Shown: positions 1 to 64,000 of the stretch, one piece after another | How positions within the stretch are numbered: position 1 is the first letter of the stretch | Layout: the number at the start of each line of letters is the position of its first letter | From: Bacteroidota bacterium | GTDB lineage: Bacteria; Bacteroidota; Bacteroidia; Chitinophagales; Chitinophagaceae | NCBI GenBank assembly: GCA_018266615.1 | Contig: JAFEAB010000096.1 | Span: 62,001-126,000, forward strand | Direction of reading: 5' to 3' | DNA length: 64,000 nucleotides | Position numbers and translations under genes: made by a program | The notes under the pieces: generated by a model | Database searches by the model: none | Seen by the model: only the letters and a program-made list of their open reading frames with translations | What the model was told of the DNA's origin: nothing

Positions 1-343
1 AGCCTTTGTAGATAAACTGAAAAAACAAAAGAAACACTCCGCAGTAACCGTTTTCGGAGATGTAACCCTGAAGGTAATAAATGAAAACCTCTTCGAAATT
101 ATCTGTAAAGGAAACTTTGCTACCCGTTTTATTGAATTAGAAAGAGCGGCATTAATTGAACATTTCCAGCACCGGTTTAATAACAGGGCATTAAGTTTTC
201 AGGTTTCGGCTACGGAGGAGAATGACGCACGGGATCCAAAGGAGGAAGTACTTAGTATTAAGCAACAATATCAACTCCTTTCCGAGCAATACCCGCAAAT
301 AAAGGAATTAAAGGACAGGTTAAAGCTCGACCTTCGATTATAA
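1..343 (+). CDS. dnaX: Probable DNA polymerase III subunit gamma/tau, C-terminal end (partial)
   Basis: The frame is open from the window edge (first full codon at 2) to the TAA at 341, giving 113 residues; the start lies outside the window. No ATPase motif is in this piece. The end, with the pattern YPQIKELKDRLKLDL, resembles the conserved tail of Bacteroidota gamma/tau subunits, which follows a poorly conserved linker and contacts other polymerase III subunits. That assignment rests on memory of the family tail, so it is moderate. The next gene starts 76 bp downstream on the same strand with no clear terminator between them. Confidence 0.55.
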   Translation, partial: AFVDKLKKQKKHSAVTVFGDVTLKVINENLFEIICKGNFATRFIELERAALIEHFQHRFNNRALSFQVSATEENDARDPKEEVLSIKQQYQLLSEQYPQIKELKDRLKLDLRL

Positions 344-419
344 CCCGGCTACAAACCTGAAATTTGTCAATTTGCCTTAATTTCGGGCTCTTAATTTAAC
401 GTAAAAAGTATTTTTTAAT

Positions 420-2039
420 ATGGCGCAAGTGATTCGCATGCCGCTGTTAAGCGATACGATGACCGAAGGGAAAATTGTGGCATGGAACAAAAAGGTGGGC
501 GATAAGGTTAAAGCGGATGATGTGTTGGCCGAAGTGGAAACCGACAAAGCTACCATGGAAGTAGTGGGGTATGTTGCAGGCACCTTGCTTCATATTGGAG
601 TGGAGGCAGGCAAGGCCGCCAAAGTAAACGAAATTATTGCCGTAATTGGAAAGGATGGTGAAAACATTCAGCCCCTTCTGGATGCGGAAAATACAACTCA
701 AAAAAATACCGATACCCCACTTTCGCAATCTGCAGTATCCATATCAACAGGAAAAAAAGTGACTTTGCCTGCCGGTGCAAAAGAAATCAGAATGCCTTTA
801 TTGAGTGATACGATGACTGAAGGGAAGATTGTATCGTGGAATAAAAAGGTGGGCGACAAAGTAAAATCAGATGATGTTTTAGCGGAAGTGGAGACGGATA
901 AGGCTACCATGGAAGTGGTGGGATATGAAGAAGGAACCCTGCTTTACGTGGGGGTGGAGGCAGGCAAGGCAGCAAAAATTAATGAAGTTATTGCCATAGT
1001 TGGCAAAGAAGGAACGGACGTTTCTGCCTTTGTGGAAGCCGAAAAATCAGGTGCCAACAAGGCCGCCGCTACAGAAAATTCAAATACCCAACTACCCGTG
1101 CAAATGGTAACATCCGCTCCAATGCAAACGTCTGGCGAAAACCCGCTCGCTACGTCGGATGGCAGGGTAAAGGCTTCTCCGTTGGCTCGAAAAATGGCCG
1201 CAGATAAAGGCATCAGTCTTTCCAGCCTCCATGGAACAGGTGATGGGGGAAGGATTGTAAAACGGGATATAGATAATTATAAGGAACCACCTCTCTCTGT
1301 TGCAGTAGAAACAAATAAACCGGTTCCGCAGGTAGTGCCATTCTCGGCTACAGGGGTTGAAGGTTTTACTGATATTCCTTTAACGCAAATGCGCAAGGTG
1401 ATTGCCACCCGGTTAGGAGAGAGCAAGTTCAGCGCTCCCCATTTTTACCTTACCATGGAAATAATTATGGATAAGGCAATAGAAGCACGGCAGGCAATGA
1501 ACGAGCAAAGCCCGGTAAAGATTTCCTTTAACGACATGGTGATTAAAGCCGCTGCGATGGCATTGCGCATGCACCCCGCAGTAAATGCAAGCTGGATGGG
1601 AGATTTCATCCGGCAGAACCACCACATCCACATCGGATCGGCCCTGGCATTGCCCGAAGGGTTGATTGTACCCGTTATCCGTTTCGCTGATCAAAAAAGT
1701 TTATCGCAAATTGCGGCCGATGCAAAAATACTTTATCAAAAAGCCCGCGATAAGAAAATACAGCCTAACGAGTTCAGTGGAAATACGTTTACAATTTCCA
1801 ACCTCGGGATGATGGATATTGAATCGTTCACAGCTATTATCAACCCGCCCGATAGTTGCATTATGGCGGTGGGTAATATTCGGGAAGTGGTGGTGCGTAA
1901 AAAGGATGCGTTTGTGGTTTCCAACCAGATGAAGGTAACCCTAAGCTGCGATCACCGAAGTGTAGATGGGGCAGTAGGTGCGGCCTTTCTCCAAACCTTT
2001 AAAGGATTTATGGAAAACCCCGTTACCATGCTGGTATAA
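420..2039 (+). CDS. Dihydrolipoamide acyltransferase (E2) of the pyruvate dehydrogenase complex, two lipoyl domains
   Basis: This is the E2 core of a 2-oxoacid dehydrogenase complex, transferring an acetyl group from lipoyl-lysine to CoA; pyruvate dehydrogenase is the likeliest complex. Domains in order: lipoyl domain 1 (about 1-78, lipoyl Lys43 in ETDKATME), lipoyl domain 2 (about 123-200, Lys161 in the same motif), an E3/E1-binding domain (about 249-287, VKASPLARKMA...GRIVKRDI), then the catalytic acyltransferase domain ending in SCDHRSVDG with His512 and Asp516. At 539 residues it is normal for a two-lipoyl E2. E1 and E3 genes are not adjacent. The two lipoyl domains are almost identical in protein but differ at many third codon positions. 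Confidence 0.93.
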   Translation: MAQVIRMPLLSDTMTEGKIVAWNKKVGDKVKADDVLAEVETDKATMEVVGYVAGTLLHIGVEAGKAAKVNEIIAVIGKDGENIQPLLDAENTTQKNTDTPLSQSAVSISTGKKVTLPAGAKEIRMPLLSDTMTEGKIVSWNKKVGDKVKSDDVLAEVETDKATMEVVGYEEGTLLYVGVEAGKAAKINEVIAIVGKEGTDVSAFVEAEKSGANKAAATENSNTQLPVQMVTSAPMQTSGENPLATSDGRVKASPLARKMAADKGISLSSLHGTGDGGRIVKRDIDNYKEPPLSVAVETNKPVPQVVPFSATGVEGFTDIPLTQMRKVIATRLGESKFSAPHFYLTMEIIMDKAIEARQAMNEQSPVKISFNDMVIKAAAMALRMHPAVNASWMGDFIRQNHHIHIGSALALPEGLIVPVIRFADQKSLSQIAADAKILYQKARDKKIQPNEFSGNTFTISNLGMMDIESFTAIINPPDSCIMAVGNIREVVVRKKDAFVVSNQMKVTLSCDHRSVDGAVGAAFLQTFKGFMENPVTMLV

Positions 2040-2046
2040 TTTTCTT

Positions 2047-2068
2047 GAGAACCCCGGTTCTCTTTTTT
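2047..2068 (+). terminator. Rho-independent terminator after the E2 gene
   Basis: A short GAGAAC/GTTCTC stem with a tight CCCG loop is followed by six T residues, starting 8 bp after the E2 stop codon. Confidence 0.7.
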
Positions 2069-2129
2069 CACCCCCGATCTTTCAATTAGTTTTGAAACTT
2101 ATGAAATCTTTTATAGGTTTACAGCCACT

Positions 2130-2636
2130 ATGAAATTAACAGAAGCCAAAAATCAATTCGTGAGCAGTTGGGGAGCATTGGGCACCCATTGGGGAATTAA
2201 CCGCACCATGGCGCAAATTCATGCGTTGTTGCTGGTAAGCACAAATCCCTTAACTCAGGACGATGTGATGGAACAACTCAGTATCAGCCGGGGAAATGTG
2301 AACATGAACATTCGGGAACTGATAAGCTGGCACCTGGTAGAACGGGTAATAATTGCAGGGGAAAGAAAGGAATACTTTATTGCTGAAAAAGATATCTGGA
2401 AAGTAGCCACCCAAATAATGAAAGAAAGAAAGAAGCGGGAACTCGACCCCATGCTTAAGTTGCTTACCCAATTGGAAAATGTGGAGGGAGATAAGAAAGA
2501 TAAAGAAGTAAAACAATTTGTTGAAATGATGGGTAGCATAAAAACGCTGGGTAAAAATGTAAATAAAGTATTGGAGGGTGTAGCAAAGGCGGAGGAGAAA
2601 TGGTTTGTGGGAACCCTGCTGAAGGTTCTTAAATAA
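2130..2636 (+). CDS. GbsR/MarR-family winged-helix transcriptional regulator
   Basis: This is a 168-residue DNA-binding regulator. The winged helix-turn-helix lies at about residues 28-80, with the recognition segment DVMEQLSISRGNVNMNIREL, and is followed by a basic helical C-terminal part (about 90-168) that probably dimerises. The N-terminal pattern (KNQFVSSWGALGTHWGINRTMAQIHALLL) is typical of GbsR-like proteins, which in other bacteria repress osmoprotectant or membrane-related genes. The gene stands alone between a terminator and the repeat array, so its target cannot be read from context. Family membership is well supported; the ligand is unknown. Confidence 0.85.
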   Translation: MKLTEAKNQFVSSWGALGTHWGINRTMAQIHALLLVSTNPLTQDDVMEQLSISRGNVNMNIRELISWHLVERVIIAGERKEYFIAEKDIWKVATQIMKERKKRELDPMLKLLTQLENVEGDKKDKEVKQFVEMMGSIKTLGKNVNKVLEGVAKAEEKWFVGTLLKVLK

Positions 2637-2680
2637 AGTGCCGGGGAAAATAAAATTTACATGTCTATTGACAGTTTATA

Positions 2681-2960
2681 GCTATTCGTGCATTCGTGGC
2701 CAGTTCTCATTCGTGCATTCGTGGCTTTGTTCTATTCGTGTCCAGTTCTCATTCGTGCATTCATGGCTATTTTCTATTCGGGCATTCGTGGCTTTGTTCT
2801 ATTCGTGCCCAGTTCTCATTCGTGCATTCGTGGCTATTTTCTATTCGTACCCAGTTCTTATTCGTGCATTCGTGGCTTTGTTCTATTCGTGTCCATTTCT
2901 TATTCGTGCATTCGTGGCTATTTTCTATTCGTACCCAGTTCTTATTCGTGCATTCGTGGC
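2681..2960 (-). repeat. Repeat array, copy 1: alternating 25-bp and 17-bp units
   Basis: From 2701 the DNA reads as consecutive units of 25, 17, 25, 25, 17, 25, 17, 25, 17, 25, 17 and 25 bp. The 25-bp unit ends in ATTCGTGCATTCGTGGC and the 17-bp unit ends in ATTCGTRYC; both begin with a segment containing TTCT. Together they make a 42-bp higher-order repeat with one interruption (two 25-bp units in a row at 2743-2792). A partial unit lies at 2681-2700. The array starts 44 bp after the regulator stop codon. Read on the minus strand it matches the array at 19171-19611. Stop-free plus-strand frames through it are a by-product of the repeat. Confidence 0.95.
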
Positions 2961-3120
2961 TAACAAAAAAACTCTACCAGGAAAGTCCGTAACTAGGGAC
3001 AGCAGAGGCGAAATAAATATCGGCCAAACTAAATTTTCATCAGCCAGATCTTTTTGCTCTAATTTTTCCCGGCTATATTTTTACCCCCGGGGTGGGGGCA
3101 GCAAATTGTCAGGAAATTTT
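2961..3120 (-). repeat. Conserved 160-bp head of the composite repeat, copy 1 (inverted)
   Basis: The reverse complement of this segment aligns end to end with 19011-19170 at roughly 88-90% identity by hand, with one compensating pair of indels near the outer end. In both copies it abuts the repeat array through the same junction, GTTAGCCACGAATG on the head-to-array strand. It contains a GC-rich run with the palindrome CCCCGGGG beside AT-rich sequence (TAAAAATATAG). No protein-coding frame is evident. Confidence 0.93.
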
Positions 3121-3402
3121 TCGCAGCTCCCATTTCAATTGACTAAATCAGTACACAACTTTTCCTTTCCATTACCCAACTCAACTATACAAAAATGTCC
3201 CGTCAAAATTCTGTTGAAACCCTTGTTACTGCCCACGGGCTGCCGGATGTTCGCCTGACCGAACGGGCAGGGGAGCGATTGCGGACAGCCGGGACAGCAA
3301 TTGATTAAAGAATCAACCGCCGAAAGCCCCAAAGTATATTTACCATAATTAACTGAACCGTATCTTCTCCCCTTCATAAAAATCTTCTATCCCGGCAATC
3401 AG
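3121..3402. other. Intergenic region with a structured GC-rich element
   Basis: This stretch separates the repeat head from the DCC-family gene. Its central part (about 3230-3300) is much richer in GC than its surroundings and holds three consecutive inverted repeats: CTGCC/GGCAG with inner GTTCG/CGAAC (3240-3270), ATTGC/GCAAT (3278-3301) and TTGATT/AATCAA (3301-3316). A 37-codon frame (3195-3308) runs through it but looks accidental. Confidence 0.6.
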
Positions 3403-3410
3403 TAACTTTG
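3403..3410 (+). promoter_or_regulatory. Possible -7 promoter box for the DCC-family gene
   Basis: TAACTTTG matches the Bacteroidota -7 consensus TAnnTTTG. It ends 4 bp before the ATG at 3415, which would give a leaderless or nearly leaderless transcript. No clear -33 TTTG is seen. Confidence 0.35.
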
Positions 3411-3414
3411 CATT

Positions 3415-3816
3415 ATGAGCGATGAGTGCATTATACTATTTGATGGGATTTGTAACCTTTGCAATGCTTCCGTTCAATTTGTAATTAAGCACGACCCTAC
3501 TGAAAAATTTCAATTTGCCAGTCTGCAAGGGAAGGCGGGCAAGGGCTTCTTAAAAAGCTTTAACCTTCCCCAAAATGATTTCTTCTCATTCGTATTAATA
3601 GAAAACGGAAAGGCATACACGAAATCAACTGCAGCGTTGAGGGTTAGCCGTTATTTAAGCTGGCCGGTAAACTGGCTGTATGGGTTTATTATCGTCCCAC
3701 CATTCATCAGGGATGCGGTTTATAACCTGATTGCAAAAAACAGGTATCGCTGGTTTGGAAAGCTGAAGGAATGTATGATACCTACAGCTCAATTAAAAAA
3801 CAGATTTTTAGATTAG
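3415..3816 (+). CDS. DCC-family thiol-disulfide oxidoreductase-like protein (DUF393)
   Basis: This 133-residue protein belongs to the DCC family, named after an N-terminal DxxCxxC motif. Here the motif reads FDGICNLCN, with Asp10, Cys13 and Cys16, and resembles a thioredoxin-fold active site. The rest (FASLQGKAGKGFL, then a hydrophobic segment near residues 84-105) follows the family pattern, and the length is typical. The biochemical role of the family is poorly defined. The next gene starts 2 bp after its stop codon, so the two are probably co-transcribed. Confidence 0.88.
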   Translation: MSDECIILFDGICNLCNASVQFVIKHDPTEKFQFASLQGKAGKGFLKSFNLPQNDFFSFVLIENGKAYTKSTAALRVSRYLSWPVNWLYGFIIVPPFIRDAVYNLIAKNRYRWFGKLKECMIPTAQLKNRFLD

Positions 3817-3818
3817 TT

Positions 3819-4181
3819 ATGAAAAAGAAGACCCTTGTTTTAGGCGCCTCCGAAAATCCAAACCGGTACAGTAATATGGCAGTTAAAAAACTTAGCAGCC
3901 ACGGCCACCCTGTAGTGGCTATTGGCAGGAGAGCGGGAAAAATTGATGGGATCATTATTTCTAATGAAAGGTTACCACAAACGGATATCGATACGGTTAC
4001 ACTATACCTTAATCCGACAAACCAGGTCCCTTACTATGACTATATCCTGTCCCTCAATCCCAAAAGAATCATTTTTAACCCCGGAACGGAGAATGAGGAA
4101 CTGGATAAACTTGCCAAAAAGAATGGTATTGAAACAAAGGAAGCCTGCACGCTGGTTATGTTAAGCACGAATCAATACTAA
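3819..4181 (+). CDS. CoA-binding domain protein (YccU-like)
   Basis: This 120-residue protein is a single Rossmann-type CoA-binding domain. The beta-strand plus loop KTLVLGASENPNRYSNMAV at the N-terminus and a later IIFNPGTENEEL stretch are characteristic of this family, which is also the first domain of succinyl-CoA ligases. The ATG at 3819 was chosen because it directly follows the DCC stop codon and begins with the first conserved strand; an earlier in-frame ATG at 3771 would add 16 non-conserved residues and overlap the upstream gene. Substrate and partner are unknown. Confidence 0.85.
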   Translation: MKKKTLVLGASENPNRYSNMAVKKLSSHGHPVVAIGRRAGKIDGIIISNERLPQTDIDTVTLYLNPTNQVPYYDYILSLNPKRIIFNPGTENEELDKLAKKNGIETKEACTLVMLSTNQY

Positions 4182-4222
4182 GTATTATTACGATTCAGGT
4201 ATGTTTTTTCCCTTTTTTCGGA

Positions 4223-4289
4223 CCCTTTACAAAATAAAGGGCCTATACCTGCGTTTCAGGTAAACGGAGGCATCCAATACCTCCGTTTA
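4223..4289 (+). promoter_or_regulatory. Three consecutive hairpins in the leader of the small secreted-protein gene
   Basis: Three perfect inverted repeats lie side by side: CCCTTT/AAAGGG (4223-4241), TACCTG/CAGGTA (4246-4262) and TAAACGGAGG/CCTCCGTTTA (4261-4289, 10 bp stem, 9-base loop). The last ends 11 bp before the ATG at 4301 and is not followed by a T-run. Its left arm contains GGAGG and its right arm CCTCC. Confidence 0.6.
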
Positions 4290-4300
4290 AAACCAATATC

Positions 4301-4750
4301 ATGAAACGCTTACCTCCCGTAGTTGCATCCCTGACGCTATTATTATTTGCATTAGGTGCTATAGCACAAAATTCAAAAAAGACATTATTCAAAGATTTCC
4401 CTTCCCTTATCAACTGCAAGGCCACTTTATTTGATAAAGCCCTCAATGCAAAGGAAGGTCAGCACATCACCCTGGAAGTTTCCGAAAATTTCAAATTCTC
4501 CGGTACCGTAGTCAGCCATGTTTTAAAATATGGAAAAATGCAGACCGTAGTAATCCGCTCCGAAGTATTTGAGGGGGCCCTGCTCCTGGTTTCAAAACAA
4601 AACCTGCCGAATAACAGGTTCAGCTATACCGGCCGCATTATGAGCCCCCTGGCCAGCGACGGATACCAGATCAAACAGGATGAAAAGGGTTCTTTTGTAT
4701 TCCAAAAAATTGATACCGACAGGCTATTAGAAACCTGTGCACATCCATAA
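4301..4750 (+). CDS. Small secreted protein of unknown function
   Basis: This 149-residue protein starts with a clear signal peptide (MKRLPPVVASLTLLLFALGAIAQ, cleavage near residue 23). The mature part is soluble, beta-rich in appearance and has Cys residues near both ends (INCKATLF and LLETCAHP). I do not recognise a family. It lies 49 bp upstream of a secreted metzincin protease on the same strand without a terminator between them, so an accessory or inhibitor role for that protease is possible but is only inference from position. Confidence 0.75.
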   Translation: MKRLPPVVASLTLLLFALGAIAQNSKKTLFKDFPSLINCKATLFDKALNAKEGQHITLEVSENFKFSGTVVSHVLKYGKMQTVVIRSEVFEGALLLVSKQNLPNNRFSYTGRIMSPLASDGYQIKQDEKGSFVFQKIDTDRLLETCAHP

Positions 4751-4799
4751 AAACCCGTAGAAATTGCCACCGGTTGGTGGCGGCCTAAATCCAATACAA

Positions 4800-6380
4800 A
4801 TGAAAAACTTTACCTTCAGCTTCTGGCTCCTTATTTGCCTGATGCTAACAAACGCAGGTTTTGCTGCCCCTAAATTGAGCAGCTATCCTTCGGCACCTGC
4901 TACCATCTACCTCGATTTTGACGGCCAAACTGTTTCCGGATCATACTGGAATGGTGGCGCCACGCTTTATTGCCTCCCTGCCGATTTAAATGATGCCCAG
5001 GTTACAGAAATATTCAACCGGGTATCGGAAGACTTCAGGCCATTTGAGGTAAACATCACCACCGATTCAACCGTATTCCTTGCCGCACCTTTTAACCAGC
5101 GGGTACGCGTAATTGTTACACCTACCAGCAGTTGGACATCCGGTGTAGGTGGAATATCCTACATTGGTTCCTTCACCTGGGGCGACGATACACCAGCCTT
5201 TGTTTTCTCAGACAAACTTGGACCCAATAATGTAAAATATATTGCCGAATGCTGCACCCATGAAAGCGGGCATACCCTGGGGCTTTCCCATCAATCGAGT
5301 TACGACAATAACTGCACCCTGGTACAACAATACAATATGGGAGCCGGTTCGGGTCAGGCGGGATGGGCACCTGTAATGGGGAACAGCTATTACCGTAACA
5401 TGACGGGTTGGAACGATGGGCCTACACCCTACGGTTGTGCCAACACCCAGGACAACCTGACCACCATCACAACAGCAAATGGATTTGGATACAGGGCAGA
5501 TGATTTCTCCGGTAACATGGACGCAACCACCACCCGGCTTTCCACCGGCTCCTTCGACCTGGGAGGGATTATTAGCACCAATACCGATAAAGATGCCTTC
5601 TCCTATATTCTGACAGCCCCCTCCACCCTGCACATCGATGTAACTCCATACAGTGTAGGCGCCAATAATACCGGAGCCAACCTGGATGTGAAAGTCAGCC
5701 TTTACCAGGGTTCCACGCTGATACGCGTTTATGACCCTTCCGAATCGATGAGCGTTACCATTGATACCCTGCTAAATGCAGGAACCTATTATTTTGTAGT
5801 GGATGGATCGGGCAATCAAAACACGTCCAATTATGGAAGCCTCGGTTCATACCGGCTCGCAGGGTTTAATGGCCCCCTGCCCATTCATGATATTTCCCTC
5901 TCCGGTGATATCGTAAATGATAAACATATTTTAAAATGGAACATTGTAGCAGACGAACCTATCCAGTCGCAGGATGTGGAAATATCTTTTGATGGAACAC
6001 ACTTCATTACCCTGGCCACCCTGGATGGTTCACCCCTACAATACAGCTATATTCCTTCCCGCACCGGGATGCTGTACTACCGATTAAAAGTAACATCTGA
6101 AATTAAAGAAGTGGCTTACTCAAACATCATTGCTTTGAAATCGTCGGTAAAACGGCCCAAGTATTTTACAGTTCCTACCCTTGTCACCGATTGGATGAAG
6201 GTAATGGCAGAAGAAAATTTCCAATATGCTTTGTTTGATGCCAACGGCCGGATGGTAGCAACCGGTAAAGGAACTGCCGGAACCAACCTAATAAACTTAA
6301 ACAATAAAGCATCCGGAGTTTACGTTATACAATTGATAACGAACACAACGAAACAAACCGAAAGAATTATAAAACAGTAA
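4800..6380 (+). CDS. Secreted zinc metalloprotease (metzincin type) with C-terminal T9SS sorting-type domain
   Basis: This 526-residue protein is probably exported and released by the type IX secretion system. It has a signal peptide (MKNFTFSFWLLICLMLTNAGFA). The catalytic motif HESGHTLGLSH gives zinc ligands His154, His158 and His164 with Glu155 as base, followed by a likely Met-turn at PVMGNSYY. A beta-sandwich (about 235-360), a fibronectin-like segment (about 360-450) and a C-terminal sorting-type domain ending SGVYVIQLITN...TERIIKQ follow. The ATG at 4800 was preferred over one 36 bp upstream because it starts the signal peptide. The exact peptidase family is unclear, and the substrate is unknown. 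Confidence 0.85.
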   Translation: MKNFTFSFWLLICLMLTNAGFAAPKLSSYPSAPATIYLDFDGQTVSGSYWNGGATLYCLPADLNDAQVTEIFNRVSEDFRPFEVNITTDSTVFLAAPFNQRVRVIVTPTSSWTSGVGGISYIGSFTWGDDTPAFVFSDKLGPNNVKYIAECCTHESGHTLGLSHQSSYDNNCTLVQQYNMGAGSGQAGWAPVMGNSYYRNMTGWNDGPTPYGCANTQDNLTTITTANGFGYRADDFSGNMDATTTRLSTGSFDLGGIISTNTDKDAFSYILTAPSTLHIDVTPYSVGANNTGANLDVKVSLYQGSTLIRVYDPSESMSVTIDTLLNAGTYYFVVDGSGNQNTSNYGSLGSYRLAGFNGPLPIHDISLSGDIVNDKHILKWNIVADEPIQSQDVEISFDGTHFITLATLDGSPLQYSYIPSRTGMLYYRLKVTSEIKEVAYSNIIALKSSVKRPKYFTVPTLVTDWMKVMAEENFQYALFDANGRMVATGKGTAGTNLINLNNKASGVYVIQLITNTTKQTERIIKQ

Positions 6381-6805
6381 GGTAGATTCATGTGTAAGTA
6401 AGGGATCAGCGTTAGGGGCTGGTCCCTTTTTGTTTAATATATCGGCTGTTGAACGACCTCGTACACAGCCTTAAAAATCCAATACCACATCTTGATTAAA
6501 TCGCAAATGGAAAGCATTTTACACCTGCTGATAGTATTAAATAACCGCTCAAATCTCCCGTAAGGAAAATGATTCATGAATTAATATCTAAGTTTATATT
6601 AGCACGCCGCAGAATATAAAACACTTCGTAGATATGGGGCGCCCATTTAAATTATATCATCTCCGCTTTTCCCATATTGCAGCAATACCTATTAATAACC
6701 CCAACCCTGATTTTTCAACATTTCCACATTTTCTTTAAAATCTACAGATAAAATGTAGTTACACAACCAGTAATTCCAGTACATTTAAGAAATATCTTTA
6801 ACTGT
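6381..6805. other. Intergenic region, 425 bp
   Basis: It contains the terminator of the protease gene at its left end and a TATCTTTA box (6793-6800) just before the next start codon. Between them I see AT-rich sequence with no convincing gene or repeat. Confidence 0.6.
6401..6434 (+). terminator. Rho-independent terminator after the metzincin gene
   Basis: AGGGATCAGC pairs with GCTGGTCCCT (one G-U type pair) around a short loop, followed by TTTTTGTTT. Confidence 0.85.
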
Positions 6806-7279
6806 ATGCTTTGGAGAAAATTTAATGGAGACAGCCTCAAGCTTCCCATCAAAGAAGCAGTGGAACAGGCCATAAAGAGAGAAACTGCTTCCGGTTATAA
6901 ACTAAAAGTTTGTATTGGCACCGACAGCCAGGTTAAAGGCAGGGAAACCGAATTTGCCACGGTAATTGTGTTTCTAAGGGAGGGCCAGGGTGGTTTCATG
7001 TTCATTCACAATGAGAAAACCCTGGTTAGTTACAGCATTAAAGAACGAATGTTGGTTGAAGTGGCTAAGAGCATTGAAATTGCATATGAACTATGTAACC
7101 TGTTTACAGAATTCAATGTGGATATGGAAGTGCATGCCGACATCAACACCAATCCCAATTTTAAAAGTAATGAAGCCCTGAGGGAAGCCATGGGTTATAT
7201 CCTGGGAATGGGATTCGCCTTTAAAGCTAAACCCGAAGCTTTTGCCAGCAGCAGTTGTGCCAATAAAATTGTAAATTAA
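6806..7279 (+). CDS. YkuK-like ribonuclease H-like protein (DUF458)
   Basis: This 157-residue protein belongs to the YkuK/DUF458 family, which is predicted to have an RNase H-like fold. The KVCIGTDSQVKG stretch at about residues 34-45 is the family hallmark, and a second acidic segment, MEVHADINTNPN, follows at about 109-120. Length is normal for the family. Its role is not established; in other bacteria it has been linked to stress or sporulation without a known reaction. It is a single gene converging with engB, and a TATCTTTA box lies 5 bp before the ATG. Confidence 0.85.
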   Translation: MLWRKFNGDSLKLPIKEAVEQAIKRETASGYKLKVCIGTDSQVKGRETEFATVIVFLREGQGGFMFIHNEKTLVSYSIKERMLVEVAKSIEIAYELCNLFTEFNVDMEVHADINTNPNFKSNEALREAMGYILGMGFAFKAKPEAFASSSCANKIVN

Positions 7280-7349
7280 ATCCTGCGGCATGTTAGGATT
7301 GGAATAATCTCTCTTCGGGTAAGCCTGGATTCTCACTCCGGCATTCTTA

Positions 7350-7994
7350 TCATTCAGTTTCTTCAGAAAGGCTTTTATTCAACTCATCTATATACCCCAG
7401 CAATTTATCTTTTCCTGTTTTCTTTACTGCGCTGGTTATAAAATGTGGTGGAAGGAATTGCCAGCTCAACTTCATTTTTTCCAAAAAATCTTTCACATTA
7501 CGGGAAACGGTTCGCTGGTTCTCTTTATCTGTTTTGGTAAACACCAGTGAAAAGGGGACCTTCCATTTTCCCAGGGTAGATAAAAATTCAAGATCTATTT
7601 TTTGAGGAGAATGCCGGGAGTCAATTAATACAAAAACCATGGATAGATTTTCTCTTCGCCTGAAATAGTTTTCAATCATCTGCTCCCATTTCCGGCGGCT
7701 CGACAGGCTTACTTTAGCAAATCCATAACCGGGCAGATCAACCAGGTACCAGTTTTCCTTTACCAAACTTGATCCGGACCCCGAAATGCTTTGCACCAAA
7801 AAATGATTAATCAATTGCGTTTTTCCGGGTGTGGCAGAAATTTTTGCCAGCTTTTCATTATTGCAAAGCATATTGATCAGGCTCGATTTACCCACATTGC
7901 TTCTACCAATAAATGCATACTCCGGCATTTTCGGAGCCGGACATTTTTCATATCCCGGGCTGCTGATGAGGTATTCGGCCTTTTGAATCTGCAT
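7350..7994 (-). CDS. engB: Ribosome biogenesis GTP-binding protein EngB/YsxC
   Basis: This 214-residue GTPase is needed for assembly of the large ribosomal subunit. All G motifs are visible: G1 GRSNVGKSS (residues 30-38), G3 DLPGYG, G4 TKTD and G5-like TSAVKK. Length matches EngB. A TAATTTTG box on the minus strand at 8008-8015, 13 bp upstream of the ATG, is a candidate promoter. The gene is divergent from ubiE with about 80 bp between the start codons. Confidence 0.96.
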   Translation of the reverse strand: MQIQKAEYLISSPGYEKCPAPKMPEYAFIGRSNVGKSSLINMLCNNEKLAKISATPGKTQLINHFLVQSISGSGSSLVKENWYLVDLPGYGFAKVSLSSRRKWEQMIENYFRRRENLSMVFVLIDSRHSPQKIDLEFLSTLGKWKVPFSLVFTKTDKENQRTVSRNVKDFLEKMKLSWQFLPPHFITSAVKKTGKDKLLGYIDELNKSLSEETE

Positions 7995-8007
7995 GAAATA
8001 ATTTTTA

Positions 8008-8015
8008 CAAAATTA
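8008..8015 (-). promoter_or_regulatory. Candidate -7 promoter box for engB
   Basis: On the minus strand the sequence is TAATTTTG, matching TAnnTTTG. No good -33 element is seen. Confidence 0.4.
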
Positions 8016-8061
8016 GAAGGATTAAGCTCTCCGTCCTTTTTTCCCAAATCGGAGCATTGAT

Positions 8062-8069
8062 TATCTTTG
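8062..8069 (+). promoter_or_regulatory. Candidate -7 promoter box for ubiE-porT
   Basis: TATCTTTG matches the Bacteroidota -7 consensus, and a TTTT run lies 19 bp upstream where TTTG is expected. The start codon follows 7 bp downstream. Confidence 0.6.
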
Positions 8070-8076
8070 CGGGTTC

Positions 8077-8817
8077 ATGGCAAGATTTGCACACGATACG
8101 GTGGTCCCCTATCAGCATTCTGTCCTTCCGAAAAAAGAACAGGTAGCAGAGATGTTTGATGACATCTCTCCCCGGTACGACTTTTTGAACCGGTTTTTAA
8201 GCGCCGGCATTGATATCCAATGGCGAAAGAAAGCCATCCGGCAATTAAATTCATTACAGCCCAAATTCATATTGGATGTGGCTTGTGGCACCGCCGATAT
8301 GGCCATTATGTGTTGGCGAGAATTGCATCCGGAAAAAATTACGGGAATCGATATCAGTGAAGGAATGCTGGCCATTGGCAGGCAAAAAGTTCATAAAGCC
8401 GGTATAAAAGCCATAGAACTGTTAAAAGGCGACAGTGAAGCAATAAATTTTGAATCAAACTCGTTTGACGCAGTAACTGTTGCCTTCGGAGTTCGTAATT
8501 TTCAGAATCTGCAGCAGGGGCTTTCTGAAATTTTAAGGGTGTTGAGGCCGGGAGGGAAATTAGTAGTTTTAGAATTCAGTAAGCCCAAATCGCCGCTGGT
8601 AAAATCATTTTATTACTTATATATGAAGGTTATTACCCCGAATATGGGTAAAATCTTTTCTAAAAACCGCCACGCATACGAATATCTCGACGCATCCATT
8701 CAAAAATTCCCTGAAGGGAACACGTTTTTAGAGATCCTGAAAAATTCAGGATTTAAAAACAATTATAGAAAATCTCTGAGCCTAGGAATATGCAGTATTT
8801 ATTGCGGAGAAAAATAG
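8077..8817 (+). CDS. ubiE: Demethylmenaquinone methyltransferase
   Basis: This 246-residue enzyme methylates demethylmenaquinone with S-adenosylmethionine, the last step of menaquinone synthesis; aerobic Bacteroidota use menaquinone. Family signatures are YDFLNRFLSAGIDIQWRKKAI (about 28-50), the SAM-binding DVACGTADMA (about 68-77) and VTVAFGVRNFQN followed by LRVLRPGGKLVVLEFSKP. Length is normal. The last 28 bp overlap the start of the porT-like gene in another frame, which indicates one operon. Confidence 0.95.
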   Translation: MARFAHDTVVPYQHSVLPKKEQVAEMFDDISPRYDFLNRFLSAGIDIQWRKKAIRQLNSLQPKFILDVACGTADMAIMCWRELHPEKITGIDISEGMLAIGRQKVHKAGIKAIELLKGDSEAINFESNSFDAVTVAFGVRNFQNLQQGLSEILRVLRPGGKLVVLEFSKPKSPLVKSFYYLYMKVITPNMGKIFSKNRHAYEYLDASIQKFPEGNTFLEILKNSGFKNNYRKSLSLGICSIYCGEK

Positions 8818-9536
8818 TGGCGGCAACCCTTTGCCTTTTTCTTTTACCCGGATTTGTGCATGCACAACTTCGGGAATCGATTAACCTACCCGATCATGAC
8901 AGCCGGTTGTTTCACTTTGGCATCCAGCTTGGAGCCAACCGTGCCCACTTCAACTTTACCCATCACGAGCGTTTTTTAACCTACAACGGTTCTTTAAACG
9001 ATAGCGTATTAGTGGTGGAAAGCCTCAACAGCACCGGGCTTAACCTGGCCTGGCTGGTGAATATGAATTTGGGAGAACATTTCGACCTGCGGGCCTATCC
9101 TTTAAACCTGGTATTTACCGAAAAAGCATTTCAATACCACCTGAAGTATCCCGACCGTCCGGCTGGTGAAGAACCCATCACCACCAAAAAAATACAGGGG
9201 ATTACACTTGCGCTTCCGATCCAAATAAAATTCAGCAGCGACCGGATCAATAATTTTAAGGTGTATATGATGGCTGGTGGAAGAATTGAATATGACCTCG
9301 CCTCAAATAAAGGTGCCAGAAAAGCTGAATCCCTGGTTAAACTAAAACCATTCGATTACGGCATTGATGCAGGAATAGGTTTCCATTTCTATTTCCCATA
9401 CTTCGTACTCACTCCCGAGTTAAAATTAGGTTACGGCCTTTCCAATCTGCATAGCCGGGACGAGAACCTGAAGTATTCTAATGTACTCGACAAAATTAAT
9501 TCCCGCACGGTAACTTTTTCCCTCACAGTAGAATAA
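8790..9536 (+). CDS. porT: PorT-like outer-membrane beta-barrel protein (type IX secretion)
   Basis: This 248-residue protein has a signal peptide (about 1-26, LCLFLLPGFVHA) and alternating hydrophobic strands expected of a small outer-membrane barrel. The features HFGIQLGANRAHFNF near the start and the position immediately behind ubiE match PorT/SprT-like proteins, a component needed for type IX secretion. It overlaps ubiE by 28 bp, so translation may be coupled. The window also encodes two proteins with T9SS-type C-termini. The family call rests on pattern and neighbourhood; a generic porin-like protein is the alternative. Confidence 0.8.
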   Translation: MQYLLRRKIVAATLCLFLLPGFVHAQLRESINLPDHDSRLFHFGIQLGANRAHFNFTHHERFLTYNGSLNDSVLVVESLNSTGLNLAWLVNMNLGEHFDLRAYPLNLVFTEKAFQYHLKYPDRPAGEEPITTKKIQGITLALPIQIKFSSDRINNFKVYMMAGGRIEYDLASNKGARKAESLVKLKPFDYGIDAGIGFHFYFPYFVLTPELKLGYGLSNLHSRDENLKYSNVLDKINSRTVTFSLTVE

Positions 9537-9576
9537 ATAAGGCAAAATTCTTGATGGCCGGGCTTATCATTCCGCG

Positions 9577-11283
9577 CTAATAATCATAAGTACGCCTGAA
9601 CATATTCACCCGTACCCCAGCGGAAAACATCGTACGGTTAAGAGAAACCGGCATCGTTAAGGATTTCCACTTCCGGTAAAGCACACTTGCTTCAAGAAAT
9701 ACATTCTGCCTGATTTCGTACCCTACGTTCAGATACCCGTTAAATACTGTCAGTTTATCACCCGACCCCACATTAAAACCATTGTCTTTTGTGCGGGTCA
9801 TATAATCCCTGAAAATATTACCGCCAAAATTAACCCCGGCAGAATCCAGGCCTTTATAATAGTAAATTATCCGTCCGTAAATATTCAGTTTAGGTAAAGG
9901 CTGGTATTGAAGAATGCCGATGTATTCCTGAAAATTGGCACCTAATGGATGTGCCAAAGGTTGGTTATAATGTGTGTAATTGGCAATGGTATCGTTATGC
10001 GAATAAGTGAATGGGCGTACCCGGTTCATTTCCACCTGCAAATCGAGGTTCTTAATCCCAAATGCGTCAACATATTTAACTCCTGCCTGGATGCCGTACT
10101 TATTTACCCAGTTGGAAGGGTCATTCTTTACTTTCGAAAGAATAAACTCATCCAGCAGCAACTGCCCATACACCTGAAAACGATGTGCAATATTGGCCTT
10201 CACATCAAATCCTGCTACGGCATTATCAGGGCTACCCACGGTACCCTCAATATGCCTGTAGAATATTATCGGGTTCAGGTATTGAAAATCGAAATGATTT
10301 TCCCTTCCAAAAATTACCCCTTCAAACAAGCCCACATTAAGCCATTTGGTAACGTTCATGCTCAGATGGTGCATAGCGGCATACTTGCGGGAAAGGAGGG
10401 AATCGGAACGCTTACGGAACTGAGGCATCAACTCCATAAAAATATTCTGGTATGAGAATTTCCAGATCTTGGTGGTAACCTTTCCAAATAAATAGCTGTT
10501 TCCCCAATCACTCAAAAACAGGCTGCGATACCCGTTACCGATAAAATTCTTATCGTATCCAAACTGAATATTGATATATTTTGTGGCTCCGAAACTGAGA
10601 TAACCACGGGCATCAAAATAATCGTAGCCCTGTGTTTTAAAGTTTTTATAGAATCCAACCCCCGGAACTGCTCTTGATTGGGTTACCATATCCCTGAAAA
10701 AATCGGGGCCCCGTTCCTGGTTATCTGTAATGGTAGATGTAAACCCAATCTTTTTTGCAATTAACCCCCGGATTGTTACCCCGCGCGAATTCAGGTAAGG
10801 GGTTTCATTGTAATCAGATTCCTTTCCTACAGAAAACTGAAAAACCGGGTTAATGGCCAGGAAAAAATCTTTCACATTCACCTCCAGGAAATTGGGTTTG
10901 GTTGTATAAAATGTCTTCAGGATGGGATGTTTGCTTTTTGAATCCTCAATAGGAACCGTTACCCATTCCGCATTATTCATATACAAACTACGAAGGTTAT
11001 ACTCATCCGCTTTTGAAAGGTCGATGCGATAATTTTTCTTTTCTGATACGGAAACTGAATGCAGCCTGCCGGTATCAATATACGTTGCTTCCTGCACTAT
11101 ATCCCTTCTGCTGAATGGCCGGTTACTGGAAAAATTAAGATTGGTATTTTTTTGTTGCTTGATCTCCAGCCGGTCGATAAAATGATATTCCTTTGACCCC
11201 TGGTTCAGGTTGGTGGATTGTGCAAATCCCGAAACAGGTAATAAGATTGCCATCAGTTTCAGAAAGCTTTTGATAATTTGCAT
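9577..11283 (-). CDS. Outer-membrane beta-barrel protein, Wzi/RemB-like
   Basis: This 568-residue exported protein begins with the signal peptide MQIIKSFLKLMAILLPVSGFAQ; the ATG at 11283 was chosen because earlier in-frame starts add about 52 residues before this signal. The body is rich in aromatic residues in alternating strands (for example IGFTSTITDNQERGPDFF and IYGRIIYYYKG), typical of a large outer-membrane barrel. It resembles proteins annotated as capsule assembly Wzi family or RemB, linked to surface polysaccharide or gliding in other Bacteroidota. Function here is unproven. It diverges from dihydroorotase, and a TAACTTTG box on the minus strand (11323-11330) lies within the first codons of that gene. 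Confidence 0.75.
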   Translation of the reverse strand: MQIIKSFLKLMAILLPVSGFAQSTNLNQGSKEYHFIDRLEIKQQKNTNLNFSSNRPFSRRDIVQEATYIDTGRLHSVSVSEKKNYRIDLSKADEYNLRSLYMNNAEWVTVPIEDSKSKHPILKTFYTTKPNFLEVNVKDFFLAINPVFQFSVGKESDYNETPYLNSRGVTIRGLIAKKIGFTSTITDNQERGPDFFRDMVTQSRAVPGVGFYKNFKTQGYDYFDARGYLSFGATKYINIQFGYDKNFIGNGYRSLFLSDWGNSYLFGKVTTKIWKFSYQNIFMELMPQFRKRSDSLLSRKYAAMHHLSMNVTKWLNVGLFEGVIFGRENHFDFQYLNPIIFYRHIEGTVGSPDNAVAGFDVKANIAHRFQVYGQLLLDEFILSKVKNDPSNWVNKYGIQAGVKYVDAFGIKNLDLQVEMNRVRPFTYSHNDTIANYTHYNQPLAHPLGANFQEYIGILQYQPLPKLNIYGRIIYYYKGLDSAGVNFGGNIFRDYMTRTKDNGFNVGSGDKLTVFNGYLNVGYEIRQNVFLEASVLYRKWKSLTMPVSLNRTMFSAGVRVNMFRRTYDY

Positions 11284-11319
11284 TTGACTTGTTTTGGTAA
11301 TCGTTCTATATTTCAAGAT

Positions 11320-12660
11320 ATGCAAAGTTATTTGTTTAAGAACATCCCGTTGGTGAACGAGGGGAAAACTATACACGCCGACCTCCTCACCCGGGGTACC
11401 CGTATTGAAAAGATTGCCGGGTCCATAGAGGTAATGCATAATTACCGGGAAATAAATGGGGAGGGTAAATGGCTATTACCGGGAGTTATTGATGATCAGG
11501 TACATTTCAGGGAGCCGGGTCTCACACATAAAGCGGATCTTTTTACAGAAAGCCGTGCCGCCGTGGCGGGGGGAGTAACCAGTTTTATGGAAATGCCAAA
11601 TACCATCCCCAATGCGCTTTCATCATCCCTCCTGGAAGATAAATATAACCTGGCTTCCAATAAATCTATTGCCAACTACTCTTTTTATATGGGAGTAAGT
11701 AACGATAATTATGAGGAAGTAATGAAGGCCAATAAAGAGAAATCAAAAATCTGCGGATTAAAAATTTTTATGGGCAGCAGTACCGGAAATATGCTGGTTG
11801 ATAATCTCAATACGCTGAACCGGGTGTTTCGAGACACAGAATTATTAATTGCCACACACTGCGAGGATGAGCGAATTATCAAAAAGAATTATGAAGTACT
11901 TAAAGATAAGAAGCAAAGCCTGGAACCTGCCGATCATCCAATGATTAGAACCGCCGAAGGCTGCTACGAATCTTCTTTATTGGCAGTTCAATTAGCCAAA
12001 AAATACAATAGCCGGCTGCATGTTCTTCACATCAGTACCGCCATGGAGCTGGTCCTATTTGGAAATATCCTTCCGCTTGAAGAAAAAAGGATTACCGCGG
12101 AAGTTTGCGTGCATCATCTTCATTTTACCAGTGAAGATTACAACAAATTGGCCTACCAAATAAAATGTAACCCGGCCATAAAAAGCCCCGAAAATAAATC
12201 GGCACTTTGGAAGGCCTTATTGGATGACCGGTTAGACGTAATTGCCACCGACCATGCCCCTCATCTCCTTTCCGAAAAAGCACCCCCGTATGAAAAGGCG
12301 CATGCGGGGCTACCCCTGGTTCAACACCCCCTGCTACTTATGCTTTATTACCATTCATTGGGGAAAATCTCCCTCGAATGGATAGTAAAAAAAATGAGCC
12401 ATGATGTAGCCACCTGCTTCAAAATAAAGGAACGAGGCTTTTTACGCGAAGGATATTTTGCCGACCTGGTAATTGTAGATAGGGATATCCCACAAATTGT
12501 AACCTCCCAAAATATTTTGTATAAATGCGGTTGGAGCCCTCTGGAAGGATTTAAATTTCCCAACAGCATCCATTCTTGTTTTGTAAATGGGAACCCCGTT
12601 TATGGAAAAGGTCAAATAATCGAATCTCTGCCGGGTCACAGACTAACGTTCAACACCTGA
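11320..12660 (+). CDS. pyrC: Dihydroorotase, class I type
   Basis: This 446-residue amidohydrolase cyclises carbamoyl-aspartate to dihydroorotate in pyrimidine synthesis. Motifs: LPGVIDDQVHFREPG (metal site), GLKIFMGSSTGNM (carboxylated lysine region), ATHCEDE, LHVLHISTA and DVIATDHAPHL. The first His of the usual HxH is Gln in DDQVHFREPG, which is also the form in the Porphyromonas gingivalis enzyme and so is normal for the phylum. The ATG at 11320 was preferred over an earlier start because it begins the conserved region. The mutS-like gene follows after 9 bp. A second pyrimidine gene, pyrD, is at 28450. Confidence 0.93.
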   Translation: MQSYLFKNIPLVNEGKTIHADLLTRGTRIEKIAGSIEVMHNYREINGEGKWLLPGVIDDQVHFREPGLTHKADLFTESRAAVAGGVTSFMEMPNTIPNALSSSLLEDKYNLASNKSIANYSFYMGVSNDNYEEVMKANKEKSKICGLKIFMGSSTGNMLVDNLNTLNRVFRDTELLIATHCEDERIIKKNYEVLKDKKQSLEPADHPMIRTAEGCYESSLLAVQLAKKYNSRLHVLHISTAMELVLFGNILPLEEKRITAEVCVHHLHFTSEDYNKLAYQIKCNPAIKSPENKSALWKALLDDRLDVIATDHAPHLLSEKAPPYEKAHAGLPLVQHPLLLMLYYHSLGKISLEWIVKKMSHDVATCFKIKERGFLREGYFADLVIVDRDIPQIVTSQNILYKCGWSPLEGFKFPNSIHSCFVNGNPVYGKGQIIESLPGHRLTFNT

Positions 12661-12669
12661 AATTTTTTT

Positions 12670-13986
12670 ATGGAAGTGGACAAGACCACCATATCCGATT
12701 TAGGAATATTTGATCAAAACGATGAATTGTCGATTTTTGAACAACTCGACCGTACTCTAACCACCAGGGGCAGGGAACAGATGAGAAAACTTTTTCTGAA
12801 TCCCCTCAGTAAAGTGGAAGAAATAGTAGATACTCAAAAGGTTATTCAAAAAATAATGGATAACCTGGACGCCTGGCCCGGCGATATCAGCAATGGTTCC
12901 ATCCTGGTTATTGAAAAGATGTATGAGAGTTATTTCGACAGCATCCCGGCTAACCCCGGAAAATGGGATGCATTCAGTTATAAATTGATTCATGGACCCG
13001 ACTATTCCTTACTCCGGTATTCCATTGGCCACTGCTTCGATTTCTTACGGGGAATGCTTCAAATTGCAGCAATTTTGGATGGCGATAATTGCCCTGCTAT
13101 TCTAAAAGAAGTAATTGGAGAGATTCATCTTGTAACCAACAAACCGGAGCTTGCCAGACTGAAATTAAATGGTAAAAAATTAATTTTAACCCCGGTTGAA
13201 ATTTTGAGATCGGGGCATTTTCTGTTATACCGGTTCAAACAGCATCTTCAAGCCCTGATGAAACTCCATGCCCGTTTGGATGCCTGGTATAGCATGGCTA
13301 AAATATCGAAGGAAAAAAAGCTGGCCTTTCCTGAATTTGTAGAATCGGATTCACCATTCCTCCAGTCGGATGGATTGTACCACCTATTGGTACCGAATGC
13401 AATTCCTTATGATGTGCATATGGGTCGGGAAAAAAATTTCTTATTTCTTACGGGTGCAAATATGGCGGGGAAAAGTACATATATTAAATCAGTGGGTGTG
13501 GCGGTTTTTCTGGCCCATACCGGAATGGGGGTACCGGCAAAGAAAATGCATCTTACGCTGTTTAATGGTTTATTGAGTAATATTAACGTAATCGATAACC
13601 TGGCAAAAGGGGAAAGTTACTTTTTTAATGAAGTGCAACGTATAAAGAGTACCCTTGTTAAAATTAATGACGGAAGGAAATGGCTGATCCTGATTGATGA
13701 ATTATTTAAAGGGACCAATATACAGGATGCGATGAAATGCAGCACGACGGTAATTGAAGGCTTATTAAAAATCAGAAGCTCCGTCTTTATACTTTCTACC
13801 CACCTGTATGAAATTGCGGAAGACCTAAAACGATACCCGAATATTATTTTCAGATACTTTGAAACAGGGTTGAAAAATGACGAATTATTTTTTAGTTATA
13901 CCCTGCACGATGGAGTGAGTAAAGACCGAATGGGGTTTTTGATTCTAAAACAACAGGGAGTAGTTGACCTCATCCAAAAATTATGA
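12670..13986 (+). CDS. MutS-like ATPase lacking the mismatch-recognition domain
   Basis: This 438-residue protein has the core (lever/clamp) and ATPase parts of MutS but not the N-terminal mismatch-binding and connector domains of the roughly 850-residue repair protein. The Walker A LTGANMAGKSTYIKS lies near residue 260, Walker B LILIDELFKGTN near 340, and the STHLYEIAE switch near 378. It starts 9 bp after dihydroorotase, so they are probably co-transcribed. Such short MutS relatives occur in Bacteroidota and have no established mismatch-repair role; DNA structure processing or recombination control is possible. Confidence 0.87.
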   Translation: MEVDKTTISDLGIFDQNDELSIFEQLDRTLTTRGREQMRKLFLNPLSKVEEIVDTQKVIQKIMDNLDAWPGDISNGSILVIEKMYESYFDSIPANPGKWDAFSYKLIHGPDYSLLRYSIGHCFDFLRGMLQIAAILDGDNCPAILKEVIGEIHLVTNKPELARLKLNGKKLILTPVEILRSGHFLLYRFKQHLQALMKLHARLDAWYSMAKISKEKKLAFPEFVESDSPFLQSDGLYHLLVPNAIPYDVHMGREKNFLFLTGANMAGKSTYIKSVGVAVFLAHTGMGVPAKKMHLTLFNGLLSNINVIDNLAKGESYFFNEVQRIKSTLVKINDGRKWLILIDELFKGTNIQDAMKCSTTVIEGLLKIRSSVFILSTHLYEIAEDLKRYPNIIFRYFETGLKNDELFFSYTLHDGVSKDRMGFLILKQQGVVDLIQKL

Positions 13987-13992
13987 GGATCA

Positions 13993-15741
13993 TCAAATAA
14001 TTAATCGAACACCACCCAGATCCTGTAGACGATGGGGGAAACGATCGGTTGGAGAGCCAATAAACATAAAGTTTTTGGGAATATCCCATTCTTTGCTAAG
14101 CCGGTCGATTATTTCGGGACCAAACTCTCCTTTTACCTGCAAATATTCGATCCGAATATCAGGATAGGCCCTGTAAAGCGTTTCCAGATCGCGCTCAAAG
14201 TCGGGATTCAAAAGATGTTCTTCTTTTAATACCGTAACAATCTTCAACTTTTGGGTGATCTCATTTTCCTGTACGTATTGAATTACCTTGTTCAGAACGG
14301 AAATATCGTCCCCCTTTGTGAAATAAACAAAATCCTGCCTATTGAGCTTTCTCATTTCCCGGGTAAGATGCAACCTGCTAAAAACAGCAATTTTCTGAAT
14401 GGTATTGAATACCGAATTGATATACAAAAGCAGGTAATGAATCACCGCTTTTCTTTTCAGAAAAAAATAAATGATTAGGAAGGCGGGAATAAAGTACTGG
14501 AGGAAAACGACTAGATACTGTGGATGTAATTTCACATTACCATACAGGGCGATAACAATTCCCAGGATGCCGAGTAGCACCAACGAAGGCGGAGCATATT
14601 CGGGCCGGGGTAATTTAGCACGCTTTATTTTTAATAACAAATTTCCAAATCCGAAAAAGGCCATCACGGATAAGAAGGAAATGGTGTAAACGCCTGCCAG
14701 GGGCCCAATTTTACCGGAAGTAATCAGCAAAATTGAAATGCACAAAATATAAAAAGTAATCAGGATCCTGGGAGTGCTTCCGCTTTTTGATTCCTTTAGT
14801 ATTTTTTGAGGAAAAATCCGGTCGAGAGCCATGCGTTTCATCAGGCCGTTTACCCCAATAAATGCTGTTAATACGGCACCGCTCAATACCAATGCGGCAT
14901 CGATTGAAATTACCGTTGCCAGCCAGTTTCCTCCGGTTTTCGTAGCCATGAAAGACAGAAAAGCTGAATCGTGGCCCGCCACTTCCGATATCGGCATGAT
15001 GGACACTGCAATGATGGCGATTAACGGATTTATGATTATGACGAGATACCACATATTGCGAAGGGTTTTTGGGAAAACCCCGGCTTCCTGTTCTTCAATA
15101 AAATTGGCCGAGGTTTCGAAACCGGTAATCCCCAGCATAGCGGTACTGAATCCTAAAAACAACGCATTAGTAATACTCCCGTTAACCGGCATTTTGAAAT
15201 TTATGGAAGCAATATCAAGTCCATTCACCAATAAAAAATAGATACCACTTCCAATCAGCAGAGCAAGTGCACTAAGATGAATTATGAAAATTGCCAGAGA
15301 AACTTTAGAAGACTCCTTTATCCCACCGATTGTTAAAAATAAAAAGATAGTCAGCAGGATAATAGTGGCAATTACTACCGGAAAGTGTGGAAATACACTA
15401 TATAAGTAATGCATGGCTTCGGATGCTGAAAGCACTGCGGTAGCCATATACGAAAGGATGGTAAGACAGGCAGCCACCGAAGCATTTCCCTTGCTGGTGG
15501 TATTAAGCAAAATATTATATGCACCGCCATTTAATGGAAGGGCGCCTACCGCTTCGCCATAAATTTTTCGGAAGAAATACAACACCAATCCTACAATCAG
15601 CAAAGAAATAAATGCATACTGGCCCGCGTAGACGATGCACAATGCCGACACATAAAGGCAGGAAGAGGTAATATCATTACCACAGATAGCGGTAGCCTCC
15701 AACTGCCCAAGCTTCTTTGTGTGAACATGGGTTGCCTCCAT
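13993..15741 (-). CDS. APC-superfamily amino acid permease with a soluble C-terminal domain
   Basis: This 582-residue membrane protein has about 12 hydrophobic segments between residues 15 and 445 and the family start GQLEATAICGNDITSSCLYVSAL, followed by LNGGAYNILLNTTSKG. The segment FETSANFIEEQEAGVFPKTLRN is also typical of APC transporters. A hydrophilic tail of about 130 residues (IVTVLKEEHLLNPDFE...RIEYLQVKGEFGPEIIDRLSKEW) looks like an alpha/beta domain, possibly a regulatory one. Substrate is unknown. It converges with the mutS-like gene with 6 bp between the stop codons. Confidence 0.85.
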   Translation of the reverse strand: MEATHVHTKKLGQLEATAICGNDITSSCLYVSALCIVYAGQYAFISLLIVGLVLYFFRKIYGEAVGALPLNGGAYNILLNTTSKGNASVAACLTILSYMATAVLSASEAMHYLYSVFPHFPVVIATIILLTIFLFLTIGGIKESSKVSLAIFIIHLSALALLIGSGIYFLLVNGLDIASINFKMPVNGSITNALFLGFSTAMLGITGFETSANFIEEQEAGVFPKTLRNMWYLVIIINPLIAIIAVSIMPISEVAGHDSAFLSFMATKTGGNWLATVISIDAALVLSGAVLTAFIGVNGLMKRMALDRIFPQKILKESKSGSTPRILITFYILCISILLITSGKIGPLAGVYTISFLSVMAFFGFGNLLLKIKRAKLPRPEYAPPSLVLLGILGIVIALYGNVKLHPQYLVVFLQYFIPAFLIIYFFLKRKAVIHYLLLYINSVFNTIQKIAVFSRLHLTREMRKLNRQDFVYFTKGDDISVLNKVIQYVQENEITQKLKIVTVLKEEHLLNPDFERDLETLYRAYPDIRIEYLQVKGEFGPEIIDRLSKEWDIPKNFMFIGSPTDRFPHRLQDLGGVRLII

Positions 15742-15796
15742 TGTTTCTTTAATAAACCAGTGGCCGGTCTTTTACCAAATAAATGCCTCGCATGGT

Positions 15797-18730
15797 TTAA
15801 TAGCCAAAAATTTCCGAAAGCCCTAACTTTTTAACCTCACCATATCTGGCCATTTTCTCAACCGGTAATTTATCCTCTGATGCCACAATAGCATAAGTAT
15901 ACGGCTTTTGGGCTATGTACTTAGAATGAAAAGCTTTGAGTTGGTTAAAGGTAACCTTCCCAACATTTTGGTACATTTCCTTTCTGATATCATAATTTAA
16001 CCCCTTATCTTTTGCACGCAGGAAATTAAAAATGATTCCATCTTCAACTATCCTTTCGGTTTCAATATCCTTTTTAATTCCTTCTTTAGCCAGGTTAAAA
16101 TTAGTTTTGATTTCGGGGAGACTGTCAATTAATTCATTCATAGCAACTACGGCATCATTAAACTTATCACTTTGACTACCCACATAAGCCAGGAATGTAT
16201 AAGGGTCTTCCTTTTTGCCAGGAATAATATATTGCGCAAAGGTAGAATAGGCCAGCGCTTTCGATTCGCGAATAGTTTGGAAAACCAGGGCACCCATACC
16301 AGAACCAAAGTAATTATTAAACACATTTACCATCAGTTCATCCCCGGGATTGTATGCCTGGTTATTTCGGATCCAGCGGGTTTCTGCCTGAACCATATCA
16401 TAACTGGCAAAAAGAACCAGATTCTTATCTTGCTTAACGGCTGAGAATTTCATCTTCTCTCCCACTTTATTAAAGAGGGCCGGCATTTTGTGCATTCGCT
16501 TCACTGCTATATTAAACTTAGCTATTGGTTGAGGCCCATAATATAAAATTTCATGCGGGTTCTTATTTAACCCGTGAAGCATATCAACCAGTTCGGCCGG
16601 AGTAATCGCATTTAATGCTTCATCGCTAAGCGTATAATTGAATGGGTTCCGGGGGCCGTACCATGCATAACTGGTAAGACCGCTCATAATAGAGCCTTTG
16701 CTCAATTTGGCATCAGTACGGCTTTTTGATATCCGTGCCTTTAGGCTCGTGAGAGCCGATTCATCTGCCACACAATGAGATAATAAATCCTCAAATAAAG
16801 ATACGGCCTTATCAAAATTTTCCTGGAGTCCCTCAATGGATACGGTCAATTTATCGGTACCCGCACTCACCTTAAAGCTACATGCAATCCCATAAAAATC
16901 TTTGGCAATATCCTCCGCCGATTTTCCGGGTGTGCCAAGGAAAGACAGGTATTGGGCGGCAATTCCCCACTTTAAATTATAATAAGTGCCCAGATCAAAA
17001 CGGTAATACAACCTGAAAATCGAATTGCTCTTATTGGGAACATACAATACTCCTGCCGGACCAATCTTCGATTTCTGAATATCCGTATTGTAATTAACCC
17101 AAACAGGTGCAATTGGGGCCTCGGGCATTTTATCTACCATTTTTACAAATGCCGACTGTGCTTTGCTGTTGGTTTCCACGGGTGTGATCAAGGGTTTCTC
17201 TACTTTCTGAATAGAGCTATCCACGCCTTTTCTTTTATAAACAATAACATAATTGTTATCATTAAAATACTTCTTCGCAAAATCCACTACTTCCTGTTTG
17301 GTTATTTGGGATAGCTTTTCAACAGAAGCTACCTGTATTTGCCAGTCCAGCTCGCTGGTAAATGCATCCATTAAAGCCGATGCCCTGGATCCATAGCTTT
17401 CGGATTGAAGAATCTCATCCTTCTTCTGGTTATTCACGATAGCTTTCAATAGTTTTTCATCAAAATTTCCGGTTCGTAAATTATTAATTTCACCCAGCAT
17501 CAGGTCGCGAACCGATTCCAGAGACTGCCCGGAAGTGGGGGACCCACTTAGGATTAGCATTCCATAATCAATTAGAGAATAGGAAAAGGCCGAAGCCCTT
17601 AACATCTTTTGCTTCTTCACAAGATTTAGATCCATCAATCCCGCCTTCCCATTGGTTAATACCTGGCCCACCAGGCTGGCCATCAACACATCTCCCGATT
17701 TAATCCCCGGAAGCCGGTAACCTATGGTTACCTTTTCGGCATCAGGCCCTACCACTTCCTCCACCACCGGGGTGGTAATAGGCGCTTCTTTTTCAAATGT
17801 ATAAGGGGACACCGGTTTGCTCTCCATATAAGCAAAGGTTTTATCAATGGTCTTTATCAACCGATCCGGATTAAAATCTCCCGACATAATGATACCCATA
17901 TTATTGGGCACATAATATTTATGATAATATTTTTCGATTTCTACCAGGCTAGGATTTTTAAGATGTTCCACAGTACCAATAGTGGTTTGAAGACCGTAAT
18001 TGTGATGCTTGAACAATCCGGCAAACAACTTTTCAAACACTTTACTTCCGTCGTTGTCAAGACTTCTGTTTTTTTCTTCATACACTGCTTCGAGTTCGGT
18101 ATGAAAAATTCTGAATTGTGGATTGCGGAACCTTTCACCCTGCACAGCCAGATACTTATTAATAGAGGAAGAGGGCACATCATCTGTATAAACGGTCTGT
18201 TCAAAGGAAGTAAACGCATTGGTTCCCTGGGCTCCCATGGCGCTCATCAATTTATCATATTCATTGGCAATGCTGTATTTACTCGCTACGCCGCTCACAG
18301 AATCAATCAGGTGATAAATTTCCTTCCGCTTTAAGGGGTCGGTACTGTGATTGTAATCTTCATACAAGGCACTGATCTTCTCTAATTGCGGCTGCTCCAT
18401 GGCCCAGTTGAGGGTGCCATATTTATCGGTTCCCTTAAACATCATATGCTCCAGGTAATGCGCAAGCCCTGTATTATTGGCCGGATCTGTTTTGCTGCCT
18501 GCTTTTACGGCTACATAGCATTGAATCCGGGGATCTTTATTGATGGGACTCAGAATAACGGTCAGGCCGTTTTTAAGCGTATAAAAACGGGCATGCAGCG
18601 GATCGTTCGTAACATATTTGTAGGTATATCCATTAGAGGTTGCTTCTTTCCATTCAAACTTTTGCTGGGCAATTGCGGAGGAAAGAAAACCAGTAAATAC
18701 AAACAGGAAGAGTATTTTAATCTTAGTCAT
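15797..18730 (-). CDS. Secreted M16-family zinc peptidase
   Basis: This 977-residue protein has a signal peptide (MTKIKILFLFVFTGFLSSAIAQ) and an N-terminal catalytic M16 domain with the inverted zinc motif HYLEH (His91, Glu94, His95) followed by MMFKGTDKYG. The downstream acidic stretch ELEAVYEEKNRS carries the expected third ligand region. A second, non-catalytic M16 half follows (about 560-970, with RESKALAYSTFAQYI). Fused two-half M16 proteins of this size act on peptides in the periplasm or at the cell surface. It is a single gene, 56 bp before the permease on the same strand. Confidence 0.92.
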   Translation of the reverse strand: MTKIKILFLFVFTGFLSSAIAQQKFEWKEATSNGYTYKYVTNDPLHARFYTLKNGLTVILSPINKDPRIQCYVAVKAGSKTDPANNTGLAHYLEHMMFKGTDKYGTLNWAMEQPQLEKISALYEDYNHSTDPLKRKEIYHLIDSVSGVASKYSIANEYDKLMSAMGAQGTNAFTSFEQTVYTDDVPSSSINKYLAVQGERFRNPQFRIFHTELEAVYEEKNRSLDNDGSKVFEKLFAGLFKHHNYGLQTTIGTVEHLKNPSLVEIEKYYHKYYVPNNMGIIMSGDFNPDRLIKTIDKTFAYMESKPVSPYTFEKEAPITTPVVEEVVGPDAEKVTIGYRLPGIKSGDVLMASLVGQVLTNGKAGLMDLNLVKKQKMLRASAFSYSLIDYGMLILSGSPTSGQSLESVRDLMLGEINNLRTGNFDEKLLKAIVNNQKKDEILQSESYGSRASALMDAFTSELDWQIQVASVEKLSQITKQEVVDFAKKYFNDNNYVIVYKRKGVDSSIQKVEKPLITPVETNSKAQSAFVKMVDKMPEAPIAPVWVNYNTDIQKSKIGPAGVLYVPNKSNSIFRLYYRFDLGTYYNLKWGIAAQYLSFLGTPGKSAEDIAKDFYGIACSFKVSAGTDKLTVSIEGLQENFDKAVSLFEDLLSHCVADESALTSLKARISKSRTDAKLSKGSIMSGLTSYAWYGPRNPFNYTLSDEALNAITPAELVDMLHGLNKNPHEILYYGPQPIAKFNIAVKRMHKMPALFNKVGEKMKFSAVKQDKNLVLFASYDMVQAETRWIRNNQAYNPGDELMVNVFNNYFGSGMGALVFQTIRESKALAYSTFAQYIIPGKKEDPYTFLAYVGSQSDKFNDAVVAMNELIDSLPEIKTNFNLAKEGIKKDIETERIVEDGIIFNFLRAKDKGLNYDIRKEMYQNVGKVTFNQLKAFHSKYIAQKPYTYAIVASEDKLPVEKMARYGEVKKLGLSEIFGY

Positions 18731-19010
18731 AATAAAATAGAGGGGTTGAAAATATAAGGCGAATATATTAATAAATGGTTTTATGAAGAGAATTCGGGTT
18801 CCAATTGGATTTGAGGTATAGTTTTGATTAGATAATATTGGAAGGTGGAAATTATTGTTTGTAATAATATTAAACCCGTTTTCGCCCCACTTAAGGCGTT
18901 CAATTCTATTTATCCTATTTGTGGAGTTGGAAGAATAGACCTAAGCCTGAAGTTGCCAGACAAGGGGGAGGCAGGGGAATGAATTTAGTTACATTACCCA
19001 GGAATTGGTA
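18731..19010. other. Intergenic region before repeat copy 2
   Basis: About 280 bp upstream of the M16 gene and left of the conserved repeat head. I see no gene, terminator or further repeat; a small CGCC/GGCG inverted repeat near 18890 is weak. Confidence 0.5.
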
Positions 19011-19170
19011 AAAATTTATCGCAAATTGCTGCCCCCTCCCCGGGGGTAAAAATATAGCCGGAAAAAATTAGAGCAAAAAAATCTGGCTGAAGAAAATTTA
19101 GTTTGGCTGATGTTTATTTCGCCTCTGATGTCCGTAGTTACGGGCTTCCCTGGTAGAACTTTTTATGTTA
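19011..19170 (+). repeat. Conserved 160-bp head of the composite repeat, copy 2
   Basis: This segment is the inverted counterpart of 2961-3120, about 88-90% identical by hand alignment. It includes the same GC-rich run with CCCCGGGG, the AAAAATATAGCCGG stretch and the same junction with the array (GTTAGCCACGAATG). No coding potential is visible. Confidence 0.93.
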
Positions 19171-19611
19171 GCCACGAATGCACGAATGAGAACTAGCTTC
19201 GAATACACGAATGAGAACTGGCCACCAATGCTCGAATAGAAAATAGCCACGAATGCACGAATGAGAACTAGCTACGAATGCACGAATGAGAACCAGCCAC
19301 GAATGCACGAATGAGAACCAGCCACGAATGCACGAATGAGAACTAGCTTCGAATACACGAATGAGAACTAGCTTCGAATGCACGAATGAGAACTAGCTTC
19401 GAATACACGAATGAGAACTAGCTTCGAATGCACGAATGAGAACCAGCCACCAATGCACAAATGAGAACTAGCTACGAATGCACGAATGAGAACCAGCCAC
19501 CAATGCACGAATGAGAACAAGCCACCAATGTTCGAATGAGAACTAGCTGCGAATACACGAATGAGAACTGGCCACCAATGCACGAATAGAAAATAGCCAC
19601 GAATGCTCGAA
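19171..19611 (+). repeat. Repeat array, copy 2: seventeen 25-bp units plus a partial unit
   Basis: Seventeen units of exactly 25 bp run from 19171 to 19595, and a partial unit ends near 19611. Each starts with GCCACGAATGCACGAATG or a variant and usually ends AGAACTA, AGAACCA or AGAACTG. The unit is itself built on a doubled CACGAATG. Variable positions are the 3rd-5th bases (CAC, TTC, TAC, TGC), G or C at base 6, and G or A at base 10. Units 3 and 17 share a distinct ending, AATAGAAAATA. There are no unique spacers and no cas genes, so this is not a CRISPR array. Confidence 0.96.
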
Positions 19612-19703
19612 CAATTCCTATTCTCGATATTGACTATTATTTACAATCAAGGCTGGTAAGATAAAAATGAATCTCAGGGGAAAATCTGAAACTCCCCCTA
19701 AAC

Positions 19704-19937
19704 TTAATTCTTCCTCACCACAATAAAATAAATAACATATAACCATCCGCAAATCGCATGGAATATAGCCCAAAGAATAGAATGATTCCTTTCCCAGGAA
19801 ATAACAACCGCTAAAAGCGAACCCAACCCAATTCCACCCTGCATGGCAATTTCAGAGGCAGCACCGGATGTGTTTATTTGTGAAAATGCGAAAGAAGAAA
19901 ATAAGCAGAAAAAGAGGAGAATAAGAAGAAATTTCAT
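19704..19937 (-). CDS. Small membrane protein of unknown function
   Basis: This 77-residue protein has a signal peptide (MKFLLILLFFCLFSSFAFSQ) and two further hydrophobic segments (about 32-47 and 55-74, ending YVIYFIVVRKN). It resembles small inner-membrane proteins common in Bacteroidota, but I cannot name a family. The gene stands alone beside the repeat array; the signal-like start and membrane pattern argue that it is real. Confidence 0.65.
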   Translation of the reverse strand: MKFLLILLFFCLFSSFAFSQINTSGAASEIAMQGGIGLGSLLAVVISWERNHSILWAIFHAICGWLYVIYFIVVRKN

Positions 19938-20290
19938 AACAATAATTTAGAGTCCAATACCTGGAATTGGTATTGAAAAATATTTACAAGTACAATTCCA
20001 TACAGTTGTAGCTATACACACATGTTATCCACCACCCCAACAAGAAATCCCCTGACCAATAAGTTTACAATTTGAATTGTCCTCCCCAAACTGCCCGGCC
20101 TCTGCCCTATCTTCTAATGTAGCTTCAATTGAATTTAAACCAATAGGGCTACAAAAAACAAAAATTATTTTCATGTAAGATAATTTACAATTGGAAGTTA
20201 AAAAAAATGACCAATTTATATCAGAAATTTCTCCTCAATTCAGGTGAATAAAACCTATTCTTTTTACTATCCTTTCTCCAACTTGCCCCT
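19938..20290. other. Intergenic region, 353 bp
   Basis: It separates the divergent small membrane protein and yifB. The sequence is AT-rich; a single DnaA-box-like TTATCCACC lies near 20024. I see nothing else. Confidence 0.5.
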
Positions 20291-21838
20291 ATGCCGATTA
20301 AAACATTTGGAAGCGCCATTTACGGAGTAGAAGCACGCACTATTACGGTAGAAGTGGAGGTAAATAATAAAGGCAGATTCTACTTCATTGTTGGTTTACC
20401 GGATAATGCCATTAAAGAAAGTCTGCAACGTATTGAAACTGCCATCAGAACAAATGGGTATTACATGCCCAGAACAAAAATCATCATTAACCTGGCGCCG
20501 GCGGATATTAAAAAGTCAGGCTCTGCATTCGACTTGCCAATGGCTATTGGCACTCTCGCCGCCACCGGACAAATTTTAGAACCTCATAAAATAGAAAAAT
20601 TTGTGATCATGGGTGAACTTGGGCTCGACGGCGCCATCAAACCTATTCGTGGTGCATTACCCATTTCTCTCCAGGCATTAAGAGATGGTTTTGAAGGCAT
20701 CATCCTTCCCGTGGCCAATGCAAAAGAAGCGGCGATGGTAGATGGCATCAGCGTGTATGGCGTAAATCACATCACCGAAGTTTTCAATTTTCTGAATGGG
20801 AAAATGGATATTGAAGCAACAGTAGTAGATATTAAAGCAGCCTTTGAAAACAACCCAGCCAGCAACGAATTTGATTTCTCAGATGTAAAAGGGCAGGAAA
20901 ATATCAAACGTGCACTGGAGGTATCCGCAGCAGGTGGCCATAACGTGATCATGATTGGTCCGCCTGGCGCAGGTAAAACCATGCTGGCAAAAAGAATTTC
21001 ATCCATCCTTCCACCACTCAGTATCGCTGAAGCGTTGGAAACAACAAAAATTCACAGTGTAGCAGGCAAACTGGGAGATCATACCATGATTGTAAACCAG
21101 CGCCCCTTCAGGAATCCGCATCACTCCATTTCAGACGTCGCCCTCGTTGGAGGAGGGGGAATCCCACAACCCGGAGAAATTTCCCTGGCACACAATGGGG
21201 TTTTGTTCCTCGATGAACTCCCTGAGTTTAAACGCACCGTGCTGGAAGTGATGCGCCAGCCAATGGAAGAACGAAAAGTAACAATATCACGGGCACGTAT
21301 AGCCGTAGATTTCCCTGCCAGCTTTATGCTGATTGCCAGCATGAACCCATGCCCCTGCGGGTATTATAACCACCCCGATAAAACATGCTCCTGTCCACCC
21401 GGGGCAGTACAGAAATATTTGAACAAAGTATCCGGGCCGCTTATGGACAGGATCGACCTGCACATTGAGGTAACACCGGTACATTTTGAAGAACTGGCAA
21501 AAAACTCAATCGCAGAAAACAGCCAGAACATTAGACAGAGGGTGATCGCCGCAAGGGAAATACAACAGGAAAGATTTCGCCAAAATGAGTCCGTTTACTG
21601 CAACGCACAAATGACCGGACGGATGCTCCGGAAATATGCCAGCCCAAATGAGGCCGGGAATATCCTGCTGAAAACAGCCATGGACCGCCTCAATCTTTCT
21701 GCAAGGGCTTACGATCGTATCTTAAAAGTGGCACGTACAATTGCCGACCTCGATCAGTCGGAATCCATCCTGCCTCAGCACCTGGCCGAGGCCATTCAAT
21801 ACCGCAGCCTCGATAGGGAACAATGGGGAAACCCTTAA
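20291..21838 (+). CDS. YifB/ComM-family Mg-chelatase-like AAA+ ATPase
   Basis: This 515-residue protein has an N-terminal Lon-protease-like S5 fold (about 1-170, with [12 protein letters not shown]-like pattern), a central AAA+ Mg-chelatase-type domain (Walker [15 protein letters not shown] near 220, Walker [10 protein letters not shown] near 300) and a C-terminal helical domain ([19 protein letters not shown]). The Cys-rich NPCPCGYY and CSCPPG insert is normal for the family. ComM, the studied member, is a helicase that extends branch migration during natural transformation, so a role in recombination is likely. The ABC exporter gene follows after 65 bp. Confidence 0.93.
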
Positions 21839-21903
21839 AGAAAAAACTGACCGGAAGCCGAAACATTTCGGTTTAAATTTGTTATTTCCTCTAAACTTTC
21901 TTC

Positions 21904-23736
21904 ATGAAAATTTTATGGAAATACCTGGCTCCGCACAAATGGCTGGTAGGGCTGGTATTGTTGCTGGCCACCATCAATACCGGCTTTTCTCTGATAGACC
22001 CCATCCTGCTGGGAAAGCTTATTAACCTGGCGAATGCGCACCAGGGCGGGAAGATCCCTCCGGCCGCCAATTTTTCCTGGAACCAGTTCTTCAATTCCTT
22101 TTCCATACATAACCCGGGTGTATGGTTTTTGGTTATTCTTTCCATATCGGTGGCCATGATAAGCCGGATAGCCAAAAATTTCCAGGATTATTTTTTACAG
22201 GTAGTGATCCAGAAATTTGGCGCCAAGGTTTTTACGGATGGTTTGCAACATGCCATGAAACTCCCCTACCAGGATTTTGAAGACCAGCGCAGTGGAGAAA
22301 CATTGTCCATTCTCACTAAAGTCCGTTCCGATGTAGAAAGGTTTATGAATAATTTCATGAATATACTTTTTGGCGTTCTGGTGGGAATCATTTTTGTATT
22401 TGTGTATGCTGCCACTTTTATACACTGGAGTATCCCCGTAGCTTACCTTGTGGGCATCCTGGTACTAACAACCATCACGAATTTCCTGAGCAAAAAAATT
22501 AAAATCATCCAGAAGCGGATTGTAGGTGAAACTACAGCCTTAGCTGGCTCTACAACCGAATCCCTTCGAAATATTGAATTGGTTAAAAGCCTGGGGCTTA
22601 CTACCCAGGAAGTTGAAAGGCTAAATAAAAATACCTATAAGATTTTGGGGCTCGAATTAAAAAAGGTAAAAAGAATCCGAAGCATCAGCTTTATTCAGGG
22701 CACTATGGTTAATACCCTCCGGCAGGTAATCCTATTCATATTAATGTGGCTGATATTTAAGGATGATATGAATGCAGGGCAACTGGTTACCATGCAAATT
22801 TTCTCCTTCTTTGTTTTTGGACCCCTGCAGGAAATTGGGAATATCCTTCTTTCTTACCGTGAGGCAGAAGCATCCCTGAATAATTTCGATATCCTAATGC
22901 AAAAGAAACCGGAGCCGCAGCCCCGGCATCCCAAAGAATTAAAAAGCATCCGCGAGCTATCATTTGATAAGGTATCCTTTCAGCACCAAACCGCATCTCA
23001 TAAAGCAATTGACAATATCAGTTTCAAGGTGGATACCGGTGAAACCATTGCTTTTGTAGGGCCTTCGGGAGCCGGAAAATCCACCCTCATGAAACTATTG
23101 GTAGGCCTTTACCGACCGCAGGAAGGAAAAATATTCTACAATAACCTGGATGAAACAGAAATCCACTACGACGACCTCCGAAAACAAATTGGTTTTGTAA
23201 CCCAGGATACGAATCTGTTTAGCGGCACCATACGGGAAAACCTGGTATTTGTTAACCCCAATGCTACAGAAACCGAACTTGATGAAGTGTTACAGAAAGC
23301 AAGTTGCACCAACCTCATCCGCCGTGCCGAAAAGGGATTGGATACACTAATTGGCGAAGGCGGGTTAAAACTTTCGGGGGGAGAAAAACAAAGAATTTCC
23401 ATTGCCCGCGCGCTATTGCGTAAACCGCATCTTCTCATTTTTGATGAAGCCACTTCGGCCCTTGATTCCATTACAGAAGAAGAAATTACCGGCACCATTC
23501 GGCAGTTATCCTCGCAAAAGGGGCAAATCACCATTCTTATCGCACACCGGCTGAGTACCATAATGCACGCCGACCGGATTTATGTACTTGAAAAAGGATA
23601 TGTGGAAGAAATGGGAAATCACCATTCCTTATTAGAAAAAAAAGGATTGTATTATGCCATGTGGAGACAACAAATTGGGGAAAGAAAAAAAGAAGGGGGC
23701 CAGCCCCATGCACAAATTGAACCCGTTAATGGGTAG
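21904..23736 (+). CDS. ABC exporter, fused membrane and ATPase domains
   Basis: This 610-residue protein has six hydrophobic segments (about 10-320) followed by an ATPase domain: Walker A VGPSGAGKSTLM (near 385), Q-loop FVTQDTNLF, signature LSGGEKQRISIARALL and Walker B LLIFDEATSALDS. The family works as a dimer exporting lipids, drugs or peptides; the substrate cannot be told. A hydrophilic C-terminal tail is present. The DUF983 gene begins 20 bp downstream, so they are likely co-transcribed. Confidence 0.92.
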   Translation: MKILWKYLAPHKWLVGLVLLLATINTGFSLIDPILLGKLINLANAHQGGKIPPAANFSWNQFFNSFSIHNPGVWFLVILSISVAMISRIAKNFQDYFLQVVIQKFGAKVFTDGLQHAMKLPYQDFEDQRSGETLSILTKVRSDVERFMNNFMNILFGVLVGIIFVFVYAATFIHWSIPVAYLVGILVLTTITNFLSKKIKIIQKRIVGETTALAGSTTESLRNIELVKSLGLTTQEVERLNKNTYKILGLELKKVKRIRSISFIQGTMVNTLRQVILFILMWLIFKDDMNAGQLVTMQIFSFFVFGPLQEIGNILLSYREAEASLNNFDILMQKKPEPQPRHPKELKSIRELSFDKVSFQHQTASHKAIDNISFKVDTGETIAFVGPSGAGKSTLMKLLVGLYRPQEGKIFYNNLDETEIHYDDLRKQIGFVTQDTNLFSGTIRENLVFVNPNATETELDEVLQKASCTNLIRRAEKGLDTLIGEGGLKLSGGEKQRISIARALLRKPHLLIFDEATSALDSITEEEITGTIRQLSSQKGQITILIAHRLSTIMHADRIYVLEKGYVEEMGNHHSLLEKKGLYYAMWRQQIGERKKEGGQPHAQIEPVNG

Positions 23737-23756
23737 CTTCTTAATTTTACGGCATA

Positions 23757-24200
23757 ATGGAAAATGAAAAGAAAAAAGACAGCCCACCCGGATTTTTATG
23801 GAGTATGGTTACCATGAAATGCCCCCGGTGCCGGATTGGTAATATGTACAGGCAAAATAACCCCTATAGGAAACTCAGCCTGAAGAGTATTTTTGATATG
23901 CCGGAACATTGCCCGGTATGCCGACAAAAATATGATATTGAGCCGGGGTTCTGGTATGGAACCGGATATGTTAGCTACGGACTGGCGGTTGCCATTTCAA
24001 TAGCCAGTTTCATTCTGTGGGTACTGCTTATCGGAATTTCTACCGAAGACAACCGGATATTTTATTGGTTGCTGTTTAATGCAATCCTGCTAATATCGCT
24101 ACAACCCTGGCTCATGCGTTTAAGCCGGGCGGTATATATCCGATTCTTTATTAAATATGATCCCGATTTTGAAAACAACCCACCGAAGTCCTTTAACTAA
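23757..24200 (+). CDS. DUF983 family membrane protein
   Basis: This 147-residue protein has an N-terminal zinc-ribbon-like pair of motifs, CPRCRIGNMY (about 22-31) and CPVCRQKYDIEPGFWYGTGY (about 52-72), followed by two transmembrane segments (about 76-98 and 103-124). This is the DUF983 arrangement. In other bacteria members are found near cytochrome oxidase or transport genes; the function is unknown. The last 4 bp overlap the end of the TonB receptor gene on the opposite strand. Confidence 0.88.
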   Translation: MENEKKKDSPPGFLWSMVTMKCPRCRIGNMYRQNNPYRKLSLKSIFDMPEHCPVCRQKYDIEPGFWYGTGYVSYGLAVAISIASFILWVLLIGISTEDNRIFYWLLFNAILLISLQPWLMRLSRAVYIRFFIKYDPDFENNPPKSFN

Positions 24201-26605
24201 CGGGTATGATTAAGCGAAAAGCTAAGTGGAATGTTTACTTTAATACTGAAATTCCGGCCCATATTATACACTCCGGTTCTCCCTGTAGCAAGGTTTTGAG
24301 GCAGATATTTTAACCGGCTCAGGTGGTTTTGATATGCCACATTGGCCAGGTTCATGGCGGTAAAATTTATACTGCATAAGGTTTTCCCTTTTCTACTCAC
24401 TACATCGGCTCCCAATCCGGCATTCAACAACATATAGGCAGGGGTTGCCGTTTCAGTATTGTATGCCGTGAACGGATGGGCTTGCTTAAACATGTTTTCC
24501 ATTTCAAACTTAATGAAAGCGTGCTGCATAAAATTACCCACCTGTTTAAAATCGGTACGCACTTCGGTAAGCAATTTTGTGGCAGGAATAAAGGGTAAAT
24601 TCTTATTTCCTTCAACCTCATCTCTTAATCTGCCCTGTACCAGGGAAAAAGTATTTTGAAAGTGGAGCCAATCAAGCGGGTGCGGGTGTACATCCAGGGT
24701 TGCCTCAATACCGGCCAAATGAGCGGCTTTCTGGTTAAAGGTAAATGCAGTGAGCGCATTGCCATCCACCACCACTACCGAATCTGCTCCTCCGATGTTC
24801 TGAAGTTTCCGGTAAAAGATAAAATTGCTGAAACCATTATAATAACCGGAAAGGTTAAACGAAAAATGGGTTGTCAATAAATCGATGGCGGCATCAACCT
24901 GGGTGCTTATTTCGCTGTTGAGGTTTGAATTTCCATACTCATACCGATTGGTCCCTTCGTGGGCTCCGTTTGAGGCCAGCTCAGAAATTCCCGGTGCACG
25001 GAAAGCGCGGGAAACGTTCAGTTTTAAATTGATGGATTTTGTGGCTTGCAAAGTGGCACCCACACTCCCTGAAAAACTGGAGAAACTCCTTGAAAAACCG
25101 TCTGATTTGATATTATTCCCATCCATCAGATTGTGAACATGCATTTGCCTGGTATCATACCGGGCTCCACCGCTAAAAGTGAATTTTCCCATTTCCTTTT
25201 GCACATAGCCATATCCTCCGAAATCAAAAAGGGAATAATCCGGTATTAATTGTTCCGATCCCCTATTTTGGTTTTCCTGTTGCATGCCGTTAATGCCAAA
25301 GGAAGGTTTCCATCCATTCTTCTCCCGAAGTAATAACCGGCCAGTATAGGTAAAGGTTTTTAAATCGAAAAAGAGGTTGCGCTCATTAACGTCATCCGGA
25401 TTCCCAAATTCTTCGCGTCTGTTTTGCTGCCAACCCAGGTTTACATTTAGCGCAGCCTTTCCAATCTTAATGTGGTTGTCGTTAGAAAATTTAAAATGCC
25501 GGATGTGCTGATAGGGTATCTGGGGGTGGGTACTTAAAAAATCACTTTGGGTGGGCAATTCTTCCAATCCGCCCGGTCCGGATTTTACAAAATTTCCATT
25601 ATCATCCCGCAGGCCTTCTATCAATCCCGTTTTCATATTGAAGTTGCTAAACATCAGGTGGCTGTACCCCCAACTCTTATTAATTCCTGCAAATCCACCA
25701 TAGTTATGCTCATTGAACTTCGAATTAAATACCGGGCCATCGAATCTATTTTTGTAATCGGAGGCAGCAATTAAATCGCCATACAAATTCCAGTTAAATC
25801 CATTGATATTGCCTGCCAAATTTCCATTAAAACTTCGCAGGCGGTTATTGGTTTGGTAGTTGGACCCCACATTAGCCTGGATGGAATTTTCGGGAACAGG
25901 TAAATTGCTGATGATGTTGATCACTCCTGCCATTGCATCACTACCATAAATTAAAGAGGCAGGCCCCTTCAGTATCTCGATTTTCTTTACACTGCTTTCA
26001 TCAATCTCAATCCCATGCTCATCGCCCCATTGCTGGCCTTCCTGCCTAACTCCATCGTTTATTACTAAAACCCTGTTATAACCCAATCCACGAATGACCG
26101 GTTTTGAAATGGAAGGGCCGGAAGAGAGAGAAGAGACGCCTGGTTTCCTGGTTAGCCCTTCAATAATATTGCTGGTGGCCGATTCAAACAAATCTTGCTT
26201 TTTGAGGGATTCGACCTGAAACGGAACACGCTTTAACTGGGTAGCACGGGTTACTCCGGTTACCACTACCACATTATTCTCAACAATCGATTCGGAAAGC
26301 AGGAATTCCATCGTGGTGGCGCCTTGAATATTTACATTCTCGGCAATCGTGTTATAGCCGATATGGGATACTTCAACCAGGTGTTTCCCTTCGCTGATAT
26401 TGTGTATGCTGAACTCCCCGCGTTCATTCGTGCGGCACCCCTGCCGGGTATCGGTAATATATACGGATACGGATACAAGGGGCCTGTTCGTTTTAGCATC
26501 TTTTACCACCCCGCTAAAACTTCCCTTCAAGGGCTCACCGGCGTAGGTTTGCTTTTGAAAACTGTATAATAAGATAATTGAAAGCAACGCTAACTTTATT
26601 TTCAT
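24197..26605 (-). CDS. TonB-dependent outer-membrane receptor with N-terminal carboxypeptidase-regulatory-like domain
   Basis: This 802-residue receptor takes up a ligand across the outer membrane using TonB energy. It has a signal peptide (about 1-21), a CarboxypepD-reg-like domain (about 27-112), a plug domain (about 113-230, including VIRGLGYNRVLVINDGVRQEG and IEILKGPASLIYGSDAMAGVINI) and a C-terminal barrel. The QWGDEHGIEID segment in the plug recalls ZnuD-like metal receptors, so a metal is a possible ligand; this is inference. A small HCDC protein gene lies upstream on the same strand. Confidence 0.9.
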   Translation of the reverse strand: MKIKLALLSIILLYSFQKQTYAGEPLKGSFSGVVKDAKTNRPLVSVSVYITDTRQGCRTNERGEFSIHNISEGKHLVEVSHIGYNTIAENVNIQGATTMEFLLSESIVENNVVVVTGVTRATQLKRVPFQVESLKKQDLFESATSNIIEGLTRKPGVSSLSSGPSISKPVIRGLGYNRVLVINDGVRQEGQQWGDEHGIEIDESSVKKIEILKGPASLIYGSDAMAGVINIISNLPVPENSIQANVGSNYQTNNRLRSFNGNLAGNINGFNWNLYGDLIAASDYKNRFDGPVFNSKFNEHNYGGFAGINKSWGYSHLMFSNFNMKTGLIEGLRDDNGNFVKSGPGGLEELPTQSDFLSTHPQIPYQHIRHFKFSNDNHIKIGKAALNVNLGWQQNRREEFGNPDDVNERNLFFDLKTFTYTGRLLLREKNGWKPSFGINGMQQENQNRGSEQLIPDYSLFDFGGYGYVQKEMGKFTFSGGARYDTRQMHVHNLMDGNNIKSDGFSRSFSSFSGSVGATLQATKSINLKLNVSRAFRAPGISELASNGAHEGTNRYEYGNSNLNSEISTQVDAAIDLLTTHFSFNLSGYYNGFSNFIFYRKLQNIGGADSVVVVDGNALTAFTFNQKAAHLAGIEATLDVHPHPLDWLHFQNTFSLVQGRLRDEVEGNKNLPFIPATKLLTEVRTDFKQVGNFMQHAFIKFEMENMFKQAHPFTAYNTETATPAYMLLNAGLGADVVSRKGKTLCSINFTAMNLANVAYQNHLSRLKYLPQNLATGRTGVYNMGRNFSIKVNIPLSFSLNHTR

Positions 26606-26705
26606 AAAAATTCCTGATAGGTTAAAAAAATTCTACTGGCATAAACTCCGGTACCGTCCGGAATTAATGCCCGGGTAAGCAACAACAGCTTATCCCCATA
26701 TATTA

Positions 26706-26987
26706 TCAGGAAATAAAAGGAGGGCCTCGAAGGGAAAATTGAAAATCTTCTGAATCAAAAAAATGGATTACTCGCTCCACACTTGATTCGGAGTGCTCTT
26801 TTTTAAAACCGGGAAAAGTACAGCTTTGTGGTTCGGAAAATGGCGATGTGGCCACCATACTATTACAATCGCAGTGGAAACCGCCTTTGGAATATTGAAT
26901 ATCAAGGGAAACTTTTTTTGCCACCTCGTCTTTATGTCCGGCGGCCATATCGTGAAGCGCCTGCCGGGGCGTAATACCCAACAACAA
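26706..26987 (-). CDS. Small conserved HCDC protein upstream of the TonB receptor
   Basis: The frame codes for at least 93 residues with the landmarks ALHDMAAGHKDE, GGFHCDCNSM and the C-terminal FSLRGPPF. These match a conserved Bacteroidota hypothetical family that I recall next to TonB receptors. No ATG exists in frame: the nearest conventional start is TTG at 26987, but the same frame continues upstream through a signal-like stretch (FSCLFLLGTLLLGI) to a stop at 27065, so the true start may be a rare ATT at 27029. The HxxDH-like and CxC residues suggest metal handling. The receptor gene starts 100 bp downstream. Confidence 0.65.
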   Translation of the reverse strand: MLLGITPRQALHDMAAGHKDEVAKKVSLDIQYSKGGFHCDCNSMVATSPFSEPQSCTFPGFKKEHSESSVERVIHFFDSEDFQFSLRGPPFIS

Positions 26988-27181
26988 GGTGCCTAATAAA
27001 AAAAGGCAGGAAAATTGTTTTAGAACAATATGTTTCGCGAAGGTTTTGATAAGGTGTGCAAATTACAGCATACAATATCATTCATTTCTAAAACCTGGAA
27101 TGCTTCATGGGATTTAACGAAGGCTTTACAAAAAAGTTGCGGAATGCAATAGGAATTAAACAACCCGTTGCCCGACTATTG

Positions 27182-28360
27182 TTAATCCAAATTTTCAATT
27201 ATTCCCGCAATCCCCTGCCCTCCGCCTACGCATGCTGTTACAAGGCCGTATTTTTTTTGGAGCCTTTTCATATCGTTAATTATCTGGATGCTGAGCTTGC
27301 AGCCTGTGCAACCCAATGGATGCCCCAAGGCAATGGCGCCCCCGTTTATATTCACAATTTCAGGGTTCAGCTTTAACTCCCTGATAACCGCCAGCGATTG
27401 AGAAGCAAATGCTTCATTCAGTTCAATCAGGTCGATATCGTTTATCGACATCCCGGCTCTTTGCAACACTTTGGGCACTGCTGCTACCGGGCCAATTCCC
27501 ATTATTCTTGGATCTACCCCTGCACTTACACAATTCACCAGCCGGGCAATGGGTTTAAGCCCGGTTTGTTTTACCATTTTTTCGCTCATGACCAAAACAA
27601 ATGCGGCTCCATCACTGGTTTGGGATGAGTTACCGGCAGTAACTTTTCCGTGAATGGCAAATGCGGGTTTCAGTTTGGCCAATCCTTCCAATGTGGTATC
27701 ATATCTTACTCCTTCATCTGTATCAACGATAAAATTCCGCTTCTGCTTTTTCATGTTTTCATCCAGGTAAATCTCCTCAACATTAATTGGCAAAATCCCC
27801 GATTTAAAATATCCCTCCTTAATGGCCCTTCCTGCTTTTAAATGGCTGTTCAAACTAAACTGGTCCATATCCTCGCGCGATACTTTATAGTCTTTGGCCA
27901 CCTCTTCAGCCGTATATCCCATACCCAGGTAATAATCCGGTTCATCCTTCGCGATGGCGTAGGAGGGAACTGTTTTCCAACCTGCCGTAGGCACCATCGT
28001 CATACTTTCTGTTCCTCCGGCAATAATGCAATCGGCCATCCCATTTCTGATTTTAGCAGATGCTATGGCTATTGTTTCCAGCCCACTCGCACAATAACGA
28101 TTTACAGTAACTCCTGCTGCGTGTATTCCAACCGCGCGGGAGGCAATAATACGCCCTACCTGCAATCCCTGCTCTGCTTCCGGAACGGCATTTCCTACAA
28201 TCACATCTTCCACTTGCAGCGGGTCAACCGATGGAACACTGGCAAGCAACCCTTTAATAACCTCTACCGCAAGGTCATCTGGCCGGGTAAAGCGGAACCC
28301 CCCTTTTTTACTTTTAGTAACTGCGGTTCGATATCCTGCAACGATATAAGCTTCCTGCAT
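27182..28360 (-). CDS. Acetyl-CoA C-acyltransferase (thiolase)
   Basis: This 392-residue thiolase cleaves 3-ketoacyl-CoA in beta-oxidation or condenses acetyl-CoA units. The acylated cysteine is Cys90 in NRYCASGLETIA; the other active-site motifs are GGAIALGHPLGCTG and TACVGGGQG near the C-terminus. Length is normal. It stands alone, divergent from pyrD; no acyl-CoA dehydrogenase or hydratase is adjacent, so degradative versus synthetic use cannot be decided. Confidence 0.93.
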   Translation of the reverse strand: MQEAYIVAGYRTAVTKSKKGGFRFTRPDDLAVEVIKGLLASVPSVDPLQVEDVIVGNAVPEAEQGLQVGRIIASRAVGIHAAGVTVNRYCASGLETIAIASAKIRNGMADCIIAGGTESMTMVPTAGWKTVPSYAIAKDEPDYYLGMGYTAEEVAKDYKVSREDMDQFSLNSHLKAGRAIKEGYFKSGILPINVEEIYLDENMKKQKRNFIVDTDEGVRYDTTLEGLAKLKPAFAIHGKVTAGNSSQTSDGAAFVLVMSEKMVKQTGLKPIARLVNCVSAGVDPRIMGIGPVAAVPKVLQRAGMSINDIDLIELNEAFASQSLAVIRELKLNPEIVNINGGAIALGHPLGCTGCKLSIQIINDMKRLQKKYGLVTACVGGGQGIAGIIENLD

Positions 28361-28399
28361 AAATAAAAATTAAAATGGTTGCATAAGCAACTTATTTAT

Positions 28400-28407
28400 C
28401 AAAGGTA
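28400..28407 (-). promoter_or_regulatory. Candidate -7 promoter box for the thiolase gene
   Basis: The minus strand reads TACCTTTG, a match to TAnnTTTG, 39 bp upstream of the start codon. The upstream element is only a T-run. Confidence 0.5.
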
Positions 28408-28436
28408 GTTTTTTCAATTAATAAAATCCTACGGTT

Positions 28437-28444
28437 TAGTTTTG
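28437..28444 (+). promoter_or_regulatory. Candidate -7 promoter box for pyrD
   Basis: TAGTTTTG matches TAnnTTTG, 5 bp before the ATG, with a TTTTTT run about 22 bp upstream. A nearly leaderless message would result. Confidence 0.45.
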
Positions 28445-28449
28445 CCTTC

Positions 28450-29505
28450 ATGTACAAACTTCTTCGGAGCATCCTTTTTCTTTTTGACCCTGAAAAAGTG
28501 CACTACTTTTCGATGAATCTGATGAAAAAAGTTTGTAGGGTCGGAGTTTTTAGACGTTTGATTCAACATCTTTACACCCCGCCTTTGGATATAACAAATT
28601 TTGCAGGCATCCGGTTTCGAAATAAAATTGGGTTAGGTGCGGGATTTGATAAAAATGCCCTTTATCTCCGCGAATTGGACGTGCTGGGGTTTGGGTTTGT
28701 AGAAATTGGCACCGTTACGCCCATGCCACAACCGGGAAACGAAAAGCCCCGGCTTTTCCGGTTGAAGCAGGATGAGGCCTTACTCAACCGGATGGGTTTT
28801 AATAATGTGGGGGCCGACCTGGTGGCGAGGAGGCTGGCAGACTGGAGGAAAGAGCACCTCCATTCGGAGCTAATAATTGGAGGAAATATCGGAAAAAATA
28901 AGGCTACTCCCAACGAAGATGCCTGGAAGGATTACCGGATATGCTTCGAAAAACTATACCCTTATGTAGATTATTTTGTGGTGAATGTGAGCAGCCCCAA
29001 TACACCGGGTTTAAGAGCCTTGCAGGAAAAAGAACCGCTTCGAAAAATTCTGACTGAATTGCAGGAACTTCGTACACGCATGAATGTAAGGAAACCCTTG
29101 TTTTTAAAAATTGCCCCCGATCTTACAGAGGCAGAAATAAGTGATGTGGTTTCACTGGCCCATGAAATTTCTTTAGATGGCCTCGTAGGTTTTAACACCA
29201 CCCTGAACCGTTCCCTCCTCAGTGAAGAAGGAATACGGCAGGCAGAAAAAGCCGGTACTGGGGGGTTAAGCGGAAAACCATTACGAGAATTCTCTGCCCA
29301 AAAGTTCAGATGCCTGGCAGGTACCACTAACGGTAAGATTCCGTTAATTGCCAGTGGTGGTATTTTTTATGCAGAAGATGCCCGGCAACGGATGAAGGAT
29401 GGCGCTGGATTACTGCAGGTATTTACAGGCTTTATTTATGAAGGCCCCGGTATCGTAAAAAAATTATCAAAATCAATTGCTGAAAGAAATAAACCTTCTT
29501 TTTAA
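28450..29505 (+). CDS. pyrD: Dihydroorotate dehydrogenase (quinone), class 2
   Basis: This 351-residue flavoenzyme oxidises dihydroorotate to orotate and passes electrons to the quinone pool. The N-terminal helical membrane-associating segment (about 1-45) marks class 2. FMN-binding and catalytic motifs are IGLGAGFDKNA, GFVEIGTVTP, NVSSPNTPGLRALQ (catalytic Ser) and GVIASGGI-like PLIASGGI. Length is normal. The TerC gene begins 5 bp after its stop codon. Confidence 0.95.
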   Translation: MYKLLRSILFLFDPEKVHYFSMNLMKKVCRVGVFRRLIQHLYTPPLDITNFAGIRFRNKIGLGAGFDKNALYLRELDVLGFGFVEIGTVTPMPQPGNEKPRLFRLKQDEALLNRMGFNNVGADLVARRLADWRKEHLHSELIIGGNIGKNKATPNEDAWKDYRICFEKLYPYVDYFVVNVSSPNTPGLRALQEKEPLRKILTELQELRTRMNVRKPLFLKIAPDLTEAEISDVVSLAHEISLDGLVGFNTTLNRSLLSEEGIRQAEKAGTGGLSGKPLREFSAQKFRCLAGTTNGKIPLIASGGIFYAEDARQRMKDGAGLLQVFTGFIYEGPGIVKKLSKSIAERNKPSF

Positions 29506-29510
29506 AATAT

Positions 29511-30299
29511 ATGGAGCATCTTTTTACCTCAGAAAGTATCATCAGCTTTATTATCCTGGTAATCCTGGAAATCGTTCTGGGTATCGATAATGTCATTTTT
29601 GTAAGTATCATTTTAAATCGATTAAAAGATAAACGGCAAAAAAATAATGCCCGGAAACTGTGGATTGTGGGAGGCATCCTTTCCCGAAGCCTTTTGTTAT
29701 TGGGACTGGGTTGGCTGCTTTCACAAAAAGGAAATTATCTTTTCGAAATTTCGGGGAAAGGGTTTGATTTAGCAAGTCTGGTAATGTTAGGCGGGGGTTT
29801 ATTTTTGTTGTATAAATCGGTAATGGAAATCCACCATAAACTGGAAGGAGAAGACCCGGCGGCAACCAGTGGTTCCGCCAAGCCTATGCATTTCGGGCAG
29901 GCGGTAGGCCAAATATTTTTGATAGACGCCGTATTTTCTTTCGACAGCATTATTACTGCCGGAGGAACCGCCAAACACGTAGAAATAATGATTGCTGCGG
30001 TAGTTATTGCCATGTTTGTCATGTTTCAATTCAGCGCCGGAATTGCCGATTTTATTCATAAGCACCCTACCCTAAAAATGCTTGCACTCTCTTTCCTTGT
30101 TATGATTGGACTCGGCCTGATAATTGAAGGTTGGGACAGTGAGCAGGCCCACAACTTACACCTTAAGAATTACATTTATTTTGGAATGGCCTTTTCATTT
30201 GGAGTGGAAATGCTAAATATGCTGATGCGGAAAAAACAAAAAGAAAGAGTGGTAAGTTTGAATGACCCGGTATTGGAAGAAAACGGGGAAGCGAACTGA
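29511..30299 (+). CDS. TerC-family integral membrane protein
   Basis: This 262-residue protein has about seven transmembrane segments and the TerC signature ILEIVLGIDNVIFVS near residues 17-31, plus LIDAVFSFDSIITA at about 137-150 with acidic residues inside membrane helices. Members such as Alx and MeeY export manganese; others are linked to tellurite resistance. The substrate is not known here. It is tightly behind pyrD and converges with rsmE. Confidence 0.9.
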   Translation: MEHLFTSESIISFIILVILEIVLGIDNVIFVSIILNRLKDKRQKNNARKLWIVGGILSRSLLLLGLGWLLSQKGNYLFEISGKGFDLASLVMLGGGLFLLYKSVMEIHHKLEGEDPAATSGSAKPMHFGQAVGQIFLIDAVFSFDSIITAGGTAKHVEIMIAAVVIAMFVMFQFSAGIADFIHKHPTLKMLALSFLVMIGLGLIIEGWDSEQAHNLHLKNYIYFGMAFSFGVEMLNMLMRKKQKERVVSLNDPVLEENGEAN

Positions 30300-30308
30300 T
30301 TATTACGC

Positions 30309-31007
30309 CTAAAAATGGGTAAGCATGGCGGCGGCCAGCAATCCCGCTGTTTCTGTTCGCAACCGGGTATTACCCAAGGATACCGGAATAAACCCTGCTT
30401 TAAGCGCCTGGTCAATTTCTGAAGAACTAAAATCGCCCTCGGGGCCAATTAGAACAAGGGCACCCTGATCTGTAACAGCTTTACTTAAAGGTTGCTTTCC
30501 TTCCCGGGTTTCACAATGGGCAATGAACTGATGAGGAAATTTAAACTCAAGGGCGTCAGCAAACTTTACCGGCTCACTAAGATTTGGAAGCCATGCCTGT
30601 TGCGATTGCAACATTGCACTCACCATGATTCCATGCATTCTTTCATACCTAAATTTTTGCTTTTCGGTCCGCTCACAAAGCAGCGGAAAGATGGAACCAA
30701 TGCCCAATTCGGTGGCTTTCTCAATAAACCACTCAAACCGGGCACTGTTTTTCAATAATGAAATGGCAATAGCTGTTTGCCTGGAAGCCGGTGCTATTTG
30801 TTGAAGATGCTGGATGGCAACCACGGTATGTTTCTTATGCGCAGAGGATACGACCGCATCATACAAGTGTCCCTTACCATCGGTAACCCGCAACCGATCG
30901 CCTGTGGACATTCGCAGCACCTGAGAAATATGCCTCGAAGTGTCTTCATCGAGATGTATTAAGCCTTCAGCAGGCTTTTCAGCACTATAAAAAAAGGGAA
31001 CTGACAT
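30309..31007 (-). CDS. rsmE: 16S rRNA m3U1498 methyltransferase
   Basis: This 232-residue SPOUT methyltransferase modifies U1498 in 16S rRNA. It has an N-terminal PUA-like RNA-binding part (HISQVLRMSTGDRLRVTDGKGH) and a C-terminal trefoil-knot domain with LVLIGPEGDFSSSEI and SLGNTRLRTETAGL, which form the SAM site. Length is normal. It lies just downstream of a dnaB terminator. Confidence 0.94.
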   Translation of the reverse strand: MSVPFFYSAEKPAEGLIHLDEDTSRHISQVLRMSTGDRLRVTDGKGHLYDAVVSSAHKKHTVVAIQHLQQIAPASRQTAIAISLLKNSARFEWFIEKATELGIGSIFPLLCERTEKQKFRYERMHGIMVSAMLQSQQAWLPNLSEPVKFADALEFKFPHQFIAHCETREGKQPLSKAVTDQGALVLIGPEGDFSSSEIDQALKAGFIPVSLGNTRLRTETAGLLAAAMLTHF

Positions 31008-31010
31008 AAA

Positions 31011-31040
31011 AAAAGGATAAGCTAAATTACTTATCCTTTT
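31011..31040 (-). terminator. Terminator between dnaB and rsmE
   Basis: AAAAGGATAAG and CTTATCCTTTT form a perfect 11-bp stem with an 8-base loop. On the minus strand the right arm runs into a T-run, directly before the rsmE start codon. Confidence 0.85.
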
Positions 31041-31048
31041 TAATCTTT

Positions 31049-32614
31049 CTAACCAAATGGCGGAGGGTCATCATTAAATTCATCATCATTCATCCGGCTT
31101 CCCTTCTGAATATACATTCGGGCGCCTCCATCCGAACCTTCTGAAGGACTCATCTTTCTCCAAGCCCCTCCAAAAGGTGCCCCATTTGCTTCATTTGGAT
31201 TCTCTTCTTCTATAAATTTCTGGATATATAACAGGGCTTTTAATTTGATGGTCTCCAAGCTGCCATTCCTGTGTTTTGCAATTTTCACGTGCGTTTCGCC
31301 CTTATTGCTTTCTCCATCTTCAGTGGCATTGATATCGTAATACTCGGGACGGTAAAGGAACATCACCAGGTCGGCATCCTGTTCAATGGCTCCCGACTCA
31401 CGTAAATCGCTAAGCTGTGGCATTTTGTTTCCTTCCTTTCGTTTTTCCACTTCACGGCTCAACTGAGACAAGGCAATGATGGGTACCTGCAATTCCTTGG
31501 CCAGGCTTTTCAGATCGCGTGAAATTTTACTGATTTCCTGTTCCCGGTTGCTGTTCCGGTCGGCGCTGCCGCTCATCAACTGGAGGTAGTCGATGATGAT
31601 TAATCCGACATTGTGCTTATTCTTCAACCGGCGGCATTTGGCACGCAATTCAAATATGTTAAGGGCAGCCGAATCATCAATAAAAATAGGTGCGTTATTC
31701 AACCTTTCAATACCCTTCTTGTACAATTGCTTCATTTCATGTTCCTCCAGTTTCCCGCGTGCAATTTTTTCGAGCCATATTTCACTTTCGGCAGATAGGA
31801 TACGCTGCACCAATTGAGAACTGCTCATTTCGAGCGAGAAAAATCCCACTGCGGTCGGTTTGGTAGGGTGCATGGCGGCATTCCGGGCCAGGTTAAGAGC
31901 AAAGGCAGTTTTACCCACAGATGGCCTGGCGGCAAGAATAATAAGATCGGTGGGCTGCCATCCGTATGTGATAGAATCGAGGGTCTTAAACCCGGTGGAA
32001 ACCCCCGTAATATCTTCCTCACGGTTACGCATATCCTCAATACGTTGCAGGGTTTTAACCAACACCGTATCAATTTTATCGAAGTTCTTCCGCAGGTGGT
32101 TATTGGTGATTTCGAAAAGTTTGCTTTCTGCTTCATCCAGCATATCAAACACATCGGTACTATCTTCGTAGGCATCCCCAATGATTTCTCCGGAAATCCG
32201 GATGAGCTCGCGCTGGATGAATTTCTGCAATACAATACGGCTGTGGGCTTCAATGTTTGCCGACGACACCACCGCATTGGTGAGTTTGGTAACAAAATAA
32301 GGCCCGCCTACAAACTCAAGCTCTTCGCGGGTTCGCAATTCTTCCACAACCGTTAACAGATCGATAGGCAGGCTTTTAATGGCCAGTCCCTGCATGGCCC
32401 TAAAAATTCTCTGATGGGCTTCTACATAAAAACACTCGGGTTTCAAAATTTCGATAACGGTATCGAATGCACTCTTTTCGAGCATGATGGCACCCAGAAT
32501 AACCTCTTCGAGGTCTTTCGCCTGAGGGGGTACCTTTCCAAATACAATATTGCCCAGATCAACCGCAGATTTACGGCGCAATTTCCGGTCTTTATTCAGG
32601 TTAGTAAATTCCAT
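31049..32614 (-). CDS. dnaB: Replicative DNA helicase DnaB
   Basis: This 521-residue helicase unwinds DNA ahead of the replisome as a hexamer. It has an N-terminal primase-interacting domain (about 28-130, DLEEVILGAIM) and a RecA-like ATPase domain with Walker A ARPSVGKTAFAL (near 232) and Walker B LIIIDYLQLM (near 340). No intein is present. The C-terminal tail (about 470-521) is low-complexity and ends DDEFNDDPPPFG. The gene is divergent from pheT across a 431-bp gap. Confidence 0.95.
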   Translation of the reverse strand: MEFTNLNKDRKLRRKSAVDLGNIVFGKVPPQAKDLEEVILGAIMLEKSAFDTVIEILKPECFYVEAHQRIFRAMQGLAIKSLPIDLLTVVEELRTREELEFVGGPYFVTKLTNAVVSSANIEAHSRIVLQKFIQRELIRISGEIIGDAYEDSTDVFDMLDEAESKLFEITNNHLRKNFDKIDTVLVKTLQRIEDMRNREEDITGVSTGFKTLDSITYGWQPTDLIILAARPSVGKTAFALNLARNAAMHPTKPTAVGFFSLEMSSSQLVQRILSAESEIWLEKIARGKLEEHEMKQLYKKGIERLNNAPIFIDDSAALNIFELRAKCRRLKNKHNVGLIIIDYLQLMSGSADRNSNREQEISKISRDLKSLAKELQVPIIALSQLSREVEKRKEGNKMPQLSDLRESGAIEQDADLVMFLYRPEYYDINATEDGESNKGETHVKIAKHRNGSLETIKLKALLYIQKFIEEENPNEANGAPFGGAWRKMSPSEGSDGGARMYIQKGSRMNDDEFNDDPPPFG

Positions 32615-32641
32615 TTAATATTGGGTTGTTAAGCAGTAAAA

Positions 32642-32649
32642 CAAACATA
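32642..32649 (-). promoter_or_regulatory. Candidate -7 promoter box for dnaB
   Basis: The minus strand reads TATGTTTG, a match to TAnnTTTG, 27 bp upstream of the dnaB start. No clear -33 element. Confidence 0.4.
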
Positions 32650-33019
32650 AGAGCCTTTAACCGTTAGAGTTAGCCCGGAAAAACCAGGTTTAAAACCAGG
32701 CTCCCTCTTTGGGTGGGCTAAGATAGAAAAGCCGGAACAAGGAAAAATTGACATTTCTTGTTACTAACTTTTAAAGAAAGTTTATCCACCGCTCGTTGAC
32801 ATACAAAATTCGGTTATCCACGGGTTTTTAACAAGGGAATTCACATTCAGGTCGGCTATGCCATGGAAAAGGCCTGGTATTATGCACAATTCGAAATTTC
32901 CAAATTTATTGTTGTGCACCCTGATTGGAAAAAACGAATTTTTTAAAATTGACATATAATGCGTAAAAGACACACGAATGATTGTTTTGATTTCGCCTAA
33001 AACGGGCTTTCAAAACAAT

Positions 33020-33027
33020 TATCTTTG
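33020..33027 (+). promoter_or_regulatory. Candidate -7 promoter box for pheT
   Basis: TATCTTTG lies 18 bp before the pheT ATG and matches TAnnTTTG. Upstream TTTTG is 30 bp away, longer than usual. Confidence 0.5.
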
Positions 33028-33045
33028 CCCGATTAGACGAATTAT

Positions 33046-35490
33046 ATGACGATTTCTTATGATTGGTTGTGCAGATACCTGCCTACAGATAAAGTTTCGG
33101 TGCAACAGGCCATCAGCCCCGAAAAACTATCCCTGATTCTCACCTCGATCGGACTGGAGGTAGAAAGCCTGGAGAAAAGGGAAAATATCCGGGGCGGACT
33201 GGAAGGCCTGGTAGTGGGTGAAGTCCTTTCCTGCGAAAACCACCCGAATGCCGACAAGTTAAAAGTTACCACTGTAAACATTGGGCTGGAGAATCCGTTG
33301 CAAATTGTATGCGGTGCCGCCAATGTTGCAACCGGGCAAAAAGTAATTGTGGCCCCCATCGGCATAATGGTACACCCGGTAGCCGGTAATGATTTTCAAA
33401 TTAAAAAGGCAAAGATCCGTGGTGTGGAAAGCCAGGGAATGATTTGTGCCGAAGACGAAGTGGGGCTTGGCACCAGCCACGAAGGAATCAAAATTCTTAA
33501 AGCCAGTCTGGCGCCGGGAACCCCGCTAAAGCAGGTTTTCGAGGTGAAGACAAATTACATTTTTGAAATCGGGCTTACCCCCAACCGGACCGATGCCATG
33601 AGCCACCTGGGTGTGGCCCGCGATGTATGCGCCTACCTTTCTTACCACCTGGGAGAAGAAATATTACCGGTAAGCCCTCTTAAAAACCAAGGCATTCATA
33701 ACGGGAATCAACAAACGATTTCAATCCAAAACAATTTCCCCGATGGTTGCCGGCGATTTTGTGCCATACTCATCCAAAATATTGAAGTTAAAGAAAGCCC
33801 TTTATGGATCAGAGAAAACCTGACTGCCATTGGCGTGAACAGCATCAACAATATTGTTGACATCACCAATTACATCCTGCATGAAACAGGCCAGCCGCTG
33901 CATGCTTACGATGCAGATATGGTTTTGGGAAACCAACTCCTTGTTCGTCCCGCCACCGATGGGGAACCCTTTATCACCCTCGATGGAAAAGAAAGAAAAT
34001 TGTCGGCAGGTGATATCGTTATTGCGGATGCAGAAAAGCCCCTATGCCTTGCCGGGGTTTATGGCGGACTGAAAAGCGGAGTTACCGGCACCACAAAAAA
34101 CATTATCCTGGAGAGTGCCTGGTTTAACCCGGTAAATATCCGACGTACCTCCCTTAAGCAAAATTTAAGAACCGATGCGGCAACCCGATTTGAAAAAGGA
34201 GTGGATATAGGGATTACGGATCACGTATTAACCAGGGCCGCTGCCCTTATTGCCGGTTCCTGCCGGGGGGCAGCCGTTGGTTTACCGATTGATCTTTTCA
34301 CACAAAAACCCGCTCCGGTAATTGTAACTCTTCTTTTTTCCTATTTGGAAAAATTGAGTGGTAAAAATTATTCCCCGCAGTCGGTAATAAAAATATTAAC
34401 CAACCTTGGTTTTACCCTGGTGGAAATGGAGGATGATAAACTGGTTGTAGAAGTACCCACCAGTAAATCAGACATCCGGCTTCCGGCCGACCTGGTAGAA
34501 GAAATAATGCGTATAGATGGGCTGGATAATATCCAAATCCCCAAAGGAATTTTCATTACCCCTGCCATCGACCACCTGGCAACCCCTCTTGCCTGTGCCG
34601 AAAAAGCCGCTAATCTGTTGATAGGCATGGGTTTTTATGAAACCTTCACCAACAGCATCAGCAATAGTGCCATTTATTCCGAAACGGAACAGGCCGCATC
34701 CGTAAGAATGCTCAACAGCCTAAGCTCTGAACTGGATATGATGCGGCCACAAATGTTACAATCGGCTTTGCAGGTGATACAACACAACCAAAACCACAGA
34801 AATACGAATATTCGCTGTTTCGAATTCGGCAAAACCTATCGAAACGAAAAGGAGGGTATTACAGAAAATAAAAAGCTGGCCATTTATATTTCAGGGAATA
34901 ATTCCGAAGCGGGCTGGAGAACAAAACCCAAACCCGCAGATTTTTTCCAACTAAAATCAGTAATTGAAATCCTCCTTTCTTCTCTTTATTCGGGCAGCAT
35001 TCATTTTGAGGCATTGGAAATGGAACATTATTCAAACGCTGCCCTTATCAAAATTAAAAAACAAGTTGTTGGGTTCTTAGGGGAGACGGGGCCTTCCACC
35101 CTTAAATCATTCGATCTCAAGCAGCCCGTATTTTATGCTGAAATAAATTGGGACACGATGTTGCCCATAATTACCAAACAACAGGTAACTTACCGGGAAA
35201 TCCCTAAATACCCTGCGGTTACCCGCGACTTGTCGCTGGTGTTAGACAGAAAAGTAAGTTATGGCGATTTGAGAGATACCGTAAACCTGTTAAACCTGCC
35301 TGAAATTAAGCGGGTTTCCCTTTTCGATCTTTTTGAAAGTGATAAACTGGGGGAAAACAAAAAGGCCATGGCTCTAAGTTTTACCCTGCTGGATGAAAAC
35401 AAAACCATGACCGATGCAGAAACCGACCTGCTGATGAATAAATTAATTGGCGCCTTTGAAACCAGAAACGGCGCCATCATCAGAAAATAA
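33046..35490 (+). CDS. pheT: Phenylalanine--tRNA ligase beta subunit
   Basis: This 814-residue subunit pairs with PheS to charge tRNA-Phe. Domains: tRNA-binding OB fold (about 40-150, VVGEVLSCENHPNADKLKVT), B3/B4 editing domain (about 200-390, GVNSINNIVDITNYIL), B5 (about 410-490, LVEEIMRIDG) and a C-terminal FDX-ACB anticodon-binding domain (about 720-814, YPAVTRDLSLVLD). Length is normal. pheS is not in the window. The coiled-coil gene begins 1 bp after its stop codon. Confidence 0.96.
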   Translation: MTISYDWLCRYLPTDKVSVQQAISPEKLSLILTSIGLEVESLEKRENIRGGLEGLVVGEVLSCENHPNADKLKVTTVNIGLENPLQIVCGAANVATGQKVIVAPIGIMVHPVAGNDFQIKKAKIRGVESQGMICAEDEVGLGTSHEGIKILKASLAPGTPLKQVFEVKTNYIFEIGLTPNRTDAMSHLGVARDVCAYLSYHLGEEILPVSPLKNQGIHNGNQQTISIQNNFPDGCRRFCAILIQNIEVKESPLWIRENLTAIGVNSINNIVDITNYILHETGQPLHAYDADMVLGNQLLVRPATDGEPFITLDGKERKLSAGDIVIADAEKPLCLAGVYGGLKSGVTGTTKNIILESAWFNPVNIRRTSLKQNLRTDAATRFEKGVDIGITDHVLTRAAALIAGSCRGAAVGLPIDLFTQKPAPVIVTLLFSYLEKLSGKNYSPQSVIKILTNLGFTLVEMEDDKLVVEVPTSKSDIRLPADLVEEIMRIDGLDNIQIPKGIFITPAIDHLATPLACAEKAANLLIGMGFYETFTNSISNSAIYSETEQAASVRMLNSLSSELDMMRPQMLQSALQVIQHNQNHRNTNIRCFEFGKTYRNEKEGITENKKLAIYISGNNSEAGWRTKPKPADFFQLKSVIEILLSSLYSGSIHFEALEMEHYSNAALIKIKKQVVGFLGETGPSTLKSFDLKQPVFYAEINWDTMLPIITKQQVTYREIPKYPAVTRDLSLVLDRKVSYGDLRDTVNLLNLPEIKRVSLFDLFESDKLGENKKAMALSFTLLDENKTMTDAETDLLMNKLIGAFETRNGAIIRK

Positions 35491-35491
35491 A

Positions 35492-35779
35492 ATGGAAAAA
35501 ATCAGCGACTATATCACCCGGATTAAGGACAGGTTACAAACCCTGGTGAAGCGGTATGACGATTTGAAAAAAAATCATTCCAGACAGGAAATAAAAATTC
35601 AAAAACTGGAATCAGAAAAATCGGAGTTACTCAATAAAATAAGGATTCTCGAAGAACAGCAGTATTTATTAAAAGCTTCAGCAGGTAAAATGAATGAAGC
35701 CGACAAAGTTGCTTTTGAAAAAGTACTGAATGGGTATATCAAACAAATTGACCAATGCATCCAAATGTTGCAACAATAA
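35492..35779 (+). CDS. Short coiled-coil protein upstream of zapA
   Basis: This 95-residue protein is nearly all charged heptad-like helix (for example LKKNHSRQEIKIQKLESEKSE) with no other motif. The ATG at 35492 was chosen because an earlier start at 35447 lies inside pheT and adds 15 residues not in the helix. Its size, coiled coil and place between pheT and zapA recall a ZapB-like cell-division partner, but this is inference from position; sequence identity to E. coli ZapB is not evident. Confidence 0.75.
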   Translation: MEKISDYITRIKDRLQTLVKRYDDLKKNHSRQEIKIQKLESEKSELLNKIRILEEQQYLLKASAGKMNEADKVAFEKVLNGYIKQIDQCIQMLQQ

Positions 35780-35787
35780 TTTGAAAA

Positions 35788-36078
35788 ATGGACGAACTCA
35801 TTCCCATAAATATTATCATTGCCGACCGTAGTTACCGTATCCGCACCCTTCCGGAGCACGAAGAGGTTATCAGAAAAACATTGAAACAGATAAATGATAA
35901 AATCATTGAATACAAAACCCAGTTTGCCGGGAAAGACATGCAGGATTATATTGCCATGGTAGTAATTTGGTTTGCCACCCAGACTAATCAGGAAAACGAC
36001 AATTCCCTGCATGCAGATGAAATAATCAATCAACTAAAGCTAATGGAAAAACTGCTGGATGGTGCAGAAATTGGTTAA
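35788..36078 (+). CDS. zapA: Cell division protein ZapA
   Basis: This 96-residue protein stabilises FtsZ bundles at the division ring. The N-terminal INIIIADRSYRIRTLPEHEEVIRKTLKQIN and the following helix match ZapA, and the C-terminal part is a coiled coil for tetramer formation. It lies 8 bp after the coiled-coil gene. In many Bacteroidota zapA is close to rny; here a large gene lies between them. Confidence 0.88.
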   Translation: MDELIPINIIIADRSYRIRTLPEHEEVIRKTLKQINDKIIEYKTQFAGKDMQDYIAMVVIWFATQTNQENDNSLHADEIINQLKLMEKLLDGAEIG

Positions 36079-36192
36079 CATCCCCCTTTTTTTATTAATA
36101 TATTTTTATATTTATTTTATCACATATCTTCGGGAAAGATTATTTATTGAACAGAAGAAGAAGCACCATTGGGATAATAAAGTTTTTCCTAT

Positions 36193-39100
36193 ATGAAATC
36201 TTTACTGATCAAACTCTGCTGTATAGTTTTTATTATTTTCCCCCTATACCTGCAGGCGCAAACCGTAATTCAGGATTGGGCAACAATAACAAGTAATATT
36301 ACTGCAAAACCATGGTCAATTGTAACAGATCATTCGGGGAATATTTATGTTCAAAATACCAATGGCTCAATTAGCAAAATTTCTCAATCGGGAGTAGTAG
36401 ATATTTACTTTATGCATTATGGCGTAAATGCACATCCGGATGCCATTTCTACAGATGCATTGGGAAATATTTATATTATAATGGACTATATTTTCGGAAC
36501 AATTCTGAGGATAAATTCTTCCGGAATGATCACAGGTTCCTGGTCTGTAGGGAATGATACCCAACCTGTAGGAATTGTGCCGGATGCCAATGGAAATATA
36601 TTTACGGTAAATCTCGGCAACAATACCATCAGTAAAATTAGTGCAGATGGAACAGTTACGCAAGCGTGGGCAACATTGGTAAGTGGCGCCTCTCCGTCCG
36701 GAATAGCCATTGACGCTTCGGGGAATCTTTATACCACTAATGGAGGAAACAATACAGTTAGCAAAATAACCCCAGATGGTATTGTAACAGATGCGTGGGC
36801 AACAACCGCAGAAATGGGCTATGCCTTATCTATTGATGTAAGCGGAAATGTTTATATGGGGGGAGTGGGGACTGTAAGCAATGGGAATGGGGGATATGTA
36901 GCTACGTTAACCAAAATACCTCCTTCCGGTGGCACAAACATTCAGCCATTCATGGCATTTGCGGGTAGTAACAGTATAGCAGGAATCACTTCTGATGCTT
37001 CCGGGAATGTGTTTGCTGCTATTAAACTGAACAATTCACAGAGTAAAATTTCCAAATTATCTCCTGAAGGTACAATAATTCAATCATGGCCAATTGGTAC
37101 CAACTTAGGTTTTGGCAATTGGCCTATAACCATTGATGGATCAGGTAATATTTACACTGCCAATGCAGGTAATGGTACCGTTAGTAAATTGTCATCTGCA
37201 GGGCAGTTCACAGAAACATGGGCTTCACTTTTACTTCCTATAGGCCCAAGGAAAATTACAGTTGCCCCCAATGGCAATTTTTTTATAGCAAATCAAAGGA
37301 ATAATACGGTAAGTAAAATAACCCCAAGTGGAACAGTGAGCCAGGATTGGGCTATTTTAGCAGATGATGCTGAACCGGTAGATGTAGTTACAGATTTATC
37401 AGGAAATGTTTTTACGGCGAACTATGGGTTAAACACGATTAGCAAAATAACTCCTGATGGAACAGCTTCTGTTGCATGGGCCACCCTGGCATCAAATGCC
37501 AACCCGAATGCGCTTGCCGTAAATTCATCCGGGGATATTTTTTCAGCTAATCCAACGAATAGCACAATCAGTAAAATAAGCGCAAATGGAACCACAATTC
37601 AAACATGGGCTTCACTGGATGGAAATGCGTACCCAGTAGATATAGCCTTTGATAATTTAGGGAATTTGTTCATCCTCAATCTCAACAATCATACCATAAG
37701 TAAAATAATTCCGGATGGTACAGTAACCCAGATATTTGCTCAACTTTCAAATACCGGTTCAGCCTATTGTTTGGCAATTGATGCATCTAACAATATTTAT
37801 ACTGCGAATTATAATAACAACACCTTAAGTAAAATAACCCCCAATGGAACGATAACAGATGTGTGGGCTATATTGGCGAATAATGCCCAGCCTATGGGTA
37901 TATCAATTGATGCATCTGGAAATATCTATACCGCCAACTATGGCAATAACACCATAAGCAAAATCGCTCCGGATGGAACGGTAACACAGGATTATGGAAT
38001 CCTTGCAGTCGGGGCCAACCCTATTTCTGTATTAACTGATACATCGGAGAATATTTATACTACGAATTTTAACAACAATACCGTTAGTAAAATTATACCT
38101 GTTCCCCAACCCGGCTCAGCTTTAAATTTTGACGGCATAAACGATTACGTAAGCATTCCGCATAATGCGCTTTTAAAACCATCTTCGGCCATTACCATTG
38201 AAGCATGGATAAAACCCGTGAACATCCATACCAATGCCTATAGTGAAATTTACAGGAAGGAAGATGGTAACGACCGCCATTTATTTTCTTTTCAAAACAA
38301 TGGCTCTATCCTTTCATTTGGGCTGGCTGTAGCAGGCGTTTATTCAGAACTGGACGTGCCAATAGCAGCGGCTGATTATGAAAACCAATGGGTGCATGTT
38401 GCTGCAACATTCGATGGAACGCTGAAAAAAATTTATCGCAACGGGATATTGATCGGCTCTCAATATGTAACCGGAACAATCGGAACTTCCGGCACCGCAC
38501 CAGCCTGTATTGGTTCGTTTGGAGGAGATGCAGAATTTTTTAATGGCACCATAGACGAGTTCAGTTTGTGGAACAGGGCATTAACGGCAACTGAAATCCA
38601 GGATAAAATGAATTGCGAAATAAACCCCGGCAGCCAAAATGGGATCATCGCTCTATACCATTTTAACCAGGGCACCGGCGGCAAAGTCAATACCGATATA
38701 AACATTTTGACAGATGCCGGAAGCAATCATTTGAATGGAACACTCACGAATTTTGCATTGAATGGTTTTTCTTCCAATTGGCTTTCAACCGGAGGCGTTC
38801 AAACCGGGCTGTCGTGCGGCGTTCCCTTTTCCCTTTGCCCCAGCGACAATTTTGCTATTACTTCCGATGTTAGCGGTAGCCAGTACCAGTGGCAAATTAA
38901 ATCCCCCGCCTCACAGGACTGGGCAGACCTTTTAAATCAACCCTCTGATTATTTTTCAACCACCAGCGCAACACAAACTATATCCCGGAATAACATAGAC
39001 AGCTACTGGACAGGCACACAATTCCGATGCAGGGTAGATAATGTGAATTACAGCAGCGTATATACCTTAAGTTTTAAAACGCAATGGACCGGCAACGTCT

Positions 39101-39282
39101 CAAACCTTTGGAGTGATGCGGGCAACTGGAGCTGCAGCATACTACCCGACCAAAATACAGATGTGATCATTTACAATGGTCCGGTAAACGTAAATATAAA
39201 CGGCGCCTGCAGAAGTATCCATATTATACCCGGCGTGAATCTTACTGTTGAATCAGGGTTTACACTTACCGTTACCCATTAA
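36193..39282 (+). CDS. Secreted beta-propeller (NHL/Vgb-like) protein with LamG-type domain
   Basis: This 1029-residue protein has a signal peptide (MKSLLIKLCCIVFIIFPLYLQAQ), then about fourteen repeats of roughly 40 residues (core GNIYTANYGNNTISKI, then SPDGTVTQ and WATLA) spanning residues 25-635, which fits one or two beta-propellers. A LamG/concanavalin-like domain follows (about 640-800, LNFDGINDYVSIPHNA...TIEAWIKPV), then an immunoglobulin-like part (about 870-960) and a SDAGNWS segment. There is no evident T9SS sorting domain at the C-terminus. The repeats have AT-rich codons compared with the neighbours. Ligand and role are unknown. Confidence 0.85.
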   Translation: MKSLLIKLCCIVFIIFPLYLQAQTVIQDWATITSNITAKPWSIVTDHSGNIYVQNTNGSISKISQSGVVDIYFMHYGVNAHPDAISTDALGNIYIIMDYIFGTILRINSSGMITGSWSVGNDTQPVGIVPDANGNIFTVNLGNNTISKISADGTVTQAWATLVSGASPSGIAIDASGNLYTTNGGNNTVSKITPDGIVTDAWATTAEMGYALSIDVSGNVYMGGVGTVSNGNGGYVATLTKIPPSGGTNIQPFMAFAGSNSIAGITSDASGNVFAAIKLNNSQSKISKLSPEGTIIQSWPIGTNLGFGNWPITIDGSGNIYTANAGNGTVSKLSSAGQFTETWASLLLPIGPRKITVAPNGNFFIANQRNNTVSKITPSGTVSQDWAILADDAEPVDVVTDLSGNVFTANYGLNTISKITPDGTASVAWATLASNANPNALAVNSSGDIFSANPTNSTISKISANGTTIQTWASLDGNAYPVDIAFDNLGNLFILNLNNHTISKIIPDGTVTQIFAQLSNTGSAYCLAIDASNNIYTANYNNNTLSKITPNGTITDVWAILANNAQPMGISIDASGNIYTANYGNNTISKIAPDGTVTQDYGILAVGANPISVLTDTSENIYTTNFNNNTVSKIIPVPQPGSALNFDGINDYVSIPHNALLKPSSAITIEAWIKPVNIHTNAYSEIYRKEDGNDRHLFSFQNNGSILSFGLAVAGVYSELDVPIAAADYENQWVHVAATFDGTLKKIYRNGILIGSQYVTGTIGTSGTAPACIGSFGGDAEFFNGTIDEFSLWNRALTATEIQDKMNCEINPGSQNGIIALYHFNQGTGGKVNTDINILTDAGSNHLNGTLTNFALNGFSSNWLSTGGVQTGLSCGVPFSLCPSDNFAITSDVSGSQYQWQIKSPASQDWADLLNQPSDYFSTTSATQTISRNNIDSYWTGTQFRCRVDNVNYSSVYTLSFKTQWTGNVSNLWSDAGNWSCSILPDQNTDVIIYNGPVNVNINGACRSIHIIPGVNLTVESGFTLTVTH

Positions 39283-39574
39283 GAAATAATATGTAAATTA
39301 TTTTTTATTATGCTTGTTTTCCGGTTATAAAATTTAAAACAGCAAATCCGATCTTCTTTACAAAAACAACATACTTCCTTCTTTACAGTTACCCAGGCAT
39401 TTTCTACATGTGGAATAATTCTGCATCTGTATTTCGTTCCAACTACTTACTTTATCCCATAAGGTTAATGGCTTCCGTAACTTGAGCCAAAAGCATTATC
39501 TTCGCTGACTATCTCCTAAAAAAAAATGGAGAAGAGATAATTCATTGTGAATCAAGTAAAAAACATATTATTTA
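39283..39574. other. Intergenic region before rny, 292 bp
   Basis: AT-rich sequence with a TATCTTCG near 39497, one base off the -7 consensus. No gene is supported. I looked for a 6S-like RNA, sometimes found near zapA, and could not recognise one. Confidence 0.4.
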
Positions 39575-41140
39575 ATGGATTTAAGTATAACCACACTTAT
39601 TATAGGCGCGGTTGCGCTCATTTTGGGAATTCTCCTGGGTAAAGTAATTTTTGCCGCTAATACCAAAAAGCAGGTAGAAGAGGCAGAATCCCAGGCTTCA
39701 AAAATCCTTGCAGACAGCCAGGCCCAGGCCGAAACCCTCAAAAAAGAAAAATTACTCGAGGCGAAAGAGAAATTTGTTCAACTGAAAGCGGAGCATGATA
39801 AAGAAGTCATGCAACGTAACCAGAAAATACATGAAGGTGAAAACAGGATAAAACAAAAAGAGCAAAGCCTGAACCAAAAAGACGCCAGCCTGGAAAGGCA
39901 ATTAAAGGAAAATGAGGGCATCAAAGAGAACCTGAACCGGCAAATTGAGATTGTAAATAATAAACGCACCGAACTGGAAAAGCACCAGGAAGAGCATATT
40001 CGCAGGCTGGAAAAAGTGGCCGGACTTTCTGCTGATGAGGCGAAAAAACAACTGATTGAGAGCCTCACCCACGAGGCTAAATCGGAAGCCATTGCCCTGC
40101 AGCAGGAAATTGTGGAGGAAGCCAAACAGAAGGCAGGAAAGGAAGCCCGAAAAATTGTTATCCAAACCATCCAACGTACTGCCGCTGAGCAAGCCATCGA
40201 AAATGCTATTTCCGTTTTTAACCTCGAAAGCGATGAAATTAAGGGTTCTATCATTGGCCGCGAAGGGCGTAACATCCGGGCAATTGAAGCAGCTACCGGT
40301 GTTGACCTCATTGTGGACGATACACCCGAAGCAATTATCCTTTCTTCCTTCGATCCCCTGCGCCGCGAAGTAGCCAGGCTTTCGCTGCAACGCCTCGTTT
40401 CAGATGGCCGCATCCACCCCGCCCGTATAGAGGAAGTGGTAGAAAAAACAAAAAGGCAGCTCGACGACCAGGTGATGGAAATTGGGGAAAGGACAGTGAT
40501 TGAATTGGGAATCCACGGAATGCACAAGGAACTGATTCGCATGGTGGGCAGGATGCGTTTCCGCTCTTCTTATGGCCAAAATTTATTGATGCACAGCAGG
40601 GAAACGGCAAATCTCTGTGCGATCATGGCTTCCGAACTCGGCCTCAACCCGAAACTGGCTAAACGAGCCGGTCTGCTCCACGACATTGGTAAAGTGCCGG
40701 ATGAAGAAACAGAATTAAGTCACGCATTACTGGGAGCTAAACTGGCTGAAAAATATGGGGAAAATCCGGCTGTGGTTAATGCGATCGGAGCCCACCATGA
40801 TGAAATGGAAATGGAGTTCGTGATATCACCCATCATCCAGGCCTGTGATGCCATCAGCGGCGCTCGCCCCGGAGCGAGGAGGGAAATCATGCAACAATAC
40901 CTTCAGCGCATCAAAGACCTTGAAAACCTGGCACTTGGGTATACAGGGGTAGAAAAAGCTTATGCTATTCAGGCAGGCCGGGAACTGCGGGTAATTGTAG
41001 AGGCCGATAAGGTAACTGATGCCGAAAGCGATAAACTCAGCTTCGAAATTGCCCAGAAGATTCAGACTGAAATGACCTTCCCGGGCCAGATCAAGGTAAC
41101 CGTAATCCGGGAAAAGAGGGCGGTTAATATAGCCCGGTAA
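39575..41140 (+). CDS. rny: Ribonuclease Y
   Basis: This 521-residue membrane-anchored endoribonuclease starts mRNA decay. It has one N-terminal transmembrane segment (about 5-25), a long coiled coil (about 30-200), a KH domain ([27 protein letters not shown], about 226-252) and an HD domain with [12 protein letters not shown] and GAHHDEME as metal ligands. Length is typical. It is a single gene, followed 88 bp later by rplS with its own promoter. Confidence 0.95.
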
Positions 41141-41198
41141 GACAGGGGCGGGTTTTAAAGTTTTCGGAGATAAACTTCCTCGTTTACAATTTTTCTCC

Positions 41199-41206
41199 TA
41201 CCTTTG
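41199..41206 (+). promoter_or_regulatory. Candidate -7 promoter box for rplS
   Basis: TACCTTTG, a full match to TAnnTTTG, lies 22 bp before the rplS ATG. Confidence 0.55.
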
Positions 41207-41228
41207 CCGTCCGTTAAAAATAATAGAG

Positions 41229-41594
41229 ATGAACGCAGTATCATTTGTTCATGAACAACTGACCAAAAAAGCAAATCATCCGGAATTTAAGTCCGGAGAT
41301 AATATTACCGTTAATTACCGCATTATTGAGGGATCCAAGGAACGTATCCAGGGTTTTAAGGGCGATGTAATTAAACGCCAGGGAGAAGGAATGACGGCTA
41401 CTTTTACCGTTCGTAAAATTAGCGATGGTGTAGGTGTGGAACGCCTTTTCCCGTTAAATTCACCCAATATTGAAAGTATTGTGGTTAACAAGGTAGGCCG
41501 TGTAAATAGGGCCAAACTGTATTACCTCCGTACCCGTAGTGGTAAGAGTGCCCGTATCAAAGAAAAAAGGATGGCTGTTGCTGCAAAAGCATAA
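41229..41594 (+). CDS. rplS: 50S ribosomal protein L19
   Basis: This 121-residue ribosomal protein sits at the 30S-50S interface. The sequence [31 protein letters not shown]... and [14 protein letters not shown]-like [15 protein letters not shown] followed by RRAKLYYLR-like [21 protein letters not shown] are diagnostic. Length is normal with a short C-terminal extension. trmD and rpsP, often next to rplS in other bacteria, are absent. Confidence 0.97.
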
Positions 41595-41614
41595 AATATT
41601 TAATATCAGAATAG

Positions 41615-41642
41615 GCGGAACGTTAATGTTCCGCTTTTTTTA
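41615..41642 (+). terminator. Rho-independent terminator after rplS
   Basis: GCGGAAC pairs with GTTCCGC around GTTAAT and is followed by a run of T residues, 20 bp after the rplS stop codon. Confidence 0.92.
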
Positions 41643-41742
41643 TGTTCAGCCTGTTGAAAAACGGCGTTAAACACCGAATAATTGAGGTCGTTAACAATAT
41701 GCCATATCAAAACATAGTATCTTTACATCTCAATTTCAAATT

Positions 41743-41988
41743 ATGATAATGTCCTCATTAAAGCCAGTACTCCTGCTGTCGATGCCGGGTGGAAGCGAAT
41801 GGATTTTCATTGTGATCATTGCCCTGCTCTTGTTTGGCGGAAAGAAAATTCCGGAACTGATGCGTGGCCTGGGCCGTGGTATCCGCGAGTTTAACGATGC
41901 CAAATCAAATGTTCGCAACGAGATTGAAGATGGTATGCGCGAAAAGGATACCCTTCCCAAACAACCGCAGAACCAGCAGCCGTCGTAA
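41743..41988 (+). CDS. tatA: Twin-arginine translocase subunit TatA/E-type
   Basis: This 81-residue protein has one N-terminal transmembrane helix (about 18-33, [14 protein letters not shown]) followed directly by the amphipathic helix [20 protein letters not shown] and a charged tail, the TatA/E layout. TatA forms the pore for folded proteins exported by the Tat system. tatC is not adjacent. The transcript ends in a strong terminator before gatA. Confidence 0.92.
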
Positions 41989-42013
41989 CGGATTGTGATT
42001 TTTTTGATAACCC

Positions 42014-42061
42014 TCAGCCGGAGTGTGTATTCCTGAAATGAATACTCCGGCTGATTTTTTT
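42014..42061 (+). terminator. Rho-independent terminator after tatA
   Basis: TCAGCCGGAGT pairs with ACTCCGGCTGA (11 bp), continuing with ATTC/GAAT, followed by seven T residues. It ends just before the gatA ATG at 42067. Confidence 0.9.
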
Positions 42062-42066
42062 GCTCT

Positions 42067-43500
42067 ATGTTTCATTATTCAGGCATCCTACCATACCAGC
42101 AGCAACTCCGTGATAATACCACCAGTTGCGAAGAAGCTACCCTTCATTACCTCCGTCAAATAGAAGAGTTTAAACACCTGAATGCTTTTGTTTCCGTTTT
42201 CACTGAAACTGCAATTGTTCGTTCCCGTGAGTTAGACCAGCGGAGGGCAAAGGGTTTGCCCATGCGCAGCCTCCATGGTGTTATCATTGCCCTGAAGGAT
42301 GTCATTTGTTATGAAGGCCACCCTGTTTCGGCAGCTTCCAAAATGCTGGAAGGTTTCACACCGGTGTACCATGCTTCGGCTGTTCAGTTTTTGCTGGAGG
42401 AAGAAGCCATCCTAATCGGATCTTGCAATTGCGACGAATTTGCCATGGGAAGCAGTAACGAAAATTCATTTTACGGTCCTGTAATCAATGGCAAAGGCCA
42501 ACACATGGTGCCGGGCGGATCTTCGGGTGGTAGTGCAGTAGCCGTGCAAACGGGCCAATGCATGGTAAGCCTGGGTTCCGATACAGGCGGCTCGGTAAGG
42601 CAACCCGCCGACTTTTGCGGGGTAATTGGATTTAAACCCGGTTATGGTATGGTTTCGCGATATGGCCTGATTGCCTATGCCTCTTCATTTGATCAGATTG
42701 GAATTTTTGGAAAGTACCTGGCTGATGTGCAAAAGGTTTTTAAAGTAATTGCACAACCCGATCCCAGAGATACTACGATGAACCAGGAAAAGAAATCAGG
42801 CTCTCCGATAACAACCTCTCCCCGCTTTGGATATTTTAAAGAGATGCTCCACCATCCTTCACTTGATCCGGAAATAGGAAAAGCTATTCGTCAGAAGTTG
42901 GAAAAACTGAAGGCCGCTGGATTGGAAGTAAAGGAATTCGATTTTCCGCTAATCGATTACATTGTTCCTGCATATTATGTTCTCACCACGGCTGAAGCAG
43001 GTAGTAATTTGTCGCGTTATGACGGGATTCGCTATGGCCATCGGGAGCAGAATTGTGAAACCGACCTGGTTTCATTTTATAAACAAAACCGGAGCAAGGG
43101 ATTTGGCAAGGAGGTTAAAAAGCGCATTATGTTGGGCACCTTTGTATTAAGCGCCGGCTATTATGACGCCTACTACCAAAAAGCACAACAGGTAAGAGGA
43201 AAATTAATTTCTCATCTTCAGTCTGTATTTCAGAAAATTGATTATTTGGTTCTCCCCAACAGCCCCGTAACGGCATGGCCCATAGGCAGTTTGAAAAACG
43301 ATCCCGTTGCAGTTTATCTTGCCGATGTTTTTACGGTCTATGCAAACCTTACCGGTGTGCCTGCCATTTCACTTCCTGCTTTTATACATAGTAATAACAT
43401 GCCTTTTGGATTCCAATTAATTGCCGCCCGGGGAGAAGATGTAAATTTGCTTCAAATGGCAACAGCCATTTTTGATGGAAAAGAAAATACGCATATATAA
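42067..43500 (+). CDS. gatA: Aspartyl/glutamyl-tRNA amidotransferase subunit A
   Basis: This 477-residue amidase releases ammonia from glutamine for transamidation of Glu-tRNA(Gln) or Asp-tRNA(Asn). The Ser-cisSer-Lys triad is intact: Lys77 in IALKDV, Ser152 in PGGSSGGS and Ser176 in SDTGGSVRQP, with the spacing of GatA. VSRYGLIAYASSFDQIG is also typical. Its final 26 bp overlap the next gene. gatB and gatC are elsewhere. Confidence 0.95.
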   Translation: MFHYSGILPYQQQLRDNTTSCEEATLHYLRQIEEFKHLNAFVSVFTETAIVRSRELDQRRAKGLPMRSLHGVIIALKDVICYEGHPVSAASKMLEGFTPVYHASAVQFLLEEEAILIGSCNCDEFAMGSSNENSFYGPVINGKGQHMVPGGSSGGSAVAVQTGQCMVSLGSDTGGSVRQPADFCGVIGFKPGYGMVSRYGLIAYASSFDQIGIFGKYLADVQKVFKVIAQPDPRDTTMNQEKKSGSPITTSPRFGYFKEMLHHPSLDPEIGKAIRQKLEKLKAAGLEVKEFDFPLIDYIVPAYYVLTTAEAGSNLSRYDGIRYGHREQNCETDLVSFYKQNRSKGFGKEVKKRIMLGTFVLSAGYYDAYYQKAQQVRGKLISHLQSVFQKIDYLVLPNSPVTAWPIGSLKNDPVAVYLADVFTVYANLTGVPAISLPAFIHSNNMPFGFQLIAARGEDVNLLQMATAIFDGKENTHI

Positions 43501-44665
43501 AATTTTTTATTTTTCGGGGATACTTGTTCTATTATTTCTCTTTTCTTCCAGTGCCTCCAAAGCACAGGAACAGGCTCCTGCAGATTCCATTTCAGTGGAT
43601 ACAACTGGCGAAACTGCAGTAATTGAAGAAGTGATTCGCGAAAAATCAGCCCCTGCTAACGAGAAGGTGGAATATATCAGCCAGTTGACCAAATACGGTT
43701 TTAAAAATCTTTTTTCAAAATATAGTTTCAATCCCGCTTTGCCCTATTCTTCGCAGGTAAATCCGTTTGCCGAAGCCTACATGCAGGATTACCTTCGGGA
43801 TCATAGCGCTTACCTCGTAAAAATGAAAGGATGGGGAATGCCCTACTTTAATTTGATTGACCAGATCTTCAGGCAATATGGCCTGCCCTCCGAATTGAAA
43901 TACCTGGCGGTTATAGAAAGCAGCCTCAGTACCGCGGCCACCAGTAATGTAGGCGCAGGAGGGCCCTGGCAATTTATGCCTTACACGGCACGAGATTACG
44001 GATTGGTGGTTACCCCAAATTATGATGAGCGCCGCGATTATATTAAAAGTACCAATGCCGCCGCACGGTATTTACTGAATCTGTACCAGCAAATGCACGA
44101 TTGGTTACTGGTGATTGCTGCTTATAATGGTGGACCGGGTTCGGTTTATAACGCCATGAAAAGAAGCGGAAGCAGGGATTTTTGGAAGCTTCAATATTAT
44201 TTACCCGAGGAAAGCCGGAACCACGTGAAGAAATTTATTGCTACCCACTATGTGATGGAAACCAATGCAGGCAACTTACTTGCCGGAGGCGGAAAAGGTT
44301 TTTATCAACCGGGGGGCATGGGGAACCCCTATACTTCGGATGCAAAGCTTTCAGAAAAAGAACGCGCTGCCTCGCAGGTAATAACCCTATCCGGAAAATA
44401 TATTGCCACGGTTATTGCAAAAAATATTTCGATGACCATGGCGGAATTCAATAAATACAATCCTGATTTTGACTCCCGGATTTCGGCCAACGGTCAATAC
44501 GAATTCAGGTTGCCCGCCGATAAAATGGAAGTATTTCTTGCCAACCGGTATCCCATCTTAAACGAATGTGTGCAAATGATGTTGGGAGATGACACGCAGA
44601 TTCCAAATAACAAAACCGTTTATCCTTCGCATCCGAAATCAAAAAATCGGAAATACCGTCAATAG
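43475..44665 (+). CDS. Secreted lytic transglycosylase (MltD-like)
   Basis: This 396-residue protein has an N-terminal hydrophobic export signal (about 9-30), then a soluble-lytic-transglycosylase domain (about 120-260) with the catalytic Glu in YLAVIESSLST and the conserved AGGPWQFMPYTARDYGL and AAYNGGPGSVYNAMK segments. The last hundred residues (VITLSGKYIATVIAKNISMTMAEFNKYNP) resemble a LysM-like wall-binding region. It cuts peptidoglycan glycan strands. The ATG at 43475 overlaps gatA by 26 bp, suggesting coupled translation. Confidence 0.88.
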   Translation: MEKKIRIYKIFYFSGILVLLFLFSSSASKAQEQAPADSISVDTTGETAVIEEVIREKSAPANEKVEYISQLTKYGFKNLFSKYSFNPALPYSSQVNPFAEAYMQDYLRDHSAYLVKMKGWGMPYFNLIDQIFRQYGLPSELKYLAVIESSLSTAATSNVGAGGPWQFMPYTARDYGLVVTPNYDERRDYIKSTNAAARYLLNLYQQMHDWLLVIAAYNGGPGSVYNAMKRSGSRDFWKLQYYLPEESRNHVKKFIATHYVMETNAGNLLAGGGKGFYQPGGMGNPYTSDAKLSEKERAASQVITLSGKYIATVIAKNISMTMAEFNKYNPDFDSRISANGQYEFRLPADKMEVFLANRYPILNECVQMMLGDDTQIPNNKTVYPSHPKSKNRKYRQ

Positions 44666-45927
44666 GATTTATTAACTACCTGCATTCCTGCTTCTGCTTT
44701 TAAAAGCGATTCTTCATACTCATCTTCTGGCAAACTGTTTGCCGTGATCCCCCCACCCGTTTTCAGAGAAAGGATTTTCTTTTCATCGTCATACATCAGA
44801 CTTCGGATAACAACATTAAAATCGAAGTTTCCTTCCGGAGTTATATATCCAATCGACCCCGAAAAAAGGCCGCGGGGTTCTTTCTCAAATTCCTTAATCA
44901 ATTCCAATACCCTTTTTTTGGGAGCGCCGGTCATCGATCCCATAGGAAAACAGGCATGCATGATATCTGAGAAATCTGTTGATTCATGAATGGATCCAGT
45001 GATGGTGCTAACCAGGTGATGTACTTTGGGAAAGGATTTAATAGCAAACAAAGAGGGTACTTCAACGGATCCTTCTTCGCATACAATACTGAGGTCGTTT
45101 CGAACCAAATCCACCGTCATCACGTTTTCCGTTTTGTCTTTGAGACTTTCCGAAAGTGCGTTTCGAAGGGCGGCATCCTCAACCGGGTCCGGGCTTCGTT
45201 TCATTGTTCCCTTGATCGGTTCTGAAAGCAGGGTGGTTCCTGTTTTGTTCAAAAATCTTTCGGGGCTTGCACAAAGGCAATATGTATGATGCAGCCGGTA
45301 TAAAACAGAAAAGGGGCTGGGAGAAACCTGGCAGAGGTTTGCATAAACCCAAAGCGGTTCAATAGAAACCTGCTCTGCAAAAAAGTGCTGGCAAAAATTA
45401 ATCTCGTAACAATCGCCGCGCTGGATGTGTTTGAGCAAACCATGAACGCGGTTCAGGTATTCTTCCCGGCTTAATGCATGCCTGAATTGTATGTCATACG
45501 CCTCAGGCGGTACAATGGGTTGGGAAGAAATAATTTCATCAAAAATAGTTTGGGGAGGGATAGAATAAGACGCAATGAAGAGGGAATTATTCTTAACCCG
45601 GAGCAGGTGTTCGGGTTCGAAGAAAAAACTTTTGCCAAAATCTACAAATGGTTCCGATATTTCTATTGGGTTTTGATCAAAACATTCAAAAGCCAGGTGG
45701 CCAAATAACCCGTTGGGTGGTATCCGGGATAGGGAAATAGATTCCGGCCCGGTTAAGAACAGTTCGTGGGAGCCTGCTGCCAGGCATAAATCAAAAGAAG
45801 ACTCCCCCGGTGAGTATCCATTATCATCTAAAAAGCAAAAGATGTTGAACCGGTTTGCCCAGCTCAACATCAGCAATTTAAACCTTGGCAGGTCAACAAT
45901 ATGAAATTCCTGGCCGGGATTCAACAT
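44659..45927 (-). CDS. pabB: Aminodeoxychorismate synthase component I
   Basis: This 422-residue chorismate-utilising enzyme makes aminodeoxychorismate, the precursor of p-aminobenzoate and folate. Motifs are CYEINFCQHF, LLSEPIKGTMKR, VMTVDLVRNDLS and CFPMGSMTGAPKKRVLELI. No glutamine amidotransferase (pabA) is adjacent. The shorter N-terminus compared with TrpE favours PabB over anthranilate synthase, but this is not certain. It starts 5 bp after the stop codon of the acidic protein gene and overlaps the end of the transglycosylase gene by 7 bp on the opposite strand. Confidence 0.88.
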   Translation of the reverse strand: MLNPGQEFHIVDLPRFKLLMLSWANRFNIFCFLDDNGYSPGESSFDLCLAAGSHELFLTGPESISLSRIPPNGLFGHLAFECFDQNPIEISEPFVDFGKSFFFEPEHLLRVKNNSLFIASYSIPPQTIFDEIISSQPIVPPEAYDIQFRHALSREEYLNRVHGLLKHIQRGDCYEINFCQHFFAEQVSIEPLWVYANLCQVSPSPFSVLYRLHHTYCLCASPERFLNKTGTTLLSEPIKGTMKRSPDPVEDAALRNALSESLKDKTENVMTVDLVRNDLSIVCEEGSVEVPSLFAIKSFPKVHHLVSTITGSIHESTDFSDIMHACFPMGSMTGAPKKRVLELIKEFEKEPRGLFSGSIGYITPEGNFDFNVVIRSLMYDDEKKILSLKTGGGITANSLPEDEYEESLLKAEAGMQVVNKSY

Positions 45928-45932
45928 GGGCG

Positions 45933-46355
45933 TTAGAAATCATCATCGTCGTCGCCATCATTATCCATATCGGAAAAAAGGTCTTTAAAATCGTCGTCCA
46001 TTTTAAAATCCTCTTCATCCTCTTCTTTGGATGCGCGGCCGCCTCCCTTTGATTTTTTTGTACTTGATTTTGGCATATCAAATTCATCAAAATCGGGATC
46101 CCAGTTATCGTCTTCGTCTCCTTTTTCCCAATCGTCCTCTACTTCATCGGCATCATCGTCGTCATCGTCGTCGCGGCTTTTTGATTTTGAGGAAGCTTTC
46201 TTTCCCCTGACTGGGGTTTCGTCTAATTCTTCATCATCCAAATCTTCCTCCTCGTCATTTACTTTTTTCGGATGGGATTTCTTTTCAGATGCACTTTTTG
46301 TGGGTGCCGCTTTTTTTGTTACTGATTTCTTTGAGTTATCAGATTTCGAAGTCAT
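45933..46355 (-). CDS. Acidic low-complexity protein, probably disordered
   Basis: This 140-residue protein has a Lys/Ser-rich N-terminal half (KKSVTKKAAPTKSASEKKS) and a very acidic C-terminal half with runs of Asp (DDDDDDD near 75 and DDDDDF at the end). It has no hydrophobic core and should be disordered. Similar short charge-segregated proteins occur in Bacteroidota without known function. It lies between purA and pabB on the same strand, so it may be part of that operon. The antisense frame is an artefact of the repetitive codons. Confidence 0.7.
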   Translation of the reverse strand: MTSKSDNSKKSVTKKAAPTKSASEKKSHPKKVNDEEEDLDDEELDETPVRGKKASSKSKSRDDDDDDDADEVEDDWEKGDEDDNWDPDFDEFDMPKSSTKKSKGGGRASKEEDEEDFKMDDDFKDLFSDMDNDGDDDDDF

Positions 46356-46432
46356 ATTGAAAAATGATTATGGTTGTAAAATTTCCACGAGTTTTTCAAA
46401 TCGCCAAATATTTTTGTTTCTTTTTTCGAAAG

Positions 46433-47695
46433 TTAAACGGTGATGATTTGTTCCCTTCCCGGGCCATTACTAATATACTTTACCGGAACGGAAAGATATT
46501 CATTAAGAAATTGAATATAGGTTTTCATTTGGGATGGCAATTCCTGGTAATTATGAATATTATGGATAGGATGCATCCATCCGGGAAATGATTTGTAAAC
46601 CGGCTCAATTTGCATGCGGTTCATTTGGAAGGGAATTGTATCTTGTTCTTTTCCGTTTACCCGATATGAGGTGCAAACATTCAGGTTTGGAAAGCCATCG
46701 AGGATATCTGCTTTAGTCATTACAAGGCTGGTTACCCCGTTAATCATACCGGCAAAACGCAGCGCTACCAGGTCAATCCAGCCACAACGTCTTGGTCGGC
46801 CGGTAGTACTTCCAAATTCATTTCCGGCGTTGCGGAGTTTATCACCGGTTTCATCCAGGAGTTCGGTGGGAAAAGGACCCGAGCCAACCCGGGTACAATA
46901 GGCTTTGGTTATCCCTATTACCTCCCGGATACGTTGTGGTGCCACGCCCAATCCCGAACATACACCGGCTGATATGGTGCTGCTGCTGGTTACAAAGGGG
47001 AAAGTTCCAAAATCGACATCAAGCATGGAGCCTTGTGCCCCTTCAGCCAGGATCCGTTTACCGGCAGCCAACTCCTGATTAATAAAATATTCTCCATTTA
47101 CAATATTTAATTCACGGACAAAATCCAGCGCTTCAAAAAATTCTTCTTCCCATGCGCTGATATCTTCCTGGAAATTAAAATTATCGAGCAGCCGTTGATG
47201 CTTCATGCGAAGCTTAATATATTGCGTGGTGAAGGTCTTATCCAAAATATCGCCCACCCGCAAGCCATTGCGTCCTGTTTTATCCATATAGGCGGGACCG
47301 ATACCTTTAAGGGTGCTGCCAATTTTATCGTGCCCTTTCGATAGTTCGCTGGCCTTATCCAGTGCACGGTGAGTTGGTAATATCAGGTGGGTGCGTTCAC
47401 TAATAAATAAGTTTTTACGAAAATCAACCCCCATTGCAGCCACCGCTTCACATTCCCTTTTCAGGGTTACTGGATCCAGCACAACGCCGCTTCCAATAAT
47501 ATTCAATTTGCTTTCATGAAAAATACCGCTGGGTATTTGATGTAATACAACCTTCTTTTCTTTCACATATAAGGTATGGCCGGCATTAGGGCCACCCTGA
47601 AAACGGGCTACCACATCATAGTCTTTGGCAAAGAAATCCACAATTTTCCCTTTCCCTTCATCGCCCCATTGAAGGCCAAGAATAACATCAACCAT
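46433..47695 (-). CDS. purA: Adenylosuccinate synthase
   Basis: This 420-residue enzyme joins IMP and aspartate with GTP, the first committed step to AMP. The GTP-binding start DVILGLQWGDEGKGKIVD, the IGSTLKGIGPAYMDK stretch and EGAQGSMLDVDFGTFPFVTSS are diagnostic. Length is normal. It is followed on the minus strand by the acidic protein and pabB; clpX lies 105 bp upstream with a terminator between. Confidence 0.96.
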   Translation of the reverse strand: MVDVILGLQWGDEGKGKIVDFFAKDYDVVARFQGGPNAGHTLYVKEKKVVLHQIPSGIFHESKLNIIGSGVVLDPVTLKRECEAVAAMGVDFRKNLFISERTHLILPTHRALDKASELSKGHDKIGSTLKGIGPAYMDKTGRNGLRVGDILDKTFTTQYIKLRMKHQRLLDNFNFQEDISAWEEEFFEALDFVRELNIVNGEYFINQELAAGKRILAEGAQGSMLDVDFGTFPFVTSSSTISAGVCSGLGVAPQRIREVIGITKAYCTRVGSGPFPTELLDETGDKLRNAGNEFGSTTGRPRRCGWIDLVALRFAGMINGVTSLVMTKADILDGFPNLNVCTSYRVNGKEQDTIPFQMNRMQIEPVYKSFPGWMHPIHNIHNYQELPSQMKTYIQFLNEYLSVPVKYISNGPGREQIITV

Positions 47696-47768
47696 TCGGT
47701 TTGTTTTATTATTTGGCTACGAAAATAGCCGATTAATAGGTTTAAAATACAATTGTGAATACATAAAA

Positions 47769-47795
47769 ATCCCCCGCTGAAAGGCAGGGGATAAA
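47769..47795 (-). terminator. Terminator after clpX
   Basis: On the minus strand ATCCCCTGCC pairs with AGCGGGGGAT with a small mismatch and is followed by TTTTTAT, about 6 bp beyond the clpX stop codon. Confidence 0.75.
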
Positions 47796-47800
47796 TATTA

Positions 47801-49045
47801 TCAGGCAACTTTCAGCATACTCAATTTGCTATTGACAAATTTTCGTTGGGCATATTCGTAGGTTACCTCAAACCGTTTTTCTTTTTCGGAGGGAAGTTCA
47901 TACATCGCATCGGTAAGGATGCTTTCACAAATGCTTCGCAAGCCGCGTGCCCCCAGCTTATATTCAAGTGCTTTTTCAACCATGAAATCAAAAACCCGGG
48001 GTTCAAAATGAAGTTCAATGCCTTCAATTTCAAACAATTTGGTAAACTGTTTGATGAGTGCATTTTTGGGTTCAGTAAGGATGGATCTCAGGGTTTTTGC
48101 ATCGAGCGGATTCAGATAGGTAACAACGGGGAGTCTTCCCAACAATTCGGGAATTAGTCCAAAATGTTTCAGATCCACTGCATTTACAAATTGTAACAGG
48201 TTATCATGTTGATATTCCTGTAATTCCTTATTTACATTAAATCCGATGGTATTGGTATTCACCCTACGGGCAATGATGCGATCAATCCCATCAAAAGCGC
48301 CGCCACAAATAAAAAGGATATTCTGGGTGTTTACCTTTATCAGTTTCTGTTCGGGATGCTTGCGCCCGCCCTGGGGTGGAACCAGCACTTCACTTCCTTC
48401 CAGCAATTTTAAAAGGCCCTGCTGTACTCCTTCGCCACTAACATCGCGGGTGATGGAAGGGTTATCATTCTTCCGGGCAATTTTATCGATCTCATCAATA
48501 TATACGATTCCTCTTTCAGCAGCCGCAACATCGTAATTACAGGCTTGCAATAACCGGGTAAGCATACTTTCCACGTCTTCGCCCACATAGCCGGCTTCTG
48601 TAAATACGGTAGCATCTACAATGGCAAAAGGAACATTCAACATGCGGGCGATCGATTTTGCCAGTAAGGTTTTACCGGTACCGGTTTCACCTACCATTAC
48701 GATATTGCTTTTTTCAATCTCCACATCGTTTTCAACTTTCTGGCTGATGCGTTTGTAGTGGTTATAAACCGCCACTGCGAGTGTTTTCTTTGCATCGTTC
48801 TGGCCAATTACATACTCATCTAAAAACTTTTTGATTTCGACCGGTTTCCTGATGGTGAATTTCTGCGCATTATTATTGGCGGGCCGGGTTTCTGATGGCA
48901 AAGTGCCCAGTTCCTGAAGAATAATTTCCTGCGCATGTTCTACGCAGTTTTCACAAATATGGCCATCCTGGCCCGCAATCAGGATTTTTACTTCATCTCT
49001 TCTGCGGCCACAAAAAGTACAATGCAAAACTTGTTGTTTGGGCAT
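47801..49045 (-). CDS. clpX: ATP-dependent Clp protease ATP-binding subunit ClpX
   Basis: This 414-residue unfoldase feeds substrates to ClpP. It has an N-terminal zinc-binding domain with Cys9, Cys12, Cys31 and Cys34 (CTFC...CENC), Walker [14 protein letters not shown] (near 118), the pore loop GYVGEDVE and Walker [12 protein letters not shown]. Length is normal. Its own promoter-like box lies upstream, separated by a hairpin from clpP. Confidence 0.97.
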
Positions 49046-49072
49046 AATCTTAGTTCCTGTTAAGGAAGGTTA

Positions 49073-49080
49073 CAAAGGTA
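49073..49080 (-). promoter_or_regulatory. Candidate -7 promoter box for clpX
   Basis: The minus strand reads TACCTTTG, 27 bp before the clpX start and just after the clpP hairpin. No clear -33 TTTG. Confidence 0.5.
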
Positions 49081-49083
49081 CAA

Positions 49084-49118
49084 AACCTGCCAGGAAACGG
49101 GTAGTAGCCAGGCAGGTT
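49084..49118 (-). terminator. Hairpin between clpP and clpX, probable terminator
   Basis: AACCTGCC and GGCAGGTT form an 8-bp stem around a 19-base loop; on the minus strand it is followed by a short T-rich stretch before the clpX promoter box. The weak T-run leaves attenuation possible. Confidence 0.55.
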
Positions 49119-49147
49119 ATTGCTGTTAATTATTATTTCCGGTTGAA

Positions 49148-49774
49148 TTAGAATTTTTCAATTACCGCATCCACTATACCATAAGTAATTGATTCTGTGG
49201 CATCCATCCAGTAATCCCGGTCAAAATCTTTCATCACCTTCTCCAGGGTTTGGCCACAATTATCGGCCAGTATTTTTGCGCCCAATTGTTTGGTTTTCAA
49301 AATTTGCAGGGCCATAATTTCGAGATCGGCGCTGGTACCCCGGCCGCCACCGCTGGGCTGGTGTATCATCACTTCCCCATGCGGAAAAATAAACCGCCTC
49401 CCTTTCTCCCCCCCACTCAGCAGAATACTGCCCATACTGGCAGCCATTCCCATGCAAATAGTACTAACGGGCGAACTGATCATCTGCATTACATCATAAA
49501 TAACCATCCCGCTGGTAACCATACCACCGGGGCTGTTGATATAAAATTTGATTTCTTTTCCCGGGTCGATGGCCTCGAGGTATAAAAGACGGTCGGTTAT
49601 TTCTTTTGCTGATTTATCATCCACAGCACCCCATAGAAAAACCTTGCGTTGTTCAATGAATTTTTTATCGAACAACCATCCGCTCATCATTTTCTCCATC
49701 GGGTTTTCGGGCATTTCCGGTGGGGTATCTTCGTCATCCATTCTATTCGGCTTAAAAGAGATTAGCTGGTTCAT
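49148..49774 (-). CDS. clpP: ATP-dependent Clp protease proteolytic subunit ClpP (second paralogue)
   Basis: This 208-residue serine peptidase has intact catalytic residues Ser113 (GMAASMGS) and His138 (VMIHQP), with the Asp expected in DFDRDYWM, so it should be active. Its N-terminal 30 residues, with an acidic DDEDTPPEMPE stretch, are not typical for ClpP. It starts 7 bp after the stop codon of the other clpP, so both are in one operon and may form mixed or separate rings. Confidence 0.94.
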   Translation of the reverse strand: MNQLISFKPNRMDDEDTPPEMPENPMEKMMSGWLFDKKFIEQRKVFLWGAVDDKSAKEITDRLLYLEAIDPGKEIKFYINSPGGMVTSGMVIYDVMQMISSPVSTICMGMAASMGSILLSGGEKGRRFIFPHGEVMIHQPSGGGRGTSADLEIMALQILKTKQLGAKILADNCGQTLEKVMKDFDRDYWMDATESITYGIVDAVIEKF

Positions 49775-49781
49775 ATGCGTA

Positions 49782-50474
49782 TTAATCTTTTTTTACTTTT
49801 TTAGGATTGGTTAATAAAACTTCATCTACCAGGCCATAGGCTTTGGCTTCGAGGGCCGTCATCCAATAATCCCGGTCACAGTCAACTGCCACTTTTTCTA
49901 CGGGTTGTTCAGCATGGTATGCGATCACCTCGTACAATTCCTGTTTAATTTTTTTGATTTCATTTACTGTAATTTCAATATCGGTAGCCTGTCCCACAGC
50001 GCCGGCGCTTGGCTGGTGCATCATGATACGGCTATGCTTTAGAGCGGTCCTTTTTCCTTTGGCACCGGCACACATAAGCACCTGGGCCATACTGGCTGCC
50101 ATGCCGGTACAAATTGTGGCTACATCGGGTGTGATGAACTGCATGGTATCATACATTCCTAATCCGGCATACACACTGCCGCCGGGGCTGTTGATATACA
50201 TTTGGATGTCCCGGCTCCGATCTGTGCTTTCCAAAAACAACAACTGGGCGGTTACAATATTCGCCACTTCATCATTAATAGGATAGCCTAAAAAAATAAT
50301 CCGGTCCATCATGAGCCGGCTGTACACATCCATCACCGCTACATTCATGGGCCTTTCCTCAATAATGTTAGGGGTCAGGTTGGTAATATTATGATTGATG
50401 TAACCGTGCAGGGTGTTGCTGTTTATGCCCCGATGTTTCACCGCATACTTTTCAAATTCATTTCCGTATTTCAT
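49782..50474 (-). CDS. clpP: ATP-dependent Clp protease proteolytic subunit ClpP (first paralogue)
   Basis: This 230-residue serine peptidase has Ser128 (GMAASMAQ), His153 (MMHQP) and the Asp region VDCDRDYWM. The ATG at 50474 was chosen; a longer frame uses a TTG at 50522 and adds 16 residues. It is upstream of the second clpP and of clpX, and only 68 bp beyond the zinc peptidase gene end. The usual upstream gene tig is absent here. Confidence 0.94.
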   Translation of the reverse strand: MKYGNEFEKYAVKHRGINSNTLHGYINHNITNLTPNIIEERPMNVAVMDVYSRLMMDRIIFLGYPINDEVANIVTAQLLFLESTDRSRDIQMYINSPGGSVYAGLGMYDTMQFITPDVATICTGMAASMAQVLMCAGAKGKRTALKHSRIMMHQPSAGAVGQATDIEITVNEIKKIKQELYEVIAYHAEQPVEKVAVDCDRDYWMTALEAKAYGLVDEVLLTNPKKVKKD

Positions 50475-50542
50475 TGATAATTTTTTTTTGTTGGACCCAT
50501 GCAATATACATGAGTTAAGCAATTGAACTACTGCAGGGGAAA

Positions 50543-51241
50543 TTAATCATCCCGCGACCTTCCCAAAAATATCATGATATATTGAACCAACATGGCAATG
50601 GAGGCGAGAGCCGCCACAACATAAGTTAGCGCTGCCCATTTAAGCGCATCTTTCGCATCCTGATATTCTGGTGAGGTGGTAATATTGGCCGATTGAAGCC
50701 AGCGCAGTGCCCTGGCAGAGGCATCGAATTCAACCGGAAGGGTAACAATAGTGAACAGGGTGGTAACGGCAAACAGTACAATACCAATCAATAGGAGGGT
50801 AGAATTTCCACCACCAAAACCAAGGATTCCCAACCCGGCAATAATGATCCATTGTGAAAGGGTTGAACTGATTTGCACTACCGGCACCATTCTGCTTCGC
50901 AGCATCAGCATCGAATAGGCCGTGGCATGCTGCACTGCATGGCCACATTCGTGAGCCGCAACGGCAGCAGCAGAAACACTTCGGCCGGCATACACATCGG
51001 CGCTCAGGTTAACGGTTTTATCTATCGGGTTATAATGGTCGGTTAGTTTTCCTTCCACCGAAGTAATTTTTACATCATATATACCATTATCATGGAGCAT
51101 TTTTTGTGCAATTTCCGCTCCGCTCATTCCACTACTGGTGGGCACCTGGCTGTACTTTTCAAATTTGCTTTTTAGACGGTATTGCACCACCATCCCCAGC
51201 ACCATAAAAATTACAGAGACAAATAAAATCCCAAGTGTCAT
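50543..51241 (-). CDS. Membrane zinc metallopeptidase, YugP family
   Basis: This 232-residue protein has an N-terminal transmembrane segment (about 1-20), the zinc motif HECGHAVQHAT (about 95-105) and further membrane helices (about 130-195 and 210-230). This is the YugP (DUF2268-unrelated) zinc-peptidase layout. The ATG at 51241 starts the hydrophobic helix; the longer frame uses a TTG 48 bp upstream. The physiological substrate is unknown. It lies between clpP and atpA on the same strand with a terminator on the atpA side. Confidence 0.88.
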   Translation of the reverse strand: MTLGILFVSVIFMVLGMVVQYRLKSKFEKYSQVPTSSGMSGAEIAQKMLHDNGIYDVKITSVEGKLTDHYNPIDKTVNLSADVYAGRSVSAAAVAAHECGHAVQHATAYSMLMLRSRMVPVVQISSTLSQWIIIAGLGILGFGGGNSTLLLIGIVLFAVTTLFTIVTLPVEFDASARALRWLQSANITTSPEYQDAKDALKWAALTYVVAALASIAMLVQYIMIFLGRSRDD

Positions 51242-51312
51242 AAAAAATATTTTCTCAAAACTATCAAAAAGCTTTCCATTGGCTGGCAACTGCCAAAATG
51301 CCGGAAATAAAA

Positions 51313-51338
51313 AAAGAGAAGTTGAAACTTCTCTTTTA
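51313..51338 (-). terminator. Terminator after atpA
   Basis: AAAAGAGAAGTT and AACTTCTCTTTT form a near-perfect 12-bp stem with a 2-base centre; the minus-strand side continues into a T-run. It is symmetric, so it may also act on plus-strand transcripts. Confidence 0.85.
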
Positions 51339-51356
51339 ATAAATTAATATCCCTGC

Positions 51357-52934
51357 TTATTTGAACTGCCCGGCAATATGCGATGCCAGTTCAGTCATTT
51401 TTTTCAAACTTTCGTCTGGCAAAGCACCCTTCTTAAATTCAGCAAGAATTTCCGGGTGTTTCTTTTCCATTTCCAGGAGGAACTGGTCTTCAAAATCCTT
51501 AATTCTTTTTACCGGAACATTCTTTAACAGACCCTGTGTACCCAGGTAAATGATGGCTACCTGTTTTTCAACCGAAAAGGGTGTATACTGGGGTTGTTTG
51601 AGGATTTCCACGTTACGAGCACCCTTTTCAATTACGTTTTTGGTGGCAGCATCCAGGTCGCCCCCAAATTTGGAGAAGGCTTCCAACTCGCGGTAAAGGG
51701 CCTGATCGAGTTTAAGGGTACCGGCCACTTTCTTCATGGATTTGATCTGGGCATTACCACCCACCCGGCTTACCGATATACCCACGTTAATGGCCGGACG
51801 TATACCTGAGTTAAACAAGTTATTTTCCAGGAATATCTGTCCATCGGTGATGGAAATTACATTGGTGGGGATATAGGCGGATACGTCTCCTGCCTGGGTT
51901 TCAATAATGGGCAGGGCGGTTAACGAACCTCCTCCCTTCACAATGCCTTTAATAGATTCGGGCAGGTCGTTCATCTGCCTGGCAATTTCGTCCTTGGATA
52001 CCACTTTAGCGGCACGTTCCAGAAGGCGGCTATGCAGGTAGAATACGTCTCCCGGATATGCTTCACGGCCCGGTGGGCGGCGGAGCAGGAGCGATACTTC
52101 TCGGTAGGCAACGGCCTGTTTAGACAGATCGTCATAAATAATTAGGGCTGAGCGTCCGGTATCCCTAAAGAATTCGCCAATCGCAGCGCCTGCAAAGGGA
52201 GCGTAGAACTGGAGGGGAGCCGGATCGGAAGCAGAAGCGGATACAATGGTAGTATAGGCCATTGCCCCATTGTCTTCGAGGGTTTTCATAATCCCGGCAA
52301 TGGTAGAAGCCTTCTGGCCGATGGCTACATATATACAATATACCGGCTTTCCGGCGGCGAAAAATTCTTTTTGATTGATGATGGTGTCAATGGCAATAGC
52401 CGTTTTACCAGTCTGGCGATCGCCAATGATCAATTCGCGCTGGCCACGGCCAATTGGAATCATGGCATCAATGGCTTTAATCCCGGTTTGGAGTGGTTCT
52501 TTAACCGGTTCACGGAAAATTACTCCCGGCGCTTTGCGTTCCAAAGGCATTTCATAAAGCTCACCAGTAAGAGGCCCCTTGCCATCTATGGTTTCACCCA
52601 GTGTATTGATTACCCGGCCGCACATTCCTTCTCCAACACGGATAGATGCAATCTGGCCGGTGCGCTTCACTTTATCCCCTTCTTTAATTCCGGTACTTTC
52701 ACCCATCAATACCACCCCCACATTGTCTTCTTCCAGATTTAGGGCAATGGCTTTAACACCATTATCAAACTCTACCAGTTCACCGGAACGGACATTATTC
52801 AGCCCATATACACGGGCAATACCATCCCCCACCTGTAAAACGGTACCTACCTCTTCGAGGCTGGCTCCTACATTGAAGTTGCTGAGTTGTTGGCGAAGTA
52901 TCGCCGAAATCTCATCTGGTTTAATCTCTACCAT
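51357..52934 (-). CDS. atpA: F1Fo ATP synthase subunit alpha
   Basis: This 525-residue subunit carries a nucleotide-binding site of the F1 head: P-loop [11 protein letters not shown] (about 171-181) and the family motif [14 protein letters not shown] (about 366-379). Length is normal. In most Bacteroidota atpA follows atpH and precedes atpG; here atpH is 6 kb away across an opposite-strand protease gene, and no atpG lies downstream within the window. A consensus-like promoter lies upstream at 52998. Confidence 0.97.
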
Positions 52935-53298
52935 GTTTTTATATTAAAAAATTGCAATTAAAATCGGTTGGGGAATCCCCCCTTCAAAAATTGGCTGCAA
53001 AGGTAGGGGTTGCCCTTCTGATTGGCAAAAAAATTGGTATAAAACAGGAGGATTTTCTAACCTGTTCGGGTTTCTGCGGAACGTACTATTTAAATGAGCA
53101 GCCGGAAATGGAAAACCCGGTTTGCAAGAACCTTTCCGAAGTAAATCAAAGCAAAAAATACCCCTAAAATCAGGATTTTGGTTTAATTTTCCGCCCGCTT
53201 GTTTAAACCCAATGTCTATTTTTTTTTGCCCTCTAAATATTCATACCTAAAAATTTTCCATAACCGGGAAAAACATCCAAATCAATCATCAAAGGAAA
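52935..53298. other. Intergenic region between atpA and the M36 protease gene, 364 bp
   Basis: It contains the atpA promoter on the minus strand and otherwise no convincing gene. A 71-codon plus-strand frame (52952-53167) overlaps the promoter and is not supported. No plus-strand -7 box was seen before the protease. Confidence 0.6.
52998..53029 (-). promoter_or_regulatory. Promoter of atpA, -33/-7 consensus
   Basis: The minus strand has TTTG (53026-53029), 20 bp, then TACCTTTG (52998-53005), a full match to the Bacteroidota TTTG-N19/21-TAnnTTTG promoter. The start codon is 63 bp downstream. Confidence 0.72.
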
Positions 53299-56200
53299 AT
53301 GAAAAAATTTCTACTGTTCTTTTTATTGCACTTGTGCATTGCAGTTACCTATGCCCAAAAAAATAATGAAGAAGCCTTCCGCCTCATTATCCAAAACCAG
53401 GATCAAATTGGTATTTCAGATGCCGATCTTGCTAACAGTTTGGTCAGTGATTATATTCCCGCTAAAGGGAACGGCCAGTCGATCGTTTACTTGCAGCAGG
53501 CATATGCACAAATCCCTGTGTACAACCAGTTGATGGTATTGGCATTCCGCGATGGAAAATTTTTATCCAAATCGGGAGGGCGCTTAAAAGGGTTTGAAAA
53601 CAAGGTAGCCCTACAGCCGCACAGTCCGGCAAAAACCGCTGCAGAAGCGGTTAAAATTGCCATGGCCGAAAAAAATATTTTTCCGGTGGGGTATCTCAGC
53701 TCTACCCCCGGAGCCAACGGGAAAACACTTTCTTTTGGTAAAGCGGGTGCCTGTTCGGAGGATATTACCGCCGAATTACTCTGGCTTCCTTATAACAAAA
53801 ACAAAGAAGTAAAACTTGCCTGGCAGGTATTTCTAACTCCCTTAAACAGTTCGGATTACTGGTTGATACGGGTAGATGCCATCTCAGGCCAGGTGCTAAA
53901 CGAAACCAACCTTACTGTATCCTGCAACTGGAGTAAAGACGCCCGGTATTCTGCGGGTATCCTTGACCGAAAGAATGCAGAATCCGGCGAAATAAAAAGT
54001 TTTTCTTTCACTAAATTATTTAAAGCCGACCTACCCCTGGCCGGGAGTCCTGAAATCGTGACCAATGCTTCCTACATTGTAGTACCCTTTCCTGCCGAAA
54101 GCCCCAAGCACCCCGGGGGGGCTCCTGCTTCGGTAAATAATCCCTGGACCCATGCCCCCGGTAATGCCACTTCATTGAAATGGCATAATAACGGATCGCT
54201 CGATTTTAATTTCACCCGGGGTAATAATGTATGGGCTGCCGAAGACAGGGCGGCAGCAAATAATTCGGCCGGGCAGGTGGCCACTTCAACCACCAATCCC
54301 GATCCGCTGACTTTTAATTTCACGCCCAATTTTGGTGTGGCGCCCACCCAACGTGCGCCGGTACCAAACCAACAGTTTAATATTACCAACCTTTTTTACT
54401 GGAATAACCTGCTGCACGATATTTCATACCAATATGGATTTGATGAAGCCTCCGGAAATTTCCAGGCCAACAACCAGGGAAGAGGCGGACTGGGAAATGA
54501 TTACGTAATTGCAGACGCCCAGGATGGTGCAGGAACCCAGAATGCAAATTTCTCCACCCCGGCTGACGGCGCCAAACCAAGAATGCAAATGTATTTATGG
54601 GATACAGCCGCTTCGGTGGTGGTTAACAGCCCTGCCGCCATTGCCGGAAATTATTCCGCTGTGGAAAGTGCATTTAGCTCTGCTAACCAATTGGCCGCAT
54701 TGGGGCCGGTAACCGCCGCTGTTGCCTGGTTTAATGATAATACCACCGGTCTTGATCATGAAGCCTGTGGCACATCTGCCAGCTCCTTAACCGGGAAAAT
54801 AGCCCTCCTCAACCGGGGCAATTGCAACTTTACCGTTAAAGTGAAAAACGCACAAATTGCAGGTGCCGTAGGCGTTATTGTAATTAACAATGTAGCAGGC
54901 GATCCTATAAGAATGGGGGGATCAGATAATACCATTACAATTCCTGCCGTGATGGTATCGCAGGATGATGGGCAAACCTTAAGCGCCGCCCTGGCCGGTG
55001 GGCTGAATGTAACCCTGGGTGCCGCCGTGATTGATGGCGATGCAGACAACGGAATCGTAACCCACGAATTCTCCCATGGGGTAAGCGGAAGGCTAACAGG
55101 TGGCCCTTCTCAATCGGGATGCCTGGGCAATGCCGAAAATATGGGCGAAGGATGGAGCGATTATTTTGCCCTGATGATGACCCAAAACTGGGCCTTCAGC
55201 ACCTTGGGGGATGGCTTTGGATCTCCCCGGGGGATGGGTACCTATGCCATTGGTCAATCTATTAACGGTAGTGGAATCCGCTCGCAAAAGTATTGCACCG
55301 ATATGATGGTGAACAATAAAGTGTATGCATCTTCCATCCCGGCAGAGAGCCACGACCGGGGAGAAATTTGGTGTGCCGTTTTATGGGATATGACCTGGAA
55401 TATCATTAACCAGGTTGGAAGCATTTCCATAAATCTTTTTGATGCCAATGCTACCGGTGGTAATGTTATTGCTTATAAACTGGTAATGGAAGGTTTAAAA
55501 TTACAGCCCTGCCAGCCCGGTTTTATTGATGGAAGAAACGCCATCATCCAGGCTGATATTAATTTATATGGAGGAGCCCACCTTTGCGCCATACGGGAAG
55601 CATTCCGCCGCAGGGGGATGGGACCTAATGCCTCGCAGGGATCATCCGACAATGTAAATGACCAGGTTCCGGATTTCAGCCCAGCTTTAAAAGTAGAACT
55701 AACACAAAGCGTAAACGAAGTTCAGGAAGGAAACCAGGTTACTTATACCAATACTGTTTCTACCTGCAATGCAGTAAACAACTATCTGCTTACCGACACC
55801 CTGCCTTCTAATGTAACTTATATTTCAGGCGGCAATTACAATGCCACTACGCGGGTGGTGAGTTTCCCGGTAACCTTAGCCGCCGGAGGAAGCCAGGCTT
55901 ATTCTTTTACCGTTTCAGTAAATGCCGGGGCTTATTACGACCCCACCGATATAATAAATGAACCCTTTTCAGGATCTGGTATTCCCGCAACTTTTACCAC
56001 CACCTCCACAACCCCGGCAACCTGGGTAATCAGCAATGCGCAAAGCGTAAGCCCTCCTTCTTCGGCATTCACGAAAGACACTTCTGTTGTTTCGGTGCAA
56101 ACCATGGCTACTACCAGCGCAATAACCCTGCCTGCAAACCAGTCGGCACTAACGTTTATGCATAGGTATAATACCGAATCGGGATACGATGGCGGGGTGA

Positions 56201-58674
56201 TAGAAATTAGCACCAATGATGGGACCACCTGGGCGGGTTTAAAAAATAAGATGATTTTAAATCCCTACCAGCTTTCAATTGATGCCGCATCGGGCACAGT
56301 GCTGGCAGGTAAAGAGGCGTTCACTGGAAATTCGGGAGGATTTATCAAAACTGCCATCAACCTTTCGGGTTATGCCGGGCAAAATATCCGGCTGAGGTGG
56401 CTATTCAGTTCGGATGATGGAACCGGTGGTACGGGTTGGTATGTAGATGATATAAACCTAAAGCACCAGGCCGTTGTCAATATGCGATCCAGCCTCTACC
56501 CTCCCTCAGGAGCAAGGGTAAGTTATAGCGATACCGTTACGCTGATCTTACCACCGGGGTGTACAGATGCCGCCATCGCAAACCAGCCGGCAAACCAAAC
56601 GGTATGTGCCGGTTCCGATGCCAGTTTTTCAGTAACCTCCACTGGCTCATCGGTACAATATCAATGGCAGGTTAGTACCGATGGTGGTGCAAGTTTTAAT
56701 AATATTAATGGGGCAACCTCTGCCACACTTACACTTACCGGTGTAACGGGAGCCATGAACAACAACCGGTATCGGGTGATCGCATCCAATACCTGCCCTT
56801 CTTCCACCACCTCTTCGAGTGCCCTGCTTAATGTAACACTGCCTGCTCAGATTACAGGACAGCCTCAAAATATCACCATTTGTGAAGGCCTAAATGCCAG
56901 TTTTTCAGTAAATGCCACAGGCGCATCCAATACGTATCAATGGCAGGTTAGTACCGATGGTGGTACCACTTTTAGCAACATTACTGGCGCTACATCAGCT
57001 ATTCTTACCATTACTCCGGTTACCGCCTCCATGAACAATAACCAATACCGGGTGGCGATAGGCAGTTGCAGCCCTGTTCCTCTCAATTCATCTGCTGCTA
57101 CGCTTACGGTAAACACAGCGGCCAGCATCACAACGCAGCCAGCCAACGTAGCAGCATGTACCGGGAATAACACAAATATTACCGTGGTGGCTTCGGGTAC
57201 GGGTGTTAGTTACCAATGGCAGATAAGCACCAATGGAGGGGCCAGCTTCACGGATATACCAGGGGCCACAACGGCAACCCTTGCGCTTACATCCGTAACA
57301 GGTGGCATGAATGGAAACCAATACCATGTTGTGGTAACCGGAACGGCCTGTGTTTCTTCCGTAACATCGAACAATGTTACTCTTTCAGTTACTACTGCTG
57401 CGAATATCAGCTCACAACCAGTAAATCAAACCGTTTGCGCCGGATCTGCTGTAAGTTTTGTGGCAAGCGCTACCGGAGTGAGTTACCAGTGGCAGGTTAG
57501 CACGGATGGAGGAACTACCTATACGAACATTGCAGGTGCCACCACCACCACCCTTTCTCTTCCTTCCGTATCGGCCTCTCTGAACAATAACCTGTACCGC
57601 CTGGCGGTTACCAGTTGCGGCCCGGATCCTATTTATACGAATGCTGCCTCATTAACGGTAAACAGTCCGGCCAGCATTACCACCCAACCTTCGGCCACTG
57701 CAAAATGTGTGGGTGATAATATCACCCTTTCTGTGACAGCTTCGGGTACGGGTATCAGTTATCAGTGGCAAATCAGTACAGATGGAGGTACCAGTTTTGC
57801 AAATGTACCAGGCGCTTCCGGCGCTTCGCTTGTACTTAACAATTTAACCCTTTCCCAAAATGGAAATATGTATCAGGTGGTAGTATCTGCGGCATCGCCA
57901 TGTACAGCCACAACCTCGGCCAGTACAACGCTGGTGGTTAATGCAATTCCGGAAGTAGGCATAACGGTGCAACCGGCGGATATCGTTTGTGCAGGAACCA
58001 ATATATTGCTATCAGGCACTGGCGCTTCAACCTACACCTGGAACAATGGGATACAGAATAATACTTCTTTCCCAATCAGCCAGACCACTACCTATACCGT
58101 TACCGGAACCTCGGCTGCAGGCTGTTCTTCCACTGCCTCCCATACCATTACGGTAAACCCATTGCCGGTGGTAACCCTCACTTCAAGTCCATACCAGAAT
58201 TTGATTTCAGGCCTTAGCACCACCCTTACCGCAGTGGCGGATCACCCGGGCAGTGTTTTCAGTTGGACCAAAAACGGATCCGTACTTCCTGGGCAAACGA
58301 CCCATACCATTACTGTGGATGAAAGCGGACTGGGAACCTATGTTGCTTCTTTTACGGATGCCAACGGGTGTACTGGTTTTTCAAATCAATTGGCAATTGG
58401 CGACTCGGTGGTTAGTATCTCATTTATTTATCCCAATCCCAACCAGGGGCAATTCCTCATTACGCCTCCCAAAAACGGGACTGGCAACCATCGCTTCCAG
58501 GTTGTAATGTATAATGCGGCAGGGGCAAAAGTTGTGGCCAAAGAGGTGGTGGTGAATATGAGTAATCCAAAAATAGAAATGCATGTACCGCACTTAAGCC
58601 ATGGAGTTTATATGGTTACGCTTCGGGATGATAAAGGAAAAGTTGTAGCCAAAGGAAAGGTTACCATACTATAA
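53299..58674 (+). CDS. Secreted M36-type (fungalysin-like) metalloprotease with Ig-like repeats and T9SS sorting-type domain
   Basis: This 1791-residue exported protein has a signal peptide (about 1-19), an FTP-type propeptide (about 25-210) and an M36-like catalytic domain with HEFSH (His589, Glu590, His593) and NMGEGWSDYF near 615. A PA domain (about 480-560) is inserted in it. After residue 800 come a DUF11-like stretch, a MAM/jelly-roll-like domain, five Ig-like repeats of about 92 residues (1090-1550, each with YQWQVSTDGG or similar), two further Ig/PKD-like domains and a sorting-type C-terminus (YPNPNQGQF...VYMVTLRDDKGKVVAKG). It probably digests extracellular protein. The gene lies between atpA and atpH on the opposite strand. 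Confidence 0.92.
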   Translation: MKKFLLFFLLHLCIAVTYAQKNNEEAFRLIIQNQDQIGISDADLANSLVSDYIPAKGNGQSIVYLQQAYAQIPVYNQLMVLAFRDGKFLSKSGGRLKGFENKVALQPHSPAKTAAEAVKIAMAEKNIFPVGYLSSTPGANGKTLSFGKAGACSEDITAELLWLPYNKNKEVKLAWQVFLTPLNSSDYWLIRVDAISGQVLNETNLTVSCNWSKDARYSAGILDRKNAESGEIKSFSFTKLFKADLPLAGSPEIVTNASYIVVPFPAESPKHPGGAPASVNNPWTHAPGNATSLKWHNNGSLDFNFTRGNNVWAAEDRAAANNSAGQVATSTTNPDPLTFNFTPNFGVAPTQRAPVPNQQFNITNLFYWNNLLHDISYQYGFDEASGNFQANNQGRGGLGNDYVIADAQDGAGTQNANFSTPADGAKPRMQMYLWDTAASVVVNSPAAIAGNYSAVESAFSSANQLAALGPVTAAVAWFNDNTTGLDHEACGTSASSLTGKIALLNRGNCNFTVKVKNAQIAGAVGVIVINNVAGDPIRMGGSDNTITIPAVMVSQDDGQTLSAALAGGLNVTLGAAVIDGDADNGIVTHEFSHGVSGRLTGGPSQSGCLGNAENMGEGWSDYFALMMTQNWAFSTLGDGFGSPRGMGTYAIGQSINGSGIRSQKYCTDMMVNNKVYASSIPAESHDRGEIWCAVLWDMTWNIINQVGSISINLFDANATGGNVIAYKLVMEGLKLQPCQPGFIDGRNAIIQADINLYGGAHLCAIREAFRRRGMGPNASQGSSDNVNDQVPDFSPALKVELTQSVNEVQEGNQVTYTNTVSTCNAVNNYLLTDTLPSNVTYISGGNYNATTRVVSFPVTLAAGGSQAYSFTVSVNAGAYYDPTDIINEPFSGSGIPATFTTTSTTPATWVISNAQSVSPPSSAFTKDTSVVSVQTMATTSAITLPANQSALTFMHRYNTESGYDGGVIEISTNDGTTWAGLKNKMILNPYQLSIDAASGTVLAGKEAFTGNSGGFIKTAINLSGYAGQNIRLRWLFSSDDGTGGTGWYVDDINLKHQAVVNMRSSLYPPSGARVSYSDTVTLILPPGCTDAAIANQPANQTVCAGSDASFSVTSTGSSVQYQWQVSTDGGASFNNINGATSATLTLTGVTGAMNNNRYRVIASNTCPSSTTSSSALLNVTLPAQITGQPQNITICEGLNASFSVNATGASNTYQWQVSTDGGTTFSNITGATSAILTITPVTASMNNNQYRVAIGSCSPVPLNSSAATLTVNTAASITTQPANVAACTGNNTNITVVASGTGVSYQWQISTNGGASFTDIPGATTATLALTSVTGGMNGNQYHVVVTGTACVSSVTSNNVTLSVTTAANISSQPVNQTVCAGSAVSFVASATGVSYQWQVSTDGGTTYTNIAGATTTTLSLPSVSASLNNNLYRLAVTSCGPDPIYTNAASLTVNSPASITTQPSATAKCVGDNITLSVTASGTGISYQWQISTDGGTSFANVPGASGASLVLNNLTLSQNGNMYQVVVSAASPCTATTSASTTLVVNAIPEVGITVQPADIVCAGTNILLSGTGASTYTWNNGIQNNTSFPISQTTTYTVTGTSAAGCSSTASHTITVNPLPVVTLTSSPYQNLISGLSTTLTAVADHPGSVFSWTKNGSVLPGQTTHTITVDESGLGTYVASFTDANGCTGFSNQLAIGDSVVSISFIYPNPNQGQFLITPPKNGTGNHRFQVVMYNAAGAKVVAKEVVVNMSNPKIEMHVPHLSHGVYMVTLRDDKGKVVAKGKVTIL

Positions 58675-58695
58675 AATACTTCCGCAACATTTTTT

Positions 58696-58722
58696 AAGGC
58701 AGCTCGTATGGGCTGCCTTTTT
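58696..58722 (+). terminator. Rho-independent terminator after the M36 protease
   Basis: AAGGCAGC pairs with GCTGCCTT around TCGTATGG and is followed by TTTTT, about 22 bp after the stop codon. Confidence 0.88.
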
Positions 58723-58888
58723 AAATTTTTCAAAAAAAGGAAATTAGAAAAGTATGCTCCGGGAAATATTTTATCAAAATACAATTCTTCAATCCTAAAA
58801 ACATGGGAAACAGGGAAAGGCGGAAATAAAGGGGCAACAGCTCGGGGAATCCAATCCATCATCATAAAAGAGAATCTATATCAGCATA

Positions 58889-58914
58889 AAAAACCCTCCA
58901 ACAGGAGGGAAAAA
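58889..58914. terminator. Bidirectional terminator after atpH
   Basis: CCCTCC and GGAGGG form a stem around AACA, with A-runs on the left and right on the plus strand. On the minus strand the T-run follows the stem, about 25 bp beyond the atpH stop codon. Confidence 0.8.
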
Positions 58915-58937
58915 ATTAGGATTGAAACCGGGGAAGT

Positions 58938-59501
58938 TTACCTGATCTGGTGAATATAGATATTGCTCAGGAATTGCTTACGGACATCATAGAGATCACG
59001 TTGGATGCTGGCATCAACCAGTTTCCCTTCTACTTCCAACTTAAAACCTCCCAAAATATCTTCATCGATCAGTGTTTCCAACTCAATTTCAGTAACCTTC
59101 AATTGCTGTTTTACTTTGCTTACCAGGATTTGTTCTGCCTCTTTACTGATAGAAACAGCCGTAGTAAGTTTTACATGAAGAATATTCTTCAACTTATTGT
59201 ACTGCTCAATAAAGGCTATCAGGATTTCCGGAAGATTGCTCTCGCGGTTCTTCCTTACCAGGAGTTGAATAAATAATTCGGCAAGCTGACCTACCCTTCC
59301 GTTAATTATGGAATTGATGATTTGTTGTTTCTTATCGGAGTTGATTACCGGGCTGCGAAGTATATTGCCAAAATCGGGATTTGCTGTAATGATCGATTTA
59401 AGCAATCGTACATCGCCGTATGTTTCCTCCAATTTGTTCTGTTCAATGGACAGGTCGAGAAGACTTTTTGCGTACCTGCCTGCCAGTCGTGGATTATGCA
59501 T
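58938..59501 (-). CDS. atpH: F1Fo ATP synthase subunit delta
   Basis: This 187-residue stalk subunit joins F1 to the b subunits. The N-terminal MHNPRLAGRYAKSLLDLSIEQNKLEE and C-terminal ILGGFKLEVEGKLVDASIQRDLYDVRKQFL match the family. It is the last gene of the visible atpB-E-F-H block, with a terminator behind it. In most Bacteroidota atpA comes next; here it does not. Confidence 0.93.
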   Translation of the reverse strand: MHNPRLAGRYAKSLLDLSIEQNKLEETYGDVRLLKSIITANPDFGNILRSPVINSDKKQQIINSIINGRVGQLAELFIQLLVRKNRESNLPEILIAFIEQYNKLKNILHVKLTTAVSISKEAEQILVSKVKQQLKVTEIELETLIDEDILGGFKLEVEGKLVDASIQRDLYDVRKQFLSNIYIHQIR

Positions 59502-59533
59502 AATTCAGATCTGAGTTTTGTTGCCCGGGCAGG

Positions 59534-60028
59534 TTAATTAAAATTAATATCCCCGGCCAGTTCCCGGATATAATTTTCCTGGTCGGCCTTATTTGCCAAC
59601 TCCTTCCGTAATACTTTTTCGGAGATTTCAACCACCATTTTACCTACTTCATTTTTAATATCGGTAAGGGCTGCCATCTTTTGGTTATGGATTGAATTGT
59701 GGGCATCTGAAATAATGCGGGAAGCCTGAACTTTTGCTTCATCCTTCGCATCATTGATCATCTTATCCCTGATTTCTTTCGCTTCCTTTAACATCGCCGA
59801 CCGTTCTTCCCGGGCAGAGGCAAGGAGAGCCTCATTGTCATTTTTCAATTGGGCCATTTCCGCCTTCACTTTCTCCGCAGTGGCAATCGATTCTGCGATG
59901 TTGGTTTCGCGATCGTTAAGACCTTTCAGAATAGGGCCCCAGGCAAATTTTTTCAGGATAAAAAGAACAACCAGGAATGCGAGGAGCGTCCAAACAATTA
60001 AACCCAGTTGTGGTAATAACAGATCCAT
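59534..60028 (-). CDS. atpF: F1Fo ATP synthase subunit b
   Basis: This 164-residue stalk subunit has one N-terminal transmembrane helix (about 5-25, LGLIVWTLLAFLVVLFIL) followed by a long charged coiled coil. Position between atpE and atpH and the length confirm the call. It holds F1 to subunit a. Confidence 0.94.
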   Translation of the reverse strand: MDLLLPQLGLIVWTLLAFLVVLFILKKFAWGPILKGLNDRETNIAESIATAEKVKAEMAQLKNDNEALLASAREERSAMLKEAKEIRDKMINDAKDEAKVQASRIISDAHNSIHNQKMAALTDIKNEVGKMVVEISEKVLRKELANKADQENYIRELAGDINFN

Positions 60029-60113
60029 AAAATTTGATATTAAAGAAGTTTAATTTAAAAATATTACTGCATCCGCCGCCCTTTGCATTGGATGCAGTAA
60101 AGCGATTGTGCAA

Positions 60114-61500
<1,387 letters not shown>

Positions 61501-61521
61501 ATCACTCCTCAAAATTTGCCG

Positions 61522-61529
61522 CAAAGATA
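61522..61529 (-). promoter_or_regulatory. Candidate -7 promoter box for the atpB-E-F-H block
   Basis: The minus strand reads TATCTTTG, a full match, 21 bp before the atpB start. The -33 element is weak. Confidence 0.55.
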
Positions 61530-61563
61530 AGGGGTGATCGCTGATTTGGAAAATTTGAAAAGA

Positions 61564-63375
61564 TTATCCTGCCGAACTGTTCTCAAAGCCGAATTGCATC
61601 TTATACAACTGGGCATATTGGCCCCCCTTTTCCAATAGTTCTTCGTGGGTGCCCTGTTCCATTATTTCGCCCTTATCGAGTACCAATATCTGGCTGGCTT
61701 TTCGGATAGTACTCAAGCGGTGTGCAATTATGATGGAGGTGCGGCCGGCAATAAGTTTATCAATTGCCTGTTGTATCAATTGCTCGCTTTCCGAGTCGAT
61801 AGAAGAAGTGGCTTCATCCAGTATTAAAATTGCCGGATCGTACAATAAGGCTCTTACAAAGGAAAGTAACTGACGCTGCCCCATAGAGAGGGTGGCGCCT
61901 CTTTCCATCACATTAAAATTGTATCCGCCGGGGAGCCTCATTATAAAATCGTGAATTCCGATGAGGCGGGCTGCATTTTCAACCTGTTCTTTGGTAATCA
62001 ATGGATTGCGAAGTGTAACATTATCCAGAACCGAACCACTGAATAGGTAAACATCCTGTAAAACCACCCCAATTTTTGACCGAAGGAACCCAAGTTTATA
62101 ATTATTTATGTCTTCTCCGTCAATTTTGATTTGGCCTTGTTGCACCTGGTACATCCTGTTAATTAAACTGATAATGGATGTTTTTCCACTTCCGGTATGG
62201 CCCACCAGGGCTAGTGTTTCGCCGGGTTTAAGATGAAAGCTGATATTTTTTAATACCGGCAGGGCCGGATTGTAGCCGAACCAAACCTGGTTAAAACTTA
62301 CTTCGCCCCGGAGGTTCGTTGGCTGGTAATTCCCTGTATCCGGAGTCACATCCGGATTATCTAATACCGCAAACACTCTTTCACTGGCAATCATCCCCAT
62401 TTGCAACACATTAAATTTATCTGCAATTACCCTGAGCGGCCTGAATAATAAGTTTATGCACAAAATAAAGGCTGTAATAATACCTCCTGCCCTGGATGCC
62501 ACTTCGGGGCTAACACCCAACGATTCTTTAGCAGCCCACCAAACCAACAACCCAATCGAAAAAGCAGAAACCAATTCTACCACAGGAAAGAAAACAGAAT
62601 AGGCAAAAATTGCCCGGATATTAGCATTCCGGTGTTGCTTATTGATATCCCTAAATTTTTGGCCCTCCCTTTCTTCTGCAGCAAAAGCCTGAACCAGGAA
62701 CATCCCGGTAATGTGTTCCTGCACAAAGGCGTTCAGGGCGGCCACGGCATTTCGTACTTTTATAAATGACTTGTTCACACTTTCTTTAAACAGGTAGGTA
62801 GCAATAATCAAAATGGGAAATGGCGAAAGGCAGATGAGGGTGAGTTTTACGTCTACCCAAAACATATAACTCAGAATAGAAATAATCGAAAGGAGGTCGG
62901 CAATAATGGGAATCAACCCATTACTGAAAATATCGTTAACCGATTCAATATCATTTATCGTACGGGTGGTGAGGGTACCAATAGGGGTTTTATCAAACTG
63001 AGAAAGGTTCAGACCCAAAATTTTATTGTAGGTAGATACGCGCATATCCCGAACCACATTTTGTCCCAGAGAAGCCGTGATAAAACTGAAAAAAAAACGG
63101 GCCGTAGTTTCTACCAGGAGAAGGAAAATCTGGAAAATGGTTATTTCCAATAAAAATGCACCGGGATCCGAAAAGAAATAACCGGTAGTTGATTTATTTA
63201 GTCCTACGTTGATGGATACCTGAATTAAAAACGGCCTTACAGGAGAAAGCAGGGCAAGAAATACCGCCAAAAACAGAGATAAAAAAAACTGGCTCCTGTA
63301 AGGTGCGGCAAACCGGAAAACTCTTTTCAGCAGCGCCAGATCAAAAACCCTTTTTGCCTTCCGGGGTGAACTCAT
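61564..63375 (-). CDS. ABC exporter, fused membrane and ATPase domains
   Basis: This 603-residue half-transporter has six hydrophobic segments (about 25-320) and an ATPase domain: Walker A VGHTGSGKTSIIS (near 390), Q-loop VLQDVYLFSG, a signature LSMGQRQLLSFVRALL (Met in place of the first Gly of LSGGQ) and Walker B ILILDEATSSIDS. It resembles MdlB/LmrA-type lipid or drug exporters. Substrate unknown. A TAACTTTG box on the minus strand (63380-63387) ends 4 bp before its start codon. Confidence 0.92.
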   Translation of the reverse strand: MSSPRKAKRVFDLALLKRVFRFAAPYRSQFFLSLFLAVFLALLSPVRPFLIQVSINVGLNKSTTGYFFSDPGAFLLEITIFQIFLLLVETTARFFFSFITASLGQNVVRDMRVSTYNKILGLNLSQFDKTPIGTLTTRTINDIESVNDIFSNGLIPIIADLLSIISILSYMFWVDVKLTLICLSPFPILIIATYLFKESVNKSFIKVRNAVAALNAFVQEHITGMFLVQAFAAEEREGQKFRDINKQHRNANIRAIFAYSVFFPVVELVSAFSIGLLVWWAAKESLGVSPEVASRAGGIITAFILCINLLFRPLRVIADKFNVLQMGMIASERVFAVLDNPDVTPDTGNYQPTNLRGEVSFNQVWFGYNPALPVLKNISFHLKPGETLALVGHTGSGKTSIISLINRMYQVQQGQIKIDGEDINNYKLGFLRSKIGVVLQDVYLFSGSVLDNVTLRNPLITKEQVENAARLIGIHDFIMRLPGGYNFNVMERGATLSMGQRQLLSFVRALLYDPAILILDEATSSIDSESEQLIQQAIDKLIAGRTSIIIAHRLSTIRKASQILVLDKGEIMEQGTHEELLEKGGQYAQLYKMQFGFENSSAG

Positions 63376-63391
63376 ACCGCAAAGTTATGGC

Positions 63392-64000
63392 TTACTCCCC
63401 TTCGGTCTTTTTATTGTATGCTTTAATAAAAATAGCACCGAGGTTTTTATATGGTGGAATATAATCTTCCCAACTTTCCCGGATGGCGCGGCTGGGGTCG
63501 TTAGAAAATAATTTCCCCAGGGATGCCCACATGTTTTTCCAAATAATGGGCTGCCCCGATTCGATGGTTTGGTTCAGGTAATTCAGAATGGGGCGGTTAA
63601 TTTCTCCGGCCCCAATTTCTTTGGTAGAAATGATGTGTGCATCCGGATTATTTTCAATGATGTCATTCAGGTTTTTGTATCCTCCACAGGAACCAAGCAC
63701 TACTATTTTTGCATCGCCGGGCATGCGTTTAATGGTACGGGGAAGCCAATAGCTATGGCCCCGGTGAACCACTATGGATGGATGGAGGTTATTCTCTTCC
63801 AGGTATCGGTTTAGATGAATTTGAGCGCTGTCATCGAGGTTGGCATCATTATCGAGCGGGCGGTTGGCAAAAATCCAAACATTCCCTTTCAGGGAATTGA
63901 TTTCGTACCATTCTTTCTTTGGGGTGATCTTCCATTCTTTGGGAGAAAAGGAAGCGATAAAAGCGGGGAAAAATGTTTTCCCATCTTCATCGCCATACCA
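63392..64000 (-). CDS. C-terminal part of an unknown protein with possible His/Cys catalytic motifs (partial)
   Basis: The frame is open from the window edge at 64000 to the stop codon at 63392 and gives 202 residues; the start is outside the window. I do not recognise a family. Two adjacent features stand out: a hydrophobic strand ending SIVVHRGHSYWL and, about 25 residues later, KIVVLGSCGGYKN. A strand ending in His-Gly or His-x-x-His and one ending in Ser-Cys-Gly are the pattern of clan CD (caspase-like) peptidases, so a Cys peptidase is conceivable. It ends with a basic KAYNKKTEGE tail, 16 bp before the ABC exporter. Confidence 0.6.
   Translation of the reverse strand, partial: WYGDEDGKTFFPAFIASFSPKEWKITPKKEWYEINSLKGNVWIFANRPLDNDANLDDSAQIHLNRYLEENNLHPSIVVHRGHSYWLPRTIKRMPGDAKIVVLGSCGGYKNLNDIIENNPDAHIISTKEIGAGEINRPILNYLNQTIESGQPIIWKNMWASLGKLFSNDPSRAIRESWEDYIPPYKNLGAIFIKAYNKKTEGE

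Follow-up and report, generated by a model that had tools for sequence, protein, structure and literature searches.

A probable lineage-restricted family of REP/MITE-like repeats with a fused 17-bp minisatellite in a member of the Chitinophagaceae

The window, i.e., the whole 64,000-nucleotide stretch of DNA analyzed here, contains a non-coding sequence that is present twice in inverted orientation, at positions 2961-3121 on the plus strand and 19010-19170 on the minus strand. In a BLAST search of 2961-3130 against its own genome, the two copies aligned with 89% identity over 161 bp (E value of 1e-53), which bears out the inverted pair of 160-bp sequences described in the sequence-only reading. 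The same holds for its claim that both copies end at one common junction with an array, GTGGCTAAC (GTTAGCCAC on the other strand). The arrays are built from a 17-bp unit, ATTCGTGCATTCGTGGC. Array 1 (2684-2962, plus strand) consists of eight copies of this unit with locus-specific spacers and a period of 25 or 42, and array 2 (19169-19612, minus strand) contains 17 recognised units with a period of 25. Altogether, the window has 27 matches to the unit with at most 3 mismatches, versus 0.54 expected in shuffles.

Each window copy can be divided into an extension, an arm, a core, and a tail. Head 1, on the plus strand, includes an AT-rich arm (3010-3075) with two modules, AAATAAA..GGCC and ACTAAATTTTCATCAGCC, which the alignment of 65 copies places ∼21 bp apart, followed by TTTG at 3053-3056; the core TATTTTTACCCCCGGGGTGGGGGCAGCAAA (3076-3105), which matches the genome-wide core search with at most 3 mismatches; and a T-rich, weakly conserved tail (3106-3139). 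The covariance model matches positions 3000-3139 with 118 bits. Head 2, on the minus strand, has its tail at 18991-19024 (delimited by the copy alignment), its core TATTTTTACCCCCGGGGAGGGGGCAGCAAT at 19025-19054 (core search), and its arm at 19055-19120 (covariance model match); here, the model matches 18991-19130 with 121.6 bits. The extensions that separate the unit from the arm, at 2961-3009 on the plus strand and 19121-19170 on the minus strand, were found only in these two copies. Their ∼48 extra bp produce the length of 160 bp; the true element is ∼100 bp long, and the longer form is peculiar to the window pair. The neighbor of head 1, the REP-like palindrome GGGCTGCCGGATGTTCGCCTGACCGAACGGGCAGGG (3237-3272, plus strand), belongs to a separate repeat family (GGGCTGCCGGATG..CGGGCAGGG) that also occurs at C64:28908, C38:763, and C8:9242; four of its five matches lie within 500 bp of a head.

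The genome is a 2.91-Mb draft in 110 contigs, and the counts of units, heads, and terminal inverted repeat (TIR) pairs cover 1.62 Mb of it (∼56%). BLAST gave 45 matches to the head in the genome, and the core ATTTTTACCCCCGGGGNGGGGGCAGCAAA gave 62 to 64 matches with at most 3 mismatches, compared to none for the reversed control. The 1.62 Mb contain 65 copies of the element that is referred to here as type A, ∼25 copies of type B (this count allows up to 3 mismatches, and a few of them may be weak), and 319 units. Searching the genome for further head-array junctions returned many, at different loci; dozens of additional copies are found at other loci, all of them intergenic, in agreement with the earlier description of a dispersed non-coding sequence. 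Many heads are located at contig ends (C73, C80, C38, C31, C86, C88, C22, and C99); the copy number given here is therefore a minimum, and these repeats break draft assemblies.

The type A element combines an AT-rich arm carrying TTTG-N19-TATTTTTR with a near-invariant 29-bp GC-rich core, ACCCCCGGGGNGGGGGCAGCAAA, and a T-rich tail. In the alignment of the 65 copies, the core is almost unchanged, while the arms, with their two modules, vary and the tail is only weakly conserved. Type B elements, found with the covariance model R1, share the arm with type A but carry a different GC-rich hairpin, TTGTACCTGGGGGAAGGGGCGGCAGCCCCGGGG, and they also have the 17-bp unit. The general layout is a 17-bp unit, single or in tandem, followed by an AT-rich arm, a GC-rich hairpin core, and a short tail. 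Many heads are arranged in tandem; in contig C53, a distance of 122 bp separates two type B copies that stand head to tail, and both start with a 17-bp unit. In some pairs, the two copies resemble each other from the exact edge of the core downstream but differ upstream of it, a mosaic pattern that indicates recombination at the core.

The 319 units are grouped in 55 clusters. A head is found within 350 bp of 47 of these clusters, and the unit and the head are co-oriented in 59 of 66 pairs (p = 2e-11). The distance from the unit to the core is quantised: it is 67 to 70 bp in 14 copies, including both types, 95 to 98 in another 14, and 117 to 118 in the two window copies, for a total of 30 out of 33. 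Since the same distances recur at unlinked loci, the junction belongs to the element and did not arise from two insertions that happened to coincide. The spacers within the arrays, ∼5 to 49 nt long, are specific for each locus, as would be expected if a unit already in place had been amplified locally in tandem. Nevertheless, either part can occur alone: an array is missing next to many heads, and a few arrays lack a head. Units without a head are also present in other Bacteroidetes, so the unit is older than the head or independent of it. Matches to the unit plus AAATAAA in the relatives carry no head and were rejected as a wider family. A viral carrier was rejected as well: the core is absent from viral contigs, and the unit occurs in four of them, three with identical surroundings. 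At C7:47881-48941 (L115), two unit arrays in opposite orientations surround a headless stretch of ∼540 bp, each array following a gene on the same strand.

No type A copies or unit clusters were found inside genes called by a simple codon-based procedure in the 1.62 Mb. Heads are mostly located behind genes; with neighboring copies merged, convergent genes surround 17 clusters of type A and divergent ones surround 4 (Fisher p = 0.003), an excess that fits the purging of promoter-breaking insertions. There is no replication-strand bias, with 23 copies oriented with the local GC skew and 22 against it.

None of the 98 relatives searched, which include 58 members of the same genus, contains the core. 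A scan of GTDB species genomes, which may omit the records of this genome itself, found the core in two contigs only. One of them (L130) shares 99.97% identity with contig C38 and comes from the same species. The other one (L131) represents a sister species, with 73 to 80% identity to contig C7; two heads lie in one of its spacers, ∼1 kb long, whereas the syntenic spacer C7:7593-7852 is 260 bp long and has none. The two spacers cannot be aligned, which leaves gain and loss unseparated and the insertion ends undefined; judged from the sequence of a single MAG contig, the comparison proves turnover, not its direction. At the window locus, the gap between the MarR and DCC genes is a few bp in the relative G031 versus 778 bp here, and other relatives have extra genes between MarR and DCC, so the ancestral state is ambiguous. 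Three weak matches of the covariance model in relatives are near chance for 88 genomes.

These observations suggest that the heads are probably a lineage-restricted, non-autonomous dispersed repeat of a REP/MITE-like nature with a fused minisatellite. The head has no coding capacity, and no transposase of its own was found. In the 1.62 Mb, no inverted pair of units bounds any head, and an autonomous parent with the unit as its TIR was not detected in this portion of the 2.91 Mb. Nor was a target-site duplication recognised around the head, the insertion ends being undefined. An enzyme supplied in trans would recognise the arm together with the hairpin, leading to the spread of copies; the unit would then expand locally via slippage or unequal crossing-over, with the spacers becoming fixed at each locus. 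Recombination at the identical core would shuffle arms and tails and produce tandem pairs, and selection would leave survivors mostly where no promoter had been broken, between convergent genes. The trans-acting enzyme and its chemistry are postulated from this pattern, and some of the copies could have arisen through duplication by ordinary recombination.

The genome encodes one RAYT-type Y1 transposase (C104:24789-25343, L110), which can be regarded as a candidate only. Two diverged type B copies are found upstream of its gene, but the palindromes that flank it directly, CAGGTCTGGAGACCTGCGCCAG, are different, and the proximity of type B may be due to chance because there are ∼50 head loci. 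Copies of GGAAGACTTGCGCCAG, related to the RAYT-flanking palindromes, recur beside heads. A search for IS91-type (rolling-circle) transposases gave no match, but neither did the control genomes. In contig C108 (L111) and at C59:16450-16610, arrays of GTGCGCCCCTACGGGGC, which is unrelated to the heads and the units, surround a gene for an IS200-like transposase.

Alternatively, the heads could be dispersed regulatory elements kept by selection, such as promoters with two palindromic operator-like modules upstream and a start in the GC-rich hairpin. The Bacteroides sigma factor consensus consists of TTTG at -33 and TAnnTTTG at -7 (PMC7366714), and the TTTG-N19-TATTTTT(A/G) motif matches it. In 45 of the 65 type A copies, TTTG precedes TATTTT by exactly 19 nt; the -7 box is TATTTTTA in 43 copies and the exact sigma-ABfr consensus TATTTTTG in only 7. 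The near-invariance of the core next to variable arms and the weak arm-like matches upstream of genes in the relatives G111, G127, and G117 also favor such a role. However, the fixed spacing may descend from one ancestor, the arm palindromes show no covariation, and type B lacks a consistent -7 box. The heads lie behind genes, mostly convergent ones, and co-oriented downstream genes are not in excess (25 on the same strand versus 32 on the opposite one). The promoter-like motif can be considered suggestive at the sequence level; type B and the sites occupied by the heads argue against their acting as promoters in general, and a dispersed regulatory element kept by selection appears unlikely. 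In G127 and G111 (L178 and L179), a conserved motif, CTGAATAAAGTTATGCTGTGACTGAATTTTCTTCAGT, that resembles the head arm is found upstream of orthologous genes.

Another explanation, that the head is a 3'-end element of the upstream gene, either a terminator or an mRNA-stabilising hairpin, is quite improbable. In 49 of 61 copies, the head and the upstream gene share a strand, but this is automatic for convergent sites; at tandem sites, the strand of the upstream gene is favored 19 to 6, and the ratio of 12 to 5 that is left once neighboring copies are merged is not significant by itself. Changes in the GGC/GCC tail stem are mostly C to T and keep the pairing, but the control measures for this stem fall below those of shuffles. 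The T-run stands before the main hairpin, not after it, and the terminator pattern is absent at head 1, while the matches near head 2 appear only beyond its array, so an intrinsic terminator was rejected. A structured RNA was rejected because of its ordinary folding energy, the lack of covariation, and the absence of any Rfam match, the last of which agrees with the unknown type suggested earlier.

The promoter-like and mobile features could also be combined in a modular mobile element, in which a promoter-like AT-rich arm is joined to interchangeable GC-rich hairpins and to a 17-bp end unit that amplifies itself. An uncharacterised enzyme acting in trans would disperse this element, which would bring transcription or 3'-end processing to many loci. 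Such an arrangement is quite improbable.

The idea that the head could be a MITE, either an IS5-type one like BrickBuilt or one in which the 17-bp unit serves as the TIR, draws on a 115- to 119-bp sequence bounded by GCCACGAATGCACGAAT and ATTCGTGCATTCGTGGC, with four copies beside heads (C106:20939-21054, 24256-24371, 24547-24666, and 29756-29871; L122), and on the BrickBuilt element, which likewise joins a leader, a minisatellite, and a tail (PMC4596501), but it is very unlikely, as the inverted closing units are seen only in these four copies, all within 10 kb, units almost everywhere else have one orientation, and the TIR and the 23-nt repeat of BrickBuilt differ from the sequences described here. 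The 115-bp sequence hints that the 17-bp unit began as a terminal repeat. In the same contig, C106:24900-24920 is a run of 13 C at the start of a gene for a predicted secreted protein, a possible slippage tract.

Among the known systems, a CRISPR leader, an AT-rich head beside a repeat array, resembles the heads. In contrast to CRISPR, the spacers here are repeated within an array, the arrays are found on either side of the head, and there are dozens of loci. The closest precedent in architecture is the BrickBuilt element of Porphyromonas gingivalis, in which a leader and a tail surround a 23-nt minisatellite (PMC4596501), so the earlier suggestion that a conserved head joined to a variable array is of unknown type is not supported. 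As for the proposal of a non-autonomous element or a regulatory or structural module of unknown type, the part that stands is a non-coding dispersed repeat with further copies. Both repeats are found in Bacteroidetes, are intergenic and species-restricted, have no coding capacity (PMC4596501), and join a conserved flanking segment to a minisatellite whose copy number varies. However, BrickBuilt has spacerless 23-nt repeats instead of 17-bp units with locus-specific spacers, and 12-bp IS5-like TIRs (PMC4596501, Table 2), while the head has no TIR and its ends differ. There are 19 BrickBuilt copies, the full elements always having an array, as opposed to ∼90 heads, many of which have none.

The closest in size, placement, and palindrome are the REP elements. 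Similarly to REP/BIME and to REPINs mobilised by RAYT (PMC2817692, PMC3116915), the heads are short, intergenic, clustered, lineage-specific, and present in high copy number with a GC-rich palindromic core, and this genome also has one RAYT-type gene. Unlike REPs and REPINs, they are ∼100 bp long, have a long AT-rich arm, and form direct tandem rather than alternating copies, and the RAYT gene here is flanked by a different palindrome. Given that BrickBuilt fails on the repeat, the spacer, and the TIR, and that the RAYT link is tentative, the heads are placed with the REP/MITE kind of repeats but are filed in neither family.

What is new is the family itself; bacterial genomic repeats of this REP- or MITE-like sort are already known, and no new kind of machine is involved. 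To our knowledge, REP-like repeats have been described less in Bacteroidetes than in Proteobacteria. If the proposed interpretation is true, the heads are the second, and a more abundant, example in Bacteroidetes of a minisatellite that is fused to a dispersed repeat, and the swap of the type A and type B hairpins, the fixed junctions, and the difference from the sister species make them a tractable system for studying the spread of gene-less repeats.
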